Shown here piece by piece: positions 1 through 56,193 of a stretch of DNA of 56,193 nucleotides (the stretch's first letter is position 1; every line of letters begins with the position of its first letter). The stretch comes from Oceanospirillales bacterium (GTDB lineage Bacteria > Pseudomonadota > Gammaproteobacteria > Pseudomonadales > Balneatricaceae). The position numbers and the translations under genes are program-made. The notes under the pieces were generated by a model. That model did not search any database. It was given only the letters and a program-made list of their open reading frames with translations, and was not told where the DNA came from. The stretch spans positions 316,540-372,732 of the forward strand of contig JAAEYW010000002.1 in assembly GCA_018223185.1 (NCBI GenBank), written 5' to 3'.

Positions 1-146
1 CGCTCTATGCGCTGATTACCGGACAGCTCAGCTGGTTCTATCAGTATGGCTGGTTCACCGGGTCAATACTCGGCGGTCTGACCTACTGGTTCTGCGCCAA
101 AGGCCACACAGTAGAAGCCGGCAAAATGGTTACCCAGGGCGAATAG
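1..146 (+). CDS. NCS1-family nucleobase/hydantoin permease, C-terminal fragment
   Basis: Only the last 47 codons are in the window (frame beginning at base 3, TAG at 144-146). The fragment has a hydrophobic segment with the pattern FYQYGWFTG followed by GGLTYWFCAKG and a short polar tail. This is how the last membrane helix of NCS1 symporters (cytosine, uracil, allantoin, hydantoin permeases such as CodB and Mhp1) usually ends. The family carries nucleobases or hydantoins inward with Na+ or H+. The call rests on a short stretch, so the substrate cannot be given. It converges on the minus-strand block that includes a ureido-compound hydrolase and a RutR-like regulon, which fits a pyrimidine or hydantoin uptake role by inference. 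Confidence 0.6.
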   Translation, partial: LYALITGQLSWFYQYGWFTGSILGGLTYWFCAKGHTVEAGKMVTQGE

Positions 147-262
147 TCCCGATAGCAGGGCACCCCTGGCTGCATGCCGGGGTGGCCTTGCCATTTCCAG
201 CTCATCCAGCCCCTTAACTCTCTGATCGCGTGATGCTTTTTCCCACAAAATGTACGTAAGGC

Positions 263-1156
263 TTATTGTTTGTGGACAGTACGAGCCCGTGAGTAGTCAC
301 GGCAAAACAGATAAAGCCCACTGCCAATAACGATCACGCCCCCCAGATAAGCAGGCAGGTCAGGAAGATCCGAGAATAATAGCCATCCCAGTCCCAGTGC
401 CCAGAATATCTGAGAATACATAAAAGGGGCTACTGTTGTTGCCGGCGCATATTGATGGGAGATGATTATCAGGCTATGGGCCAGTCCGCCAAACAACCCG
501 ATGCAGAGTAAAGCTGCCCAGGCCAAAAAGGACGGCGGTATCTGCCAGACAAAAGGAACAAATAAGCTTGTTGTTATAGCACCAACCATCGCGGTATAAA
601 ACAACGTAACAGACAAGGGGTCATTGCCCGACAACTTTCGCGTAGTCACATTATAAATAGCGGCGCAGCACGCCGAGCCAAAGATACACAGCGCACCTAT
701 CCCGGTCTCTGCAGAGTTCAGATCGTTCATCCCGGGTCGGACAATCATCAGAGTGCCAATAAATCCGACAGCAATAGCAACTATCGAAGCGACACTAACC
801 CGCTCGCCAAGCAGCGGGATTGAGATCAATAAGACTAACAACGGCACCGTAAAAAAAATGGCGGTGGCTTCGGCAAGCCCCAGCATCGTCAGGCCGAAAA
901 AAAATAACACCGTATCAATCAACAGGATCAGTGAACGTCCCACCTGTGTGAATAACTGTTCAGACTTCAACAACTTCACACCATGCTTCGGCCAGAGAAA
1001 AGCAGCCATCAACACCAGGTGTCCCAGATATCGTGCCCAGACAACCTGCGCCACGGGTAAAAACTCGCCTAAATATTTAGCCAAAGCCTCCTGAACAGAG
1101 ATCAGCAGCATGGCACCCATCATGCAAAAAATTCCACGAAGAGGGTTCGTTTCCAT
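263..1156 (-). CDS. EamA (DMT superfamily) transporter
   Basis: A 297-residue hydrophobic protein with about ten membrane helices arranged as two EamA repeats (roughly residues 5-140 and 150-290). It belongs to the drug/metabolite transporter superfamily of the inner membrane; members export or import small metabolites, and the substrate cannot be read from sequence. The ATG at 1156 was chosen over upstream in-frame starts because GAGGA sits a few bases before it and the protein then begins just ahead of the first helix. A strong terminator and a short tandem repeat separate it from pntB upstream, so it probably has its own promoter. Confidence 0.85.
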   Translation of the reverse strand: METNPLRGIFCMMGAMLLISVQEALAKYLGEFLPVAQVVWARYLGHLVLMAAFLWPKHGVKLLKSEQLFTQVGRSLILLIDTVLFFFGLTMLGLAEATAIFFTVPLLVLLISIPLLGERVSVASIVAIAVGFIGTLMIVRPGMNDLNSAETGIGALCIFGSACCAAIYNVTTRKLSGNDPLSVTLFYTAMVGAITTSLFVPFVWQIPPSFLAWAALLCIGLFGGLAHSLIIISHQYAPATTVAPFMYSQIFWALGLGWLLFSDLPDLPAYLGGVIVIGSGLYLFCRDYSRARTVHKQ

Positions 1157-1275
1157 AAAGTCCTCAAAACTTAACATCACATCGGAATGAAATAGTGCGA
1201 TTGGGTAACCCGGGTACACATCAACGGCTAAATTGTTACCACATCTTCAGTCCCGCTGAAGCGGTTCAACCTCCT

Positions 1276-1327
1276 CAACAAAGCCCTGCAACAAGGCCCT
1301 GCAACAAGGCCCTTCAACATAGCCCCT
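1276..1327. repeat. four tandem copies of a 13-bp unit
   Basis: The unit is close to CAACAAGGCCCTG and is repeated at 1276, 1289, 1302 and 1315 with one to four changes, followed by a decayed fifth partial copy. It lies in the non-coding gap between the EamA gene and the pntB terminator. No function is evident; slippage during replication is the likely origin. Confidence 0.75.
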
Positions 1328-1333
1328 CAAGAA

Positions 1334-1370
1334 AGCAAAAAAGCCCGGCCTGTCGTTATCCAGCCGGGCT
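1334..1370 (-). terminator. rho-independent terminator after pntB
   Basis: Read on the minus strand, an 8-bp GC-rich stem (AGCCCGGC pairing with GCCGGGCT) is followed directly by a run of six T. It lies about 15 bases past the pntB stop codon and closes the pnt transcription unit. Confidence 0.9.
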
Positions 1371-1385
1371 GTTCACACGTATAGA

Positions 1386-2792
1386 TCAGGCGGCTTCGTG
1401 CAGTGCCGCCGTCAGATCCATGATCGCCTGCTTACCATCACCAAACAGCATCACCGCATTGTCCATAGCGAAGAGTGGATTTGGCAAACCGGCAAATCCG
1501 GGGCTCAGGCTTCGTTTTACGATAACAACACTTTTTGCCTGGTCTACATTGAGAATCGGCATACCATAAATCGGGCTGCCTTTATCTTCCCGGGCCATCG
1601 GATTCGTCACATCGTTAGCGCCAATCACAATAACCACATCAGTTTTACTAAAATTGGGATTCGACTGCTCCATTGTTTTCATGGCGTCATAATCAATCTC
1701 AGCCTCTGCCAACAAGACATTCATATGGCCCGGCATCCGACCCGCTACGGGGTGTATAGCAAATTCAACAATAACTCCTCTGCTGACAAGTGTATCAGCC
1801 AGCTCTCGCACGGCATGTTGAGCCTGCGCCATCGCCAGTCCGAATCCCGGCACGATGACAACTCTTTGAGCATCTTCCAGCATCATACTCACCTCATCCG
1901 GCGAAGATGAAGTAACCTTACCTTTATACACCTCATCTGCATCAATACTATTGCTATCGGGCACGGCCATCTTGCCGAACAGAACATTCAGCAGAGACCG
2001 GTTCATTGCAACACACATTATCCGGGTCAGAATAATGCCTGAAGCGCCCACCAGCGCCCCTGAGATAATCAGCACAGTGTTGCCCATAATGAAGCCCGCC
2101 GCAGCCGCCGCAATACCTGAGTATGAGTTGAGCAAGGCAATAACCACCGGCATATCAGCACCGCCAATAGGCATTACCAGCGTCACCCCCAATATCAGTG
2201 ATAACGTGACTAAAAGGATAAATCCGCCTATTCCGGCCTGACCTGTGATCAGCAGAAACACCGCGGCCAACGATGCCAGCAACAATCCCAGATTAACAAA
2301 CTTCATACCACTGAAGCCGATCGCCTGGCCCGGCAGAATCTCTTGCAGCTTACCAAATGCCACCGCACTTCCGGAAAATGTCACCGTACCGATCAATACC
2401 GCCAGCATCACTGCGCAGTTCGCAATAATCAGCGTCGTACTGGAAAGCTCGTTACCTGCAGCCATAAAGGACAGATAACTTGCAGCAGCCACCCCCAGAG
2501 ACGCGCCGCCCCCCAGTCCATTCAGGATCGCAACCATCTGAGGCATCGAGGTCATCCGGATCTTAGCCGCCATCAGCGCTCCGATGAGGGCCCCGAGAGC
2601 AAGCCCTGCAAACACGACTTCATAGTGAATCACTTGCCGATCCAGCAGGGTAATGACAATCGCCACCAGCATACCCAGTGCAGCCATGCGATTGCCGCTC
2701 ACCGCTGTTTTCGGACGCGTCAGCCCTTTAATGCCCAATACAAACAATAATGCCGCAACCAGATAAAAGAGATTAATAATCACGCTGTTCAT
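1386..2792 (-). CDS. pntB: NAD(P) transhydrogenase subunit beta
   Basis: A 468-residue inner-membrane subunit of proton-translocating transhydrogenase, which uses the proton motive force to pass hydride from NADH to NADP+. Residues 1-265 hold about nine membrane helices (domain II). Residues from about 290 form the NADP(H)-binding domain III, with VIVPGFGLAMAQAQH at 312-326, HPVAGRMPGHMNVLLAEA at 347-364, GANDVTNP at 391-398 and KRSLSPGFAG at 426-435, all family signatures. Length is normal. It starts three bases after pntAB stops, so the three subunits are cotranscribed. The NADPH made could feed the NADPH:F420 oxidoreductase encoded at 7698-8366; that link is inferred. Confidence 0.97.
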   Translation of the reverse strand: MNSVIINLFYLVAALLFVLGIKGLTRPKTAVSGNRMAALGMLVAIVITLLDRQVIHYEVVFAGLALGALIGALMAAKIRMTSMPQMVAILNGLGGGASLGVAAASYLSFMAAGNELSSTTLIIANCAVMLAVLIGTVTFSGSAVAFGKLQEILPGQAIGFSGMKFVNLGLLLASLAAVFLLITGQAGIGGFILLVTLSLILGVTLVMPIGGADMPVVIALLNSYSGIAAAAAGFIMGNTVLIISGALVGASGIILTRIMCVAMNRSLLNVLFGKMAVPDSNSIDADEVYKGKVTSSSPDEVSMMLEDAQRVVIVPGFGLAMAQAQHAVRELADTLVSRGVIVEFAIHPVAGRMPGHMNVLLAEAEIDYDAMKTMEQSNPNFSKTDVVIVIGANDVTNPMAREDKGSPIYGMPILNVDQAKSVVIVKRSLSPGFAGLPNPLFAMDNAVMLFGDGKQAIMDLTAALHEAA

Positions 2793-2794
2793 GA

Positions 2795-3082
2795 TCAGGC
2801 CCTCCGCTTAAACATCTTCAGCATGCGATGGGTAACCATAAAGCCGCCCACCACATTGATAGTTGCAAACACAATCGCAACAAACCCCAGCAACTGGACA
2901 ATGGCCCCCGGCTGATCACCAGAACCGGCCGCCAGAATCGCACCCACAATCGTAATACCTGAAATGGCATTACTGCCGGACATCAGCGGAGTGTGAAGGG
3001 TTGGCGGTACTTTAGTAATCAGTTCAACACCGAGAAATACCGCCAGGGCAAACAGCGATAGTAAAATAATAAACGCTTCCAT
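2795..3082 (-). CDS. pntAB: NAD(P) transhydrogenase subunit alpha, membrane part
   Basis: A 95-residue protein with three predicted helices, corresponding to the C-terminal membrane part of E. coli PntA. Here alpha is split into two genes, as in Rhodospirillum rubrum and many proteobacteria. LGFVAIVFATINVVGGFMVT near residues 65-84 is typical of this subunit. Its ATG overlaps the pntAA stop by one base (TAATG), so translation is coupled. It works with pntAA and pntB in the inner membrane. Confidence 0.96.
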   Translation of the reverse strand: MEAFIILLSLFALAVFLGVELITKVPPTLHTPLMSGSNAISGITIVGAILAAGSGDQPGAIVQLLGFVAIVFATINVVGGFMVTHRMLKMFKRRA

Positions 3083-4266
3083 TATGCGACCTCCTTAAGC
3101 ACAGATTCACGTGCCTGCAGCGGCAGATTCATCCTTTCACGCACGAGGTTGCTGACGATATCCCCGGCATGAGTCACCACTGATGCCTGAATAATCTCGT
3201 CATCAAAATTCAGCTCATAGTTACCCTGATCATTAAGTATGTGGTTAAGCAGGTTTTCGATATTATTACCGTACATCTGACTGGCATGGTGTGCGACCGT
3301 CGACGTGATATTGTCCGGGCCGATGATAGTGACGCCCCCGGCAACAATCTCTTTGCCATGCTGAGTCAGTTCACAGTTACCACCGCGCTCTGATGCCAGA
3401 TCGATAATCACAGCACCACGCTTCATCTGTCGGACCATCTCCGCGGTAATGAGAACCGGAGACTTAGCACCGGGAATGGCAGCGGTAGTGATAACGATAT
3501 CCTGCTGACTTAACACTTCCGTCATCAATGCCCGCTGACGTTGCAGAAACGCCTCATCCTGCTCCCGGGCATACCCGCCCTGGTCTTCTGTAGTATTCGC
3601 CTCAAGCGCCAGTTCAACGGGCTTAGCGCCAACCGAGATAATCTGTTCACGGGCTGCCGGACGCACATCATATGCCTCAACCACCGCTCCCATTCGTTTT
3701 GCAGTCGCGGCAGCCTGCAGACCGGCAACGCCAGCGCCCATAATAAACACCCTTGCAGGACTCAGATTACCGGCCGCAGTCATCATCATTGGATAGATTC
3801 GCTGTGAAGCGCTGGCCGCCAGCAACACCGCCTTATATCCGGCAAGCGTTGCCATAGAAGAGAGAACATCCATACTCTGAGCCCGGCTGATCCGGGGAAT
3901 CAGCTCCATTGCGATACTGCTTACGCCCTGTTCTGCCAGGGCGGTAAACCGTTCGGGTTCAACTAAAGGATCTATCATGCCTATTAATAATTGCCTGCTC
4001 TGCAGCGAAGCAGATACCGTATTTAACATTTGGCCAGACAGATTCACCCTCACCAGAATATCCGACTGCCGATAGATATCCTCTGCCGACGGGTTTATCT
4101 CGGCGCCGGCATCCCGATAATCCTGATCACTAAAACCGGCCGCAAGGCCCGCACCACTTTCAACCGCAAATGTTGCGCCTGAGCCTGACAGGCGTGATAT
4201 ATTTTCAGGTGTCAGCGCAACTCTGGTCTCATTGGCCGATGTTTCTTTTGCAATACCAATTCTCAT
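3082..4266 (-). CDS. pntAA: NAD(P) transhydrogenase subunit alpha, NAD-binding part
   Basis: A 394-residue soluble domain I subunit that binds NAD(H). It resembles alanine dehydrogenase: an N-terminal half, then a Rossmann fold with the GxGxxG pattern at residues 177-182 (MGAGVAGLQ) and an acidic residue in EAYDVRP that selects NAD. MDVLSSMATLAGY at 132-144 is a family signature. The start is supported by AGGGAG 9 bases upstream. The gene is 148 bases from the preceding hydrolase. A perfect 15-bp palindrome 51 bases before the ATG may mean separate control. Confidence 0.96.
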   Translation of the reverse strand: MRIGIAKETSANETRVALTPENISRLSGSGATFAVESGAGLAAGFSDQDYRDAGAEINPSAEDIYRQSDILVRVNLSGQMLNTVSASLQSRQLLIGMIDPLVEPERFTALAEQGVSSIAMELIPRISRAQSMDVLSSMATLAGYKAVLLAASASQRIYPMMMTAAGNLSPARVFIMGAGVAGLQAAATAKRMGAVVEAYDVRPAAREQIISVGAKPVELALEANTTEDQGGYAREQDEAFLQRQRALMTEVLSQQDIVITTAAIPGAKSPVLITAEMVRQMKRGAVIIDLASERGGNCELTQHGKEIVAGGVTIIGPDNITSTVAHHASQMYGNNIENLLNHILNDQGNYELNFDDEIIQASVVTHAGDIVSNLVRERMNLPLQARESVLKEVA

Positions 4267-4309
4267 ATCGATACTCCCTAAGCGGCTCCTTTATTCAAGC
4301 AACAGATAT

Positions 4310-4336
4310 CCTGTGCGCGTGTATTACACGCACAGG
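4310..4336. promoter_or_regulatory. palindrome upstream of pntAA
   Basis: The core GCGTGTATTACACGC (4317-4331) is a perfect 7+1+7 inverted repeat. It sits inside a wider imperfect one whose outer arms are CCTGT and ACAGG. It lies about 50 bases before the pntAA start, between the hydrolase and pnt genes. No T-run follows on the minus strand, so a terminator is unlikely. An operator for a dimeric regulator, or an mRNA stem, would both fit. It does not match the RutR-type box. Confidence 0.45.
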
Positions 4337-4414
4337 GATCTCTTATTAAGTAAATGAGTGTCCGGAACCAGACTTAGATTTTTTTAGATTTATTATCAGA
4401 GTTTTTTGCAGGGA

Positions 4415-5644
4415 TCAGTTACAGGCCTGATTCAGAACAGCCTGAAAGAGTACATTGCACCCGGCATGGAGGTCTTCGGGTTTGGCATTTTCTTCTTCGT
4501 TATGACTGATACCGTTTTCACACGGAACGAATACCATACCGGTAGGGGCTACCCGGGCGATATAACAGGCATCATGACCGGCACCACTGACGATATCCCG
4601 ATAACTATAGCCCGCATCTTTTGCTGCCTGGCGCACAGAATCAACACAGCCCTTATCGAAAGGAACCGGTGGGGAATACCAGATCTGTTCAAACTTCATC
4701 TCCAGACCCAGCTCATCGGCAATCCTTGCCGTCACATCCCGCAACTCAGCATCCATTGCAGACAGCACATCATCATTCGGATGACGGAAATCGATGGTGA
4801 AAAAGACTTCCCCCGGGATGACATTACGAGAGTTCGGGAATACCTGCAGCAGGCCGACAGTCGAACAGGCATTCGGCTGATTCGTCAAACCGATGCGATT
4901 TACTTCATCAATGATCCTGGCAGCCCCCAGCAGCGCATCTTTTCGACGTAGCATAGGCGTCGGACCCGCATGGGCTTCCTGCCCCGTCAGAGTAACTTCG
5001 TACCAGCGCTGCCCCTGAGCATCGGTGACCACTCCGATTGTGGTTGCTTCCTCTTCAAGAACAGGCCCCTGCTCGATGTGCGCTTCAAAAAAGGCTTTTA
5101 CCGGACTGCCAACCTCATGCTCACCGGCATAGCCAATACGTTGTAACTCTTCGCCCATGGTCTTGCCATCAAGGTCTGCACGACTTAAGCCATACTCAAG
5201 ATCAAAAACCCCGGCAAATACGCCAGACGCAACCATAGCCGGGGCAAAACGAGAGCCCTCTTCATTGGTCCAGATAGAGGCCTCAACCGGATGATCTGTT
5301 TCGATATTGTAATCATTCAGGGTCCGGATGACCTCCAGTCCGGACAGTACGCCATAAACACCATCAAATTTACCACCGGTAGGCTGAGTATCAATATGAC
5401 TCCCCATAACGACAGGAGGCAGATCATTATTCTTACCCGGCCGGCGGGCAAAAACATTACCCATCTTATCAACACGTACGGTGCAACCCGCCTCCTCACA
5501 CCACCGGGTAAACAGATCACGCGCCTGCTTATCCAGGTCTGTCAAAGCCAGTCGGCAACAGCCTCCTTTTTCGGTGCCTCCGATTTCGCCCATCTGCATC
5601 AGGCTGTCCCAAAGTCGCTGCTCATTTGTAATTATGTTTTTCAT
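4415..5644 (-). CDS. M20-family N-carbamoyl amino acid / beta-ureidopropionate / allantoate amidohydrolase
   Basis: A 409-residue two-metal amidohydrolase. The expected metal ligands are visible: H83 and D94 in GSHIDTQPTGGKFDG, E129 with the catalytic-base E128 in TNEEGSRF, H189 in HIEQGP, and H381 in GISHNEEE. Family members cleave the ureido group of N-carbamoyl amino acids, N-carbamoyl-beta-alanine or allantoate, releasing ammonia and CO2 in the cytoplasm. Which of these is the substrate cannot be told from sequence. AGGAG precedes the ATG. A RutR-type box lies 83-98 bases upstream of the start, so it is likely pyrimidine-regulated, which favours an N-carbamoyl-beta-amino acid or hydantoin-derived substrate by inference. 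Confidence 0.9.
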   Translation of the reverse strand: MKNIITNEQRLWDSLMQMGEIGGTEKGGCCRLALTDLDKQARDLFTRWCEEAGCTVRVDKMGNVFARRPGKNNDLPPVVMGSHIDTQPTGGKFDGVYGVLSGLEVIRTLNDYNIETDHPVEASIWTNEEGSRFAPAMVASGVFAGVFDLEYGLSRADLDGKTMGEELQRIGYAGEHEVGSPVKAFFEAHIEQGPVLEEEATTIGVVTDAQGQRWYEVTLTGQEAHAGPTPMLRRKDALLGAARIIDEVNRIGLTNQPNACSTVGLLQVFPNSRNVIPGEVFFTIDFRHPNDDVLSAMDAELRDVTARIADELGLEMKFEQIWYSPPVPFDKGCVDSVRQAAKDAGYSYRDIVSGAGHDACYIARVAPTGMVFVPCENGISHNEEENAKPEDLHAGCNVLFQAVLNQACN

Positions 5645-5726
5645 CGCTAAAGGCTCCTATTTAACGCTATTGGGGTGCCCGGAAAAGGGCCGTATACTAC
5701 TTCCCATCAGCTAAAATTAGTTTATT

Positions 5727-5742
5727 TTTACCATTTGGTCAA
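5727..5742 (-). promoter_or_regulatory. RutR-type operator upstream of the amidohydrolase
   Basis: TTTACCATTTGGTCAA matches the E. coli RutR consensus TTGACCANNTGGTCAA at all but one specified position. On the minus strand the TTGACC half could serve as a -35 element 93-98 bases before the hydrolase ATG, with a weak -10 (TAATTT) 17 bases on. Repressor binding would then block the promoter. Three similar boxes lie at 12350, 12383 and 13383. Confidence 0.75.
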
Positions 5743-5825
5743 AGTTTATTTTATGATAGATCTGCAGACTTATTAGTCTCTTTATATTCAATTAATCAGG
5801 ATTAAATACCAATAGACAGCCAAAG

Positions 5826-5879
5826 GCCTGAGGAGCGCATCAACGGTGTCATAGGTCTGTTTCTGTATGCTGCTCAGGC
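5826..5879. repeat. long imperfect inverted repeat after ribA
   Basis: GCCTGAG-AGC at 5826-5836 pairs with GCTCAGGC around 5872-5879, separated by about 35 bases. It lies 50-105 bases past the ribA stop on the minus strand. No T-run follows, so it may stabilise the 3' end of the F420 transcript or be a rho-dependent end; this is a guess. The rest of 5645-5931 shows only the operator described separately. Confidence 0.4.
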
Positions 5880-5931
5880 TGACAATCAGACGGTCTGTGA
5901 GAGCCCGTCCGTGTCAGGCGGCCGATAAATG

Positions 5932-6540
5932 CTACAGATTAACCAGATGTCCCATCCTGGTTTGCTTAGCCCTCATATAGTTCAGATTATGCTGTTGATA
6001 ACCGGCCTCTATCGGCAAGCGGGAAACGACCAGACCCAATGCCTGCAAGCTCTTAATTTTTTCCGGATTGTTCGTCAGTAACCGTAGTTGTGATATATTC
6101 AGGGCTTTCAGCACCTGCGCCGCAATATCGTAACGGCGGCTATCAATCGGCAAGCCAAGCCGCAGATTAGCATCAATGGTGTCCAGACCCTGGTCCTGTA
6201 ACTGATAGGCCCTGAGCTTATTCCTGAGTCCTATACCCCGCCCCTCCTGACGCAGGTAGATCAGAACACCGCACCCTGCCTCACTGATAATCCTCAATGA
6301 ACTGTCAAGCTGTTCACCACAATCACAACGGGAGGATGCAAACAGGTCTCCGGTGGCGCACTCTGAGTGAATCCGGATAACCGGCGCAGCGTCCAGGGAT
6401 GGTTGCCCCATCACCAGATAAATATGCTCTTTCCCATCGGCAGGATCGGTAAAGACCGTCATTGAGAAATCACCATAAGCGGTTGGCATCGGCACAGTGA
6501 CAGAATCAGTGGATCCGGGGTAACTTGCTTGTTCAGACAT
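5932..6540 (-). CDS. ribA: GTP cyclohydrolase II
   Basis: A 202-residue single-domain enzyme (E. coli RibA is about 196). It opens GTP to 2,5-diamino-6-ribosylamino-pyrimidinone phosphate, the first step toward riboflavin and toward 5-amino-6-ribitylaminouracil. The zinc ligands are C61, C72 and C74 (HSECATGDLF then SRCDCGEQL), and RQEGRGIGLRNKL at about 97-109 is the GTP/catalytic loop. ACGGAG precedes the ATG. It is the last gene of the F420 run. Since 5-amino-6-ribitylaminouracil is also the CofH substrate, this copy probably supplies F420 synthesis rather than general flavin needs; a second ribA or ribBA elsewhere is expected but not visible here. Confidence 0.95.
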   Translation of the reverse strand: MSEQASYPGSTDSVTVPMPTAYGDFSMTVFTDPADGKEHIYLVMGQPSLDAAPVIRIHSECATGDLFASSRCDCGEQLDSSLRIISEAGCGVLIYLRQEGRGIGLRNKLRAYQLQDQGLDTIDANLRLGLPIDSRRYDIAAQVLKALNISQLRLLTNNPEKIKSLQALGLVVSRLPIEAGYQQHNLNYMRAKQTRMGHLVNL

Positions 6541-6610
6541 AGAAACTCCGTCTATACGTTTTGATTAACCTCACTCTCCTTACACTCAGCCCGGTGAGGC
6601 TGATAACCGA

Positions 6611-6632
6611 CCCAGGCCTTTGCAGGCCCGGG
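6611..6632. repeat. small stem-loop between the LLM oxidoreductase and ribA
   Basis: CCC-GGCCT pairs with AGGCC-GGG around a TTGC loop, with one mismatch. It sits about 12 bases past the LLM gene stop on the minus strand and has no T-run. It may be an mRNA processing or stabilising stem inside the operon that lowers or protects ribA expression. Confidence 0.4.
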
Positions 6633-6644
6633 CATTCAGAGGGA

Positions 6645-7649
6645 TTACTTACTGAATTCTGGAATAATGTGCTTACCGTATTTTTCTACGATACTTTCCT
6701 CATCACCGTTATCCAGATAGATATTGAACTGTGTGGTACCTGCCGCTTCCAGGTCTTTCAGTTTGGCAATATGATCATCTACAGAGCCGAGAACACAGAA
6801 CTCCTCAACGATGTCCGGGGTAATGAAGTCAAGGAACGGGTTATCACTCTGTCCATGTTTAGAGTAATCATAACCCTGACGATTCCTGATATACGAGGTC
6901 AGGCTTTCAGGCACCTGGCCGCTGCTGTCGCCATACTTTTCGACGATATCTGCAACGTGGTTACCCACCATCGCAGGAAACCACTTTGTAGCTTCAAGAC
7001 AACGCTCTTTAGTACCAAAATACGCAGGAGCTGAGGCAATCACCTGATAGTTGCTCATATCGCGACCCGCGGCTTCACCGGCTTTCACCGCCTGATCTTT
7101 GAACCATTCAACCAGCGATGGAGAGCCTATCTGCAACACCACACCATCCCCCACTTCACCGGCTGTCTGGAGTGCTTTAGGACCGTAAGCGCCAATATAT
7201 ACAGGCAGTTCATAGCCTTGCGCCCATGGGAATTTAACCGGTGCCGGACAATCGTCATACATCACCTCGTCACCCCGCACCAACGCCTTAACCTTGGTGG
7301 TAAATTCAGCAACCCGAGCCAGATTGGCCGGTTTCTTACCCAGCACGCGAACGCCGCTGTCACCACGTCCCAGACCGATATGAAAACGGCCATTACTTTG
7401 CAACGCCAGACTACCGAACAAGCTTGCAGCCTGAGACCAGTCACGCGCATTAGGATGCGTTACACAGGGACCAAAACTGATCTTGGACGTATGCTCCATA
7501 CACATCGCCATCGCGGGGTATGACTCACGCCACAGCACATGAGAATCGTAGAACCAGCAGTGGGTAAAACCCGCGTCTTCCGCTTGTTTAGCCAGGTTAC
7601 GTGCGCGTTCAGGGCTAATAAAGCCTTTAAAAGTAATACCGAAATCCAT
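6645..7649 (-). CDS. F420-dependent LLM-class oxidoreductase (TIGR03842/CPS_4043-type)
   Basis: A 334-residue protein with the luciferase-like (beta/alpha)8 fold seen in methylene-H4MPT reductase (Mer) and other F420 enzymes. Recognisable stretches are MDFGITFKG at the start, GFTHCWFYDSH near 30, GPCVTHPNARDW near 82 and NGRFHIGLGRGDSG near 107. It matches what I know of the TIGR03842 family, which includes Colwellia psychrerythraea CPS_4043; the function of that family is not established. It lies between NADPH:F420 oxidoreductase and ribA, with AGGAGAA before the ATG, so F420H2 is the likely cofactor. The substrate is unknown; RutR-type control and an adjacent ureido hydrolase suggest a pyrimidine- or hydantoin-related compound (inference). 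Confidence 0.9.
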   Translation of the reverse strand: MDFGITFKGFISPERARNLAKQAEDAGFTHCWFYDSHVLWRESYPAMAMCMEHTSKISFGPCVTHPNARDWSQAASLFGSLALQSNGRFHIGLGRGDSGVRVLGKKPANLARVAEFTTKVKALVRGDEVMYDDCPAPVKFPWAQGYELPVYIGAYGPKALQTAGEVGDGVVLQIGSPSLVEWFKDQAVKAGEAAGRDMSNYQVIASAPAYFGTKERCLEATKWFPAMVGNHVADIVEKYGDSSGQVPESLTSYIRNRQGYDYSKHGQSDNPFLDFITPDIVEEFCVLGSVDDHIAKLKDLEAAGTTQFNIYLDNGDEESIVEKYGKHIIPEFSK

Positions 7650-7697
7650 AGTTATTCTCCTGATAAGGATTTTTTGTTTTAGTGTCAGTGGTAACGA

Positions 7698-8366
7698 TTA
7701 ATGATCAGGCGCCCAGATCTTCACGCCAGCGTGGGAGAAGGGCACCTTTTTCGAGATATTCAGGCGAATCAGAATCGGGGTAATAGCTTCGATGCAGCGA
7801 GCATTAACCGCAGGCCCGGCGTTGTAGGCGTTAACGTCCAGATAGCTGATCAATTCAATCACCTTCTCTTTGGCGGCCAGGTCATTTCCGCATACCAGAA
7901 TATCGCAGTTAATGGCATGACCCAGTTTGTTCAGCGTGGCCGCCGAAACATTGTGCAAAGCGCCTACCACCGGAATATCGTCACCCAACAGTGCCTGAGC
8001 CGCTTCAGTGGCAGAACCTTCTGCAGGCATATCCACAGCTTTTGGATCGCCCTCTGCCAGAGGTACAACAATATCCACCAGAACCTTATGACTCAGTTCC
8101 GCCTTAATCGCCTCAAGCGTGGCATTGTGGGCGGAATAAGGGACCGCCAGAATAACGATCTCATCCGCTGCGGCCGTTGCACCGCTGTTATCGGCACCAC
8201 TAATCACACCCGCTACACCAGGCTGCTTGTCATTCAGCTCATTAGCTATGTCTGCCGCCCGTTCGCCATCGCGAGAACCCAGAACAACATCAATACCGGC
8301 AGCAGCAAAGCGCAGAGCCAGTCCTTTTCCCTGCGGGCCTGTTCCACCCAAAATAGCAATTTTCAT
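7698..8366 (-). CDS. npdG: NADPH-dependent F420 reductase (F420:NADP oxidoreductase)
   Basis: A 222-residue Rossmann protein of the Fno/NpdG family that passes hydride between NADPH and F420. The nucleotide loop [13 protein letters not shown] covers residues 7-19. S31-R32 in GSRD are the usual contacts for the 2'-phosphate of [12 protein letters not shown] and GALHNVSA further on fit the F420-binding half. Its ATG overlaps the cofE stop (ATGA), giving translational coupling inside the F420 operon. Physiological direction is probably NADPH to F420H2, supplying the LLM enzyme encoded next, with PntAB as a possible NADPH source. Confidence 0.93.
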
Positions 8367-9148
8367 CTAAATAGATCCTCTTGTTGTGGGCGCACCAGAT
8401 CACGGGCAGAGCTGTCACACGCCTGCCAGTCAACGCCTTTAAATATCAAAACCGGCTTTTTGCCGTTTTTACTCATCAGCAAGCCGGAAGCGGCTGCAAT
8501 CTCATCCGCCAGAGCGGGAACTGTGACTGAAAGAACCCGGCCATAAGCATCTGTGTCGCCAGCCAGATCAACTTTTGCGGGAACATTGGCGAGTCCAACA
8601 GCTACATTCACCAGGCCCATTCGCCACGGGCGCCCGAAGGTATCGGTAATAATGACGCCCAGGGCTTTACCTGTTGCCCGCTCGATCGAGCGACAGATCT
8701 CTCTGGCACTGTGATCAGGATCATGGGGGAGAATAATGACCTTGCCGGCAGCATCGACATTCGACTCATCAACGGCCGCATTGGCACAGATAAAGCCCAG
8801 TCGATGCTCCGCAATAATGGTGCCTTCTTGCTGCCCGGGTCGTTTCGATGTTCGGACTAAACGCTTGGATTCAGATAGAACCACCTGAACTTTACGCGGA
8901 TCTTTATTCAGATCGGCGCCAAGTTTCAGAGCCTCTTCGCCGGGGGTAACCTCACCCAGCTCAATAATCTGGCCTTCCTGTTTTGAAACCACTTTATGGG
9001 CGATAACAATGATGTCGCCGTCATCGAGTGGGTACTGACTCTTATCGATAGCCGACAGAATAATGCCGGGAAGATCATCTCCGGGTTTAATGTCCGGAAT
9101 CCCTTCGAGGGCATGAATACTGACGTGTTTGTGATTGTTGTTATTCAT
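8363..9148 (-). CDS. cofE: coenzyme F420-0:L-glutamate ligase
   Basis: A 261-residue stand-alone CofE that adds glutamate to F420-0 using GTP. Signatures are HKVVSKQEG at 51-59, [12 protein letters not shown] at 167-178 (metal/nucleotide site) and GDTDAYGR at 197-204. Its length equals archaeal CofE; it lacks the C-terminal FMN-binding nitroreductase-like domain of actinobacterial FbiB that reduces dehydro-F420-0. So either a separate reductase exists or the precursor is 2-phospholactate or 3-phosphoglycerate. It follows cofC by 11 bases and overlaps npdG. Confidence 0.95.
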
Positions 9149-9159
9149 TGTAAGAATTC

Positions 9160-9771
9160 CTATGCGGACATTTTTTCAGGCCAGATCTCGGCCCGATCTA
9201 AATCCTCAGGGCGGTCAACATCAAAAGAGAGGTTCTCAAGAAAAAGGCGGGTGGTGTGCAGCCCCTCGTCAAAGGCAGACAGAAGATGTATCTGACAGGA
9301 GTCGGGGCCGAAGCTGAATGGCACGATATTGGGCGGAGTTGTCATCATTGCATTAGTACCGCCATCATAAGAGGGGCAGACAACCACTGAAGGCGCCACA
9401 ACCCGATGACTGAGAAGGCATTCGATCTCATCGAAATCGAGTGTTTTTATATCGCCCGGTATAACCAACTGGGTTTCAACCCCTCGTCTCTCGTTATACT
9501 CAGCAGCAAGCGTTACTGCGGCATTCAGCCCTGCCAGTTTCTGTTCCTCAAGCAGCACTTCCGCGCCATGACTTTCTGCAATCTCCTGAATGCGCTTAGA
9601 TTCGGTGACAACAAGCAGGTTATATTGAGGATAGCGTTGGCGGAAAAAATTCAGATTTTTTTCAAACAAGCCAAGCGTTAACTTTTTTCTCTGATTCCGG
9701 CTTAAAACTTTTGCCAGACGGCTTTTAGAGCGCTCTGGGCTTTTCATCGGAATAACGATAGATAACTTCAT
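9160..9771 (-). CDS. cofC: phospholactate (or 3-phosphoglycerate/PEP) guanylyltransferase
   Basis: A 203-residue nucleotidyltransferase of the CofC/FbiD family, which activates a three-carbon phospho-acid with GTP for transfer to FO. It begins MKLSIVIPMKSPERSKSRL, the family N-terminus with the nucleotide-binding K-x-x-x-S-R-L pattern, and has LVVTES near residue 59 and the loop VVCPSYDGGTNAMMTTPP near 140. The ATG at 9771 (after GGGGGTGG) is preferred; an in-frame start at 9879 would add 36 residues inside cofD and is unlikely. It follows cofD by 13 bases. The three-carbon substrate differs between archaea, actinobacteria and Paraburkholderia and cannot be decided here. Confidence 0.9.
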   Translation of the reverse strand: MKLSIVIPMKSPERSKSRLAKVLSRNQRKKLTLGLFEKNLNFFRQRYPQYNLLVVTESKRIQEIAESHGAEVLLEEQKLAGLNAAVTLAAEYNERRGVETQLVIPGDIKTLDFDEIECLLSHRVVAPSVVVCPSYDGGTNAMMTTPPNIVPFSFGPDSCQIHLLSAFDEGLHTTRLFLENLSFDVDRPEDLDRAEIWPEKMSA

Positions 9772-9784
9772 AGCCACCCCCGAC

Positions 9785-10798
9785 CTACACCGCGATCTTT
9801 CTGCCAGAGCCAGGCAGCTGTGATGAAGAGTATCCGGAACAACAGCCCTGTTGCCGCGCAGCCTGATAAACGTGAACAATGGTTTCTGCCAGCCTGATTT
9901 TATTTTGACGGCTGAACATCAGAGTGTCGGTTGCCAACACATGCGCTACCGAAGCCGACAGTTCAGAGACGGCACTGCGATCCACCTGGTCGATGACAAA
10001 AGCGTCTATCAGACCGCTATAAAAATCGGCCACCCCGATCACATCACCCCGATAACCGGCAACCTTCATCATCTGGTCGGCGGGTCCCTTTACGGTCTCG
10101 CCATTAATCAAAGGAGACACTGCAACCTTAAACGCAGACGCTTTCATCAGGGCTTCGGTCATTCCCGGAACCGACAAAATCGGCTTAATGCTGACAATGG
10201 GATTACTCGGCGCTATAACAATAAGATCCGCGTCCTCAATGGCCTTAAGCGATTCTGGCGTAGCGGTGGCATCCTCAATACCGGCTATTTTGAAATCCAG
10301 CACCTCCGGACGACACGCGTACTTTACAAAGTAATCCTGAAAATCAATCCAGCCGCTGTCAGTCATCACCTTATTCTGAATGCAGCTGTCTGTTGGCAGG
10401 ATAATCGGCGTTTTAACACCATATGAACGAGCGATCTTAGCCGCTATTTCACTGGGGCGGACGCCTTGTTTACGCAGTTCTGTACGGTAAATATGGGTGG
10501 CGAAATCTTTGTCCCCCAGATACATCCAGGTATCTGCCCCCAGTTTTTTTAACTGATCAAGAACCCGGCTGCTTTCTGCCTGCAGCCCCCACCCCTTGTC
10601 TGTATCGATCTCTTCAGCCAGGGTATAGGTCAGCGTATCAATATCAGGAGAAACCCACAGACCATGAAAATCCTGATCATCAGCAACATTACCAATCACG
10701 CTGAACTGCTCAGAAAAACGGCTGAAGGCAAAACCTTCCGCCATTTTGGCACCACCTACTCCGCCACTTAACAGCACAATCTTAAGTGGCTCGTTCAT
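9785..10798 (-). CDS. cofD: 2-phospho-L-lactate (or related) transferase, F420-0 forming
   Basis: A 337-residue CofD/FbiA protein that joins the activated phospho-acid to the deazaflavin FO, making F420-0 or its dehydro or glycerate analogue. SGGVGGAKMAEGF at 11-23 and GNVADD at 36-41 are the FO/GDP-binding signatures, and APSNPIVSIKPIL near 207 is also conserved. It overlaps the cofH stop by four bases. The last 20 or so residues (from about 318, with two adjacent cysteines and a Ser-rich stretch) look like an added tail beyond the usual C-terminus. Confidence 0.95.
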   Translation of the reverse strand: MNEPLKIVLLSGGVGGAKMAEGFAFSRFSEQFSVIGNVADDQDFHGLWVSPDIDTLTYTLAEEIDTDKGWGLQAESSRVLDQLKKLGADTWMYLGDKDFATHIYRTELRKQGVRPSEIAAKIARSYGVKTPIILPTDSCIQNKVMTDSGWIDFQDYFVKYACRPEVLDFKIAGIEDATATPESLKAIEDADLIVIAPSNPIVSIKPILSVPGMTEALMKASAFKVAVSPLINGETVKGPADQMMKVAGYRGDVIGVADFYSGLIDAFVIDQVDRSAVSELSASVAHVLATDTLMFSRQNKIRLAETIVHVYQAARQQGCCSGYSSSQLPGSGRKIAV

Positions 10799-12060
10799 GA
10801 CGCAACCCTCACAGCGTCGGCCGTAGTCGCAATCAGCTGAACACTGGCATCGGGGGACAGCGACCGATTCACTGTATCCCGTTCATAATGTTCAATAACG
10901 CCATAAAGAGTGTTGCGACGAACCGGATCACGTCCTGCTGCACTGATCATGCGAATCATATCTTCAGGAACAATTTCCTGTTTGTTTTTGCCGCCTGCGG
11001 CCCGGGAGATACTTTCATTCATCAGCGTACCACCCAGATCATTCGCGCCTGCCCGCAGCATCTGCTGGGCATACCCCGGCCCGAGTTTTACCCAGGAAGC
11101 CTGAATATTATCAATCCAGCCATTCAGCATCAGACGGGCAACCGCATGCATGCGGAGATTTTCTTCAGGCGTTGGGCCCGGTCTGACATTGGGAATATTC
11201 ATATAGAGCGGGGATTCATAATGCACAAAGCCCAGAGGTACGAACTCGGTAAAACCACCCGTCTGTTTCTGAATCGCTCTGATCTTAGCGATGTGCGATG
11301 CCCAGTGCTCAGGGGCATCAATATGGCCGTACATAATAGTGGCCGTGGTGGGTAATCCCAGTTGATGAGCCGTGGTGATAATCTCAATCCATTGTTCGGT
11401 GGTCAGCTTATCGCGGGTTAATTGCTGACGAATTTCAACATCAAGAATCTCAGCGGCGGTACCCGGCATTGAGCCCAGACCGTGATCCATAAGATCCTGA
11501 ATAAACTCAGCCACGGACACCTTGCTTTTCAATGCACCAAACCAGATTTCAAAGGGGGAAAAGGCGTGAATATGCATGCCCGGAATACGGGTTTTGATCG
11601 CCTTCAGGATTTCACGGTAATGGCTGCCATCAATATCCGGATGCAAACCGCCCTGTATACAGACTTCTGTAGCCCCCCGGTTCCAGGCCTCTTCAGCCCT
11701 GTCGGCAACCTCATCAAAACTGAGTAGCTCAGCTGTCGACTCATCTTTACGTTTAGCAAAACCGCAGAACTTACAGCCCATATAGCAAACATTGGTAAAG
11801 TTGATATTCCGGGTAATCACAAAGCTGGCCTGGTTTCCCACGGCCTGACTGCGGATGTAGTCGGCAGTCGAAATAAGCGCATCGAGTGCCGGGCCTGTGG
11901 CGCCGAACAGGGTTACAGCATCAGATTCAGATAGTTCAGCTCCCTCTAAAACAGAGGTGAGGATGTTGCGGATGTTCACGTCAATACCAGACAACTGATC
12001 ACTCAGTTTATGGTGTTCAGAGACACTGTTATTCAAACTTAAAATACTTGGGGCGTTCAT
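10795..12060 (-). CDS. cofH: FO synthase subunit 2 (radical SAM 5-amino-6-ribitylaminouracil:tyrosine transferase)
   Basis: A 421-residue radical SAM enzyme joining a tyrosine-derived 4-hydroxybenzyl group to 5-amino-6-(ribitylamino)uracil, the first half of FO synthesis. The [4Fe-4S] cysteines are C92, C96 and C99 (NVCYMGCKFCGF). CIQGGLHP near 134 and the C-terminal DLGGTLMNESISRAAGG pattern are typical of CofH and not of CofG. AAGGAAAG precedes the ATG. It is first in the F420 operon, about 300 bases from a promoter flanked by RutR-type boxes. A fused FbiC would be about twice this length; its partner CofG is absent from the window. Confidence 0.93.
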   Translation of the reverse strand: MNAPSILSLNNSVSEHHKLSDQLSGIDVNIRNILTSVLEGAELSESDAVTLFGATGPALDALISTADYIRSQAVGNQASFVITRNINFTNVCYMGCKFCGFAKRKDESTAELLSFDEVADRAEEAWNRGATEVCIQGGLHPDIDGSHYREILKAIKTRIPGMHIHAFSPFEIWFGALKSKVSVAEFIQDLMDHGLGSMPGTAAEILDVEIRQQLTRDKLTTEQWIEIITTAHQLGLPTTATIMYGHIDAPEHWASHIAKIRAIQKQTGGFTEFVPLGFVHYESPLYMNIPNVRPGPTPEENLRMHAVARLMLNGWIDNIQASWVKLGPGYAQQMLRAGANDLGGTLMNESISRAAGGKNKQEIVPEDMIRMISAAGRDPVRRNTLYGVIEHYERDTVNRSLSPDASVQLIATTADAVRVAS

Positions 12061-12119
12061 ATTTCTTTCCTTAACTTAAATTCAATGGCACCTAAGAAAA
12101 GACGTGGTATTCATCCTGC

Positions 12120-12138
12120 TGGCAGTTTTGAACTGCCA
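12120..12138. promoter_or_regulatory. perfect hairpin in the cofH leader
   Basis: TGGCAGTT and AACTGCCA form an 8-bp stem with a three-base loop, 60-78 bases upstream of the cofH ATG and within its predicted transcript. No T-run follows on either strand. It may shape the leader or be part of an attenuation or processing signal. Confidence 0.5.
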
Positions 12139-12180
12139 CGAAGCTGAACGAACCGTCCGGGAATAAGAATTCACACAGGA

Positions 12181-12300
12181 CTAAACAGGCGGAACAGATG
12201 CACGCTCTACTAAATATTTCAGCGCGTGAACTGAAGAGAAAACAGTCTTAAACATCAGCGGCTGATGACGCGGAAGTGCTTCACTATTCATCAGTCCCAT
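12181..12300 (-). CDS. possible leader peptide or small protein upstream of cofH
   Basis: A 39-codon frame (MGLMNSEALPRHQP... ending ERASVPPV) inside the roughly 300-base leader of the predicted cofH transcript. GGAG lies just before the first ATG and about 11 bases before the second (12291). The frame stays open upstream to 12390, but that ATG lies in an operator and upstream of the predicted transcription start. No known family is recognised. It could be a regulatory leader peptide or chance. Confidence 0.25.
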   Translation of the reverse strand: MGLMNSEALPRHQPLMFKTVFSSVHALKYLVERASVPPV

Positions 12301-12349
12301 TACTCCGTGTTTATTTTTATTCTCGGTATAGGTCTGCATCCACAAACTT

Positions 12350-12365
12350 TTTACCAAACGGTAAA
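12350..12365 (-). promoter_or_regulatory. RutR-type operator 2 at the cofH transcription start
   Basis: TTTACCAAACGGTAAA is a near-perfect palindrome (TTTACC-N4-GGTAAA). It overlaps the predicted +1 of the promoter at 12369-12398. Its centre is 33 bp from that of operator 1, about three helical turns, so two dimers would bind the same DNA face. Confidence 0.65.
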
Positions 12366-12368
12366 ATA

Positions 12369-12398
12369 ATACTAGACTAATATTTACCATCTGGTCAA
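12369..12398 (-). promoter_or_regulatory. predicted sigma70 promoter of the F420 operon
   Basis: On the minus strand -35 TTGACC (12393-12398) and -10 TAGTAT (12369-12374) are 18 bp apart, giving a start near 12362 and a leader of about 300 bases to cofH. The -35 lies in operator 1 and the start in operator 2, a layout expected for repression. Confidence 0.6.
12383..12398 (-). promoter_or_regulatory. RutR-type operator 1 over the cofH -35 element
   Basis: TTTACCATCTGGTCAA differs from the E. coli RutR consensus at one specified position. It differs from the box at 5727 only in a central spacer base. It covers the predicted -35. Confidence 0.75.
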
Positions 12399-12601
12399 TA
12401 GATTATTCAAAGATATTTAATCTTCACCAATAGCCAATATAAGTAATTGAAATTAAAGAAATATAATCAATAATGAATGAAACAGGCGGGAGTTTCAGAG
12501 GCTTAAAAATTCAATTTCCAGTCAAAATCATAGGCAGAAAAGTTGAACGCCTGCTGTAATAATCGAGGATTTAAAAGAGAATAGATGGGGATGCGAGACA
12601 T
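12399..12601. other. AT-rich gap between the cofH promoter and the regulator terminator
   Basis: About 200 bases rich in A and T, with no open frame of interest and no clear repeat. Together with the leader it makes the 624-base space between cofH and the regulator gene. Confidence 0.6.
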
Positions 12602-12642
12602 AAAAAAACCAGATAAAGCACTGTTACGGGCATTATCTGGTT
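12602..12642 (-). terminator. terminator after the RutR-like gene
   Basis: A 10-bp stem (AACCAGATAA with TTATCTGGTT, 12607-12642) is followed on the minus strand by seven T. It lies about 45 bases past the regulator stop and insulates the F420 promoter from it. Confidence 0.85.
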
Positions 12643-12684
12643 GCTGTCTTTTCGTAGACCGGCGAATCAAACCACCGCAAGAGC

Positions 12685-13338
12685 TTACTTCATGCCAAGC
12701 CCTTTAATAACTAAATGTGTCAGAAATTCTGTCGCATTATCAAAATCATCATCCTGAAGTTTTTCTTTGCCTAAGGATATGCTTATCTGAGATGAGAAGT
12801 CAGCGTAAGTCTGAGTAGACGACCAGATCATAAAAAACAGATGATAAGGGTCGACATCATCCATCACACCTTCAGCTATCCATTTTCTCACCAGTCTGAC
12901 ATCGGCATCCAGTGCCGGAGTCAGGTGTGATTTGAGATACTCCTTCAGATAAGGCGCCCCGTTAATGATCTCTATCGCGAAAACTTTAGAAGCCTCCGGA
13001 TTACTTCGGGATAACTCGACCTTGCCTCGTATATAGTTACGCAGCATCTCCTTCGGGTTCTCTCCGAGCTGATCCAGCAACGCCATTTTCTCGACCCACA
13101 TGTCGAGGATATTTTTCAGAACCTGTTGATAGAGAACCTCTTTGGAAGAAAAATAATAGATCAGGTTCTGCTTAGACATACCCGCTTTTTCAGCGATAGT
13201 TTCAAGCGCAGTCCCGTTATAACCATTAAGCGAAAAAAGGTGTTCTGCAGCCCTGAGAATAGTATTCTCATGCCCCTCCCGAATACGGGAGCGGCGACGC
13301 GGTTTACTATTAACGACTTCTTCCGATGAATTCGACAT
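12685..13338 (-). CDS. RutR-like TetR-family regulator
   Basis: A 217-residue TetR-family repressor. The N-terminal HTH covers about residues 22-70 (TALETIAEKAGMSKQNLIYY). The C-terminal half matches E. coli RutR closely: YIRGKVELSRSNPEASKVF and DPYHLFFMIWSSTQTYADF align with YIRLKLEVSRDYPQASRLF and DPQHLIFMIWASTQHYADF. E. coli RutR is released from DNA by uracil or thymine and controls pyrimidine degradation. Here a RutR-type box lies 45 bases before its own ATG, and others precede cofH and the amidohydrolase, so autoregulation and control of the F420 locus are predicted. The effector may be a pyrimidine; that is inference from homology. Confidence 0.9.
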   Translation of the reverse strand: MSNSSEEVVNSKPRRRSRIREGHENTILRAAEHLFSLNGYNGTALETIAEKAGMSKQNLIYYFSSKEVLYQQVLKNILDMWVEKMALLDQLGENPKEMLRNYIRGKVELSRSNPEASKVFAIEIINGAPYLKEYLKSHLTPALDADVRLVRKWIAEGVMDDVDPYHLFFMIWSSTQTYADFSSQISISLGKEKLQDDDFDNATEFLTHLVIKGLGMK

Positions 13339-13382
13339 TATGAATTAATACCCGATATAAGAATTAAATACTCAGAAGATAT

Positions 13383-13398
13383 TTTACCATGTGGTAAT
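13383..13398 (-). promoter_or_regulatory. RutR-type operator upstream of the regulator gene
   Basis: TTTACCATGTGGTAAT keeps both ACCA/TGGT half-sites. On the minus strand it overlaps a TAAAAT -10-like element (5 of 6 consensus), so the regulator probably represses itself. Confidence 0.7.
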
Positions 13399-13436
13399 TA
13401 ACGAATCGACCAGCGAACCATGTTCCTGACTTAGAA

Positions 13437-14171
13437 TCAGTCTGCAGTTCTCTCAAATATCAGATCCCAGACCCCATGTCCGAGGCGCTCACCGCGCTTC
13501 TGGAACTTGGTCACAGGACGCCACTCCGGCTGGGGAGAGTAAGCCTGATCACCGGCGACATTACGATAACCCGGTGCCGTACTCATCACTTCCATCATAT
13601 GCTCGGCGTAGTTTTCCCAGTCGGTGGCCATATGGAACTGACCGCCCACTTTCAGCTTTTTACGGATGGTTTCTGCAAAAGCCAGTTGCACAATACGGCG
13701 CTTATTATGCTTTTTCTTATGCCATGGATCGGGGAAAAATAGCTGCACAGTGCTCAGGCTGCCATCTGGAATACACTGCGCCAGTACTTCGATAGCATCG
13801 TCGCAAAATACCCGGATATTGCTCAGCCCTTCCTTTTCTGCATTACTCAGCAGACGGCCCACACCAGGACGGTGAACCTCGATACCGATATAGTTTTTCT
13901 CCGGCTGATGCTTGGCCATTTCAATCAGCGAGTCGCCCATACCGAAGCCGATCTCCAGCACCACGGGTGCCTCGCGACCAAAGACTTCGGTCAGATCCAG
14001 CATCCCCTGGCTCAGCTCCAGTCCCATGTGTGGCCATACGGTTTCCATCGCTTTCTGCTGACCTTCAGTCATCCGCCCGGCACGCAGCACAAAGCTTTTG
14101 ACGGTACGCATATATTTTTCACCGACCGACTGATCCGGATTCTGCTGTTCAGTTTTGTTTTCTTCTGACAT
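13437..14171 (-). CDS. trmB: tRNA (guanine-N7-)-methyltransferase
   Basis: A 244-residue SAM-dependent enzyme that makes m7G46 in tRNA variable loops. [11 protein letters not shown] at 72-82 is the SAM-binding loop, and [15 protein letters not shown] near 144 is the diagnostic TrmB motif. The first 30 or so residues are polar and probably flexible. It follows thiG by about 120 bases with a terminator between, so it has its own promoter. Confidence 0.97.
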
Positions 14172-14190
14172 CTGTCTGGGTTCTCACTTA

Positions 14191-14224
14191 AAACAAAGCA
14201 GCCTGATCAACGGACCAGGCTGCT
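14191..14224 (-). terminator. terminator after thiG
   Basis: A 9-bp stem (AGCAGCCTG with CAGGCTGCT, 14197-14224) is followed on the minus strand by a T-rich stretch (TTGTTTT). It lies about 70 bases past the thiG stop. Confidence 0.8.
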
Positions 14225-14294
14225 GTAATCTTTCATTTTATCTGACCACCGCAGGCGGTCTCTATTTGTAAATCAATTAGTTAGCAACAACCAA

Positions 14295-15092
14295 TTATTT
14301 ACCGACAATAGTGCCTTCCATCGGTGAAGAGGCGCTGGCATATTTCTTCCGCGGCATCCGCCCGGCCAGAAACGCTTCACGACCCGCTTCAACGGCTTTA
14401 CGCATCGCAGATGCCATCAGAATCGGGTTACGGGCACCCGCAATTGCTGAGTTCATCAACACTGCTTCACAGCCCATCTCCATCGCCACAGCAGCTTCAG
14501 ACGCAGTACCGACACCCGCATCCACCAGCACTGGCACTTTGCAGTCTTCCATAATGACATTGATATTATGCGGATTGAGGATACCCAGACCGGAACCGAT
14601 CATTGATCCCAGCGGCATAATAGAGACACAACCCAGTGCCTCCAGCTCTTTGGCAACGATCGGGTCATCACTGGTATAAACCATTACTTTGAAGCCGTCA
14701 CGCACCAGAATATCGGCCGCTTTAATGGTTTGAACCACGTTTGGATAAAGGGTTTTCTGATCACCCAGCACTTCCAGTTTCACCAGGTCGTGACCATCCA
14801 TCAGTTCGCGGGCCAGCATACAGGTACGTACCGCATCCTCGGCATTAAAACAGCCTGCAGTATTCGGCAGTATGGTGTATTTATCCGGGGAGATAACATC
14901 CAGCAGGTTCGGTTCATCCGGATTCTGGCCGATGTTAGTGCGGCGTACTGCCACAGTAACAATCTCAGCGCCACTGGCTTCAATGGCCAGACGGGTCTCT
15001 TCCAGATCGCGATATTTACCGGTACCTATCAACAGCCGGGACTGAAAGCTACGGCCTGCAATAATCAAAGGATCGTTAAGTTGTTCAGACAT
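14295..15092 (-). CDS. thiG: thiazole synthase
   Basis: A 265-residue (beta/alpha)8 enzyme that builds the thiazole phosphate of thiamine from deoxyxylulose phosphate, dehydroglycine and ThiS thiocarboxylate. The Schiff-base lysine is K105 in [21 protein letters not shown] near 77 and [12 protein letters not shown] further on are family signatures. It follows thiS by about 60 bases, as in many proteobacteria. Confidence 0.97.
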
Positions 15093-15152
15093 TATTCTCT
15101 ACCCAGTTAAATTCTGTAATATTCTCTCAGACACACATCGGAGCCGGGCTGA

Positions 15153-15353
15153 TCAGCCACCACCAATCGCATGAACCACTTCCACCCGGTCGCCCTCCTG
15201 CAGCACTGTTTCAGCGTGCCGGCTGCGGGGTACGATCTCCAGATTCAGCTCCACCGCGACACGACGTTCACCCAACTGCATCGATTCGATAAGACCCGCC
15301 ACAGAGGTGCTTTCCTGAACCTCCAGAGTGTCACCATTTACCTGTATCAACAT
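15153..15353 (-). CDS. thiS: thiamine biosynthesis sulfur carrier protein
   Basis: A 66-residue ubiquitin-like protein ending in Gly-Gly-Gly (HAIGGG), the tail that is adenylated and thiocarboxylated to carry sulfur to ThiG. Length is normal, and its position directly before thiG confirms the call. Confidence 0.95.
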
Positions 15354-15372
15354 TGAGATTGATCCATTTTTA

Positions 15373-15750
15373 TTAACTTAACTGCCGGAAAGCTGCCCGG
15401 CCAAGATTTAACCAGCCCGCCAGAAACAGAACACCCCCCCCCGGAGTTACCGCTCCCAGCCAGTGCTGACCACTGAGCGCCAGCGCATAGAGGCTGCCGC
15501 TGAAAAAAACAATACCCGCCATAAACAATACTGCAGTCTGACGTAACCCACTGTCTGACTGGCGCAACATCAATAAACCGACACCCAACAGCGCCAGGGT
15601 ATGAAACATCTGGTACTGAATTCCGGTTTGTAGCACTTCATATAACCGGACACTCAACTGTGTTCTGAGCATATGTGACGCAAAGGCACCCAGTGCGACG
15701 GTGATAAAACCGCTAAGTGCGGTACATAGAATGACAAAACGGGCAGACAT
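15373..15750 (-). CDS. DUF423 membrane protein (YgdD-like)
   Basis: A 125-residue inner-membrane protein with four predicted helices. [10 protein letters not shown] near residue 20 followed by [10 protein letters not shown] near 46 is the DUF423 pattern. Family function is unknown. It ends 19 bases before the thiS start and may be cotranscribed with the thi genes. Confidence 0.88.
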
Positions 15751-15810
15751 AAGAGTTCCGGAACATTATGGTGGCTATTCTAACAAAGCTTAACGGTTGC
15801 GATAAGCAAT

Positions 15811-15841
15811 AAAAAAGCCGCACTCAGCAGAGGGCGGCTTT
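15811..15841 (-). terminator. bidirectional-type terminator after rpoH
   Basis: An 8-bp stem AAAGCCGC / GCGGCTTT (15814-15841) is followed by T6 on the minus strand, 30 bases past the rpoH stop. Confidence 0.88.
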
Positions 15842-15870
15842 ATAACCAACGAAGCCGGGAACCTGAGCGA

Positions 15871-16728
15871 TCAGGCTTCCAGCATCGCTGTTTTAATCTT
15901 CTTCATGGCGTTCTTTTCCAGCTGACGAATCCGCTCTGCAGAGATTTCATAGCGGGCAGCCAGCTCATGCAGTGTGGCTTTCTCTTCACCCAGCCAGCGC
16001 TGTACCAGAATATCCCGGCTCCGCTCATCCAGCTGTTCCATCGCGTCACTCAGACGCTGATTGGAATCCGCCTCCCAGTTAGAATCTTCCAACTGACTCG
16101 CCGGATCCTGACTGTGATCTTCGAGAAAATAGGCTGGCGACTGATAAGCCCGCTCATCATCGTCACCCACTGGCGCATCAAAAGCCATATCGGTGCTGCT
16201 CATCCGGCCTTCCATCTCCCGGACAACATGTTCGTCGACACCCAGATCACCGGCCATCGCGGTCACTTCGTCGTTGGTCAGCCAACCCAGGTTTTTCTTC
16301 TTGCTGCGCAGGTTAAAGAACAACTTACGCTGAGCTTTGGTGGTCGCCACCTTCACAATGCGCCAGTTACGCAGAATGAATTCGTGCATCTCCGCCTTGA
16401 TCCAGTGCACCGCAAAGGAAACCAGGCGAACCCCCATGGTAGGGTCAAACCGCTTAACCGCTTTCATCAGTCCAACATTGCCCTCCTGAATCAGGTCAGC
16501 CTGTGACAGGCCATAACCGGAGTAGGATTTAGCAACATGAACCACAAATCGCATATGAGAGAGTACCAACTGACGCGCTGCTTCAAGATCGTTCTCGAAA
16601 TACAACCGCTCTGCCAGCCCACGCTCCTCTTCTACAGTGAGAACAGGAATCGCAGTCACCTGACGTATATACGCCTCCAGATTCTGACCCGGAGATAATA
16701 CTTCAATGGCTCGAAGGCTTTTGCCCAT
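15871..16728 (-). CDS. rpoH: RNA polymerase heat-shock sigma factor (sigma 32)
   Basis: A 285-residue group 3 sigma factor for heat-shock promoters. Region 2 contains the core-binding stretch [20 protein letters not shown] at about 77-96. The RpoH-specific box QRKLFFNLR is at 133-141. Region 4 HTH ends near [26 protein letters not shown] precedes the ATG. It lies downstream of ftsYEX on the same strand, the usual order, with a 285-base gap that probably holds its own promoters. Confidence 0.98.
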
Positions 16729-17013
16729 TTCTCAACCTCATTACTAATTCATTTAAACTTATGTATCTAAAGGAGAACACTATAAGTTACAGCTATGACA
16801 CTCTTCTGCCAGACTAGTTCCCACGATACAAAGTCCGCTTCAGGTAACAATTTTGCAAGCTACCCGGCCAATACAAGTTTAGCGAACCGACTAAGATAAC
16901 GACAACATTAACAGATGGCAAGTCTGACCGTTTAACCTCTTTACCTATATTTACATTCAACAGCCGGGTTGTGTGGTTATCAGTGTCGCCCCGTCCCTGT
17001 GCTATACGGTTAA
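16729..17013. other. ftsX-rpoH intergenic region
   Basis: About 285 bases, likely the rpoH promoter and 5' leader, where heat control by mRNA structure is known in relatives. I could not pick out a convincing single promoter or terminator. An open frame across it (to 17068) is judged spurious. Confidence 0.5.
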
Positions 17014-18036
17014 CTACTGCGGCTGGATCTGACGCAAATGCCGCCCCACCGCAAGCCAGGCGCCACACAAGCCGAGCAGTATGCTGATCACAAGTAACAG
17101 TATTGTTTCAACAAAGCCCAGGCCTGCCAGTTCAAACTGACTATCGTAGAGCGAGACTAACTGTCCGACCGGACCATTCAGAAAGAGCAGACTGAGCTGA
17201 ATCAGAAGCCAGGCAAACACACCGCCGGCAACCCCAAACCAGACACCATCATAAAGAAAAGGACGGCGGACATAGGCATCGGTTGCCCCCACCAGTTTGG
17301 CAATCACAATCTCTTCACGCCGGCTTTCTATCGAAAGCCGGATGGTATTACCAACCACCAGCAATACAGCCATCACAAACAGAGCGGCCAGCACCCAGAC
17401 CGCCCGTTCAGCCAGTACAACAAAGGCTGCCAGCCGCTGCACCCACTCCATATCGACCACCGCCTCATCAACCTGTGGCAGTGCCTGTAGTTTTGCCTGG
17501 AACAGCGGCACCGAAGCCACGGACATATCCCGGGGCAACACCATCACAACCGCTGGCAGCGGGTTACTATCCAGAAAGCTGAACACATCACCAAAACCGG
17601 ACATCGCCTGAAATTCCAGCATCCCCTGTTTGGCGGTGATCAGTTCCGTTGCGGTAACATCATCACGCAACAGCAATTCACGGCTGAGTGTCTCAGCCTC
17701 AGCATCAGTTACACTCAGCTTCAGATACAGTGCAACGCGGGGATCGCCATCCCAGCCACTTCCCAGCTGCTGAATATTTTTCAGGCCGGTATAAAGTGCT
17801 CCGGGCAACGCCAGAGCGATCGCCAGTACCGCCAGGGTCATGAAGGTTGTCAGCGGCTGTGATAACAGCGAGAAATAAGACTGTCGGGCTACCTCAACAT
17901 GGTGACGCAGATAGCTGCGGCCACGATCAGCAACGTTAAGACGGTGGTGTTCGGCCCCGCGATGAACCTTGGCATCCCGTTTGGTATTCGGTTCAACCCG
18001 GACAGCCCCTTTGCGGCGCAGATTATTTTCCATCAC
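17014..18036 (-). CDS. ftsX: cell division protein FtsX
   Basis: A 340-residue inner-membrane protein with four helices: one after a basic N-terminal tail of about 60 residues, then a periplasmic domain (about 95-210), then three helices. With FtsE it forms an ABC-type complex at the division ring that activates periplasmic murein hydrolases through EnvC-type partners. Its start overlaps the ftsE stop by 14 bases, so the pair is translationally coupled. Confidence 0.96.
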   Translation of the reverse strand: MMENNLRRKGAVRVEPNTKRDAKVHRGAEHHRLNVADRGRSYLRHHVEVARQSYFSLLSQPLTTFMTLAVLAIALALPGALYTGLKNIQQLGSGWDGDPRVALYLKLSVTDAEAETLSRELLLRDDVTATELITAKQGMLEFQAMSGFGDVFSFLDSNPLPAVVMVLPRDMSVASVPLFQAKLQALPQVDEAVVDMEWVQRLAAFVVLAERAVWVLAALFVMAVLLVVGNTIRLSIESRREEIVIAKLVGATDAYVRRPFLYDGVWFGVAGGVFAWLLIQLSLLFLNGPVGQLVSLYDSQFELAGLGFVETILLLVISILLGLCGAWLAVGRHLRQIQPQ

Positions 18037-18685
18037 TGACCAGCCTGCCCTGATTAAGCGTAATCACCCGATGGGGCATCCGTGCGATCAGACCCAGGTC
18101 GTGACTCGCGATCAGCACTGTAGTACCCACCTGATTAAACTGCTGAAACAACCGCATCACCTCTTCGGAAAGCTTAGGATCCAGGTTTCCGGTGGGCTCG
18201 TCCGCCAACAGAAACTGCGGTTTATGCACAATCGCACGCGCGATACCCACCCGCTGCTGTTCGCCACCGGAAAGCACCACTGGATTGAGCTTCTCTTTAC
18301 TCAGCAACCCCACCTTATCCAGCGCTGCACGCGCCCTGCGGGCCGCATCTGCAGGATCAAAACCACAGATTCGCAAGGGCAGAACAATATTGTCAAACAC
18401 CGAACGGTCAAACAGCAGCTGATGATTCTGGAACACCACACCGACCCGGCGACGATGATAGGGAATCTGGCTATTGCCGAGGCTGGCCAGATCCTGATCA
18501 CCCATCAGTACACGACCATTAGAAGGGCGTTCCATCAGCATCAGTAACTTCAGCAGGGTACTTTTCCCGGCACCTGAATGGCCGGTGAGAAACGCCATTT
18601 CACCCTTATCAAGGCTGAAATTCACCTGACTGAGGGCATCATAGCCATTAGGGTAGCGCTTAGTTACATTGTCGAAACTGATCAC
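18023..18685 (-). CDS. ftsE: cell division ATP-binding protein FtsE
   Basis: A 220-residue ABC ATPase. Walker [10 protein letters not shown] is at 35-43, signature [14 protein letters not shown] near 137, and Walker [13 protein letters not shown] near 158. It energises FtsX at the septum. It follows ftsY by 86 bases on the same strand. Confidence 0.97.
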
Positions 18686-18771
18686 AGGCGGGTTACCTTA
18701 AAAAGACTTCAAAAAGTGATGCCAGGCGGTTATCAACCAACCGTTAAGAAAAACGTCTGACATCAACAGCC

Positions 18772-20004
18772 TCAGTCAAACAGCGCGGTGACAAACTCTT
18801 TTGCCTTAAAGGGCCGCAGGTCATCAACCTGCTCACCAACACCGATATAACGGATAGGCAGGTCCAGCTGTTTAGCGATTGCAAAGATGATACCGCCTTT
18901 GGCGGTGCCATCCAGCTTAGTCAGACTGATACCACTGACACCGACCGCTTCTTTGAACAATTTCGCCTGACTCATAGCATTCTGCCCGGTTCCCGCATCC
19001 AGCACCAGCATCACCTCATGAGGCGCTTCAGGGTCGAGCTTTTTCATGACCCGAACCACTTTTTCAAGCTCCTGCATCAGGTTGTCTTTATTCTGCAGAC
19101 GACCCGCTGTATCAGCAATCAGGACATCGATATTCTTTGCCTGAGCCGATTGCAGCGCGTCATAAAGCACCGATGCAGAGTCAGCACCGGTATGCTGTGC
19201 CACGACAGGCACATTGTTGCGATCGCCCCACACCTGCAGCTGCTCAACCGCAGCAGCACGGAACGTGTCCCCGGCGGCCAGCATGACCGACTTACCTTCC
19301 GCCTGATATTTCTTCGCCAGTTTACCAATGGTAGTCGTTTTACCCACTCCATTAACACCGACCATCAGCAGCACAAACGGCCCCTTACTCTGGCTGAAAT
19401 CGATAGGCTGTTCAGCCGTATCCAGCAACGAAGCCAGCTCATCTTTCAGCGCAGTGTACAGCGCATCGGAATCCGCCAGCTGCTTACGTTTAACCCGCTC
19501 GGTAAGTTTGCCAATAATCTCGGTGGTCGCCTCGACGCCGACATCGGCCAGCAGCAACTGAGTTTCAATCTCTTCCAGCAGTTCATCATCAATCTGTTTG
19601 GCGCCCAGAAACAGATCACCCAACCCTTCGGTCAGATTGGCCTTGGTGCGACTAAGCCCCGCCTTGATGCGGCCAAAGAAGCCGGTTTTCTGTTCCGGCT
19701 CAGCCACGGGGGCTGTTTCAGTTTCTGGCACAGATTCGGCTTCCACTGCAACTACCTGCAGAGGTTCAGCCGCAGCGTCATCCTGCACTACTTCAGCATC
19801 CGGCATTTCATCTTCCAGAGCTACTTCATCTTCCCGAGCGTCAACGGCAAGCATTTCCTGCGCTTTATTATCGACTTCACCGATGTCAGCGGGCTCGACA
19901 GCCAACGGTTCACTTACCTCGGGCTGAGTGCCGTTTTCCTCAGGAAGGGCTTTCTGAGCATCATCTTTCTCAGAAGTAAAAATTGATTTAAGCTTCTTAA
20001 ACAT
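18772..20004 (-). CDS. ftsY: signal recognition particle receptor FtsY
   Basis: A 410-residue SRP GTPase receptor that docks ribosome-SRP complexes at the inner membrane. Residues 10-105 are an acidic, Ala/Glu-rich A domain. The N domain is about 110-200. The G domain has G1 GVNGVGKTTT at 216-225, AADTFRAAA-type and DTAGR loops, and TKLDGTAKGG near the end. The ATG at 20004 (MFKKLKS) is preferred over an in-frame TTG at 20067. It is divergent from the M16-like gene. Confidence 0.97.
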   Translation of the reverse strand: MFKKLKSIFTSEKDDAQKALPEENGTQPEVSEPLAVEPADIGEVDNKAQEMLAVDAREDEVALEDEMPDAEVVQDDAAAEPLQVVAVEAESVPETETAPVAEPEQKTGFFGRIKAGLSRTKANLTEGLGDLFLGAKQIDDELLEEIETQLLLADVGVEATTEIIGKLTERVKRKQLADSDALYTALKDELASLLDTAEQPIDFSQSKGPFVLLMVGVNGVGKTTTIGKLAKKYQAEGKSVMLAAGDTFRAAAVEQLQVWGDRNNVPVVAQHTGADSASVLYDALQSAQAKNIDVLIADTAGRLQNKDNLMQELEKVVRVMKKLDPEAPHEVMLVLDAGTGQNAMSQAKLFKEAVGVSGISLTKLDGTAKGGIIFAIAKQLDLPIRYIGVGEQVDDLRPFKAKEFVTALFD

Positions 20005-20168
20005 ACTTGATTTCTGTCCGGTGTCAGGCGCTGAAGATGCAAAAAAACAGGGTAGTCCCTGTTCCAACTGCGAGTCGTCCTGTATGTTTCATTCAGGCCG
20101 TTTATCTTACCATAGTAAAGTCCGGCTGGGGCACTGAAAACAGGCCAGAAAATGACCAGGAACAACCG

Positions 20169-21407
20169 ATGTCGGAAGCGAAATCACCTCTATTCAACCG
20201 TACCTACCTGAAGATCATTATCTGGATCGTCGCAATAGCAATTGTACTGCTCACGGCTGGACAGAATAAAGACCCTGACTTTATCAGTATAAAGAAGAAG
20301 CCAGACGCTCCGCTGTATTATGTCAGTCAGGAAAAATCGCCCTATGTGCAACTCCACTTTATTCTGCGGACGGGGGCAGCAATCAACAGCGATCAGCAGC
20401 TGTTGCAGACATTGTTACAGCAGCAGATTGAACAACAGCTGGCCGGATTAGCGATGCAGCCCCTGTTTACTCAACTCAAAGCCAGGATCAGAACTGAGGC
20501 ATCGGCAGATCGCATAACCCTCGTCGTGACTCTGCCGGCAAAACAGAGCGGCGCGCACGACCTGATCAGAGAGATGACCGAAACGTTGCTGCAGCAGTTA
20601 AATATCTATCAGCCGGACCCCGCTCTTGAGCAGCGCTGGGCTCACCTTGAAGCTGAGCAGTACCTCAAACTGAAAGAGCCGGAAAGTCTTCTGCTAAGCC
20701 GGTTCGGCAACCAGATAAGTAGTCCGGCCTCGGTCCACCCACTGCAACGCTTTGCTGACTTTTACCGCAGTAGCACCGCCGTGAGTGCGATGACACTGAC
20801 CCTGCAGGGGCCGGACGCCGAACCGCTGGCAGAAACACTGGCTCCGTTACTGAGCAAAAGCAGTAATGCCCCCATCATCCTGCCGGTAGCCATTGCGCCG
20901 ACACGCATCCGGCTTGAGCCAGTAGGTAATCAGACCTACCAGCTGTGGGGCATCGCTCTTCCAGGACGACAGCAGAAAGACTTTGTATCCGAGCTACTGG
21001 CAGTCAGAGCGTTACAACAACTGCTGCAACAGCCTGATCTGGCGACTTCACGGCTGATCTGGAAATCACTGGACAAACAGGGTTATCTCGCTATGATTCT
21101 GCACGGTCCGAAGATCCGGACCGATACCGATCTGTCAAAAATTATGGAACAATTGCAGGCACAGCTTGATGATGAACTGCTCGACAACACCCGGGCAGCG
21201 TTACAGAAAAGCTTTCAGACACAGATGGAACAGACCGAAAATCAACTGAGCATGCTGGATACAGTTGCATTCTATGAGCTGCCTGCAGACTATCTGGAAC
21301 GCTTTGAAAAAAGCCTCGTCCAGACCGATAACGATAAAATAAGACAAAAGATCAGCAGTTTTCTCAGCAACGCCAGGCACTATCAGCTTATTCTGCCCGC
21401 CTACTGA
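20169..21407 (+). CDS. M16 (insulinase-like) family protein without the zinc motif
   Basis: A 412-residue protein with an N-terminal membrane anchor (about residues 12-30) and two insulinase-type half domains. The region where an active M16 peptidase has HxxEH is LHFILRTGAAINSDQQLLQTL-like but carries no such motif, so it should not cleave peptides by itself. In pseudomonads M16-type genes lie between ftsY and rsmD, often as an active/inactive pair; only one is present here. AGGA precedes the ATG. It ends 31 bases before rsmD and is probably cotranscribed with it. Likely a periplasmic accessory protein of unknown role. Confidence 0.75.
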   Translation: MSEAKSPLFNRTYLKIIIWIVAIAIVLLTAGQNKDPDFISIKKKPDAPLYYVSQEKSPYVQLHFILRTGAAINSDQQLLQTLLQQQIEQQLAGLAMQPLFTQLKARIRTEASADRITLVVTLPAKQSGAHDLIREMTETLLQQLNIYQPDPALEQRWAHLEAEQYLKLKEPESLLLSRFGNQISSPASVHPLQRFADFYRSSTAVSAMTLTLQGPDAEPLAETLAPLLSKSSNAPIILPVAIAPTRIRLEPVGNQTYQLWGIALPGRQQKDFVSELLAVRALQQLLQQPDLATSRLIWKSLDKQGYLAMILHGPKIRTDTDLSKIMEQLQAQLDDELLDNTRAALQKSFQTQMEQTENQLSMLDTVAFYELPADYLERFEKSLVQTDNDKIRQKISSFLSNARHYQLILPAY

Positions 21408-21438
21408 GAGAGATAGCGTTAGACATTAAGGAATTACA

Positions 21439-22059
21439 ATGGCCAGACGTCGCCCCGAACGCAGCTCACAGAAAGTCAGTTCAGGTAATCAGCAACTGCG
21501 AATTATTGGCGGCGAGTGGCGCGGCAGGAAACTGAACTTCCCGGAGGTCGAAGGTCTGAGGCCCACTCCTGACCGGGTCAGGGAAACCCTGTTCAACTGG
21601 TTAGCATCCTATATTCCCGGAGGACGCTGCCTCGACCTGTTCTGCGGCAGCGGCGCTCTGGGCTTCGAAGCTCTCTCCCGTGGAGCATCCCACGTCACCA
21701 TGCTCGACAATTCGGCCATGGTGATTCGCCAACTGCGACAAAACATACAGGATCTCAAAACCCAGTCTGCTGAACTGATCAGTGATTCAGCCCTGGAGTG
21801 GCTGGATAAACGTAGCGCCGATCTTGAAGTGCAGTTCGATGTGGTTTTTATAGATCCACCCTTTCGCAAAGACCTCGCCGGGCAATGCTGCCTGCTATTG
21901 GAGCAGAAAAACCTGCTCGCCAATAATGCGATGATCTATCTGGAAACAGAGAAAGAGCTGACCGATCCGATAGTGCCTGATAACTGGAACCTGTATCGGG
22001 AGAAAACCGCAGGGCAAGTGACCTACCGGCTTTATCAAAGAGCAGAGGCGGATAGTTAA
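21439..22059 (+). CDS. rsmD: 16S rRNA (guanine966-N2)-methyltransferase
   Basis: A 206-residue SAM methyltransferase acting on 30S particles. GGEWRGRKL near 30, RPTPDRVRETLFNWL near 45, SAM loop LDLFCGSGALGFEALSRGA near 65 and the N-methylation motif DPPF near 138 are all present. It is usually followed by coaD; here about 6.9 kb of other genes intervene. Confidence 0.96.
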   Translation: MARRRPERSSQKVSSGNQQLRIIGGEWRGRKLNFPEVEGLRPTPDRVRETLFNWLASYIPGGRCLDLFCGSGALGFEALSRGASHVTMLDNSAMVIRQLRQNIQDLKTQSAELISDSALEWLDKRSADLEVQFDVVFIDPPFRKDLAGQCCLLLEQKNLLANNAMIYLETEKELTDPIVPDNWNLYREKTAGQVTYRLYQRAEADS

Positions 22060-22539
22060 CCCACCCCGTTGCGGCAGAAGCACTCATCGGGCTGTGCGTT
22101 TGGCTGAGACTATCATCGGCTGATTTCGTCTGAATGTCTGACGATAAAACTGCATTTCAAGGGGCTGTCTCAGGGCTGTTTCAAGAGCAGTCTTAACAGT
22201 TTTTGCACCTGCATTTGTCGGCCAATGTATACAAAAGCTCAAACCTGCGCAGATAAAGCCATCGCCCACAGATGAATAGAATTATCTGTTTACTATACCT
22301 GAAAGAAAAAAAATCATGTGCATCGGAGAATTAAAATCAACCCTTCATAACACCATGATTTTATGACTAAAAAGACAACAACATTTAACTGTTCGTTTTC
22401 CTAATCAGCATCCGCTCAATGTCTTCACGACACAACTGACCTATATATAAATGTACTCGCAGAACTTTGAGCCTGTAAAGCATTGGTTACAGCCCTGCAT
22501 ATTGTCTACCAATCTGATATAACCAAACGGAGGCGATCA
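22060..22539. other. 480-base non-coding gap before the subtilase gene
   Basis: The first 200 bases are of ordinary composition; the rest becomes AT-rich and probably holds the subtilase promoter. Short open frames exist but none has a ribosome-binding site or a recognisable product. No clear terminator for rsmD was found. Confidence 0.6.
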
Positions 22540-24741
22540 ATGTCCCGTCAACGATTTCTTTCACTATTGAGTGCCCTGTGCTTTCTTTTTTTAGCAAACC
22601 TGTCCACAGCTAAAACGCCTGACCTGAATACCCTGAATACACCCCTGAATACACCCCGGTTTGCACCCGACAGAGTCCTGGTTAAATTCTGGACGGGCAC
22701 TGCTGCATCCGAAATAGGCAAAGCCCATCGTAATGTTAACGGACTGGTTTTAAAGACTATCCCCTTGATTGGTGTTCAGGTTGTGCAGGTACAAAGTGGA
22801 TCGGTGCCTGCCAAAGTGGCCGCTTATAGGGCCAATCCTAATGTGCTGTATGCCGAACCGGATTACTACCGTTTACTGGTGATACCTGATGAGGAAAGTG
22901 GGCCGACTCCTGCAGGGGGTGCAGATTATTTTACCGAACAGTGGTATCTGCATAATGAGGCACAGCCTCATAGCTATATTCGTCAGACTATATTCGGCGC
23001 AAGCCTGAACTCCACTTCAGGAACAGCCGATGCGGATATTAATGCACCACAAGGATGGGATATCAGCCAGGGCGTCATCGCGACGAATCCAACGTCTTAT
23101 GATGCCCCCAAAGTTGCGGTACTCGATAGTGGAGCCGACTGCATAAGCCTTGAGTTGAATGGAAAGTGCCTGGAACAGGTGAATCTGGTGGGCAACTCAT
23201 TTTGGGATTCATGTACAGGCTCTGAAACGGCCTGCGACAATCTGGGGCACGGCACATTCACCGCAGGTGAGATTGTTGCCAATACCAATAATGGTAAAGG
23301 TATCGCCGGAGTAGGCTGGAATACCGCTGCAGGTATATTCAAGGTTTGCTATGCAGAGTTAATAACCGACGGCATAAATGTGTTTATTGCCGGGCTCTGC
23401 CCTGTATCAGCTTCGGCTGAAGCGATTGTAACCGCAGCCAGTGACCAGTATGACGCTGACAACAGATTGATAAGAAGCCAATACCATGTCATTACCATGA
23501 GCTATGGTAGTGACCACATAGATATAGATGGCAATATTACGCCAACATCGCCATCCAATGCAGAATGTGCTGCAGTACTCGAGGCCTGGCGGCAAGGCGT
23601 TGTGGTCGTCGCGGCGGCGGGCAACAGTGGCAATACAGAAAGAGTATACCCGGCCGCCTGTACGATTGCGGATGGCGACCCACTCCAAACGGGCAATGCC
23701 CAGTCAACCGTCATAGCCGTAGCGGCATCAGACGACAATGATAACAAAGCAAGCTTTTCAACCTATAGCAACAGCGCTGATCCATGGGTGTCAATGGCGG
23801 CGCCGGGCGAGGCGATTATCGGTATACAACCTGACTTTTTCTGCGACATAGCTCCAGGCTCTGATACCTGTGTCGACTGGTGGAACGGCACATCAATGGC
23901 AGCCCCTTTAGTCGCGGGTAGTGCAGCACTGGTGTGGAGTGAGCTTTATCAAACCCTGCAGATCGCCAGCCCACCCGCTGACTGTATGATTAATGGTCAA
24001 CCCTGTAATCAGGCAGTGCGAAACCGGCTGGAAAACAGTGCCGCTAAGGTCGGCGCTAAAAGTCAGAATTTACTGCAATGGACACGCCACGGACGTCTTG
24101 ATCTGGCGGCGGCTCTTGCAGACCCGTCCAATGCCGACCCCGTTGCCTCTTTCAGTTACATATGTACCGATACTAGCTGTATGTTTAATTCCAGCAGCAG
24201 CCATGACAGTGACGGCTTCATTAATTCATGGTCATGGGAATTCGGTGATACCAACTCTTCGACGCTGGCCAACCCCGGTCATACGTATTCGTCCGCCGGC
24301 AGCTATACCGTCACACTGACAGTAACCGACAATGGTGGTGCCAGCAGTAATGTAAGCAACCTGATAACAGTCACAGAACCTGTCCAACAGCCGCTTGCTG
24401 CACCCACCAGTCTGGTCGCCGATGTGCAGAAGACCGGTAAGGGTAAGGACAAGGTCATCAGTGCTGTGAATCTGTCCTGGGTCGATAATTCAGCCAGCGA
24501 GCAAGGGTTTGTCGTAGAGCGCTGCAAAGCGATAACCAGCGGCAGAGGTAAAAACAAAACGGTTACTTGCACCTACGGTGATTTCGTCAGGCTTTCTGCC
24601 GAGTACCCGGATCTGAATCCCGTGAGCCTGGATCTGAATCCCGATACCGACCTTGGTTATCGCTACCGGGTAAGAGCATTCAGGTTTACAGTGGCAAATG
24701 TAGAGGAACGATCAGACCCTTCGAATGAGGTTGAAATCTGA
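22540..24741 (+). CDS. secreted subtilisin-like (S8) protease with PKD and FN3-like domains
   Basis: A 733-residue exported serine protease. Residues 1-25 are a signal peptide (cleavage near STA-K). About 40-110 is an inhibitory propeptide of the I9/fervidolysin kind (PDRVLVKFW ... VLYAEPDY). The catalytic triad is D196 (VAVLDSG), H237 (LGHGTFTAG) and S452 (NGTSMAAP), with oxyanion N362 (AAAGNSG). Several Cys pairs suggest disulphides. A PKD domain covers about 533-613 and an FN3-like region about 620-733. GGAGGCG precedes the ATG. It probably degrades external protein. Its position between rsmD and coaD suggests insertion. Confidence 0.93.
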   Translation: MSRQRFLSLLSALCFLFLANLSTAKTPDLNTLNTPLNTPRFAPDRVLVKFWTGTAASEIGKAHRNVNGLVLKTIPLIGVQVVQVQSGSVPAKVAAYRANPNVLYAEPDYYRLLVIPDEESGPTPAGGADYFTEQWYLHNEAQPHSYIRQTIFGASLNSTSGTADADINAPQGWDISQGVIATNPTSYDAPKVAVLDSGADCISLELNGKCLEQVNLVGNSFWDSCTGSETACDNLGHGTFTAGEIVANTNNGKGIAGVGWNTAAGIFKVCYAELITDGINVFIAGLCPVSASAEAIVTAASDQYDADNRLIRSQYHVITMSYGSDHIDIDGNITPTSPSNAECAAVLEAWRQGVVVVAAAGNSGNTERVYPAACTIADGDPLQTGNAQSTVIAVAASDDNDNKASFSTYSNSADPWVSMAAPGEAIIGIQPDFFCDIAPGSDTCVDWWNGTSMAAPLVAGSAALVWSELYQTLQIASPPADCMINGQPCNQAVRNRLENSAAKVGAKSQNLLQWTRHGRLDLAAALADPSNADPVASFSYICTDTSCMFNSSSSHDSDGFINSWSWEFGDTNSSTLANPGHTYSSAGSYTVTLTVTDNGGASSNVSNLITVTEPVQQPLAAPTSLVADVQKTGKGKDKVISAVNLSWVDNSASEQGFVVERCKAITSGRGKNKTVTCTYGDFVRLSAEYPDLNPVSLDLNPDTDLGYRYRVRAFRFTVANVEERSDPSNEVEI

Positions 24742-24898
24742 AAACGGGAAGTATTGCCTAAACGATAAAATGAAATGGTGCCGCACCGTTAGACGATAGT
24801 ACACCGTCATATTAGCGCTATCACACTCAATAATGCATACACGCCAACAGGGACAACACGCCGTACATCCTTGTTCACAAGTATGTCGCAAAACCGAC

Positions 24899-24933
24899 GA
24901 GCGCCGTCTGCAATAACTCGTTTCAGGGCGCTC
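24899..24933. terminator. possible terminator between convergent genes
   Basis: GAGCGCC and GGCGCTC form a 7-bp stem with a 21-base loop in the 214-base gap between the subtilase and the hydroxylase. On the plus strand it is followed by AGGTATTTTATG, a weak T-run. Termination of the subtilase transcript is plausible but not certain. Confidence 0.4.
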
Positions 24934-24955
24934 AGGTATTTTATGTTCCAATTGT

Positions 24956-26905
24956 TTATTGCTGGTCTGGTGAGATCATAAAGCCGTCAAAAAAGTCACT
25001 CAATTGATCACAGGCATTGAGGGGTAAGATATTGGCAACATGCTGATCAGGCCGAACCACCACCATACAGCCGCCAGAGCGATCGATGCCGCGCTGCTCA
25101 AAAATATCGTTACCTTCTTCCGCATAAAAGACCTTTTCGTAATCTCTCAGCCCGTACTTCCCTTTGGCAGGCCACAGAAAATCAGACAGGTTTTCAATTG
25201 CCAGGTCTTGTTGTTGAAATACTGCATAGACATCAATGACCGCGTCGACATCAGCACCTTCAGGCGTATATTTTTTTACCGGCGAGTCGGCAGACTGTGC
25301 TAAAAACTGTACAAGCTTGTACGAATCTGAAGAGTTATCCACAGGGCTTTGTGCATCGCCAAATATAAAAATACGCCAGCGGCCATCCGCTTTATTCAGA
25401 TGCCCTAAGTGTTGAGGCCTGCCATCGGACACCCGAATCGCTTCAGCTGAGTGGAATCGCTGCCCGATCTTAAACCCTGTCGCCAGGTTCTGATTCTCCA
25501 CCCCTGTACAGATGAATGAAGCGTCATACTGAATCGATGTACCCGCAATAAAACCATTCTGCCGGGCTATAAATTTCTCAATATCAGCGGTACCAGTCTT
25601 AGTCTTAGCCTTAGCGGCATCGTTCTTTGCGGTCGGACGTGTTGCCACCAGGGCTGACATTTGTTTATCTGCGTCAATGAGCTGTTTAGCGACTTTACGG
25701 CGCTCTGATGAATAGGTCTGCAACAATTTTGGATCACATCTACCCTGTAACACAGACGCCAGCTTCCACCCCAGGTTAAAGGTGTCAGGCAGTGATGTAT
25801 TCAGTCCCCAGCCCCCTTTAGGGCTGTGTGTATGGCAGGCATCACCGGCAACAAACGCACGGGGTATCAGGCCTGCCGGATTTCCCGCAGGGGTGTCGTC
25901 AAACCGGTCTGCCACCCGCTGCCCAACCTCATAAATTGACCACCAGGCAACTTCCTTCACATCCACTTTATAAGGGTTCATGATGACTTGCGCCTTCGCG
26001 ATAATATCATCGACGGTGAGGTCAAGTTGTGAGGCTCTCTGATCCTTACCCAACAGGTCGAGCTCGACATAAAGCCTTACCAGATAACCACCTTCACGGG
26101 GGATCAGCATCACCGCTCCGTTATCTCTGGACTGAATAAAGCTTTTTACTCTGATGTCGGGAAAGTCTGTGACTAACAAAACATCCATGACCCCCCAGGC
26201 CTTATTTGCCGAATCGCCCTCTAACACTATCGACAGGTTTTTCCGGACAGCGCTTCTGGCGCCGTCACAACCGACAACATATCGTGCTCTGATCGTTTCA
26301 ACTCTGGACGATTGAGAAGCATCGTTTCTCTCAAACGTAGCGGTGACTGGGTATGCATCCAGATCCTGAGTGAGATCAGGATCAACCGTTAACTCAAGCA
26401 ACTGGCGGTTGTAATAAGGCACAAGGTGAGTGACCGAGTTTTCCATGCCTTCGAGCAACAGATCGTGCAACCGGGCCTGGTTAACAACCCCATGGGTAAA
26501 CTCTGAAAGGCCCAGTCTCGCATCGCGCACTTTGTGTGTACGCCTGATGTGCTCGGACTGCTCGCTGTCCGGTTCCCAAAATGCATTCTGGTGTAGCTGG
26601 TAGGTTTCTTTAACCAGCATTTCACTGCAGTTAAAGGCTTCCATAATCTCAATTGTGCGACACGATATGCCATCCGCCTGGCCAAACAACAGAGGCCCCG
26701 ATTTCTGCTCAACTATGCAGGTTTTAATGTCAGCGAACTCCGATAGCTGTCTCGCCAACGCTAAGCCCGCTGGACCACAACCAACAATCAGAACATCCAC
26801 GTCTGTTGGCAGATCCACTATCGGTGGCAGAGGGGCGGGTTCCCGAGCTGCATCCGGAATCTGATAGTTGCCGGGTTTAAAACCATTAAGATGATACTGC
26901 ATCAC
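24956..26905 (-). CDS. FAD-dependent aromatic hydroxylase, 3-hydroxybenzoate 4-monooxygenase (MobA)-like
   Basis: A 649-residue class A flavoprotein monooxygenase with a C-terminal thioredoxin-like domain (about 470-640). FAD signatures are VDVLIVGCGPAGLALARQL at 36-54, CDGARS near 213 and AGDACHTHSP at 353-362. It resembles Comamonas MobA along its whole length (MQYHLNGFKPG at the start). Residues matching the recalled MobA substrate contacts (D78, H138, K254, Y279) are kept, favouring a 3-hydroxybenzoate-like substrate. The loop after the GD motif reads GGWGLN where the family usually has GQGMN, which may alter flavin movement. No other aromatic-degradation gene is adjacent. Confidence 0.85.
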   Translation of the reverse strand: MMQYHLNGFKPGNYQIPDAAREPAPLPPIVDLPTDVDVLIVGCGPAGLALARQLSEFADIKTCIVEQKSGPLLFGQADGISCRTIEIMEAFNCSEMLVKETYQLHQNAFWEPDSEQSEHIRRTHKVRDARLGLSEFTHGVVNQARLHDLLLEGMENSVTHLVPYYNRQLLELTVDPDLTQDLDAYPVTATFERNDASQSSRVETIRARYVVGCDGARSAVRKNLSIVLEGDSANKAWGVMDVLLVTDFPDIRVKSFIQSRDNGAVMLIPREGGYLVRLYVELDLLGKDQRASQLDLTVDDIIAKAQVIMNPYKVDVKEVAWWSIYEVGQRVADRFDDTPAGNPAGLIPRAFVAGDACHTHSPKGGWGLNTSLPDTFNLGWKLASVLQGRCDPKLLQTYSSERRKVAKQLIDADKQMSALVATRPTAKNDAAKAKTKTGTADIEKFIARQNGFIAGTSIQYDASFICTGVENQNLATGFKIGQRFHSAEAIRVSDGRPQHLGHLNKADGRWRIFIFGDAQSPVDNSSDSYKLVQFLAQSADSPVKKYTPEGADVDAVIDVYAVFQQQDLAIENLSDFLWPAKGKYGLRDYEKVFYAEEGNDIFEQRGIDRSGGCMVVVRPDQHVANILPLNACDQLSDFFDGFMISPDQQ

Positions 26906-27025
26906 ATAGTCCTCTTAGCCTTATTCACAGGCTCAGTCTTATTTTTGTATGTCGCACTTTTGCATTCAGCATTTACGAATACGGTAAAGTCTACGTGAAA
27001 AACCCAGGAAGCCTGTCACCTGAAA

Positions 27026-27241
27026 ATGGGGACTCTCAAATCCGCTAACTTAGCTGTAAATCCGGAAAGCATGTTTATGTACAGGGTTGCTGAAGCGGTG
27101 ATTAAATCTGTTACATTCGGTGCGAGAATGAGTGATATCGGAATTGAAAAACTAACAGTAGTGATTGAAAAGAATTCGGAGTTAAGTCACGTGAAAAAGT
27201 ATTTTGCACGGCTTGATGATAGAGAATACAAAAGATACTGA
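27026..27241 (+). CDS. small hypothetical protein
   Basis: A frame of 71 codons with a mixed, soluble composition (IGIEKLTVVIEKNSEL, then a basic tail). The first ATG has no good ribosome-binding site. The ATG at 27077 has GGAAAG seven bases upstream and would give 54 residues (MYRVAEAVIK...). No family is recognised. It stands alone in a 600-base gap and may be a real small gene, a remnant, or chance. Confidence 0.3.
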   Translation: MGTLKSANLAVNPESMFMYRVAEAVIKSVTFGARMSDIGIEKLTVVIEKNSELSHVKKYFARLDDREYKRY

Positions 27242-27506
27242 TGACACAATAAACTTTCGCGCCTGATAGGCTCCGGAGTTCGCTGCACTCAACCGCTGTT
27301 GGCGGTGTTTGTCTTCATGGTGAGACGAGAGCAGCCTCTTAGCCTGCATTGATCAAAATATCATCGGATTAAGGGGGCAAGTGCGAGCTTCCAAAGCGAT
27401 ACGTACGAATAAGCGTTGACCTCTGTTCTACAACAAAATCAAACTTCCCCCCTCTTCCAGCAAGTAAAACAAAGTTTTACGTTGAGCCACCAGCCACGTC
27501 TTTGCT
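27242..27506. other. non-coding gap with a 7-bp inverted repeat
   Basis: 265 bases with no plausible gene. GTAAAAC-AAA-GTTTTAC at 27464-27480 is a perfect small hairpin 27 bases past the stop of the M48 gene on the minus strand. It lacks a following T-run, so it is at best a weak terminator. Confidence 0.4.
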
Positions 27507-28769
27507 CTACCTAACAGGCATAGCATCGTCGACGTAATAGCGGACCTTCATCTGCTCAATCTGTTTCAGCGTAGTGCCATCACTGGTTTCGAAGGTCAGT
27601 TCAAAACGTTGCCCCGGACGGACGATGCCAGGCTGATGAGCGACATACCGGTGCGTCGTGCCAGCACTGTCCTGTGCCAGAAAGCCCATTACCAGGCCTT
27701 TCAACGGAAGATTCCCGGAATAACGCCAGCGGCTGGTCCAACTTCTGTCACTGATGCGATGCTGCTGTTCGAGTGTCATATAGCTTTCCACCGCTTTAAC
27801 AAACCGGGCGTACTGCGACTGACGCACCGCCTCCTGCTTAGCCTGTTGGTGGCCCACATAAGCGCCTAAAGCGGTAGACAGAATAGCGGAAACACCGCCC
27901 CCCTCTCCGGCCATCTGCTGATCCCGGTTCTCATGTTTCTGCCACAGACTGTTATTGTCCCGCAGTGCCGCCGCGTCAGGATTAATACTGCCTGGCTGAT
28001 AATACTGTTTGACCCGGTCAGCCAGCACCTTTGTCTCGGCCGCCCGTTCAGCATTCACCGGGTGATCATGGGCAAACAGACTGCGGGCATTACCTTCCTG
28101 CTGGTACTGGCGCTGCCAGATTCCGGTGGCAGCATAGGGGTCATAGCCTGCCAGTGCGGCATACAATACTCCGATACGGTCGGCTTCACGCTCAAGTTCA
28201 TGGGTGTAAGCAGCCTGATAACCCTGCTTACGCGCAGCGCTGGAGGCCAACAGGCTAATCTGGCTGGTCGTCTGACGCTCACCCGCATGGTTGGCCACCG
28301 TATGCGCAATCTCATGGCCAATAACAACAGCAACCTCATCATTGTTAAGCTGCTGCATCAGCCCCCGGTGGACGACAATATAGGTTCCCCCCGTGGTAAA
28401 GGCATTAAACGAGTCACGATCAATCAGTACCGGTTGCCAGCGCTCCTGGTTCAGATGGCTGACCTGATGAATCCGGTCAAAAATTGAGACCAGCCGCTGA
28501 TACTGTTTACGGTCCAGAGCCGAATTTATCTTGCGGCCCGCTTTTTTCTCATCGGCCAGTAACTGCTCAACCGCCGCATTACCCTGCCGTATCTGCGCAC
28601 TCCGGTCAGCCGCACTCAGGGTTCGCTGTCCGGTTACCCGGTCTGTTTCAGTGATTGACTCAGCCACGTCATACAGGCCTTTATCGATATTCTGCAGGGT
28701 CTGACATCCACTCAGAAAGCCGACACTGAGCAGGATAAGCGGTAAAATTAAACGCTGAGTTACTATCAT
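27507..28769 (-). CDS. M48-family metallopeptidase lipoprotein
   Basis: A 420-residue exported zinc peptidase. The signal peptide ends in a lipobox LSGC with lipidated C22. The zinc site is HEIAH at 152-156, with the third ligand in the ELEREAD motif near 193. A C-terminal region from about 310 is unique and may fold as a beta domain. It resembles LoiP/YcaL-type outer-membrane-associated peptidases involved in envelope quality control. It is divergent from coaD. Confidence 0.9.
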   Translation of the reverse strand: MIVTQRLILPLILLSVGFLSGCQTLQNIDKGLYDVAESITETDRVTGQRTLSAADRSAQIRQGNAAVEQLLADEKKAGRKINSALDRKQYQRLVSIFDRIHQVSHLNQERWQPVLIDRDSFNAFTTGGTYIVVHRGLMQQLNNDEVAVVIGHEIAHTVANHAGERQTTSQISLLASSAARKQGYQAAYTHELEREADRIGVLYAALAGYDPYAATGIWQRQYQQEGNARSLFAHDHPVNAERAAETKVLADRVKQYYQPGSINPDAAALRDNNSLWQKHENRDQQMAGEGGGVSAILSTALGAYVGHQQAKQEAVRQSQYARFVKAVESYMTLEQQHRISDRSWTSRWRYSGNLPLKGLVMGFLAQDSAGTTHRYVAHQPGIVRPGQRFELTFETSDGTTLKQIEQMKVRYYVDDAMPVR

Positions 28770-28942
28770 CCGGTCACCTTCAATTCGTCCATTTCAACAG
28801 AGATATTCTATAACATTATTAAAATAATTCTTCTTATAACCACCAAAGATGAATACATTCCATTATTGTATTTGTGATAGCCTTGCAATTCAGCTAATAT
28901 CGCGCACTTGCGGATTTGCTAATATTCATGCAAGCAGAGTAA

Positions 28943-29434
<492 letters not shown>

Positions 29435-29445
29435 TTTTCAAGTAA

Positions 29446-29718
<273 letters not shown>

Positions 29719-29735
29719 GCGCTTACATTAGACCA

Positions 29736-29763
29736 AAAAGCAGGCTCAGGCCTGCTTTTTTTA
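29736..29763 (+). terminator. terminator after the ferredoxin gene
   Basis: AAGCAGGC/GCCTGCTT stem with a TCAG loop (29738-29757), followed by seven T on the plus strand. A-run before it means it can also act for the minus-strand DUF501 gene. Confidence 0.93.
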
Positions 29764-29787
29764 TAACTGAAATTTGCCTCACCAGGC

Positions 29788-30300
29788 CTACTGCATCAAT
29801 TGCAGCTTATCCAGCCCGTAACGGGCATCCAGTAACCGGCCAATAGCCGTTCCACCCACTGCCAGATGGTAGGCATACTGCATATGCAGGCAACGGACCT
29901 TTTCCCAATGGCGGATACCACCGATACCGTAACTGTCAAACAGCTCACTGAATCTCAGCTCGGCAATACGTTGCCGGTCACTTTCTGCCATCATCTGCCA
30001 GCGCAGATCCACATAGCGCTGCTGATCGGCCAGATGGGCTGAGCGTAACTCACTGTCGGTTTCAATCTGCTGCTCTATCCGCTTCACCTCGCCCCCGGTT
30101 TCAATCTCAGCAATCGCCTGATAGAGGTCTTTAGAACTCAGCCAGTAAAGCGTTGGGAAGGGCTGATCATCCACCAGCGAACGCATCTGTAATACCGCCG
30201 GAATACCCTTGTCATTCTGCCAGGCGATATCAACCAGCCCCCGGGGCTTACGCCCAAGCTGTTGTTCGATCAGTTGAAGTTGTTGCTCAGATATGGCCAT
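29788..30300 (-). CDS. DUF501 family protein
   Basis: A 170-residue cytoplasmic protein. PFPTLYWLSSKDLYQAI near 45, GIGGIRHWEKVRCLHMQYAYHL near the C-terminal third and GRLLDARYG are the DUF501 pattern. Function is not known. The ATG at 30300 has AGGAA in good position; a GTG at 30324 would overlap the upstream gene stop. It lies 20 bases after the aspartoacylase-family gene and is probably cotranscribed with it. Confidence 0.82.
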   Translation of the reverse strand: MAISEQQLQLIEQQLGRKPRGLVDIAWQNDKGIPAVLQMRSLVDDQPFPTLYWLSSKDLYQAIAEIETGGEVKRIEQQIETDSELRSAHLADQQRYVDLRWQMMAESDRQRIAELRFSELFDSYGIGGIRHWEKVRCLHMQYAYHLAVGGTAIGRLLDARYGLDKLQLMQ

Positions 30301-30320
30301 GAGTATTCCTGTTAAGTATT

Positions 30321-31289
30321 TCACAAACGTTCCGCAAGGGTGACTACCTCTTCATCCATAACCGGCACTCTGGCGGGCATAATCAGCGCACAGTTATCGA
30401 ATGGAGCAGCGATCAGTTCCTGATCATCGGTGGCGATCAGATCGCCCTTACTGTACTGCTCAAAACCTCTGACCGGTTCGGCAAAACGAAACTTGTCACT
30501 CTGTGCTTTCAGCACCCGGTCGATGCGGTAATGTCCGGCACTGTTATCAGACTGATAACCCCAGTCCGGCAGTTCAACAGACTCATCAAGCATGCCGTGC
30601 CGGGCGATGAAGCGCAGGGTAATCGCCAGCGCCTGCCGGGTAGTCGATCGGGCAAAATGCTGGCCACATTCAGCCACCAGTGACACTCCCCCTTCGGTAT
30701 GGCGTTCATGCTCCGATATCATAATGCCCGGATGGTAACTGCCAAGGTCATAAAGCAGATGCGGGAAGGGGAAGTTCAGCCGGTCAGCAAAGCTCCGGTT
30801 ACGGCTATTCTGTGGATAGATCAGCATCGGAGCAACGGCAAAGGTGGTGGAGTGCAGGTCCAGCAAACTGTCAGCATTTTCAACGAAGGGTAGCAGCGCT
30901 ACCGCGCGATGGGCTTCATGGCTGTCCGGGCAGGTCAGCCGGGAAGGCAACCAGACCCGGTTCATATCCTCATCCAGGCAGCGACTGGCAAACGGCCGCT
31001 GAGGATCGAAGGTTTTGTAGGCCTCAACATTGGCGAAAATCAGCGTCATCGCCCCTTTAAGCGGACGAATATTATTTTCCAGCAGCCATAACAGGGCGTT
31101 GGCACCACAGATCTCATTGCCGTGGGTCAGCGCCTGAATCACCAGTTCCGGCCCTTCCAGGCCCGAATCAAGCCGGTGCACATAATCAACGCCGCAGTTG
31201 CCCTGCTGCCAGGCACTCAGGTCCCGGGGTAACAGCTCAACAGGAGCATCAGACTCAGCGATAGAGAACCGGCACGGTGGAACAGACAT
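30321..31289 (-). CDS. succinylglutamate desuccinylase/aspartoacylase-family hydrolase
   Basis: A 322-residue M14-like zinc amidohydrolase. HGNE near residue 54 supplies the first two zinc ligands and DLHST near 144 the third. DEDMNRVW near 106 and VAECGQH near 206 are family features. Members remove acyl groups from N-acyl amino acids, or deacylate related compounds. The substrate cannot be told. It begins about 50 bases after recG ends on the same strand. Confidence 0.85.
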   Translation of the reverse strand: MSVPPCRFSIAESDAPVELLPRDLSAWQQGNCGVDYVHRLDSGLEGPELVIQALTHGNEICGANALLWLLENNIRPLKGAMTLIFANVEAYKTFDPQRPFASRCLDEDMNRVWLPSRLTCPDSHEAHRAVALLPFVENADSLLDLHSTTFAVAPMLIYPQNSRNRSFADRLNFPFPHLLYDLGSYHPGIMISEHERHTEGGVSLVAECGQHFARSTTRQALAITLRFIARHGMLDESVELPDWGYQSDNSAGHYRIDRVLKAQSDKFRFAEPVRGFEQYSKGDLIATDDQELIAAPFDNCALIMPARVPVMDEEVVTLAERL

Positions 31290-31339
31290 ATAGAACTCTT
31301 ACAATAAAGTGTTAACGTGTTTTCAGACAACGGTCAGGA

Positions 31340-33421
31340 TCAGACCACTGCATATTGCTCATCCCGGCCCAGCCAGCGCTGAATAATCGCATCACTGAGT
31401 TGCGGGTCAGAAACAACCTGACTGGCAATCTGCTTAACCCGCGTCAGCAGATCAGCATCCCGCTGCAGATCTGCTATTTTAAACGACATCATACCGGTCT
31501 GACGGGTGCCCAGCACCTCTCCCGGGCCTCTCAGCTCCAGGTCTTTTTCAGCTATACGGAAACCATCGGTGGTTTCGCGCATCACCGCCAGACGCTCCCG
31601 ACCCTGCTGTGAAAGGGGTGCATGATACATCAGCAGACAAAAACTCTCGACAGATCCACGCCCTACACGGCCTCTCAACTGGTGCAGCTGAGCCAGTCCC
31701 AGACGCTCCGGGTTTTCGATAATCATAACCGAGGCGTTGGGGACATCCACCCCCACCTCGATCACGGTGGTGGCCACCAGCAGATCCAGTTCTGCCGCTT
31801 TATAGCTGGCCATGATAGCCGCTTTCTCCGCAGGCTTCATGCGCCCGTGTATCAGGCCAATACGCAACTCTGACAACGCTTCACGAAGCTCTTCTGCGGT
31901 CACCTCGGCAGCCTGACACTGCAGCACCTCTGACTCTTCGATCAGGGTGCAGACCCAATAGACCTGTCGCCCCTGATGACAGGCATCCCGAACCCGTTGC
32001 ACTACCTCGGCCCGACGCTGATCGGAAATAACGACGGTGTTTACCGGCGTTCGTCCCGGTGGCAGCTCATCGATTATGGAGCAATCCAGATCGGCATAAG
32101 CACTCATTGTCAGCGTGCGGGGGATGGGTGTGGCAGTCATAATCAACTGATGGGGCGCGCGGTGATCGGTGCGCCCCTTCTCCCTGAGTGCCAGTCGCTG
32201 ATGAACACCAAAGCGGTGCTGTTCATCGACCACCACCAGCCCGAGATTAGCAAAATGAACTTCATCCTGAAACAGCGCATGGGTACCCACCACCACCTGT
32301 GCCGAACCATTCACTATCGCCTCAAGCTGAACCTGACGCTTCTTACCTTTCAGCTTGCCCGCCAGCCAGGCAACTTTAAGCCCCAACGGCTCCAGCCAGT
32401 TACTGAAGTTGATAAAATGTTGCTCAGCGAGAATCTCGGTCGGCGCCATGACGGCCGCCTGAAAGCCTCCTTCCACCGCCTGTAGCGCAGCCAGAGCAGC
32501 GACCACGGTTTTACCCGAGCCAACATCACCCTGAACCAGACGCAGCATAGGATAAGGCTGACAGAGATCGGCAGAGATCTCCTGACTGACCCGTTGCTGT
32601 GCGCCGGTTAACGGGAATGGCAGCTGCTGCAGAAACTGATCCCGATAACCACCATCAGCCACCAGCGGCGGTGCACCTGACTGACGGGCACGCTGACGCA
32701 GCTTCAGTAGCGAAAGGTGATGAGCCAGCAACTCTTCAAACGCCAGTCGTCGCTGCGCAGGGTGATAACCGTCAAGCAGCTGCTCCTGATCGGCATCCAC
32801 AGGAGGACGATGCAGAAAACTCACCGCATCATTCAGGGGAGGTAAGCGCCATTGCTGACGCAGATGTTCCGGAATCAGCTCAGTCAGTGATCCCTTCGCC
32901 AGATACGTCAGGGCACCGTCGGTCAGCGCTCTCAGGCGGGCCTGATTAAGCCCCTCGGTGGTGGGATAGATCGGCGTCAGCGATTCCTCCACCGGAGTGA
33001 TAACCGTATCATCCACCCGGCGATATTCCGGATGATAGATCTCCAGTCCACTGGCACCCGTGCGCACTTCACCGAAGCAGCGAATCCGGGTACCTGTTTT
33101 GAGGTTATTTTTCTGGGCCGCAGAGAAGTGGAAAAAACGCAGCGTAATCGTCCCGGTGCCATCCTGCAGCCGACACACAAGACTGCGACGGCGTCCCATG
33201 GCGATATCGGCACCTTTAACCTCACCCTCAACCACGCCTTCGTCACCGGGCCGAAGGCCGCCGATGGGCATAATCCGGGTACGATCCTGATAACGCAACG
33301 GCAGATGAAACAACAGATCCTGCAGGTTGTGGATATCCAGTTTTTCCAGTTTCTGCTGCAGCGCAGCTCCCACCCCTTTCAACTCGGTGACCGGAAGTTG
33401 CGCAAGAGGACGTTGGTTCAT
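31340..33421 (-). CDS. recG: ATP-dependent DNA helicase RecG
   Basis: A 693-residue branch-migration helicase that reverses stalled forks. An N-terminal wedge/OB domain covers about 1-160, followed by helicase motifs: Walker A GDVGSGKTVVA near 299, DEQHRFGVHQR near 397 and TATPIPRTL near 428, then the C-terminal helicase half with GRVGRGS. Length is normal. It lies directly downstream of oxyR, a pairing seen in pseudomonads. Confidence 0.97.
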   Translation of the reverse strand: MNQRPLAQLPVTELKGVGAALQQKLEKLDIHNLQDLLFHLPLRYQDRTRIMPIGGLRPGDEGVVEGEVKGADIAMGRRRSLVCRLQDGTGTITLRFFHFSAAQKNNLKTGTRIRCFGEVRTGASGLEIYHPEYRRVDDTVITPVEESLTPIYPTTEGLNQARLRALTDGALTYLAKGSLTELIPEHLRQQWRLPPLNDAVSFLHRPPVDADQEQLLDGYHPAQRRLAFEELLAHHLSLLKLRQRARQSGAPPLVADGGYRDQFLQQLPFPLTGAQQRVSQEISADLCQPYPMLRLVQGDVGSGKTVVAALAALQAVEGGFQAAVMAPTEILAEQHFINFSNWLEPLGLKVAWLAGKLKGKKRQVQLEAIVNGSAQVVVGTHALFQDEVHFANLGLVVVDEQHRFGVHQRLALREKGRTDHRAPHQLIMTATPIPRTLTMSAYADLDCSIIDELPPGRTPVNTVVISDQRRAEVVQRVRDACHQGRQVYWVCTLIEESEVLQCQAAEVTAEELREALSELRIGLIHGRMKPAEKAAIMASYKAAELDLLVATTVIEVGVDVPNASVMIIENPERLGLAQLHQLRGRVGRGSVESFCLLMYHAPLSQQGRERLAVMRETTDGFRIAEKDLELRGPGEVLGTRQTGMMSFKIADLQRDADLLTRVKQIASQVVSDPQLSDAIIQRWLGRDEQYAVV

Positions 33422-33422
33422 A

Positions 33423-34331
33423 TCAGTCGTTAATATCCGCGACAGGACAACTGTTCAACGCCTCAATCAGCAGATCTATCGCCTGTGGCCGGGGGAAACT
33501 GGCACGCCAGGCGAGGCCCACAGAACGTACCGGAGCCGGGGCTTTAAAGGGCTTGGTTACCACCATATCAGACTGATAATACCCGCCAGTGGCAGACTTG
33601 GGGATAACACTGGCACCCAGCCCGGATGCCACCATCATACGAATCGTCTCGAGGGAGCTGCCCTCCGTAATGGTGTGCTTATCCGAGGCGTGGCTGGAGA
33701 GGGCCGGGCAGGCTTCCAGCACCTGATCGCGGAAGCAGTGCCCCTCTCCCAGCAGCAGAAGATCCTGCTCATGCAGTGTCTGGCTATCGATCTGGTCCTT
33801 GCCTGCCAGCGGATGATCCTTAGGCAACAGCATCATAAAGGGTTCATCATAGAGAGGCCGGGTCAGAATGTCCGGCTCATCAAACGGCAGGGCAACGATG
33901 ATTGCATCCAGCTCACCATTACGAATTTTAGGGCGCAGATTTTCGGTAAAATTCTCTTCAATATAGAGCGGCATTTTCGGTGCCCGCTTCTGCAATTCAG
34001 GTACCAGCTGAGGGAACAGATAGGGCCCTATCGTGTAGATAGCACCCACCCGCAGGGGGCTTGCCAGCTGGTCTTTACCCTCCTGGGCAAGATCTTTAAT
34101 CGATTCCGCCTGTTCCAGTACTGTCTGGGCCTGTCGCACAACTTTCTGACCTACCGGCGTTACCCGAACCGCGTGCTTACTGCGTTCAAACAGGGCAGTA
34201 CCCAGTTCATCCTCAAGCTTCTTAACCGCGATACTCAGGGTTGGCTGACTGACAAAACAGCGCTCGGCCGCGCGTCCGAAATGTTGTTCCTGGGCCAGGG
34301 TAACGATGTAACGTAACTCAGTAAGAGTCAT
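33423..34331 (-). CDS. oxyR: hydrogen peroxide-sensing regulator OxyR
   Basis: A 302-residue LysR-type activator. The N-terminal HTH is at about 4-60 (HFGRAAERCFVSQPTLSIAVKKLE). The redox pair is C199 and C208 in GEGHCFRDQVLEAC, at the same numbers as in E. coli OxyR. Peroxide forms the disulphide and turns on catalase and peroxiredoxin genes. AAAGGAAAG precedes the chosen ATG; an upstream in-frame start adds 11 residues. It is two bases from recG. Confidence 0.95.
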   Translation of the reverse strand: MTLTELRYIVTLAQEQHFGRAAERCFVSQPTLSIAVKKLEDELGTALFERSKHAVRVTPVGQKVVRQAQTVLEQAESIKDLAQEGKDQLASPLRVGAIYTIGPYLFPQLVPELQKRAPKMPLYIEENFTENLRPKIRNGELDAIIVALPFDEPDILTRPLYDEPFMMLLPKDHPLAGKDQIDSQTLHEQDLLLLGEGHCFRDQVLEACPALSSHASDKHTITEGSSLETIRMMVASGLGASVIPKSATGGYYQSDMVVTKPFKAPAPVRSVGLAWRASFPRPQAIDLLIEALNSCPVADIND

Positions 34332-34384
34332 TCGGGGCTTTCCTTTGTTATGATACGGACTCAACCTGAAACAGGATAAGTACT

Positions 34385-35248
34385 TTGAAGCATAAGTTAA
34401 ACAGAGATCAGATTCTAATCGCCGGTTGCGGTGATGTCGGTAGCCAGCTGGGTCTGAGCCTGGCCGCCGAAGGACACCAGGTATTTGGCCTTCGACGTAA
34501 TATAAACCAGCTGCCCCCGGGTATCCAAGGAATTGCAGCTGATCTGAGTCAGCCTGACACGCTTATTAACCTGCCGCAACAACTGGACACGCTTTTCTAC
34601 GTGGTGGCGGCCGGTTCCCGTGATGAGTCGGTTTACCGAAAGGCTTACCCGGACGGTCTGCACAATCTTCTACAGGCATTGCAACAACAGGGCATCCACC
34701 CCCGTCAGCTGTTTTTTATCTCCAGCACCGCCGTCTATCACCAGCAAAATGACGAGTGGGTTGATGAGCGCAGCGCTACCGAACCGGATAACTTTTCTGG
34801 CAGGATTATGCTGGAAGCAGAGCAGATCGCGCTGCACAGCGGTATCCCTGCAAGCATTGTGCGTTTCAGCGGCATCTACGGACCCGGACGCAACTATATG
34901 CTGACACAAATTAGCCGGGGCGCAGGCTATCCCTCAGCACCACCGCGGTACAGCAACCGGATTCACCGGGACGACTGCGTTGGCGTGCTGAAACATCTCT
35001 GGCAACTATCACAGCAGCAGCTCCTGGAACCAGTATATCTGGCCAGTGATGATCAGCCAGCACCGCTTCATGAAGTAGGTGACTGGCTGGCAGAACAGTT
35101 GGGGGTAACCATAACTGAAAGATCAGCGAACAGAACCATTGGCAGTAAACGCTGCAGTAATGCCCTGCTGAAACAGAGCGGTTACCGCTTCAGACACCCG
35201 GACTACCGCGCCGGATACCGGCAACTGATAGATGAGTTCAGGAGATGA
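34385..35248 (+). CDS. NAD(P)-dependent epimerase/dehydratase-like SDR protein (YeeZ-like)
   Basis: A 287-residue extended-SDR protein. The nucleotide loop is AGCGDVGSQLG near residue 13 (GxGxxG), and SSTAVYHQQNDEW near 115 corresponds to the YeeZ-type active region, with GIYGPGR near 161. The start is a TTG at 34385 after AGGAT; no ATG lies close by. Function is unknown. It is divergent from oxyR, so the short shared gap may carry OxyR-bound promoter DNA. Confidence 0.82.
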   Translation: MKHKLNRDQILIAGCGDVGSQLGLSLAAEGHQVFGLRRNINQLPPGIQGIAADLSQPDTLINLPQQLDTLFYVVAAGSRDESVYRKAYPDGLHNLLQALQQQGIHPRQLFFISSTAVYHQQNDEWVDERSATEPDNFSGRIMLEAEQIALHSGIPASIVRFSGIYGPGRNYMLTQISRGAGYPSAPPRYSNRIHRDDCVGVLKHLWQLSQQQLLEPVYLASDDQPAPLHEVGDWLAEQLGVTITERSANRTIGSKRCSNALLKQSGYRFRHPDYRAGYRQLIDEFRR

Positions 35249-35269
35249 CGGCCTGACACAGCCGTCCGA

Positions 35270-36022
35270 CTACTTCTGATCGATATGAGGATCCCGCAAT
35301 TGCGGATCCAGATCGGCAGGAGTATCAGCATGATGGTAGTACTGGTACCGATTAAAGCGGTATTCCATAAAGCGAAACAGCGCAATAATCAGCGCGCTGA
35401 TTGCCAGATAGACAACGCCGGCGGCAAGAAACATCTCCAGCGGGGTATAAGTGCGGGCAATAATGGTCCGCGCCATACCGGTCAGATCCAGCAGAGTGAT
35501 GGTGCTGGCCAGAGCGCTGCCCTTCAGCATCAGAATCACCTCATTGCCATACGCTGGCAGGGCAATACCAAACGCCCGCGGCATAATGATCCGGCGAATC
35601 TGAACGTTCTTACTCATCCCCATCGCTTCAGCCGCTTCAATCTCACCGACTGGAATCGCCTGAATCGCACTGCGAAACAACTCAGCGCTGTAGGCCGCAG
35701 TGTTCAGGCTGAAGGCGATTATGGCACACCAATACGGTTGCTTAAGTACCGGCCAGAGAAACGACTCCCGCACCACTTCAAACTGAGACGCGCCGTAGTA
35801 AACCAGAAAGATCTGTACCAGCAGCGGTGTACCGCGGAAAAAATAGATATAGGTAAAAGGCAGTGCTTTGATCCATGGCAGTTTTGATGCCCGCATCAGT
35901 GCCAGTGGTATCGCCAGAGCAATACCGATCAGACCGGAGATCAGCACCAGCTCCATGGTCAGCCATGCACCCTCCAGCAACCGGGGAAAGTATTTCCAGA
36001 TAACATCCCATTCCCAGGTCAT
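35270..36022 (-). CDS. basic amino acid ABC transporter permease (HisM type)
   Basis: A 250-residue inner-membrane permease with about five helices. The coupling-helix EAA loop is EIEAAEAMGMSKNVQIRRIIMP near 130-150. It pairs with the permease encoded just upstream, whose stop it overlaps by four bases. Order (ATPase, binding protein, HisQ, HisM) fits histidine/arginine/lysine/ornithine importers. Confidence 0.93.
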   Translation of the reverse strand: MTWEWDVIWKYFPRLLEGAWLTMELVLISGLIGIALAIPLALMRASKLPWIKALPFTYIYFFRGTPLLVQIFLVYYGASQFEVVRESFLWPVLKQPYWCAIIAFSLNTAAYSAELFRSAIQAIPVGEIEAAEAMGMSKNVQIRRIIMPRAFGIALPAYGNEVILMLKGSALASTITLLDLTGMARTIIARTYTPLEMFLAAGVVYLAISALIIALFRFMEYRFNRYQYYHHADTPADLDPQLRDPHIDQK

Positions 36023-36711
36023 CCGCGATTCCCCCTGGCAGCCGGATTAGCGGCCCGCTCCATAAACATGGTAAATGCTGTGGTCGCGGCGGTCAGTAAC
36101 AGATAGATACAGGCGGCCACCATAAAGAAGGTAAACGGCTCTTTGGTGGAGCTGATTGCCACCTGGGACTGACGCATAATATCGTTCAGACCCACCACAG
36201 AGACCAGTGCGGTATCCTTGAGCAACACCTGAAACAGATTCCCCAGTCCGGGAATCGCCAGACGCCAGACCTGCGGCAGGATAATGCGGAAGAAGGTCCG
36301 TGAGCGACTCATGCCACAGGCCAGTCCTGACTCCCACTGCCCCTGCGGAATCTCCATCATCGCCATGCGGAACACCTCAGTGGCGTAAGCACCGAAAGCG
36401 ATCGACAATGCCGCAACCCCGGCAACAAAAGGCCCGATCTCGATATACTCGGTGTAGCCAAAGCTACCCGCGATCCACATCAGCAGCTGAGAGCCGCCAA
36501 AATAGATCGTTAATACCAGCAACAGCTCAGGCAGGCCCCGCACAAGAGTGGTGTAACCTGTAGCCAGCCAGCGGGCGATGGGATTTTTTGACAGCTTAGC
36601 CGCCGCACCGGTCAAACCAAACACCAGTCCCACCAGCAAACTGGACAGGGCCAGCTGAATAGTGACCCAGGTTCCGGATATCAGCAGATGGCCAAAGCCT
36701 TGCAAGTCCAT
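36019..36711 (-). CDS. basic amino acid ABC transporter permease (HisQ type)
   Basis: A 230-residue permease with about five helices and an EAA-type loop (GQWESGLACGMSRSRTFFRIILP near 125-147). It forms the heterodimeric channel with the HisM-type subunit. A terminator-like hairpin precedes it, so it is probably made in smaller amounts than the binding protein. Confidence 0.93.
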   Translation of the reverse strand: MDLQGFGHLLISGTWVTIQLALSSLLVGLVFGLTGAAAKLSKNPIARWLATGYTTLVRGLPELLLVLTIYFGGSQLLMWIAGSFGYTEYIEIGPFVAGVAALSIAFGAYATEVFRMAMMEIPQGQWESGLACGMSRSRTFFRIILPQVWRLAIPGLGNLFQVLLKDTALVSVVGLNDIMRQSQVAISSTKEPFTFFMVAACIYLLLTAATTAFTMFMERAANPAARGNRG

Positions 36712-36721
36712 GAAATTCGCC

Positions 36722-36749
36722 TAAAAAAACGGGCCGGTCAAAGCCGGCC
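36722..36749 (-). terminator. terminator-like attenuator inside the ABC operon
   Basis: On the minus strand GGCCGG and CCGGCC form a 6-bp stem with a six-base loop, then CG and seven T. It lies between the binding-protein stop and the HisQ start. Partial readthrough would give many binding proteins per permease, a common arrangement. Confidence 0.8.
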
Positions 36750-36781
36750 TCGGTTATAAATACCAGTGCCTGACAGACACA

Positions 36782-37543
36782 TTAATAGATCGAAAACGGA
36801 AAATATTTCTCGTTGATCTTAGCGTAGGTACCATCGGCAACAATCGCCTTAATCGCCGCGCTGAACTTATTCTTCAGGGAATCACCCTTACGTACCGCAA
36901 TACCGATCTCATCGTTAATATCGATATCTTCGCCGTTGAACGCAAAGCCTTTGCCATCATCAGAACGCAACCAGTCATACGCTGGGAACTTATCCGACAG
37001 CAGGGCATCCAGACGGCCAGTCGCCAGATCCAGATAAGCGTTATCCTGAGTGTCGTAGAGTTTTACATTCACCACATCACCCAGATTATCTTCCAGATAC
37101 TGACCGGCGATAGTGGCACGCTGAGCACCGACAGTCTTGCCTTTAAGGCCTTCTTTAGTTACGACGATATCGCTGCCTTCCGGAGTCACAAACGCCAGCA
37201 CATTAGAGTAGTATTTCTCAGAAAAATCGACCACCCGCATACGTTCCTCGGTAATCGACATCGATGCAACAATGGCATCGTATTTACGCGCCCGCAGACC
37301 CGGAATAATGCCGTCCCAGTCCTGTGCAACGATTTCACAATCAGCCTGCATCTGAGCACAAAGCGCTTTGGCAATTTCAACATCAAAGCCGATCAGCTCT
37401 CCGCTTGAGTCAACCATATTAAACGGCGCATAAGCCCCCTCAGTAGCGATCCGGATCTTATCTCCGGCAGTTGCCATCTGAGCGGTCAGCAGACCTCCGG
37501 CAATAAGGGCGGCTGCGGCAAGCACTTTACGTATCTTCATCAT
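36782..37543 (-). CDS. periplasmic basic amino acid-binding protein
   Basis: A 253-residue solute-binding protein. A signal peptide of about 26 residues ends in MATA. IRIATEGAYAPFNMVDSSGELIGFD-type N-terminus and KGKTVGAQRATI near 134 mark the family 3 (His/Arg/Lys/ornithine) group. It captures ligand in the periplasm for the HisQM-P importer. Confidence 0.93.
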   Translation of the reverse strand: MMKIRKVLAAAALIAGGLLTAQMATAGDKIRIATEGAYAPFNMVDSSGELIGFDVEIAKALCAQMQADCEIVAQDWDGIIPGLRARKYDAIVASMSITEERMRVVDFSEKYYSNVLAFVTPEGSDIVVTKEGLKGKTVGAQRATIAGQYLEDNLGDVVNVKLYDTQDNAYLDLATGRLDALLSDKFPAYDWLRSDDGKGFAFNGEDIDINDEIGIAVRKGDSLKNKFSAAIKAIVADGTYAKINEKYFPFSIY

Positions 37544-37614
37544 CTTTTCCCTTTAAAACATTGCATTGATTGAATAAAACTTACGATCTTCAAAACCGGT
37601 CATGGCAGAAAAAC

Positions 37615-38388
37615 TCAACTATGACTGGCCATAAATTCCTGTACACGCTTTGATTTCGGGTGATTAAACACCTGATCCGGCGGGCCCATCTCTTCGATCT
37701 GTCCCTGATGCAGGAAAATCACCTGGCTGGATACATCTTTGGCAAAGCGCATCTCATGGGTCACGATCAGCATCGTGCGCCCCTCTTCTGCCAGCTCTTT
37801 CATGACCGCCAGCACCTCGTTCACCAGCTCAGGGTCAAGCGCAGAGGTGGGTTCATCAAACAAAAGCACCTGCGGGTCCATCGCCAGCGTCCGGGCAATC
37901 GCCACCCGCTGCTTCTGACCACCAGAGAGGTTATCCGGGTAGGCATTGCGTTTATCTGCGAGACCGACCTTTTCGAGCAGCTGCTCAGCCCGCGCGATCG
38001 CCTCTGCTTTCGGTTGTTTCAGCACCTGAATCGGCGCTTCAATAATATTTTCCAGAATCGTTTTATGGGGCCAGAGGTTAAAGTTCTGAAAGACAAAACC
38101 GATACGGGAGCGCATTTGCTCCAGCTGTTTACGGTTTGCGGCAACCAGATTGCCATCTTTGGCGGGTTTGAGCTCGAGGCTTTCATCGCCAACAATAATC
38201 TCTCCGCGGCTTGGATTTTCCAGCAGATTAATGCAGCGAAGCAGGGTACTTTTACCTGAGCCACTGGAGCCCAGAATAGAGATAACATCACCATCATAAG
38301 CGGTCAGGGAAACCCCTTTCAGCACAGCAAGATCGCCGTAGGACTTATGAATATCTTTCAGCTCCAGGGCTGTTGGGGCATTCGCCAT
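37615..38388 (-). CDS. basic amino acid ABC transporter ATP-binding protein
   Basis: A 257-residue ABC ATPase (HisP/ArtP type). Walker [10 protein letters not shown] near 36, signature [16 protein letters not shown] near 154 and Walker [15 protein letters not shown] near 176. It is the first gene of the four-gene importer operon. Confidence 0.95.
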
Positions 38389-38695
38389 GATCAGGCTTCC
38401 GTCTGGTATTTATTGTTCCGCGGGTAACGGTTAATAAAGTGAAGGATAGCACTCAGGTCACCAACTGACTGGCAAGCAGAGAAGGCAGGATCGACTGCCG
38501 CTATCACAAATGTTTCCTATCAGAAACTTTATTGAATCAGACAATTGTCCACAAAACAGACGCGGAAGCAAACAAAAATAGAACAGAGAAAAAACTGAGT
38601 CCCCGTTTCTGAGGACCCGGTGCGCAGCAGGCGATCAGAAAACGCCCCCGAAAACGGTGCTGCCAAAGCGTTCGGGCCTGATTAAACGCTGGCTA
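38389..38695. other. intergenic region between the ABC operon and ppk
   Basis: 307 bases holding the importer promoter region and the end of the ppk transcript. No open frame or convincing terminator was seen. Confidence 0.5.
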
Positions 38696-40924
38696 TCAGC
38701 TGCCAAACTGACTCAGCAGAGTATCCTGAGCACTGATAAGCTCTTCGCCTTCCTCTGGTTTATTGAGGGTGTAGCTGCCATCGGAATGCAACATCCAGCT
38801 ACGGCTGTTGTCGGCCAGATAGAGATCCAGATCGGACTTCACCCGTTCAGCCAGTTTTCCTGTCAACGGAAACCCGGTTTCAACGCGGTTAAGCATATTA
38901 CGCTCCATCCAGTCTGCACTGGAGCAGAGAATGTCGGGCTTCCCTTTGTTGCCAAAATAATAGACCCGGGTATGCTCCAGAAAGCGACCAATAATGGAAC
39001 GTACAGAAATATTTTCTGAAATCCCCTCAATACCCGGGCGCAAACGACACATACCACGGACAATCAGCTCAATCTTCACCCCTTTCTGCGATGCCTGATA
39101 GAGCGCACGGATCAGCTGAGGTTCGGTCAGACCATTAATTTTGACGATGATATGCCCGTGTTTACCATGTTTGGCTTCACGCTCTATCATCTCAATCATG
39201 CGTGAGTGCAGCGTAAACGGAGCGTTATGCAGCTTTTTCAGTCGCAGGATTTTGCCCATTCCGGTCAGTTGCTGGAAGATTTTGTGCACATCCTCACCGA
39301 CATCGGCATCACTGGTCATATAGCTGTAATCGGTATAAAGACGCGCCGTTCCGGAATGGTAGTTACCGGTGCCCAGATGAGCATAGCGCACCAATTTGCC
39401 CTCTTCCCGACGTACAATCAGCATCATTTTCGCGTGGGTTTTGAAATCAACCACACCATAGACCACCAGTGCCCCGGCTTCCTGCAGACGCCCGGCCAGT
39501 TGCAGGTTGGACTCCTCATCAAAGCGGGCCCGCAGTTCGATAACAACCGTCACCTCTTTACCGCTTCGGGCAGCGTCCACCAGCGCATCGACAATATCGG
39601 AGTTCACACCGGTACGGTACAGCGTCTGCTTAATCGCCAACACTTTAGGATCTTTAGCCGCCTGACGCAGCAGATCAACAACCGGTGAGAAGGACTGGAA
39701 AGGGTGATGCAACAGTTCATCTTTCTGATGCAGCACATCAAAGATATTTTTCTGTTTGTATCTGCCAGACATCCCTGGCGTAAAGGGCTTCCAGCACAGA
39801 TGTTTACAATCAACCAGATCGCGCAACGCCATCATCCGGGTCAGGTTCACCGGACCGTCGACGCGGTAAGTGTGCGCTTCATCCAGGCTGAACTCACGCA
39901 ACAGAAAACGGATCAGGTTTTCCGGGGTGCGCTGATCCACCTCGAGGCGCACTGCCGCACCATACTTACGCGAGTGCAGCTCACCCCGGAGTGTGCGGGC
40001 CAGGTCCTCAACCTCTTCAGAATCAAAGGTCAGGTCGGCATTACGGGTGATGCGGAACTGGTAACACCCTTCAACCGTCATTCCCGGGAACATCTCATCG
40101 GCAAATTCGTGGATGATGGACGATAGGAAGATCAGGTTATCGCCACCATCACAGAGATTATCCGGCAGACGGATCAGACGCGGCAGAGAACGGGGAGCAG
40201 GGATAATCGCCAGACCACTTTCCCGGCCAAAGGCATCCTTGCCATCCAGCTCAACAATAAAGTTGAGACTTTTGTTAACCAGACGCGGGAACGGGTGGGA
40301 CGGATCGAGTCCGATTGGACTGACAACCGGCTGAACCTTTTCTTCGAAAAAGAGCCGGATCCACTCTTTCTGCTCATCGGTCCAGTCCCGACGACGCTGA
40401 AAATGGATATTTTCATTTTCCAGCTGCGGAAAAATGGTCTCGTTGAGAATTTTGTACTGCCGTTCCACCTGGGCACTGCAGATCTCGCCAAGCCGGTTCA
40501 TCACTGTCTGAGGGTGCATTGCATCAGGGCCTACAGACTCCCGGCCATACTTTAGCTGAGCCATCAGTTCGGCGACCCGAATCTCAAAGAACTCATCCAG
40601 GTTGCTGGAAAAAATCAGCAGGAACATCAGCCGTTCCATCAGCGGATGAGTCTCATCCAGCGCCTGTTCCAGCACCCGGATATTAAACTGCAGATGACTC
40701 AGCTCGCGGTTGATATAGAGTTCAGGGGCTTTCAGGTCCAGCGGCAGTTCTTCAACCGGCTCAGTTACGGCAATCGCTTCACGGCTTTCAACCAGCGCGA
40801 TAGATGCCTCGTTTGACGCATCGGTGTGTGCGGCTACCTGTTCAGCGGCATGTTCAGGGCTGGCTTCTACAGCACCCGCTTCAGCAACCTCATCTGATAC
40901 CTGTTCCTTAATCTGCTCTGTCAT
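38696..40924 (-). CDS. ppk: polyphosphate kinase 1
   Basis: A 742-residue enzyme that makes polyphosphate from ATP. The N-terminal 60 or so residues are an acidic, Ala/Glu/Val-rich extension not needed for the core. The catalytic histidine lies in RYAHLGTGNYHSGTARLYTD, and HAKMMLIVRREEG carries the other active-site His. The ATG at 40924 with GAAGGGTG upstream is preferred over a TTG at 40939. It follows hemB by 53 bases, as in pseudomonads. Confidence 0.96.
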   Translation of the reverse strand: MTEQIKEQVSDEVAEAGAVEASPEHAAEQVAAHTDASNEASIALVESREAIAVTEPVEELPLDLKAPELYINRELSHLQFNIRVLEQALDETHPLMERLMFLLIFSSNLDEFFEIRVAELMAQLKYGRESVGPDAMHPQTVMNRLGEICSAQVERQYKILNETIFPQLENENIHFQRRRDWTDEQKEWIRLFFEEKVQPVVSPIGLDPSHPFPRLVNKSLNFIVELDGKDAFGRESGLAIIPAPRSLPRLIRLPDNLCDGGDNLIFLSSIIHEFADEMFPGMTVEGCYQFRITRNADLTFDSEEVEDLARTLRGELHSRKYGAAVRLEVDQRTPENLIRFLLREFSLDEAHTYRVDGPVNLTRMMALRDLVDCKHLCWKPFTPGMSGRYKQKNIFDVLHQKDELLHHPFQSFSPVVDLLRQAAKDPKVLAIKQTLYRTGVNSDIVDALVDAARSGKEVTVVIELRARFDEESNLQLAGRLQEAGALVVYGVVDFKTHAKMMLIVRREEGKLVRYAHLGTGNYHSGTARLYTDYSYMTSDADVGEDVHKIFQQLTGMGKILRLKKLHNAPFTLHSRMIEMIEREAKHGKHGHIIVKINGLTEPQLIRALYQASQKGVKIELIVRGMCRLRPGIEGISENISVRSIIGRFLEHTRVYYFGNKGKPDILCSSADWMERNMLNRVETGFPLTGKLAERVKSDLDLYLADNSRSWMLHSDGSYTLNKPEEGEELISAQDTLLSQFGS

Positions 40925-40977
40925 TACGGCACCCTTCAACCACTTTTTATTTTCATCATCCCGGTATTAACTGAATA

Positions 40978-42063
<1,086 letters not shown>

Positions 42064-42205
42064 CTACCTATAAAGCACTATACTTAGCGACTAAGAACAT
42101 TGTTAAGGCCGATGATCGTTGCCCGTTAAGTTAAACACTATCACGTTCTGAACGGGCAGTATTTTGCTCACAGATTACGACCTTCACATCAGGGGAGTAC
42201 AGATT

Positions 42206-42859
42206 ATGAAAAAAGTTGCAGTAATATTATCAGGCTGCGGTGTTTACGATGGTTCTGAAATTTATGAGTCCGTGCTGACATTGCTGGCCATTGAGCAAGG
42301 GGGAGCCAGCTATCAGTGCATGGCACCCAACATTGATCAGATGCATGTCATCGACCACCGCAGTGGCGATGTTATGGCTGACCAGCAGCGCAATGTGCTG
42401 ACAGAAGCCGCGCGTCTGGCCCGTGGCAAGATTATCGACCTTGCTGAAGCAAATCCTGCAGACTACGACGCCCTGATTATTCCGGGAGGTTTTGGGGCGG
42501 CAAAAAACCTGAGCAATTTTGCGGTGGCGGGTGCTACCGCCGTGGTTAATCCGGACCTGATCAACTTTGCCCGGGCAATTCACGAGGCCGGAAAACCGGT
42601 TGGTCTGATCTGTATCGCACCGGCAATGACACCACTACTGTTTGGTAAAGGAGCAATCTGTACGATAGGCAATGATAAAGAGATCGCCGCGGCCATTGAG
42701 AAAATGGGCGGCCAGCATCAGGCGTGTGACTGCAGCAACATTATTGTCGACGAGGCCCGTAAAATTGTAACAACTCCCGCTTATATGTTAGCTGGCAGCA
42801 TCAGTGAAGCAGCCAGCGGTATTAACAAACTTGTGGATAAGGTGCTGCAACTTTCCTGA
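42206..42859 (+). CDS. elbB: ElbB-type DJ-1/PfpI family protein (glyoxalase-like)
   Basis: A 217-residue class I glutamine amidotransferase-like protein. KKVAVILSGCGVYDGSEIYE at the start, IIPGGFGAAKNLSNFA near 91 and LICIAPAM with the nucleophile Cys near 135 are ElbB signatures. E. coli ElbB has been linked to isoprenoid levels and has weak glyoxalase activity. AGGGGAG precedes the ATG at 42206. Confidence 0.92.
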   Translation: MKKVAVILSGCGVYDGSEIYESVLTLLAIEQGGASYQCMAPNIDQMHVIDHRSGDVMADQQRNVLTEAARLARGKIIDLAEANPADYDALIIPGGFGAAKNLSNFAVAGATAVVNPDLINFARAIHEAGKPVGLICIAPAMTPLLFGKGAICTIGNDKEIAAAIEKMGGQHQACDCSNIIVDEARKIVTTPAYMLAGSISEAASGINKLVDKVLQLS

Positions 42860-42912
42860 TCGCTGTTATTATTAGTCTGAAGAATTAAAGCGATATGATA
42901 GTGAGTAGTTCT

Positions 42913-42972
42913 ATGCCATCAGTGAAGTTAGCCGGTTATTTCAGTCCGCCTCTGGCGGTCAGGCGGCACTGA
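42913..42972 (+). CDS. possible 19-codon upstream frame coupled to the GGDEF-EAL gene
   Basis: MPSVKLAGYFSPPLAVRRH ends in TGA whose last base is the first base of the next gene's ATG (TGATG). GC-rich repeats within it (CCGCC, GGCGG twice) can form a stem that would mask the downstream start unless translated. No family is expected for such a short peptide. Confidence 0.2.
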   Translation: MPSVKLAGYFSPPLAVRRH

Positions 42973-44720
42973 TGGCCCGTTCACTACCGCTGCGTATCGG
43001 TCTGATTATTACTGCGATATCCGCAGCACTGACCCTGACCATGTTGCTGATCGGTTTTTATCTGCTCAGCGATAGCAATACCAGACCGCTGAATAATCTG
43101 ACACTCGATAGCCTCGCCATACTGGCCACAGCCTTTATCGTGTTACTAGCTCCCATATTTATGCTTTCCCGGGTGCTGGCCGGAAAAATGCTCAGCCCCC
43201 TGCATGAATTAACCACAAAAACCCGCAGCTACAACATCAATGGCAATCCCGTCAGCTTTGAACTGGACTCTGACGATGAATTTGGCCAACTCGGTAAATC
43301 CCTGCAGGAGATGCAACAAAGCCTCAGAGACAGTCACGCCAAACTGGAACTGATGGCCTACCGGGACTCTCTCACAGGACTGTCTAACCGCAGGGGGCTG
43401 CATCAGGAACTGAGCAAACTGATCCTCTGGGCACGCAGGCAGGAGAGCCGGATAGCTCTGCTGTATATCGATATGGATCACTTTAAGCAGATCAATGACT
43501 CTTCCAGTTATTCCTATGGTGACCAGATACTGAAGGATATCGCCCAGCGGCTTTTACAGGCAGTGAAGCAGCAAACGCAGCACAAACAGTTGCCGTTTCC
43601 TGAAGAGCTGCTGGTGTCGCGTCCCGGCGGCGATCAGTTTGTAATCATGTTGCCTGATATCCGCCAGATCGAAGAAGCAGAGCAGCTCAGCTGCCGCATT
43701 ATCGATGCGGTGCAGCTGCCTTTTAAGATCAGCGACAGATATTTTAATCTCTCCTGCAGTGTCGGCATCACACTCTATCCTGATGACGCCAACAGCGCTG
43801 AACGGATGCTGAAACACGCCGATATTGCCATGTGTGAGGCAAAGCGTTCGGGACGCAACTGCGCCCGCTATTTTCTTCCCGCGATGCACCGCCAGGTCGA
43901 AGAGAGAGTCATGATCCAGCAGGGAATCAGCACTGCGATTGCTGAAAACCAGCTGTATATTGAATATCAACCCATTGTTCACCTGAAGAAAAACAAAGTA
44001 ATCGGCGCGGAAGCGCTATTACGCTGGCACCACCCTAAGCGGGGCCGTCTGGGGCCTGAAACCTTTATTCCGGTGATTGAGGAATCTGATCAGATAGGTG
44101 ACCTGACCATATGGCTGATTGAAACCGTGGCCGCTGAACTCAGGCAGCTGCCCGTGCAGAAGGATGCCATTAAACTGTCGGTCAATATCTCCTCTGCGAT
44201 TCTGAATAAACCGGAACTGGCGCAGCAGGTCAACGATGTATTGCTGCAGGTTGAAGCCCCCGATCACCGAATCTGTCTGGAGATCACGGAAACCAGCCTG
44301 ATGACCGATATTGATAACACCCTGCCCCTGCTTCAGCAGTGGAAAGAAGCCGGCTACAGCATCTGGATCGATGATTTCGGAACCGGCTATTCATCCCTGA
44401 GTTATCTGGCGCGACTGCCCATTGACGGGGTAAAGATTGACCGCAGCTTCATCCTCGACTTTGATAACTCCAAACCCATTATAGAAGCGATTATTGCTCT
44501 CGCAGACACGATGAATCTGCTGACGGTTTCAGAAGGGATTGAGACGCCTGCACAGCAACAGTCGCTGATCCACCTCGGGTGCGACTTTGCCCAGGGTTAT
44601 CTCTACTCAGAGCCGTTACTGATCGGTTTGTTAAAAGAAAAACTGGAGCTTCAGGCTCTCAGAGAGTCACGTCAGACACTTAAATTCAGACCCCGCCGAA
44701 AAACCAAATTCCCTTTTTAA
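42972..44720 (+). CDS. membrane GGDEF-EAL protein, predicted c-di-GMP phosphodiesterase
   Basis: A 582-residue protein: two membrane helices (about 7-30 and 48-70), a HAMP-like linker, GGDEF domain (about 130-290) and EAL domain (about 310-565). The GGDEF site reads GGDQF (219-223), which should prevent diguanylate cyclase activity. The EAL site is intact: EALLRWHHP from 347, DDFGTGYSSL and EGIETPAQ. Likely a c-di-GMP hydrolase with a degenerate, perhaps GTP-sensing, GGDEF domain. Confidence 0.9.
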   Translation: MARSLPLRIGLIITAISAALTLTMLLIGFYLLSDSNTRPLNNLTLDSLAILATAFIVLLAPIFMLSRVLAGKMLSPLHELTTKTRSYNINGNPVSFELDSDDEFGQLGKSLQEMQQSLRDSHAKLELMAYRDSLTGLSNRRGLHQELSKLILWARRQESRIALLYIDMDHFKQINDSSSYSYGDQILKDIAQRLLQAVKQQTQHKQLPFPEELLVSRPGGDQFVIMLPDIRQIEEAEQLSCRIIDAVQLPFKISDRYFNLSCSVGITLYPDDANSAERMLKHADIAMCEAKRSGRNCARYFLPAMHRQVEERVMIQQGISTAIAENQLYIEYQPIVHLKKNKVIGAEALLRWHHPKRGRLGPETFIPVIEESDQIGDLTIWLIETVAAELRQLPVQKDAIKLSVNISSAILNKPELAQQVNDVLLQVEAPDHRICLEITETSLMTDIDNTLPLLQQWKEAGYSIWIDDFGTGYSSLSYLARLPIDGVKIDRSFILDFDNSKPIIEAIIALADTMNLLTVSEGIETPAQQQSLIHLGCDFAQGYLYSEPLLIGLLKEKLELQALRESRQTLKFRPRRKTKFPF

Positions 44721-44894
44721 AAAGTTGAAAAAAGCACCCGGAGCCTGCCGCTTAATGCCCATCCGGTGGAGTGCGCTGCTGAAGGGGTTGACCTGTATCA
44801 CTTTAGTGACACTTTCCTGACAAGAAGCGTGGTTTACAGTGTTGCAAGCCTATATTCTGCTGCCTGATCTTTGATCAACACCGGAAGCAAAAGG

Positions 44895-46145
44895 ATGAAG
44901 TACTTAACCGCTATGTACATCTCACTCAGTGAATCGTTGGGCATCTATACGCCTGATCAGCTCCATGAGCTGCTCAGCAACAAACAGCACAGCATGCCAA
45001 TCTCCCGTCACCGGGCGGCCATTATGCAGAGCCGGATCTTTTTCTTCTGTGCTGTTTTCGCTGTTCTGGTGCCGACCTGGTCGCTCATCGACCTGCTGTT
45101 CCTGCCAGGGTCTATCTGGCTCGAGTTATTGTTGATCCGACTACTGTCTGCCGCAACGTTTGCACTGCTTGCCTGGCAGGCACGCAAAGAACCCGACCTG
45201 AAACGCGCCCGTTTTATGTTAGCCGGAATGCTGTCAGTCACCCCACTTTTCTATCTGGTATCCGACCACTGGCTACAGGCCTATGAACTGACCGGTACTG
45301 AACAGGTAATCGCAGAACTCTATGCATTACTACCCTTTGTAATGATTGCCGGTCTGACACTGTTTCCACTAACGCTGAAAGAGCTTCTGGCCTACGCAAC
45401 GCCGATGCTGGCAGTCGTTGTGCTGTCCTCCATTCCCGAGGCAAAAAGTGATATCTCTGAGGCGGTCTCAACTATCTGGCTGTTCTCTCTGATTCTTGGG
45501 GTCGCGATGTTCGCTTCGCTGAACCAGTTACGTTACATGCTCTCGCAGGTCAACCGGGCCAGTTATGATGTACTCACCGGCCTGCTGACCCGCCGGGCAG
45601 GGATAGAGATGCTTGATCTGCAGTTCCGTCTGGCAACCATCAGTGAAAACCACCTGTCGATTCTCTATCTTGATCTGGACCACTTTAAAACAGTCAACGA
45701 TGTTTACGGCCATGACACCGGCGACGCTGTGCTGAAATACGCGGCACAGCAACTTAGCGCCACCGTGCGTAAAGGCGACAGCGTTATTCGCTGGGGCGGG
45801 GAGGAGTTCATCATTATTCTGCCGACCGCCACGCCGGATGAAGCCAACGATGTGATTAACAGATTGATGAACACCGGACTGGGACCTCGCCCCGATGGTG
45901 CGCCCGTCACCGCCAGTATCGGTGTGGCAGAGGTGCAGACGGATACAGTGAAAGACTGGAAAGCGCTGATCGAACTGGCGGACCATCGCATGTACACCGC
46001 CAAAACCAGTGGCCGGGCACGAAGCATCGGCATCAATGAAGCGCAACTTCTGTGGCCAGAAAGTTGCGCTCCCTGTGTTGCCCGGAACACAGCGGATGTG
46101 CCGGAGCCGTTCTCCGATAGCCAGCCAGAACCCCTGGCAAACTGA
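44895..46145 (+). CDS. membrane diguanylate cyclase
   Basis: A 416-residue protein with about six helices (50-225) and a C-terminal GGDEF domain. The active site is GGEEF (301-305), and an inhibitory RxxD site (RKGD, 292-295) lies five residues before it. It should make c-di-GMP. The start is uncertain: the ATG at 44895 follows GGAAG, a TTG at 44871 and an ATG at 44913 are alternatives. It sits 3' to a c-di-GMP phosphodiesterase, suggesting opposing control. Confidence 0.92.
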   Translation: MKYLTAMYISLSESLGIYTPDQLHELLSNKQHSMPISRHRAAIMQSRIFFFCAVFAVLVPTWSLIDLLFLPGSIWLELLLIRLLSAATFALLAWQARKEPDLKRARFMLAGMLSVTPLFYLVSDHWLQAYELTGTEQVIAELYALLPFVMIAGLTLFPLTLKELLAYATPMLAVVVLSSIPEAKSDISEAVSTIWLFSLILGVAMFASLNQLRYMLSQVNRASYDVLTGLLTRRAGIEMLDLQFRLATISENHLSILYLDLDHFKTVNDVYGHDTGDAVLKYAAQQLSATVRKGDSVIRWGGEEFIIILPTATPDEANDVINRLMNTGLGPRPDGAPVTASIGVAEVQTDTVKDWKALIELADHRMYTAKTSGRARSIGINEAQLLWPESCAPCVARNTADVPEPFSDSQPEPLAN

Positions 46146-46157
46146 GCCTGCCCTGCT

Positions 46158-47102
46158 TTAACCGACCGGAAAGGGAATCAGTTCTTTTACCACCTGGCTG
46201 CACAGGGTGCGCAGCCAGATACTACCCGGATCCTGATCGACCGCTTTCGGCCACACCAGATAGTACTCCGTATCTTTTGACTCAAAGGGCAGCGGTTTAA
46301 TCGTCAGGCCGAATCGCTGGGCATATTGCGATGCCAGCAATCCACTGGAACTGAACAGCAGCTGCGTCCGGCCTACCGCTTCCAGCGCCGCCATAAAATA
46401 GGGGGTTCGCAGGGCAAACCGCTTCTCCCGGGCCTGTTTTCCCAGTGGATCATTCCCCGGCAGCCTAGCACCACCACCGAGGTTAACCAGCACATGGGAA
46501 TAAGAGAGGTATTCTGCAACACTGACCTCATCCTGCGCGGCCAGAGGGTGATCCTTAGCCATAATCAGCACATATTTTTCCCGGCCAAGCAGCTGACGCT
46601 CAAAGTGATGAGGAACCTGAATAAAGTTGCTGCACAGCACCACATCACACACCTGACCAGAGTCCTCCAGTAAGCTGGACTCCGTAACGGTTGTGGTGTC
46701 CAGAGATGCGTTTGGCGCTTGCTGATAGAAGCGTTCGGCGATACTGGGGCCGTAAGCCTGCGCCTGATAGTGTGTCGTTTGCAGACGGAAGGTACGGTCG
46801 CTCAGGTGCGGTACAAACGGAGGTGCCGATATAAAACTGGCCATCTGTTCCAGCATCTGCCGAACCGGACCTTCGAGAGTGATAGCCTTAGTAGTGGGGA
46901 TCATCCCTTTGGCGGTGCGGACAAACAGCGGGTCATCAAACGCTTCACGCAAACGGATCAACACCCGGCTCATCGCCGACTGACTGATAAACAGACGGTC
47001 TGCAGCGCGTCCTACATTGCGCTCTTCAAGCAGATATAGCAGCCCGGTGAGGCTTTTTATATCCAGCTGCTGAAACTGACCTGAGAGCTTAATATTACTC
47101 AC
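46158..47102 (-). CDS. LysR-family regulator
   Basis: A 314-residue LysR-type regulator. The HTH is near residues 17-75 (NVGRAADRLFISQSAMSRVLIRLREAF). The C-terminal half is a periplasmic-binding-like effector domain. It is divergent from an EamA transporter with a 122-base gap, so it probably controls that gene. Ligand unknown. Confidence 0.9.
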   Translation of the reverse strand: MSNIKLSGQFQQLDIKSLTGLLYLLEERNVGRAADRLFISQSAMSRVLIRLREAFDDPLFVRTAKGMIPTTKAITLEGPVRQMLEQMASFISAPPFVPHLSDRTFRLQTTHYQAQAYGPSIAERFYQQAPNASLDTTTVTESSLLEDSGQVCDVVLCSNFIQVPHHFERQLLGREKYVLIMAKDHPLAAQDEVSVAEYLSYSHVLVNLGGGARLPGNDPLGKQAREKRFALRTPYFMAALEAVGRTQLLFSSSGLLASQYAQRFGLTIKPLPFESKDTEYYLVWPKAVDQDPGSIWLRTLCSQVVKELIPFPVG

Positions 47103-47224
47103 CTGAAACCTCCCTTCTCTGCATTATCCGATTTTCACATAAAGCTCTGAACTATTATGCATTGGCAACAAAATATAATAAACGCCATCCTTTAGGCTCT
47201 GCTTTTTATATCGCGAGCGCTGAC

Positions 47225-48193
47225 ATGACACTGGATCGAAGCCAGTTTTTATATGGCCTGTTTTTCTGTTGCATCACACTGATATTCTGGGGCGTGATGC
47301 CAATCGCCCTGAAACTGTCAACCGGCTTTATTGACCCGGTCACTCTGACCTGGCTGCGATTTGCCTTTGCCGGTGTAGTGATGCTCATCTGGCAGGCCAA
47401 ACGCGGCAAACTGTCGGAGTTCCGCAATCTGTCGCGAACCCATACCGTCAAACTGATAGTGGCCGGCACAATGCTGATCGTGAACTACACCTTTATGGTC
47501 TGGGGACTGAACTATCTCCACCCCGGTGCAGCGCAACTCAGCTTTCAGTTAGCGCCGCTGTTTCTGACGCTGGGAGGCTGGTGGTTTCTGAAAGAGCGGG
47601 TGTTCTGGCAGCACTGGGTCTGCTTCGCCCTGATGGCTGTTGGTATGCTGTTGTTTTTTCATCCGGCGCTTGAAAACAGTGCCGGGATGACCGGCCTGGG
47701 GTTTCTGATTATTCAGGTCTCGGCTCTGGGATGGACCGCCTACGCACTGATTCAGAAGTCTCTGTTCAGGGTTCTGTCACCCTCGAATATACTGCTCAGC
47801 ATCTATCTGTATGCAGTAGTCGTCATGCTGCCCTTCTCGCATCCGGCATCATTGCTGACGCTGGAGACTCAGGACCGCTGGGTCGCCCTGTTCTGCTGCA
47901 TTAGCACACTGGTCGCTTACGGATCATTTGCTCAGGCGATGCGTTACTGGCAAACCGTGCAGGTGAGCGCGTGCATTGCCACGACACCGGTTGTAACCTT
48001 TATTCTGACTGAAGTCTGTGTTGCCTATGGCTTTTTCAGCGATGTGATCTTTTCTGCCGAAGCCGACCAGCTAAGTCTGTTGGGGATGGGACTGGTAGTA
48101 CTGGCAGCCATTAGCGTACAACTGCTGAGCCCGGCGCTGGAAAAGCGCAGGATAAAGGCACTTCTCGCGCTGGCGCCCATTACAGGTCGATAG
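47225..48193 (+). CDS. EamA (DMT superfamily) transporter
   Basis: A 322-residue protein with about ten helices in two EamA repeats (PVTLTWLRFAFAG near 38 marks the first). The ATG at 47225 is preferred to an in-frame TTG at 47162 that would add 21 non-hydrophobic residues. Probably regulated by the divergent LysR protein. Its 3' end overlaps the end of the convergent Lrp-family gene by 14 bases. Confidence 0.87.
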   Translation: MTLDRSQFLYGLFFCCITLIFWGVMPIALKLSTGFIDPVTLTWLRFAFAGVVMLIWQAKRGKLSEFRNLSRTHTVKLIVAGTMLIVNYTFMVWGLNYLHPGAAQLSFQLAPLFLTLGGWWFLKERVFWQHWVCFALMAVGMLLFFHPALENSAGMTGLGFLIIQVSALGWTAYALIQKSLFRVLSPSNILLSIYLYAVVVMLPFSHPASLLTLETQDRWVALFCCISTLVAYGSFAQAMRYWQTVQVSACIATTPVVTFILTEVCVAYGFFSDVIFSAEADQLSLLGMGLVVLAAISVQLLSPALEKRRIKALLALAPITGR

Positions 48194-48650
48194 GAATCGC
48201 CGTTTCATTTTTAATCTCACGCAGGGCAAAGTTGGATTTCACCTGACTAACCCCCGGCAGGCTGAAGATCTTGTCATTCAAAAAACGGTCATAGGCGGCC
48301 ATGCTCTGGATGATCACCCGCAGAACATAATCCGCATCACCGGTGACCGCAAAGCACTGCAGGACTTCCGGGTAACCCTGTACCGCTTGCTGAAACTCGG
48401 TGGCATGATCCTGCCGATGACGGATCAGCGTCACCATAATCAACACGCACAGGTCATAACCCAGCGCCTCCGGGTTAACCAGCGCCGTATACTTTTTCAG
48501 TATCCCTTTTTCATCTAAGGTTTTTACCCGGCGCCAGCAGGCGGCGGAGGAGAGACCAACCTTGTCTGCCAGTTGCTGGTTAGAGATACGGCCATCGTCC
48601 TGCAGGGCGGCCAGAATATGGCGATCATAACGATCAAGCTTTTCAGTCAT
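48180..48650 (-). CDS. Lrp/AsnC-family regulator
   Basis: A 156-residue regulator: HTH at about 8-60 (RISNQQLADKVGLSSAACWRRVKTL) and an AsnC ligand-binding domain. It is divergent from the indolepyruvate oxidoreductase gene across an AT-rich 213-base gap, so it likely senses an amino acid and controls its breakdown. Confidence 0.93.
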   Translation of the reverse strand: MTEKLDRYDRHILAALQDDGRISNQQLADKVGLSSAACWRRVKTLDEKGILKKYTALVNPEALGYDLCVLIMVTLIRHRQDHATEFQQAVQGYPEVLQCFAVTGDADYVLRVIIQSMAAYDRFLNDKIFSLPGVSQVKSNFALREIKNETAIPIDL

Positions 48651-48863
48651 ATATTCACAGAATTACTTAAAAACAAAATATTGTTTAAATAAATACAAAC
48701 AAATCCAAAGAATCTTTCTTATTACACGTGATTATACGGTTAATTTGCAAGCACCTTTCGCAAAAAAAACCATACACTTTTCCGCATCAGATGGGGTAAT
48801 TGATTCAGTTCAATAAAGAGCTCCCACCGCATAACAATAATAGAGATTGCTGAGGTATATGGC
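48651..48863. promoter_or_regulatory. AT-rich divergent promoter region, Lrp-type gene / iorAB
   Basis: 213 bases, very AT-rich from 48661 to 48780 (AAAATATTGTTTAAATAAA and similar), the kind of flexible DNA Lrp proteins wrap. It must hold promoters for both flanking genes; I did not settle on exact elements. Confidence 0.5.
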
Positions 48864-51800
48864 GTGAACCATTACGACAAGAGTCCGGATCAGGAAAATA
48901 GTGACCGGGCCGTTATCAACGCTTCCCTTTCAGACGCTGCGGCGGCGCCGAATCTAGACCGCTATACGCTCAATGACCGTTACCTGCGAGGCACCGGACG
49001 CGTCTTCCTGACCGGAACCCAGGCACTGGTTCGTCTGCCAATGATGCAACGGGAACTGGATCGCAGAAATAACCTCAATACCGCTGGATTTATCAGTGGC
49101 TACCGTGGTTCGCCATTAGGAGGCTATGACCAGGCCTTGTGGCAGGCAAAAAAACATCTGCAGGCGCATGACATAGACTTTATCCCGGCGGTGAATGAAG
49201 AGCTCGGCGCCACCCTGGTGCTGGGAACCCAGCAGGTAGAAACCGCGGAAGATAAGAATGTCGATGGCGTATTTGCCATCTGGTATGGCAAGGGGCCAGG
49301 CGTTGATCGCGCCGCCGATGCGCTGAAGCATGGTAATGCCTTTGGCAGTTCGCCTCACGGCGGCGTGCTGGTAATCGCCGGAGATGATCACGGCTGTGTT
49401 TCATCCAGTATGCCCCATCAGTCCGATGTGGCATTCATGTCGTTCTTTATGCCAACCATCAATCCCGCCAATATTTCAGAGTATTTCGAGTTCGGCCTCT
49501 GGGGAATTGCACTGTCACGCTTCAGTGGTACCTGGGTCGGTTTCAAGGCGATTTCAGAAACCGTCGAAAGTGCCGCCTCGGTCAACATTGCTGAGTTACC
49601 GCAGTTTATTATTCCACACGATTACTCTGCGCCAGAGGATGGTCTGCACTATCGCTGGCCGGACCTGCCCGGCCCGCAGATGGAAACCCGGATTGAGAAA
49701 AAGCTTGAAGCCGTCGCAGCATTTGCCCGTGCTAACCCACTGGACCGCTGCCTGTATAACCTCGAACAGGCACGAATGGGTATTGTCACCACCGGTAAAG
49801 CGCATCTGGACCTGATGGCCGCGCTGGACATGCTGGGGCTGGATGAAGACAGACTTCGCGCTCTGGGTATTGATATTTATAAGGTTGGTCTGGTCTGGCC
49901 GCTGGAAAAATATGGCGCTATGAACTTCATCCGCGGTAAGGAAGAGGTTCTCGTCATTGAAGAGAAACGCGGGATTATCGAAAGCCAGATCAAGGAACAC
50001 CTGTCGGCCCCCGATGAGACCCTTAAAGTCCGGATCATCGGCAAGCATGACGAACAGGGTAAGCCGCTGGTGCCTTATGTCGGTGAACTTGGCCCGAATA
50101 TGCTGGCTAAAGTGGTTGCTGACCGGATCACCCACCTGCTGGGTGAAAATTTCCGTGAGCAACTGGCAGAGATCGGGGTCCGTGGCAGCAGCGTATGTGA
50201 CCCACAGGGGGTGCGCCGCCTGCCCTACTTCTGCTCCGGCTGCCCGCATAACACTTCCACTAAAGTCCCGCAAGGCAGTAAGGCTCAGGCCGGAATCGGC
50301 TGTCACGTGATGGCAACCTGGATGGGACGGCATACCGAATCCCTTACGCAGATGGGCGGTGAAGGCGTCAACTGGGTGTCGAAGTCGCGCTACCTGAAAA
50401 ACAAACATATCTTCCAGAATCTGGGAGAGGGGACTTACTTCCATTCAGGAACGCTGGCGATCCGTCAGTCAGTTGCAGCCAACACCAATATCACTTACAA
50501 AATTCTGTTTAATGATGCGGTCGCAATGACCGGCGGTCAGCCGGTTGATGGCGTCATTAGCGTACCGGCCATTGCCAGTCAGGTACATGCTGAAGGTGTC
50601 AGACGTATCGCAGTCATCAGTGATGAGCCGGAGAAATACAGCGACAAGAGTATCTTCCCGTCGGTGGCAACCTTCCATCATCGTCTGGAACTGGATGCTG
50701 TACAGCGGGAATTGCGGGAAATAGCGGGGGTCACCGTGCTGATCTACGATCAGACCTGTGCCGCCGAAAAACGTCGCCGACGTAAACGTGGTCAGTTCCC
50801 TGATCCGCAGAAGCGCGTATTTATCAACCACAATGTGTGCGAAGGCTGTGGTGATTGTTCCGCACAGTCTAACTGCCTCTCCGTGGTTCCCCGTGAAACT
50901 GAGCAGGGGCGTAAACGCCGCATAGATCAGTCCTCCTGCAACAAAGACTTTTCCTGTGTCGAGGGGTTCTGTCCAAGCTTTGTCACTATCGAAGGTGGCG
51001 CACTGCGTAAAGGCGCTGGCGTTACTATAGGTGAAGCCTTCCAGCAGAAAATGGCGGCGCTTCCTCTGCCACAGCAAGCGCCACTTACAGGCTGTTACAA
51101 CCTTCTGGTTGGCGGAGTCGGAGGTACCGGTATCGTGACCGTCGGGGCACTAATCACTATGGCCGCACATCTGGAATCCAAAGGTGCGACGGTGCTCGAT
51201 TTTATGGGCTTTGCGCAGAAAGGCGGCACCGTTCTGAGTTATGTCCGCCTGGCACCTGAGCCGGATGCGATCCGTCAGGTCCGGATTGAAACCGGCCAGG
51301 CAGATGCGATGATTGCCTGCGACATGGTGGTGGCGACAACTGATAAGGCACTGACCGTATTGCGCAGGAATCATAGTCGCGCAGTCCTCAACCTGGCTGA
51401 GATTGCCACAGCAGACAACGTGCTCTACCGGGATGCGGATATGGAATCCACCCGCCGGATACGTATCCTCAACGAGGCGCTGGGCGATGATCATCTCGCG
51501 TCTATCGATGCCAACCACCTCGCGGAAGCACTGCTGGGCGATACCGTTTTCTCCAATGTGATGATGCTCGGTTTCGCCTGGCAGCAGGGTCTGGTGCCGG
51601 TATCACTGGCGGCGCTGCAAAAGGCCATCGAAATGAATGCCGTGGCAATTGAAAAAAACCAGACCGCATTTAACTGGGGCCGTCTGGCGGCGGTGGATCC
51701 GGCATTTGTCGATCAGGCCGCAGGCGGACACATTCCGGCACCGGCATTCACGCTACAGCAAAAAATTGAACGCAATACAGAGCTTCTCAGCCGTTACCAG

Positions 51801-52391
51801 AACAGCGCTTATGCCGGGCGCTATCAGTCACTGGTTATGCAGATTGCTGAGGCGGAACAGTCTCTGGCAGTGAACAGCACTGAACTGACCGAACAGGTTG
51901 CCACACAACTGTTTCGCCTGATGGCGTACAAAGATGAATACGAAGTCGCACGCCTGTATACCGAGACAGACTTTCTGCAGGAGATCGCCCAAACATTCAC
52001 CGGTGATTATCGTATTAAATTTAATATGGCACCGCCACTGCTGGCGCGTAAGCGGGATAGCCAGGGGCGGCCGAAGAAAATGCAGTTTGGCCCCTGGATC
52101 CTGAAAGGCTTGCGGATGCTGGCGCAGATGCGTCGCCTGCGTGGCACACCTCTGGATCTGTTCGGTTACAACCCTGAACGTAAGCTGGAACGGCAGTTGC
52201 GCGACGGGTATATCACCCTGATCAACGACCTCTGCACGTCTCTTACCCGGGATAATCTCACAACGGCAATTGAACTGGCGGCAGTCCCTGCGGAAATTCG
52301 CGGTTTCGGACCGGTCAAGGAGAAGGCGGCCCGGGAGGCACAGGTTCGGTCTCAATCCCTGTCTCAACAATTAAACCAGGACCGCGCTTAA
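48864..52391 (+). CDS. fused indolepyruvate ferredoxin oxidoreductase
   Basis: A 1175-residue fusion of the alpha and beta subunits found separately in archaea. The N-terminal part (to about 640) has the pyruvate-oxidoreductase domains with TPP-binding region (GCPHNTSTKVPQG near 457 and MGGEGVNWVSK near 497). A [4Fe-4S] region begins at C659 (NVCEGCGDCSAQSNC). The gamma-type domain (VGGVGGTGIVTVG near 749) follows, then a C-terminal extension of unknown fold. It oxidises aryl-pyruvates to aryl-acetyl-CoA with ferredoxin as acceptor. The start is GTG after GAGG. An aminotransferase gene follows by 30 bases. Confidence 0.92.
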   Translation: MNHYDKSPDQENSDRAVINASLSDAAAAPNLDRYTLNDRYLRGTGRVFLTGTQALVRLPMMQRELDRRNNLNTAGFISGYRGSPLGGYDQALWQAKKHLQAHDIDFIPAVNEELGATLVLGTQQVETAEDKNVDGVFAIWYGKGPGVDRAADALKHGNAFGSSPHGGVLVIAGDDHGCVSSSMPHQSDVAFMSFFMPTINPANISEYFEFGLWGIALSRFSGTWVGFKAISETVESAASVNIAELPQFIIPHDYSAPEDGLHYRWPDLPGPQMETRIEKKLEAVAAFARANPLDRCLYNLEQARMGIVTTGKAHLDLMAALDMLGLDEDRLRALGIDIYKVGLVWPLEKYGAMNFIRGKEEVLVIEEKRGIIESQIKEHLSAPDETLKVRIIGKHDEQGKPLVPYVGELGPNMLAKVVADRITHLLGENFREQLAEIGVRGSSVCDPQGVRRLPYFCSGCPHNTSTKVPQGSKAQAGIGCHVMATWMGRHTESLTQMGGEGVNWVSKSRYLKNKHIFQNLGEGTYFHSGTLAIRQSVAANTNITYKILFNDAVAMTGGQPVDGVISVPAIASQVHAEGVRRIAVISDEPEKYSDKSIFPSVATFHHRLELDAVQRELREIAGVTVLIYDQTCAAEKRRRRKRGQFPDPQKRVFINHNVCEGCGDCSAQSNCLSVVPRETEQGRKRRIDQSSCNKDFSCVEGFCPSFVTIEGGALRKGAGVTIGEAFQQKMAALPLPQQAPLTGCYNLLVGGVGGTGIVTVGALITMAAHLESKGATVLDFMGFAQKGGTVLSYVRLAPEPDAIRQVRIETGQADAMIACDMVVATTDKALTVLRRNHSRAVLNLAEIATADNVLYRDADMESTRRIRILNEALGDDHLASIDANHLAEALLGDTVFSNVMMLGFAWQQGLVPVSLAALQKAIEMNAVAIEKNQTAFNWGRLAAVDPAFVDQAAGGHIPAPAFTLQQKIERNTELLSRYQNSAYAGRYQSLVMQIAEAEQSLAVNSTELTEQVATQLFRLMAYKDEYEVARLYTETDFLQEIAQTFTGDYRIKFNMAPPLLARKRDSQGRPKKMQFGPWILKGLRMLAQMRRLRGTPLDLFGYNPERKLERQLRDGYITLINDLCTSLTRDNLTTAIELAAVPAEIRGFGPVKEKAAREAQVRSQSLSQQLNQDRA

Positions 52392-52421
52392 GTCCGGCCG
52401 GGAATGCGTCAGGAGATCGCT

Positions 52422-53621
52422 ATGTTTGAACATTTACAACCACTGCCACAGGACCCGATTCTGTCCATGTTCGCAGGCTACACTGCCGACACGCACCCGC
52501 ATAAGCTCGATCTCGGCATCGGAGTGTATAAGGATGAGCAAGGCTGCACCCCCATCATGCGGGCAGTTAAAGAAGCAGAAAGCCGTTTATTAACAACCGA
52601 GCAGAGCAAAAGTTACACAGCACCGGCCGGCTCAGCTGTTTACAACCAGTTAGCCAGTGCACTGGTGTTTGGCCCGGACCATCCGGCCCTCAGAGATCAG
52701 CGTATTGTCTCAGCACAAACCCCGGGGGGCTGCGGTGCGTTGCGAATGGCAGCCGAGTTTATCCACGGCTGCAGCCAGGAAAGCCGCGTCTGGGTGAGCA
52801 TGCCAACCTGGGCAAACCATATCCCACTGTTAGCGGGTGCGGGCCTGGAGATCGCAGAATATCCCTATTATGACTACACCACCAAAGGCATTCAGTTTGA
52901 GGCGATGCTGCAGGCGCTGGAGCAGGCCAGTGCAGGGGACTTTATCCTGCTGCATGGCTGCTGCCACAATCCCAGCGGGGCCGATCTGAACCAGGAACAA
53001 TGGTTAGCAGTGGCAGACCTGATGACATGTAAGGGGCTGATCCCTTTCGTCGATATGGCCTATCAGGGGCTGGGCAATGGCCTCGATCAGGATGCCTTCG
53101 GTGTGCGCTTACTGGCGGAACGTTTCCCGGAGATGCTGGTGGCGACATCCTGTTCGAAAAACTTCGGCCTCTATCGTGAGCGAACCGGAACTCTGTTTAT
53201 TGTCGCCAACTGCAGTGCAGACGCGCAAACCGCAGGCAGTCAGCTGTTCAGCAAAATCCGCAGTCACTACTCCATGCCTCCGGCCCATGGTGCTGCCATT
53301 GTAGAAACCATCCTTTCCGATACGGGCCTGACAACGTCCTGGGAGTGCGAACTGGCCTCTATGCGGGAGCGGATTCAGGGGCTGCGTCAGCAGTTGGTTG
53401 CGGCGATCGAAGCGTCGGGCATTGATGGCGATTTCACCTTTATCCAACACCAGTCGGGCATGTTCTCCTTTCTCGGAATCACCCCGAAACAGGTAGAACA
53501 GCTACGCCAGGACTACAGCATCTACATGATCAACTCCAGCCGTATGAATATTGCCGGGCTGAATCAGGGCAGTATGGATTACTTTGTATCGGCCCTGGCT
53601 GAGGTGTTAAGCGCCCGCTAG
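52422..53621 (+). CDS. aromatic amino acid aminotransferase (class I, TyrB/AspC-like)
   Basis: A 399-residue PLP enzyme. DPILSMF near 12, LDLGIGVYKDEQG near 28, HGCCHNPSGAD near 181 and the PLP lysine in SCSKNFGLYRERTG near 250 define the AspC/TyrB family. It begins after AGGAG, 30 bases from the oxidoreductase gene; together they would convert Phe, Tyr or Trp to aryl-acetyl-CoA. C-terminal NSSRMNIAGL is typical. Confidence 0.92.
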   Translation: MFEHLQPLPQDPILSMFAGYTADTHPHKLDLGIGVYKDEQGCTPIMRAVKEAESRLLTTEQSKSYTAPAGSAVYNQLASALVFGPDHPALRDQRIVSAQTPGGCGALRMAAEFIHGCSQESRVWVSMPTWANHIPLLAGAGLEIAEYPYYDYTTKGIQFEAMLQALEQASAGDFILLHGCCHNPSGADLNQEQWLAVADLMTCKGLIPFVDMAYQGLGNGLDQDAFGVRLLAERFPEMLVATSCSKNFGLYRERTGTLFIVANCSADAQTAGSQLFSKIRSHYSMPPAHGAAIVETILSDTGLTTSWECELASMRERIQGLRQQLVAAIEASGIDGDFTFIQHQSGMFSFLGITPKQVEQLRQDYSIYMINSSRMNIAGLNQGSMDYFVSALAEVLSAR

Positions 53622-53697
53622 AGCCAACCGCACAGCCACAACGATAGAAGAGTGTTCACTATGTGCAGCGGCAGTTCGGCTTCTTAACGACTGAGTT

Positions 53698-53730
53698 CGA
53701 CAGCTTGTCTTTCAGGCTGTCGCCTTTTGC
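53698..53730 (+). terminator. first hairpin after the aminotransferase gene
   Basis: CGACAGC and GCTGTCG form a 7-bp stem (53698-53722) followed by CCTTTTGC on the plus strand. A moderate terminator; a stronger one follows at 53747. Confidence 0.5.
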
Positions 53731-53740
53731 TTACTGTTCA

Positions 53741-53780
53741 AAAAATAAAAGCCCGGTGACAGATCTGCTACCGGGCTTTT
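53741..53780. terminator. bidirectional terminator between the aminotransferase and hisF
   Basis: AAAAGCCCGGT and ACCGGGCTTTT form an 11-bp stem (53747-53780) whose lower part gives T-runs on both strands. It ends both convergent units. Confidence 0.9.
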
Positions 53781-53892
53781 ACTATGGAAGCTGTGTACAG
53801 GTCCGGTCGCGCAGAAGCACACTGGACTTATTTATACTGAGCTTAATTTACACAGAACTTATTTACACCTGTTCAGGCGCTGTCCGCTGACT

Positions 53893-54666
53893 TCAAAGCC
53901 GAACTTCGATGCCATGCTCTTTCATATATTGCTTAGCTTCAGGGATGCTGTATTCGTTAAAATGGAAAATAGACGCAGCCAGCACCGCATCCGCTTTGCC
54001 CTCGATGCAACCGGCCACCAGATGATCCAGATTACCCACGCCACCGGAAGCGATAACCGGAACGTTCACGGCTTCACTGATCGCCCGGGTGACGCCAAGA
54101 TCATAACCGTTCTTCACGCCATCCTGATCCATTGAGGTCAGCAGAATCTCACCAGCCCCCAGCTTCACCATCTTTTTCGCCCACTCAACCGCATCGATAC
54201 CGGTAGGTTTACGACCACCGTGGGTAAAGATCTCCCAGCGGTCAGCCTCGCCGGGCTGAGACACTTTTTTAGCATCAATCGCGACCACGATGCACTGCGA
54301 ACCAAACTTTTCAGCAGCTTCCCGGACAAAATCAGGGTTAAACACTGCTGCGCTGTTGATCGAGACTTTATCGGCACCGGCATTGAGCATAGTGCGAATG
54401 TCATCAACCGTACGGATACCTCCGCCGACGGTCAGCGGAATAAACACCTGCGATGCCATCCGTTCAACGGTATGCACCATGGTATCCCGGCCTTCATGGG
54501 TGGCGGTGATATCCAGGAAAGTTATCTCATCCGCACCCTGTTCATCGTAACGTTTGGCCACCTCTACCGGATCACCGGCATCGCGGATATCAACAAACTG
54601 CACGCCTTTTACAACGCGGCCGTTTTCAACATCCAGACAGGGAATTATGCGTTTTGCCAGTGCCAT
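53893..54666 (-). CDS. hisF: imidazole glycerol phosphate synthase cyclase subunit
   Basis: A 257-residue TIM barrel that makes IGP and AICAR from PRFAR and ammonia supplied by HisH. Catalytic Asp residues are D12 ([10 protein letters not shown]) and the one in VVAIDAKK near 130. LTVGGGIR near 79 and [11 protein letters not shown] near 222 bind phosphate. Its first residues [13 protein letters not shown] and length identify HisF rather than HisA. It follows hisH with only 75 bases between, where hisA normally lies. Confidence 0.97.
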
Positions 54667-54741
54667 GGTTTCTACCTATAAAAACGTATATAAAACATCA
54701 GACCAGAATTTCTGACTGAAATTCCGGCCTCTTTACTCTGA

Positions 54742-55389
54742 TCAGGGCTTGCCATCCCAGTTAAGGAAATTTTTCAGCAACTGCAGCCCAACGGTATGAC
54801 TTTTTTCAGGGTGAAACTGAGTGGCAAAAACATTATCGCGGGCGATCGCTACATCGAAATCAACGCCGTAATGACAGTTACCGGCCACCCGCTGTTTTTC
54901 AACCGCATCCACATAATAGCTGTGGACAAAGTAGAACCGGCTGCCATCATCAATGCCATGCCACAGCGGGTGATCAAAGTTCTGATGCACCTCATTCCAG
55001 CCCATATGCGGCACTTTCAGACGCTCGCCATCGCGCTCTTTCAGATCATCGCCAAAGAAGCGCACGGTGCCTTCAAAATGGCCCAGACAGTCAACCCCGC
55101 CGTTCTCTTCCGAACGCTGCATCAGTGCCTGATAGCCTACACAGATACCCAGGAATGGCTTGCCGGACGCAATCGCCTCAGCCACCTCTTTATCCACACC
55201 CAGACGACGAATCTCCGCCATACAATCACGAATCGCCCCGACGCCGGGTAACAATACGCGATCGGCGCTGCGAACTTTTTCAGGATCAGCGGTAACCATC
55301 ACCTCAACGCCGGGCATTACATGCTCCAGCGCCTTGGCAACCGAGTGCAGGTTGCCCATACCATAATCGATGACTGCAACACTGCTCAT
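54742..55389 (-). CDS. hisH: imidazole glycerol phosphate synthase glutaminase subunit
   Basis: A 215-residue class I amidotransferase. The nucleophile is C83 ([11 protein letters not shown]) and the His-Glu pair is in [10 protein letters not shown]. It supplies ammonia to HisF. Its ATG follows the hisB stop directly, so the two are cotranslated. Confidence 0.97.
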
Positions 55390-55983
55390 TTACAGCGACC
55401 CTTTGGTTGAAGGCATCTGATCGGCAGCCCGCTGATCAATCGTCAGGGCGCCACGCACCGCCCGGCCGAACGCTTTAAAAATTGTTTCAGCCTGGTGATG
55501 AGCATTAAAGCCTTTCAGGTTATCGATATGCAGCGTTACCCCGGCGTGATTGACAAAGCCCTGGAAAAATTCCCAGAACAGCTGAGTGTCAAAACGACCG
55601 ATGCTGGCACGGGTGAACTCAACATTCATATCCAGACCCGGACGACCGGAAAAATCGATTACCACACGGGAGAGCGCCTCATCCAGAGGGCAGTACGCAT
55701 GACCGTAGCGCAGAATACCTTTCTTATCGCCAACCGCCTGAGCAAACGCCTGCCCCAGGGTAATACCGATATCTTCCACGGTGTGGTGATCATCGATGTG
55801 ATTATCACCCTTCGCCACGATATCCATGTCGATCAGGCCATGACGGGCGATCTGATCCAGCATATGTTCAAGAAAAGGTACGCCGGTATCAGCATTCAGC
55901 TTACCGCTGCCATCCAGATTCACTGAAACGGTAATCTGGGTTTCCAGGGTATTACGGGTGACGGAGGCTTTCCGTTCAGCCAT
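55390..55983 (-). CDS. hisB: imidazoleglycerol-phosphate dehydratase
   Basis: A 197-residue monofunctional enzyme (no phosphatase domain). The two metal-binding HHxxE motifs appear as DDHHTVED near 63 and NAHHQAE near 164. GGAG precedes the ATG. It is the first gene of the his run here, on the minus strand. Confidence 0.97.
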
Positions 55984-56148
55984 GATCTTCTCCGCGATGG
56001 GTTAACAGTAGAGTTCGTACAAACATTCGTAAATAAGCCAGCCATTATACAACCAATACAGCATCAATGCGTAGCATTGGGCACGATTAACCCAGCCAAA
56101 ACCTGATATCCAACTGACTGATTTCATGTACGGTTAATCTAGCAGCCC

Positions 56149-56166
56149 GTCGGACTAGCGTCCGAC
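56149..56166. repeat. perfect hairpin upstream of hisB
   Basis: GTCGGAC-TAGC-GTCCGAC, a 7-bp stem with a four-base loop, 166 bases before the hisB ATG. It could lie in the 5' leader of a plus-strand gene starting beyond the window (AAGGTGAG follows at 56178-56185, a good ribosome-binding site) or be an operator for either direction. Confidence 0.5.
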
Positions 56167-56193
56167 TGGCATAATTTAAGGTGAGACACTGAT

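Follow-up and report, generated by a model that had tools for sequence, protein, structure and literature searches.

The reductive pyrimidine-degradation (Pyd) pathway of Pseudomonas putida is controlled by PydR, a RutR-like repressor (reference cited in PMC7332683). The locus described here resembles that system in its RutR-like regulator, the control of a reductase gene, and the dihydropyrimidinase, ureidopropionase and aminotransferase steps. It differs in that it has no PreA/PydA-type dehydrogenase, and the regulon instead includes an F420 enzyme and F420-making genes. PydAc of Clostridium is a ferredoxin-dependent dihydropyrimidine dehydrogenase (PMC7332683); going by the passages on it, PydAc likewise relies on an alternative donor of electrons to reduce uracil but still belongs to the PydA family, whereas here the entire enzyme family appears to be exchanged. 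A putative F420-dependent luciferase-family yanthine reductase is described in Chloroflexota (PMC12507026). As in our proposal, a luciferase-family F420 enzyme would take the place of a PydA/YgfK-type pyrimidine-ring reductase; however, the Chloroflexota enzyme belongs to a purine (uric acid) pathway of anaerobes, and the passages on it describe no regulon. The Rut pathway of E. coli is the RutA oxygenase route, in contrast to the reductive route and F420 synthesis encoded here. Nevertheless, RutR, in the parts of PMC10891134 that deal with it, shares with this locus full-length regulator homology, the uracil-contact residues and a 16-base palindrome.

The window analyzed here is a 56,193-nucleotide stretch from a marine Oceanospirillales bacterium, and all genes given with window coordinates are on the minus strand. 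A 25.3-kb stretch reaching beyond the left end of the window carries a Tsx-like porin, an NCS1 permease, a dihydropyrimidinase (TIGR02033, 625.6 bits), a β-ureidopropionase-type hydrolase of the hydantoinase/carbamoylase amidase family (4415..5644; TIGR01879, 440.1 bits, cut-off 204), an aminotransferase and a semialdehyde dehydrogenase. The same stretch contains a transhydrogenase, F420-biosynthesis genes, an NADPH:F420 reductase and a luciferase-like F420 oxidoreductase (LLM, 6645..7649; TIGR03842, 484.2 bits, curated cut-off 295.45). A PreA-type dihydropyrimidine dehydrogenase has no match at E ≤1e-30 in the source genome. The F420 genes therefore lie within a Pyd cluster devoid of the classical reductase, which provides a reason for their pyrimidine control that the original prediction had missed. 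We propose, with a probability of about 0.83, that the locus is a uracil-inducible reductive Pyd regulon in which the LLM, acting as an F420H2-dependent uracil (dihydropyrimidine) reductase of luciferase fold, has replaced the normal first enzyme, dihydropyrimidine dehydrogenase (DPD), an iron-sulfur flavoprotein. F420 appears to be made in this bacterium mainly for uracil reduction, with a uracil-sensing repressor as the switch. Our literature search found no paper on a RutR/PydR-controlled Pyd pathway with an F420H2-dependent uracil reductase.

Four operator-like boxes had been predicted in front of minus-strand units, and all four are present in the sequence at those places. The box at 5727-5742 (TTTACCATTTGGTCAA) matches TTKACCANNTGGTMAA without mismatch and precedes the hydrolase (start 5644) and transhydrogenase genes. 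The cofH operon (start 12060) is preceded by box 1 (12383-12398, TTTACCATCTGGTCAA) with no mismatch and box 2 (12350-12365, TTTACCAAACGGTAAA) with one, 33 bases apart and followed by a leader of ~290 bases. The box upstream of the regulator gene (13383-13398, TTTACCATGTGGTAAT; gene start 13338) has one mismatch to TTKACCANNTGGTMAA and departs from the form originally given at one base, its final T; its position makes autoregulation probable. A promoter-like -35 hexamer, TTGACC (12398-12393, minus strand), is located inside cofH box 1, with TAGTAT 18 bases further, and box 2 lies directly beyond the -10-like hexamer. Promoter-like sites number 7 against 3.0 ± 1.8 in shuffles, an excess that is weak taken alone. 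When up to two mismatches are allowed, the window contains 11 strand-matches to the palindrome, compared with 3.45 ± 2.29 in shuffles, and none of 100 shuffles reached 11.

The genome-wide scan suggested along with the original prediction finds nine sites with at most one mismatch to TTKACCANNTGGTMAA, eight of which fall in C42:304646-329937 (25.3 kb, 0.55% of the genome; binomial P ~7e-18). These eight sites, four within the window and four immediately to its left, are all intergenic and precede the porin, cofG, aminotransferase-mmsA, NCS1-dihydropyrimidinase, hydrolase, cofH operon (two) and regulator, so that dihydropyrimidinase and β-ureidopropionase are both encoded in box-bearing units of one regulon. 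The ninth site (C30:23510) is inside an unrelated open reading frame. At up to two mismatches, the palindrome is no commoner in the whole genome than its reversed control (74 vs 117 per strand), and therefore only close matches are meaningful. Conservation in related loci, the other proposed check, is seen at cofG: a box is found no more than 400 bases upstream or within the first 60 bases of the gene in 61 of 65 cases. Of 373 other genes only 12 have such a box, and none of 20 scrambled palindromes occurs in any of the 65 cofG cases. A motif-free dyad search upstream of cofG returns TACCA-N2-TGGTA as its top result (35/65 vs 1/373 other genes). Consecutive boxes upstream of cofG or cofH are spaced by 32-34 bases in 28 of 31 instances. 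The regulator and the ureidopropionase-type hydrolase have upstream boxes in 28/69 and 29/63 cases, respectively. Regulator, boxes and F420 genes thus form one conserved unit, as expected for the predicted RutR-type regulon over F420 genes.

The regulator (12685..13338, 217 aa) is a TetR-family protein with a YcdC-like TetR_C_3 C-terminal domain (PF08362, 161.4 bits). Its claimed resemblance to E. coli RutR along the whole length is borne out by 43% identity (85/199 aligned residues) and by the match to PDB entry 3loc of RutR (E 3.5e-44 over residues 14-214). The protein is not a RutR equivalog, as its TIGR03613 score of 187.3 bits is below the curated cut-off of 368, and "RutR/PydR-type" is therefore the safe name. 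The RutR residues reported to contact uracil, W77, Y97, W167, Q171 and Q179, correspond to W81, Y102, W172, Q176 and Q184 of the window regulator, and all are identical. Of the family regulators, 29 of 31 retain all five contacts, as do 65 of 68 named ones, the two sets overlapping; the exceptions among relatives are Leu at RutR W77 in two and Phe at Y97 in one. These shared contacts make a pyrimidine the probable ligand. The original reading, that a pyrimidine would induce F420 synthesis, is supported, with binding to the boxes and induction inferred from the sequence.

The F420 pathway is complete, with cofG, cofH, cofD, cofC and cofE each scoring above the cut-off of its own model. In the window are cofH for FO biosynthesis (10795..12060; TIGR03551, 508.9 bits, cut-off 374.1), cofD (9785..10798; TIGR01819, 283.8 bits, cut-off 257.45), cofC (9160..9879; TIGR03552, 136.2 bits, cut-off 105) and the F420-0:glutamate ligase gene cofE (8363..9148; TIGR01916, 260.5 bits, cut-off 180.65). 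The open frame of cofC overlaps cofD, and its true start is therefore probably internal. The NADPH:F420 reductase NpdG (fno, 7698..8366; TIGR01915, 197.4 bits, cut-off 149.8) is the proposed source of F420H2, and the transhydrogenase PntAB may supply it with NADPH. The latter is encoded by the first part of pntA (subunit alpha, 3082..4266; PRK09424, 386.4 bits, cut-off 383), a second pntA part for the small membrane subunit (2795..3082), recognized by its position between pntA and pntB and by conserved adjacency in relatives, and pntB (subunit beta, 1386..2792), assigned from position, sequence and neighborhood in relatives. GTP cyclohydrolase II (ribA, 5932..6540; TIGR00505, 237.1 bits, cut-off 205.85) could supply FO synthesis with its pyrimidine precursor. 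In the fetched stretches of 23 family LLM clusters, pntA is present in 13 and ribA in only 7.

The LLM and PreA are complementary in their distribution across genomes. In 68 distinct genomes that encode this dihydropyrimidinase, the LLM is present in 34 and PreA in 33, none has both and one has neither (Fisher P 2.5e-18, with relatedness ignored). Both kinds occur within each of the genera g12 and g299. The genome with neither, G043, is fragmentary (87% complete), and its dihydropyrimidinase, of 73% identity, lies on a contig of 3.3 kb. In the family, all 19 PreA genomes carry preT-preA near the same dihydropyrimidinase, and their fetched stretches contain the hydrolase in 16, a related regulator in 12 and at least one box in 11, in one of these inside a gene only. 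The order sample includes six PreA genomes without this dihydropyrimidinase.

Hydantoins are also substrates of the dihydropyrimidinase, NCS1 and carbamoylase families. The cluster might thus serve hydantoins, allantoin-like compounds or other preformed dihydropyrimidines that require no first reductase, with the LLM and F420 acting on another, merely co-regulated step or substrate. Allantoin permease models also hit the permease at scores below cut-off, and a luciferase-family F420 reductase has been suggested for the purine-derived ring of yanthine in the passages on Chloroflexota (PMC12507026). We nevertheless consider this unlikely, given the LLM/PreA complementarity, the uracil pocket retained by the regulator, and the box at the genes for an omega-aminotransferase and a dehydrogenase of MMSDH type, with which β-alanine breakdown would be expected to finish.

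Boxes and F420 genes could also be merely co-located, with F420 serving other cell enzymes and the uracil control being incidental. Other F420-enzyme families, such as split-barrel FDORs, might draw on the cofactor, and a detached cofG in L120 (Vibrio sp.) has no box. However, of the 116 family genomes, the 23 that carry cofH over cut-off are exactly those that carry the LLM, the other three luciferase-family proteins of the source genome are below every F420-named cut-off, and in seven family genomes cofG is apart from cofH yet retains its own box in all seven; mere co-location is even less probable than the hydantoin route.

The LLM belongs to PF00296 and is not a member of the PreA/PydA family, though it may work alike. 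Its nearest solved structure, by sequence and by fold, is the F420-dependent methylenetetrahydromethanopterin reductase Mer (1z69, E 8e-35, by sequence; 8qpl, 9e-24, by fold), and the 18 best-ranked structural matches are all chains of F420 enzymes. Unlike in Mer, the position of Glu6, mutated in entry 8qq8, is occupied by Thr6, and hence the active site differs. Of 264 named LLM loci, the best 80 were retained, and among these cofH is in the flank of 74 and elsewhere in the genome for 6, the regulator is present in 68 and the hydrolase, within the retained flank, in 64, npdG is linked in 73, and the dihydropyrimidinase of the kind found here is in the flank of only 33. F420 is the putative cofactor: cofH occurs in the genomes of all 80 loci, and the fold is of F420 type. 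PreA/PreT has no match above 60 bits in the flanks of these best 80 loci. An oxidative role of the LLM, in which it would open the ring like RutA (a luciferase-fold enzyme with uracil as substrate) as an oxygenase dependent on F420 or FMN or as another oxidative enzyme, is hardly credible despite the RutR-like regulator, as none of the 17 NCBIfam families it matches at E ≤0.001 is a RutA model, F420 hydride-transfer enzymes rather than FMN monooxygenases are closest to it in sequence and fold, the accompanying dihydropyrimidinase requires dihydrouracil, and the npdG linkage is as for reduction.

We hypothesize that the uracil-inducible regulon works as follows. When pyrimidine is absent, the repressor would occupy the boxes, at the cofH promoter as a pair with one over the -35-like hexamer and the other just past the -10, and shut off uptake by the Tsx-like porin and NCS1 permease, the Pyd enzymes and F420 synthesis. 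Binding of uracil or thymine would release the repressor. F420 would then be made by CofG/H/D/C/E, here with RibA, and kept reduced by NpdG, here aided by PntAB. The LLM would transfer a hydride from F420H2 to uracil, in the direction of dihydrouracil, which dihydropyrimidinase and ureidopropionase would convert to β-alanine, with the aminotransferase and semialdehyde dehydrogenase completing the route.

It is likely, if somewhat less so than the reading of this locus, that marine Proteobacteria make F420 on demand for essentially one reaction, and that a TIGR03842 subfamily is an unrelated type of DPD, with F420H2 as the reductant of uracil and thymine. Enzyme, cofactor pathway and cofactor-reducing genes would be co-induced through the uracil-sensing repressor, and this set would have been exchanged repeatedly, in either direction, with the iron-sulfur enzyme. 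If true, F420 would gain a concrete physiological role in many Proteobacteria, and an entire cofactor pathway would be under the repressor of the sole catabolic route using that cofactor. An unrelated enzyme would also be added for uracil reduction, the step done by human DPD, which clears 5-fluorouracil.

TIGR03842 has a curated name that states no function and, judged by context, is not one single function; for part of it, the proposal offers a substrate that can be tested. The member in G596 shares only 42% identity; its genome lacks a dihydropyrimidinase of the present kind, and no such hydrolase is nearby. On a Paracoccus alcaliphilus plasmid, an F420-LLM block stands without any Pyd gene or such regulator within 14 kb. 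In the PreA genome G098, the end of a contig carries a fragment of cofH and a regulator of the LLM type but no LLM; either binning went wrong or the genome has both reductases. Among the 23 family LLM clusters, 15 have the dihydropyrimidinase of the present kind within their fetched stretches, and a Leisingera plasmid carries the same gene set, including pntAB.

All four palindromic boxes that the original prediction had placed in the window are present at their predicted positions. At up to two mismatches, the window holds 11 strand-matches to the box, versus 3.45 ± 2.29 in shuffled sequences. The window corresponds to G000:C42:316540-372732, a part of contig C42 of the 4.6 Mb host genome, and a scan of the whole genome allowing one mismatch found nine boxes. 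Eight of them are located within C42:304646-329937, half of these to the left of the window. Site C30:23510 falls within an ABC_sub_bind open frame and was ruled out as an extra regulon target.

The boxes front genes of two pathways. To the left of the window, in fetched locus L046, the box-fronted units are a Tsx-like nucleoside channel (PF03502) gene, cofG, an omega-aminotransferase gene followed by an MMSDH-type dehydrogenase gene, and an NCS1 permease gene followed by a dihydropyrimidinase gene. In the window, boxes stand before a beta-ureidopropionase-type hydrolase gene that is followed by pntAB, before the cofH-D-C-E-npdG-LLM-ribA run, and before the regulator gene (12685-13338, minus strand). 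LLM is a luciferase-like F420 oxidoreductase (6645-7649, minus strand). Together, these are the genes of reductive pyrimidine degradation (Pyd) and F420 synthesis, minus dihydropyrimidine dehydrogenase. A search of the host genome with PreA of E. coli, the classical iron-sulfur dihydropyrimidine dehydrogenase, yielded no hit with an E-value of 1e-30 or lower. Locus L046 also contains a LuxR-type regulator gene with a GerE domain (L046:8025-8738), positioned between cofG and mmsA and of low conservation, and a LysR-type gene (L046:11941-12981), which adjoins the aminotransferase gene.

The regulator resembles RutR along its length, as had been proposed, with 85 of 199 aligned residues identical, and scores below the RutR equivalog cut-off. 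RutR is reported to contact uracil by stacking of W77 and W167, by Q171, by Y97 through a water molecule, and by Q179' from the other chain (PMC10891134). All five residues are identical in the aligned window regulator. An initial alignment of 11 regulators, including four from PreA genomes, shows no variation at these positions, and in the full sets, which overlap, 29 of 31 family regulators and 65 of 68 regulators from named genomes retain all five. The exceptions have Leu in place of W77 (two Amphritea genomes) or Phe in place of Y97 (one second copy). K52 is kept in 31/31 family and 67/68 named regulators, and K62 in all of them.

LLM scores well over the TIGR03842 cut-off. A profile search placed Mer first (1z69, E 8e-35), followed by other F420 enzymes. 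The structure model of LLM has a mean pLDDT of 80.8, with residues 263-270 poorly modeled; its 18 best Foldseek matches are chains of F420 enzymes, and bacterial luciferase comes 19th. A RutA-like oxygenase identity was rejected from the family and fold matches. Glu6 of Mer is aligned with Thr6 of LLM, and therefore the active site of LLM differs from that of Mer. Three more luciferase-family proteins are encoded in the genome; two of them exceed the MsnO8-family cut-off alone, and the third exceeds none. We strongly infer that LLM is a putative F420-dependent uracil reductase, which would pass a hydride from F420H2 to uracil.

The distribution of LLM and PreA among genomes bears on this assignment. 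In the family sample of 116 genomes, LLM is present in 23, the very genomes that have cofH over its cut-off, and PreA (E below 1e-50) in 19, none of which is among the 23. We counted as dihydropyrimidinases of the window kind those scoring at least 581 bits to TIGR02033, which holds for 41 of the 55 family genomes matching at E up to 1e-60, and added genome G043, whose copy is truncated by a contig end but shows 73% identity across 379 residues. Of the 13 left out, G002, G028, G030, G033, and G074 are over the model cut-off but only 39-40% identical, and the other eight score below the TIGR02033 cut-off. The resulting 42 genomes comprise 22 with LLM, 19 with PreA, and one with neither; the last is G043, which is 87% complete and whose dihydropyrimidinase gene runs off a contig of 3.3 kb. 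In the sole family LLM genome without such a dihydropyrimidinase, G013, the cluster is distributed over several contigs. In the order sample of 322 genomes, LLM occurs in 15 and PreA in 22. Dihydropyrimidinase, called there with the L046 protein as reference (E-value of 1e-120 or lower; all matches at least 64% identical), occurs in 30, of which 14 have LLM and 16 PreA. The combined 68 distinct dihydropyrimidinase genomes include 34 with LLM, 33 with PreA, none with both, and one with neither (Fisher P 2.5e-18, relatedness ignored). The zero overlap depends on the PreA threshold, because one of the two genomes with uncounted PreA-like matches (G054 and G055; 29-30% identity, E ~2e-39), G054, has LLM; a separate comparison has the G054 match at 27% identity, and no reference Pyd genes were found in the 14 kb fetched around it.

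Both kinds of reductase occur within genus g12 (G077 versus G078-G082 and G087) and within genus g299 (G626 versus G771), and therefore the swap occurred more than once. In the PreA genomes of the family, preT-preA is near the dihydropyrimidinase gene in 19 of 19. The same 19 stretches contain the hydrolase in 16, a related regulator (40-50% identity) in 12, and a box in 11, one of these only inside a gene. The reductase is exchanged, and the Pyd pathway and its control are kept. In one PreA genome, G098 (loci L087 and L107), a contig ends inside cofH, and paired boxes are present together with an LLM-type regulator (72% identity); a search of this genome for LLM found none. Either the contig was binned wrongly, or this is one of the rare genomes that have both routes.

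Conservation of the boxes in related genomes, proposed earlier as a check, was found foremost at cofG. At up to one mismatch, boxes are present upstream of cofG in 61 of 65 cases in related loci, of the hydrolase gene in 29/63, of the regulator gene in 28/69, and of other genes in 12/373. The region counted was the 400 bases upstream of a gene or its first 60 bases. A dyad count without a prior motif ranked TACCA-N2-TGGTA first (35/65 versus 1/373); both counts dropped genes less than 420 bases from a locus end. A chance origin of the boxes was rejected on these counts and on the window and genome scans; 20 scrambled palindromes each gave 0/65 upstream of cofG. We consider the boxes, the regulon, and the cluster solidly established.

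The F420-Pyd cluster was compared in the stretches fetched for the 23 of 116 family genomes that have cofH over its cut-off, with gene presence here and in named loci set at 35% or more identity to reference proteins; several of these stretches are cut by contig ends. The stretches contain cofD, cofC, and cofH in 23/23, npdG, cofE, and cofG in 22, and LLM and the hydrolase in 21 (G110 and G111 have LLM on another contig). The regulator is present in 18, dihydropyrimidinase and NCS1 in 15 each, pntA in 13, aminotransferase and mmsA in 10 each, ribA in seven, and PreA in 0/23. LLM is 74-99% identical across the family, and cofC down to about 41%.

A scan of named genomes gave 264 LLM relatives, the best 80 of which include Amphritea, Oceanospirillum, Marinobacterium, Marinomonas, Halomonas, Halopseudomonas, Colwellia, Alteromonas, Vibrio, Ruegeria, and others; the three closest are Amphritea loci (96-98% identity), and the host is therefore probably an Amphritea or a near relative. 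Within 10 kb of LLM, these best 80 loci have cofE in 75, cofH in 74, npdG in 73, cofD in 70, the regulator in 68, cofG in 67, the hydrolase in 64, cofC in 62, NCS1 in 47, and dihydropyrimidinase in 33. The six without cofH nearby all have it elsewhere in the genome. In four of them (L199-L202), cofG and cofH matches share a single open frame (837-864 codons) at a distance from the LLM locus, as in a putative fused protein, with the cofH part 47-49% identical to that of the window. Loci L141, L164, L177, and L194 have LLM without nearby F420 genes, yet close to such a regulator gene (36-39% identity); in L177 and L194, LLM is directly flanked by dihydropyrimidinase and regulator genes. On a Leisingera plasmid, the genes for permease, dihydropyrimidinase, hydrolase, and aminotransferase stand in a row with pntAB, cofGHDCE, npdG, LLM, and the regulator gene. 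On Paracoccus alcaliphilus plasmid p402633 (L208), a cofGHDCE-npdG-LLM block lies beside ABC transporter and formate dehydrogenase genes, and neither Pyd genes nor a regulator of the window kind were found in the surrounding 14 kb.

PydR, a RutR-like repressor of the dihydropyrimidine dehydrogenase gene, is already known (cited in PMC7332683), and a putative F420 luciferase-family reductase has been proposed in place of YgfK/PydA in uric acid breakdown by Chloroflexota (PMC12507026). Among the open-licence PMC matches listed, no paper was found that describes uracil reduction with F420 or a RutR-type regulator acting on F420 genes. The main text of an F420 review contains neither "uracil" as a word nor "transcriptional regulat".

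TIGR03842 has a further member in G596, the order-sample LLM genome without a dihydropyrimidinase of the window kind. Its LLM homolog (L214, G596:C47:76000-95999) scores 520.7 bits to TIGR03842 and is only 42% identical to the window LLM. The gene is followed by an MMSDH-like dehydrogenase gene (53%), with no dihydropyrimidinase or ureidopropionase found near it in L214. This member probably has another function within the family. Its low identity and other setting indicate that TIGR03842 is therefore broader than the Pyd-linked clade.

Paired boxes are regularly spaced, with 28 of 31 consecutive spacings of 32-34 bases. In the window pair, one box contains a -35-like TTGACC, TAGTAT follows 18 bases on, and then comes the second box. 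This layout would be suited to repression; the promoter match is weak on its own. The long cofH leader (12060-12350) includes a 69-codon open frame (12181-12390) and may be a former site of cofG. In the compared loci that begin with cofG, the boxes precede this gene by 38-166 bases; in the five that begin with cofH (L115-L119), they precede cofH by about 300-410 bases. In the host genome, cofG is ~22 kb from the cofH leader and has its own box.

The two NCS1 permease genes left of the window (L046:13177-14679 and L046:17029-18555) share 99% identity where both can be read, the second passing into N immediately left of the window; the two copies of relatives are more diverged. The near-identity suggests that the pair arose by recent duplication, was homogenized by gene conversion, or is an artifact of assembly.
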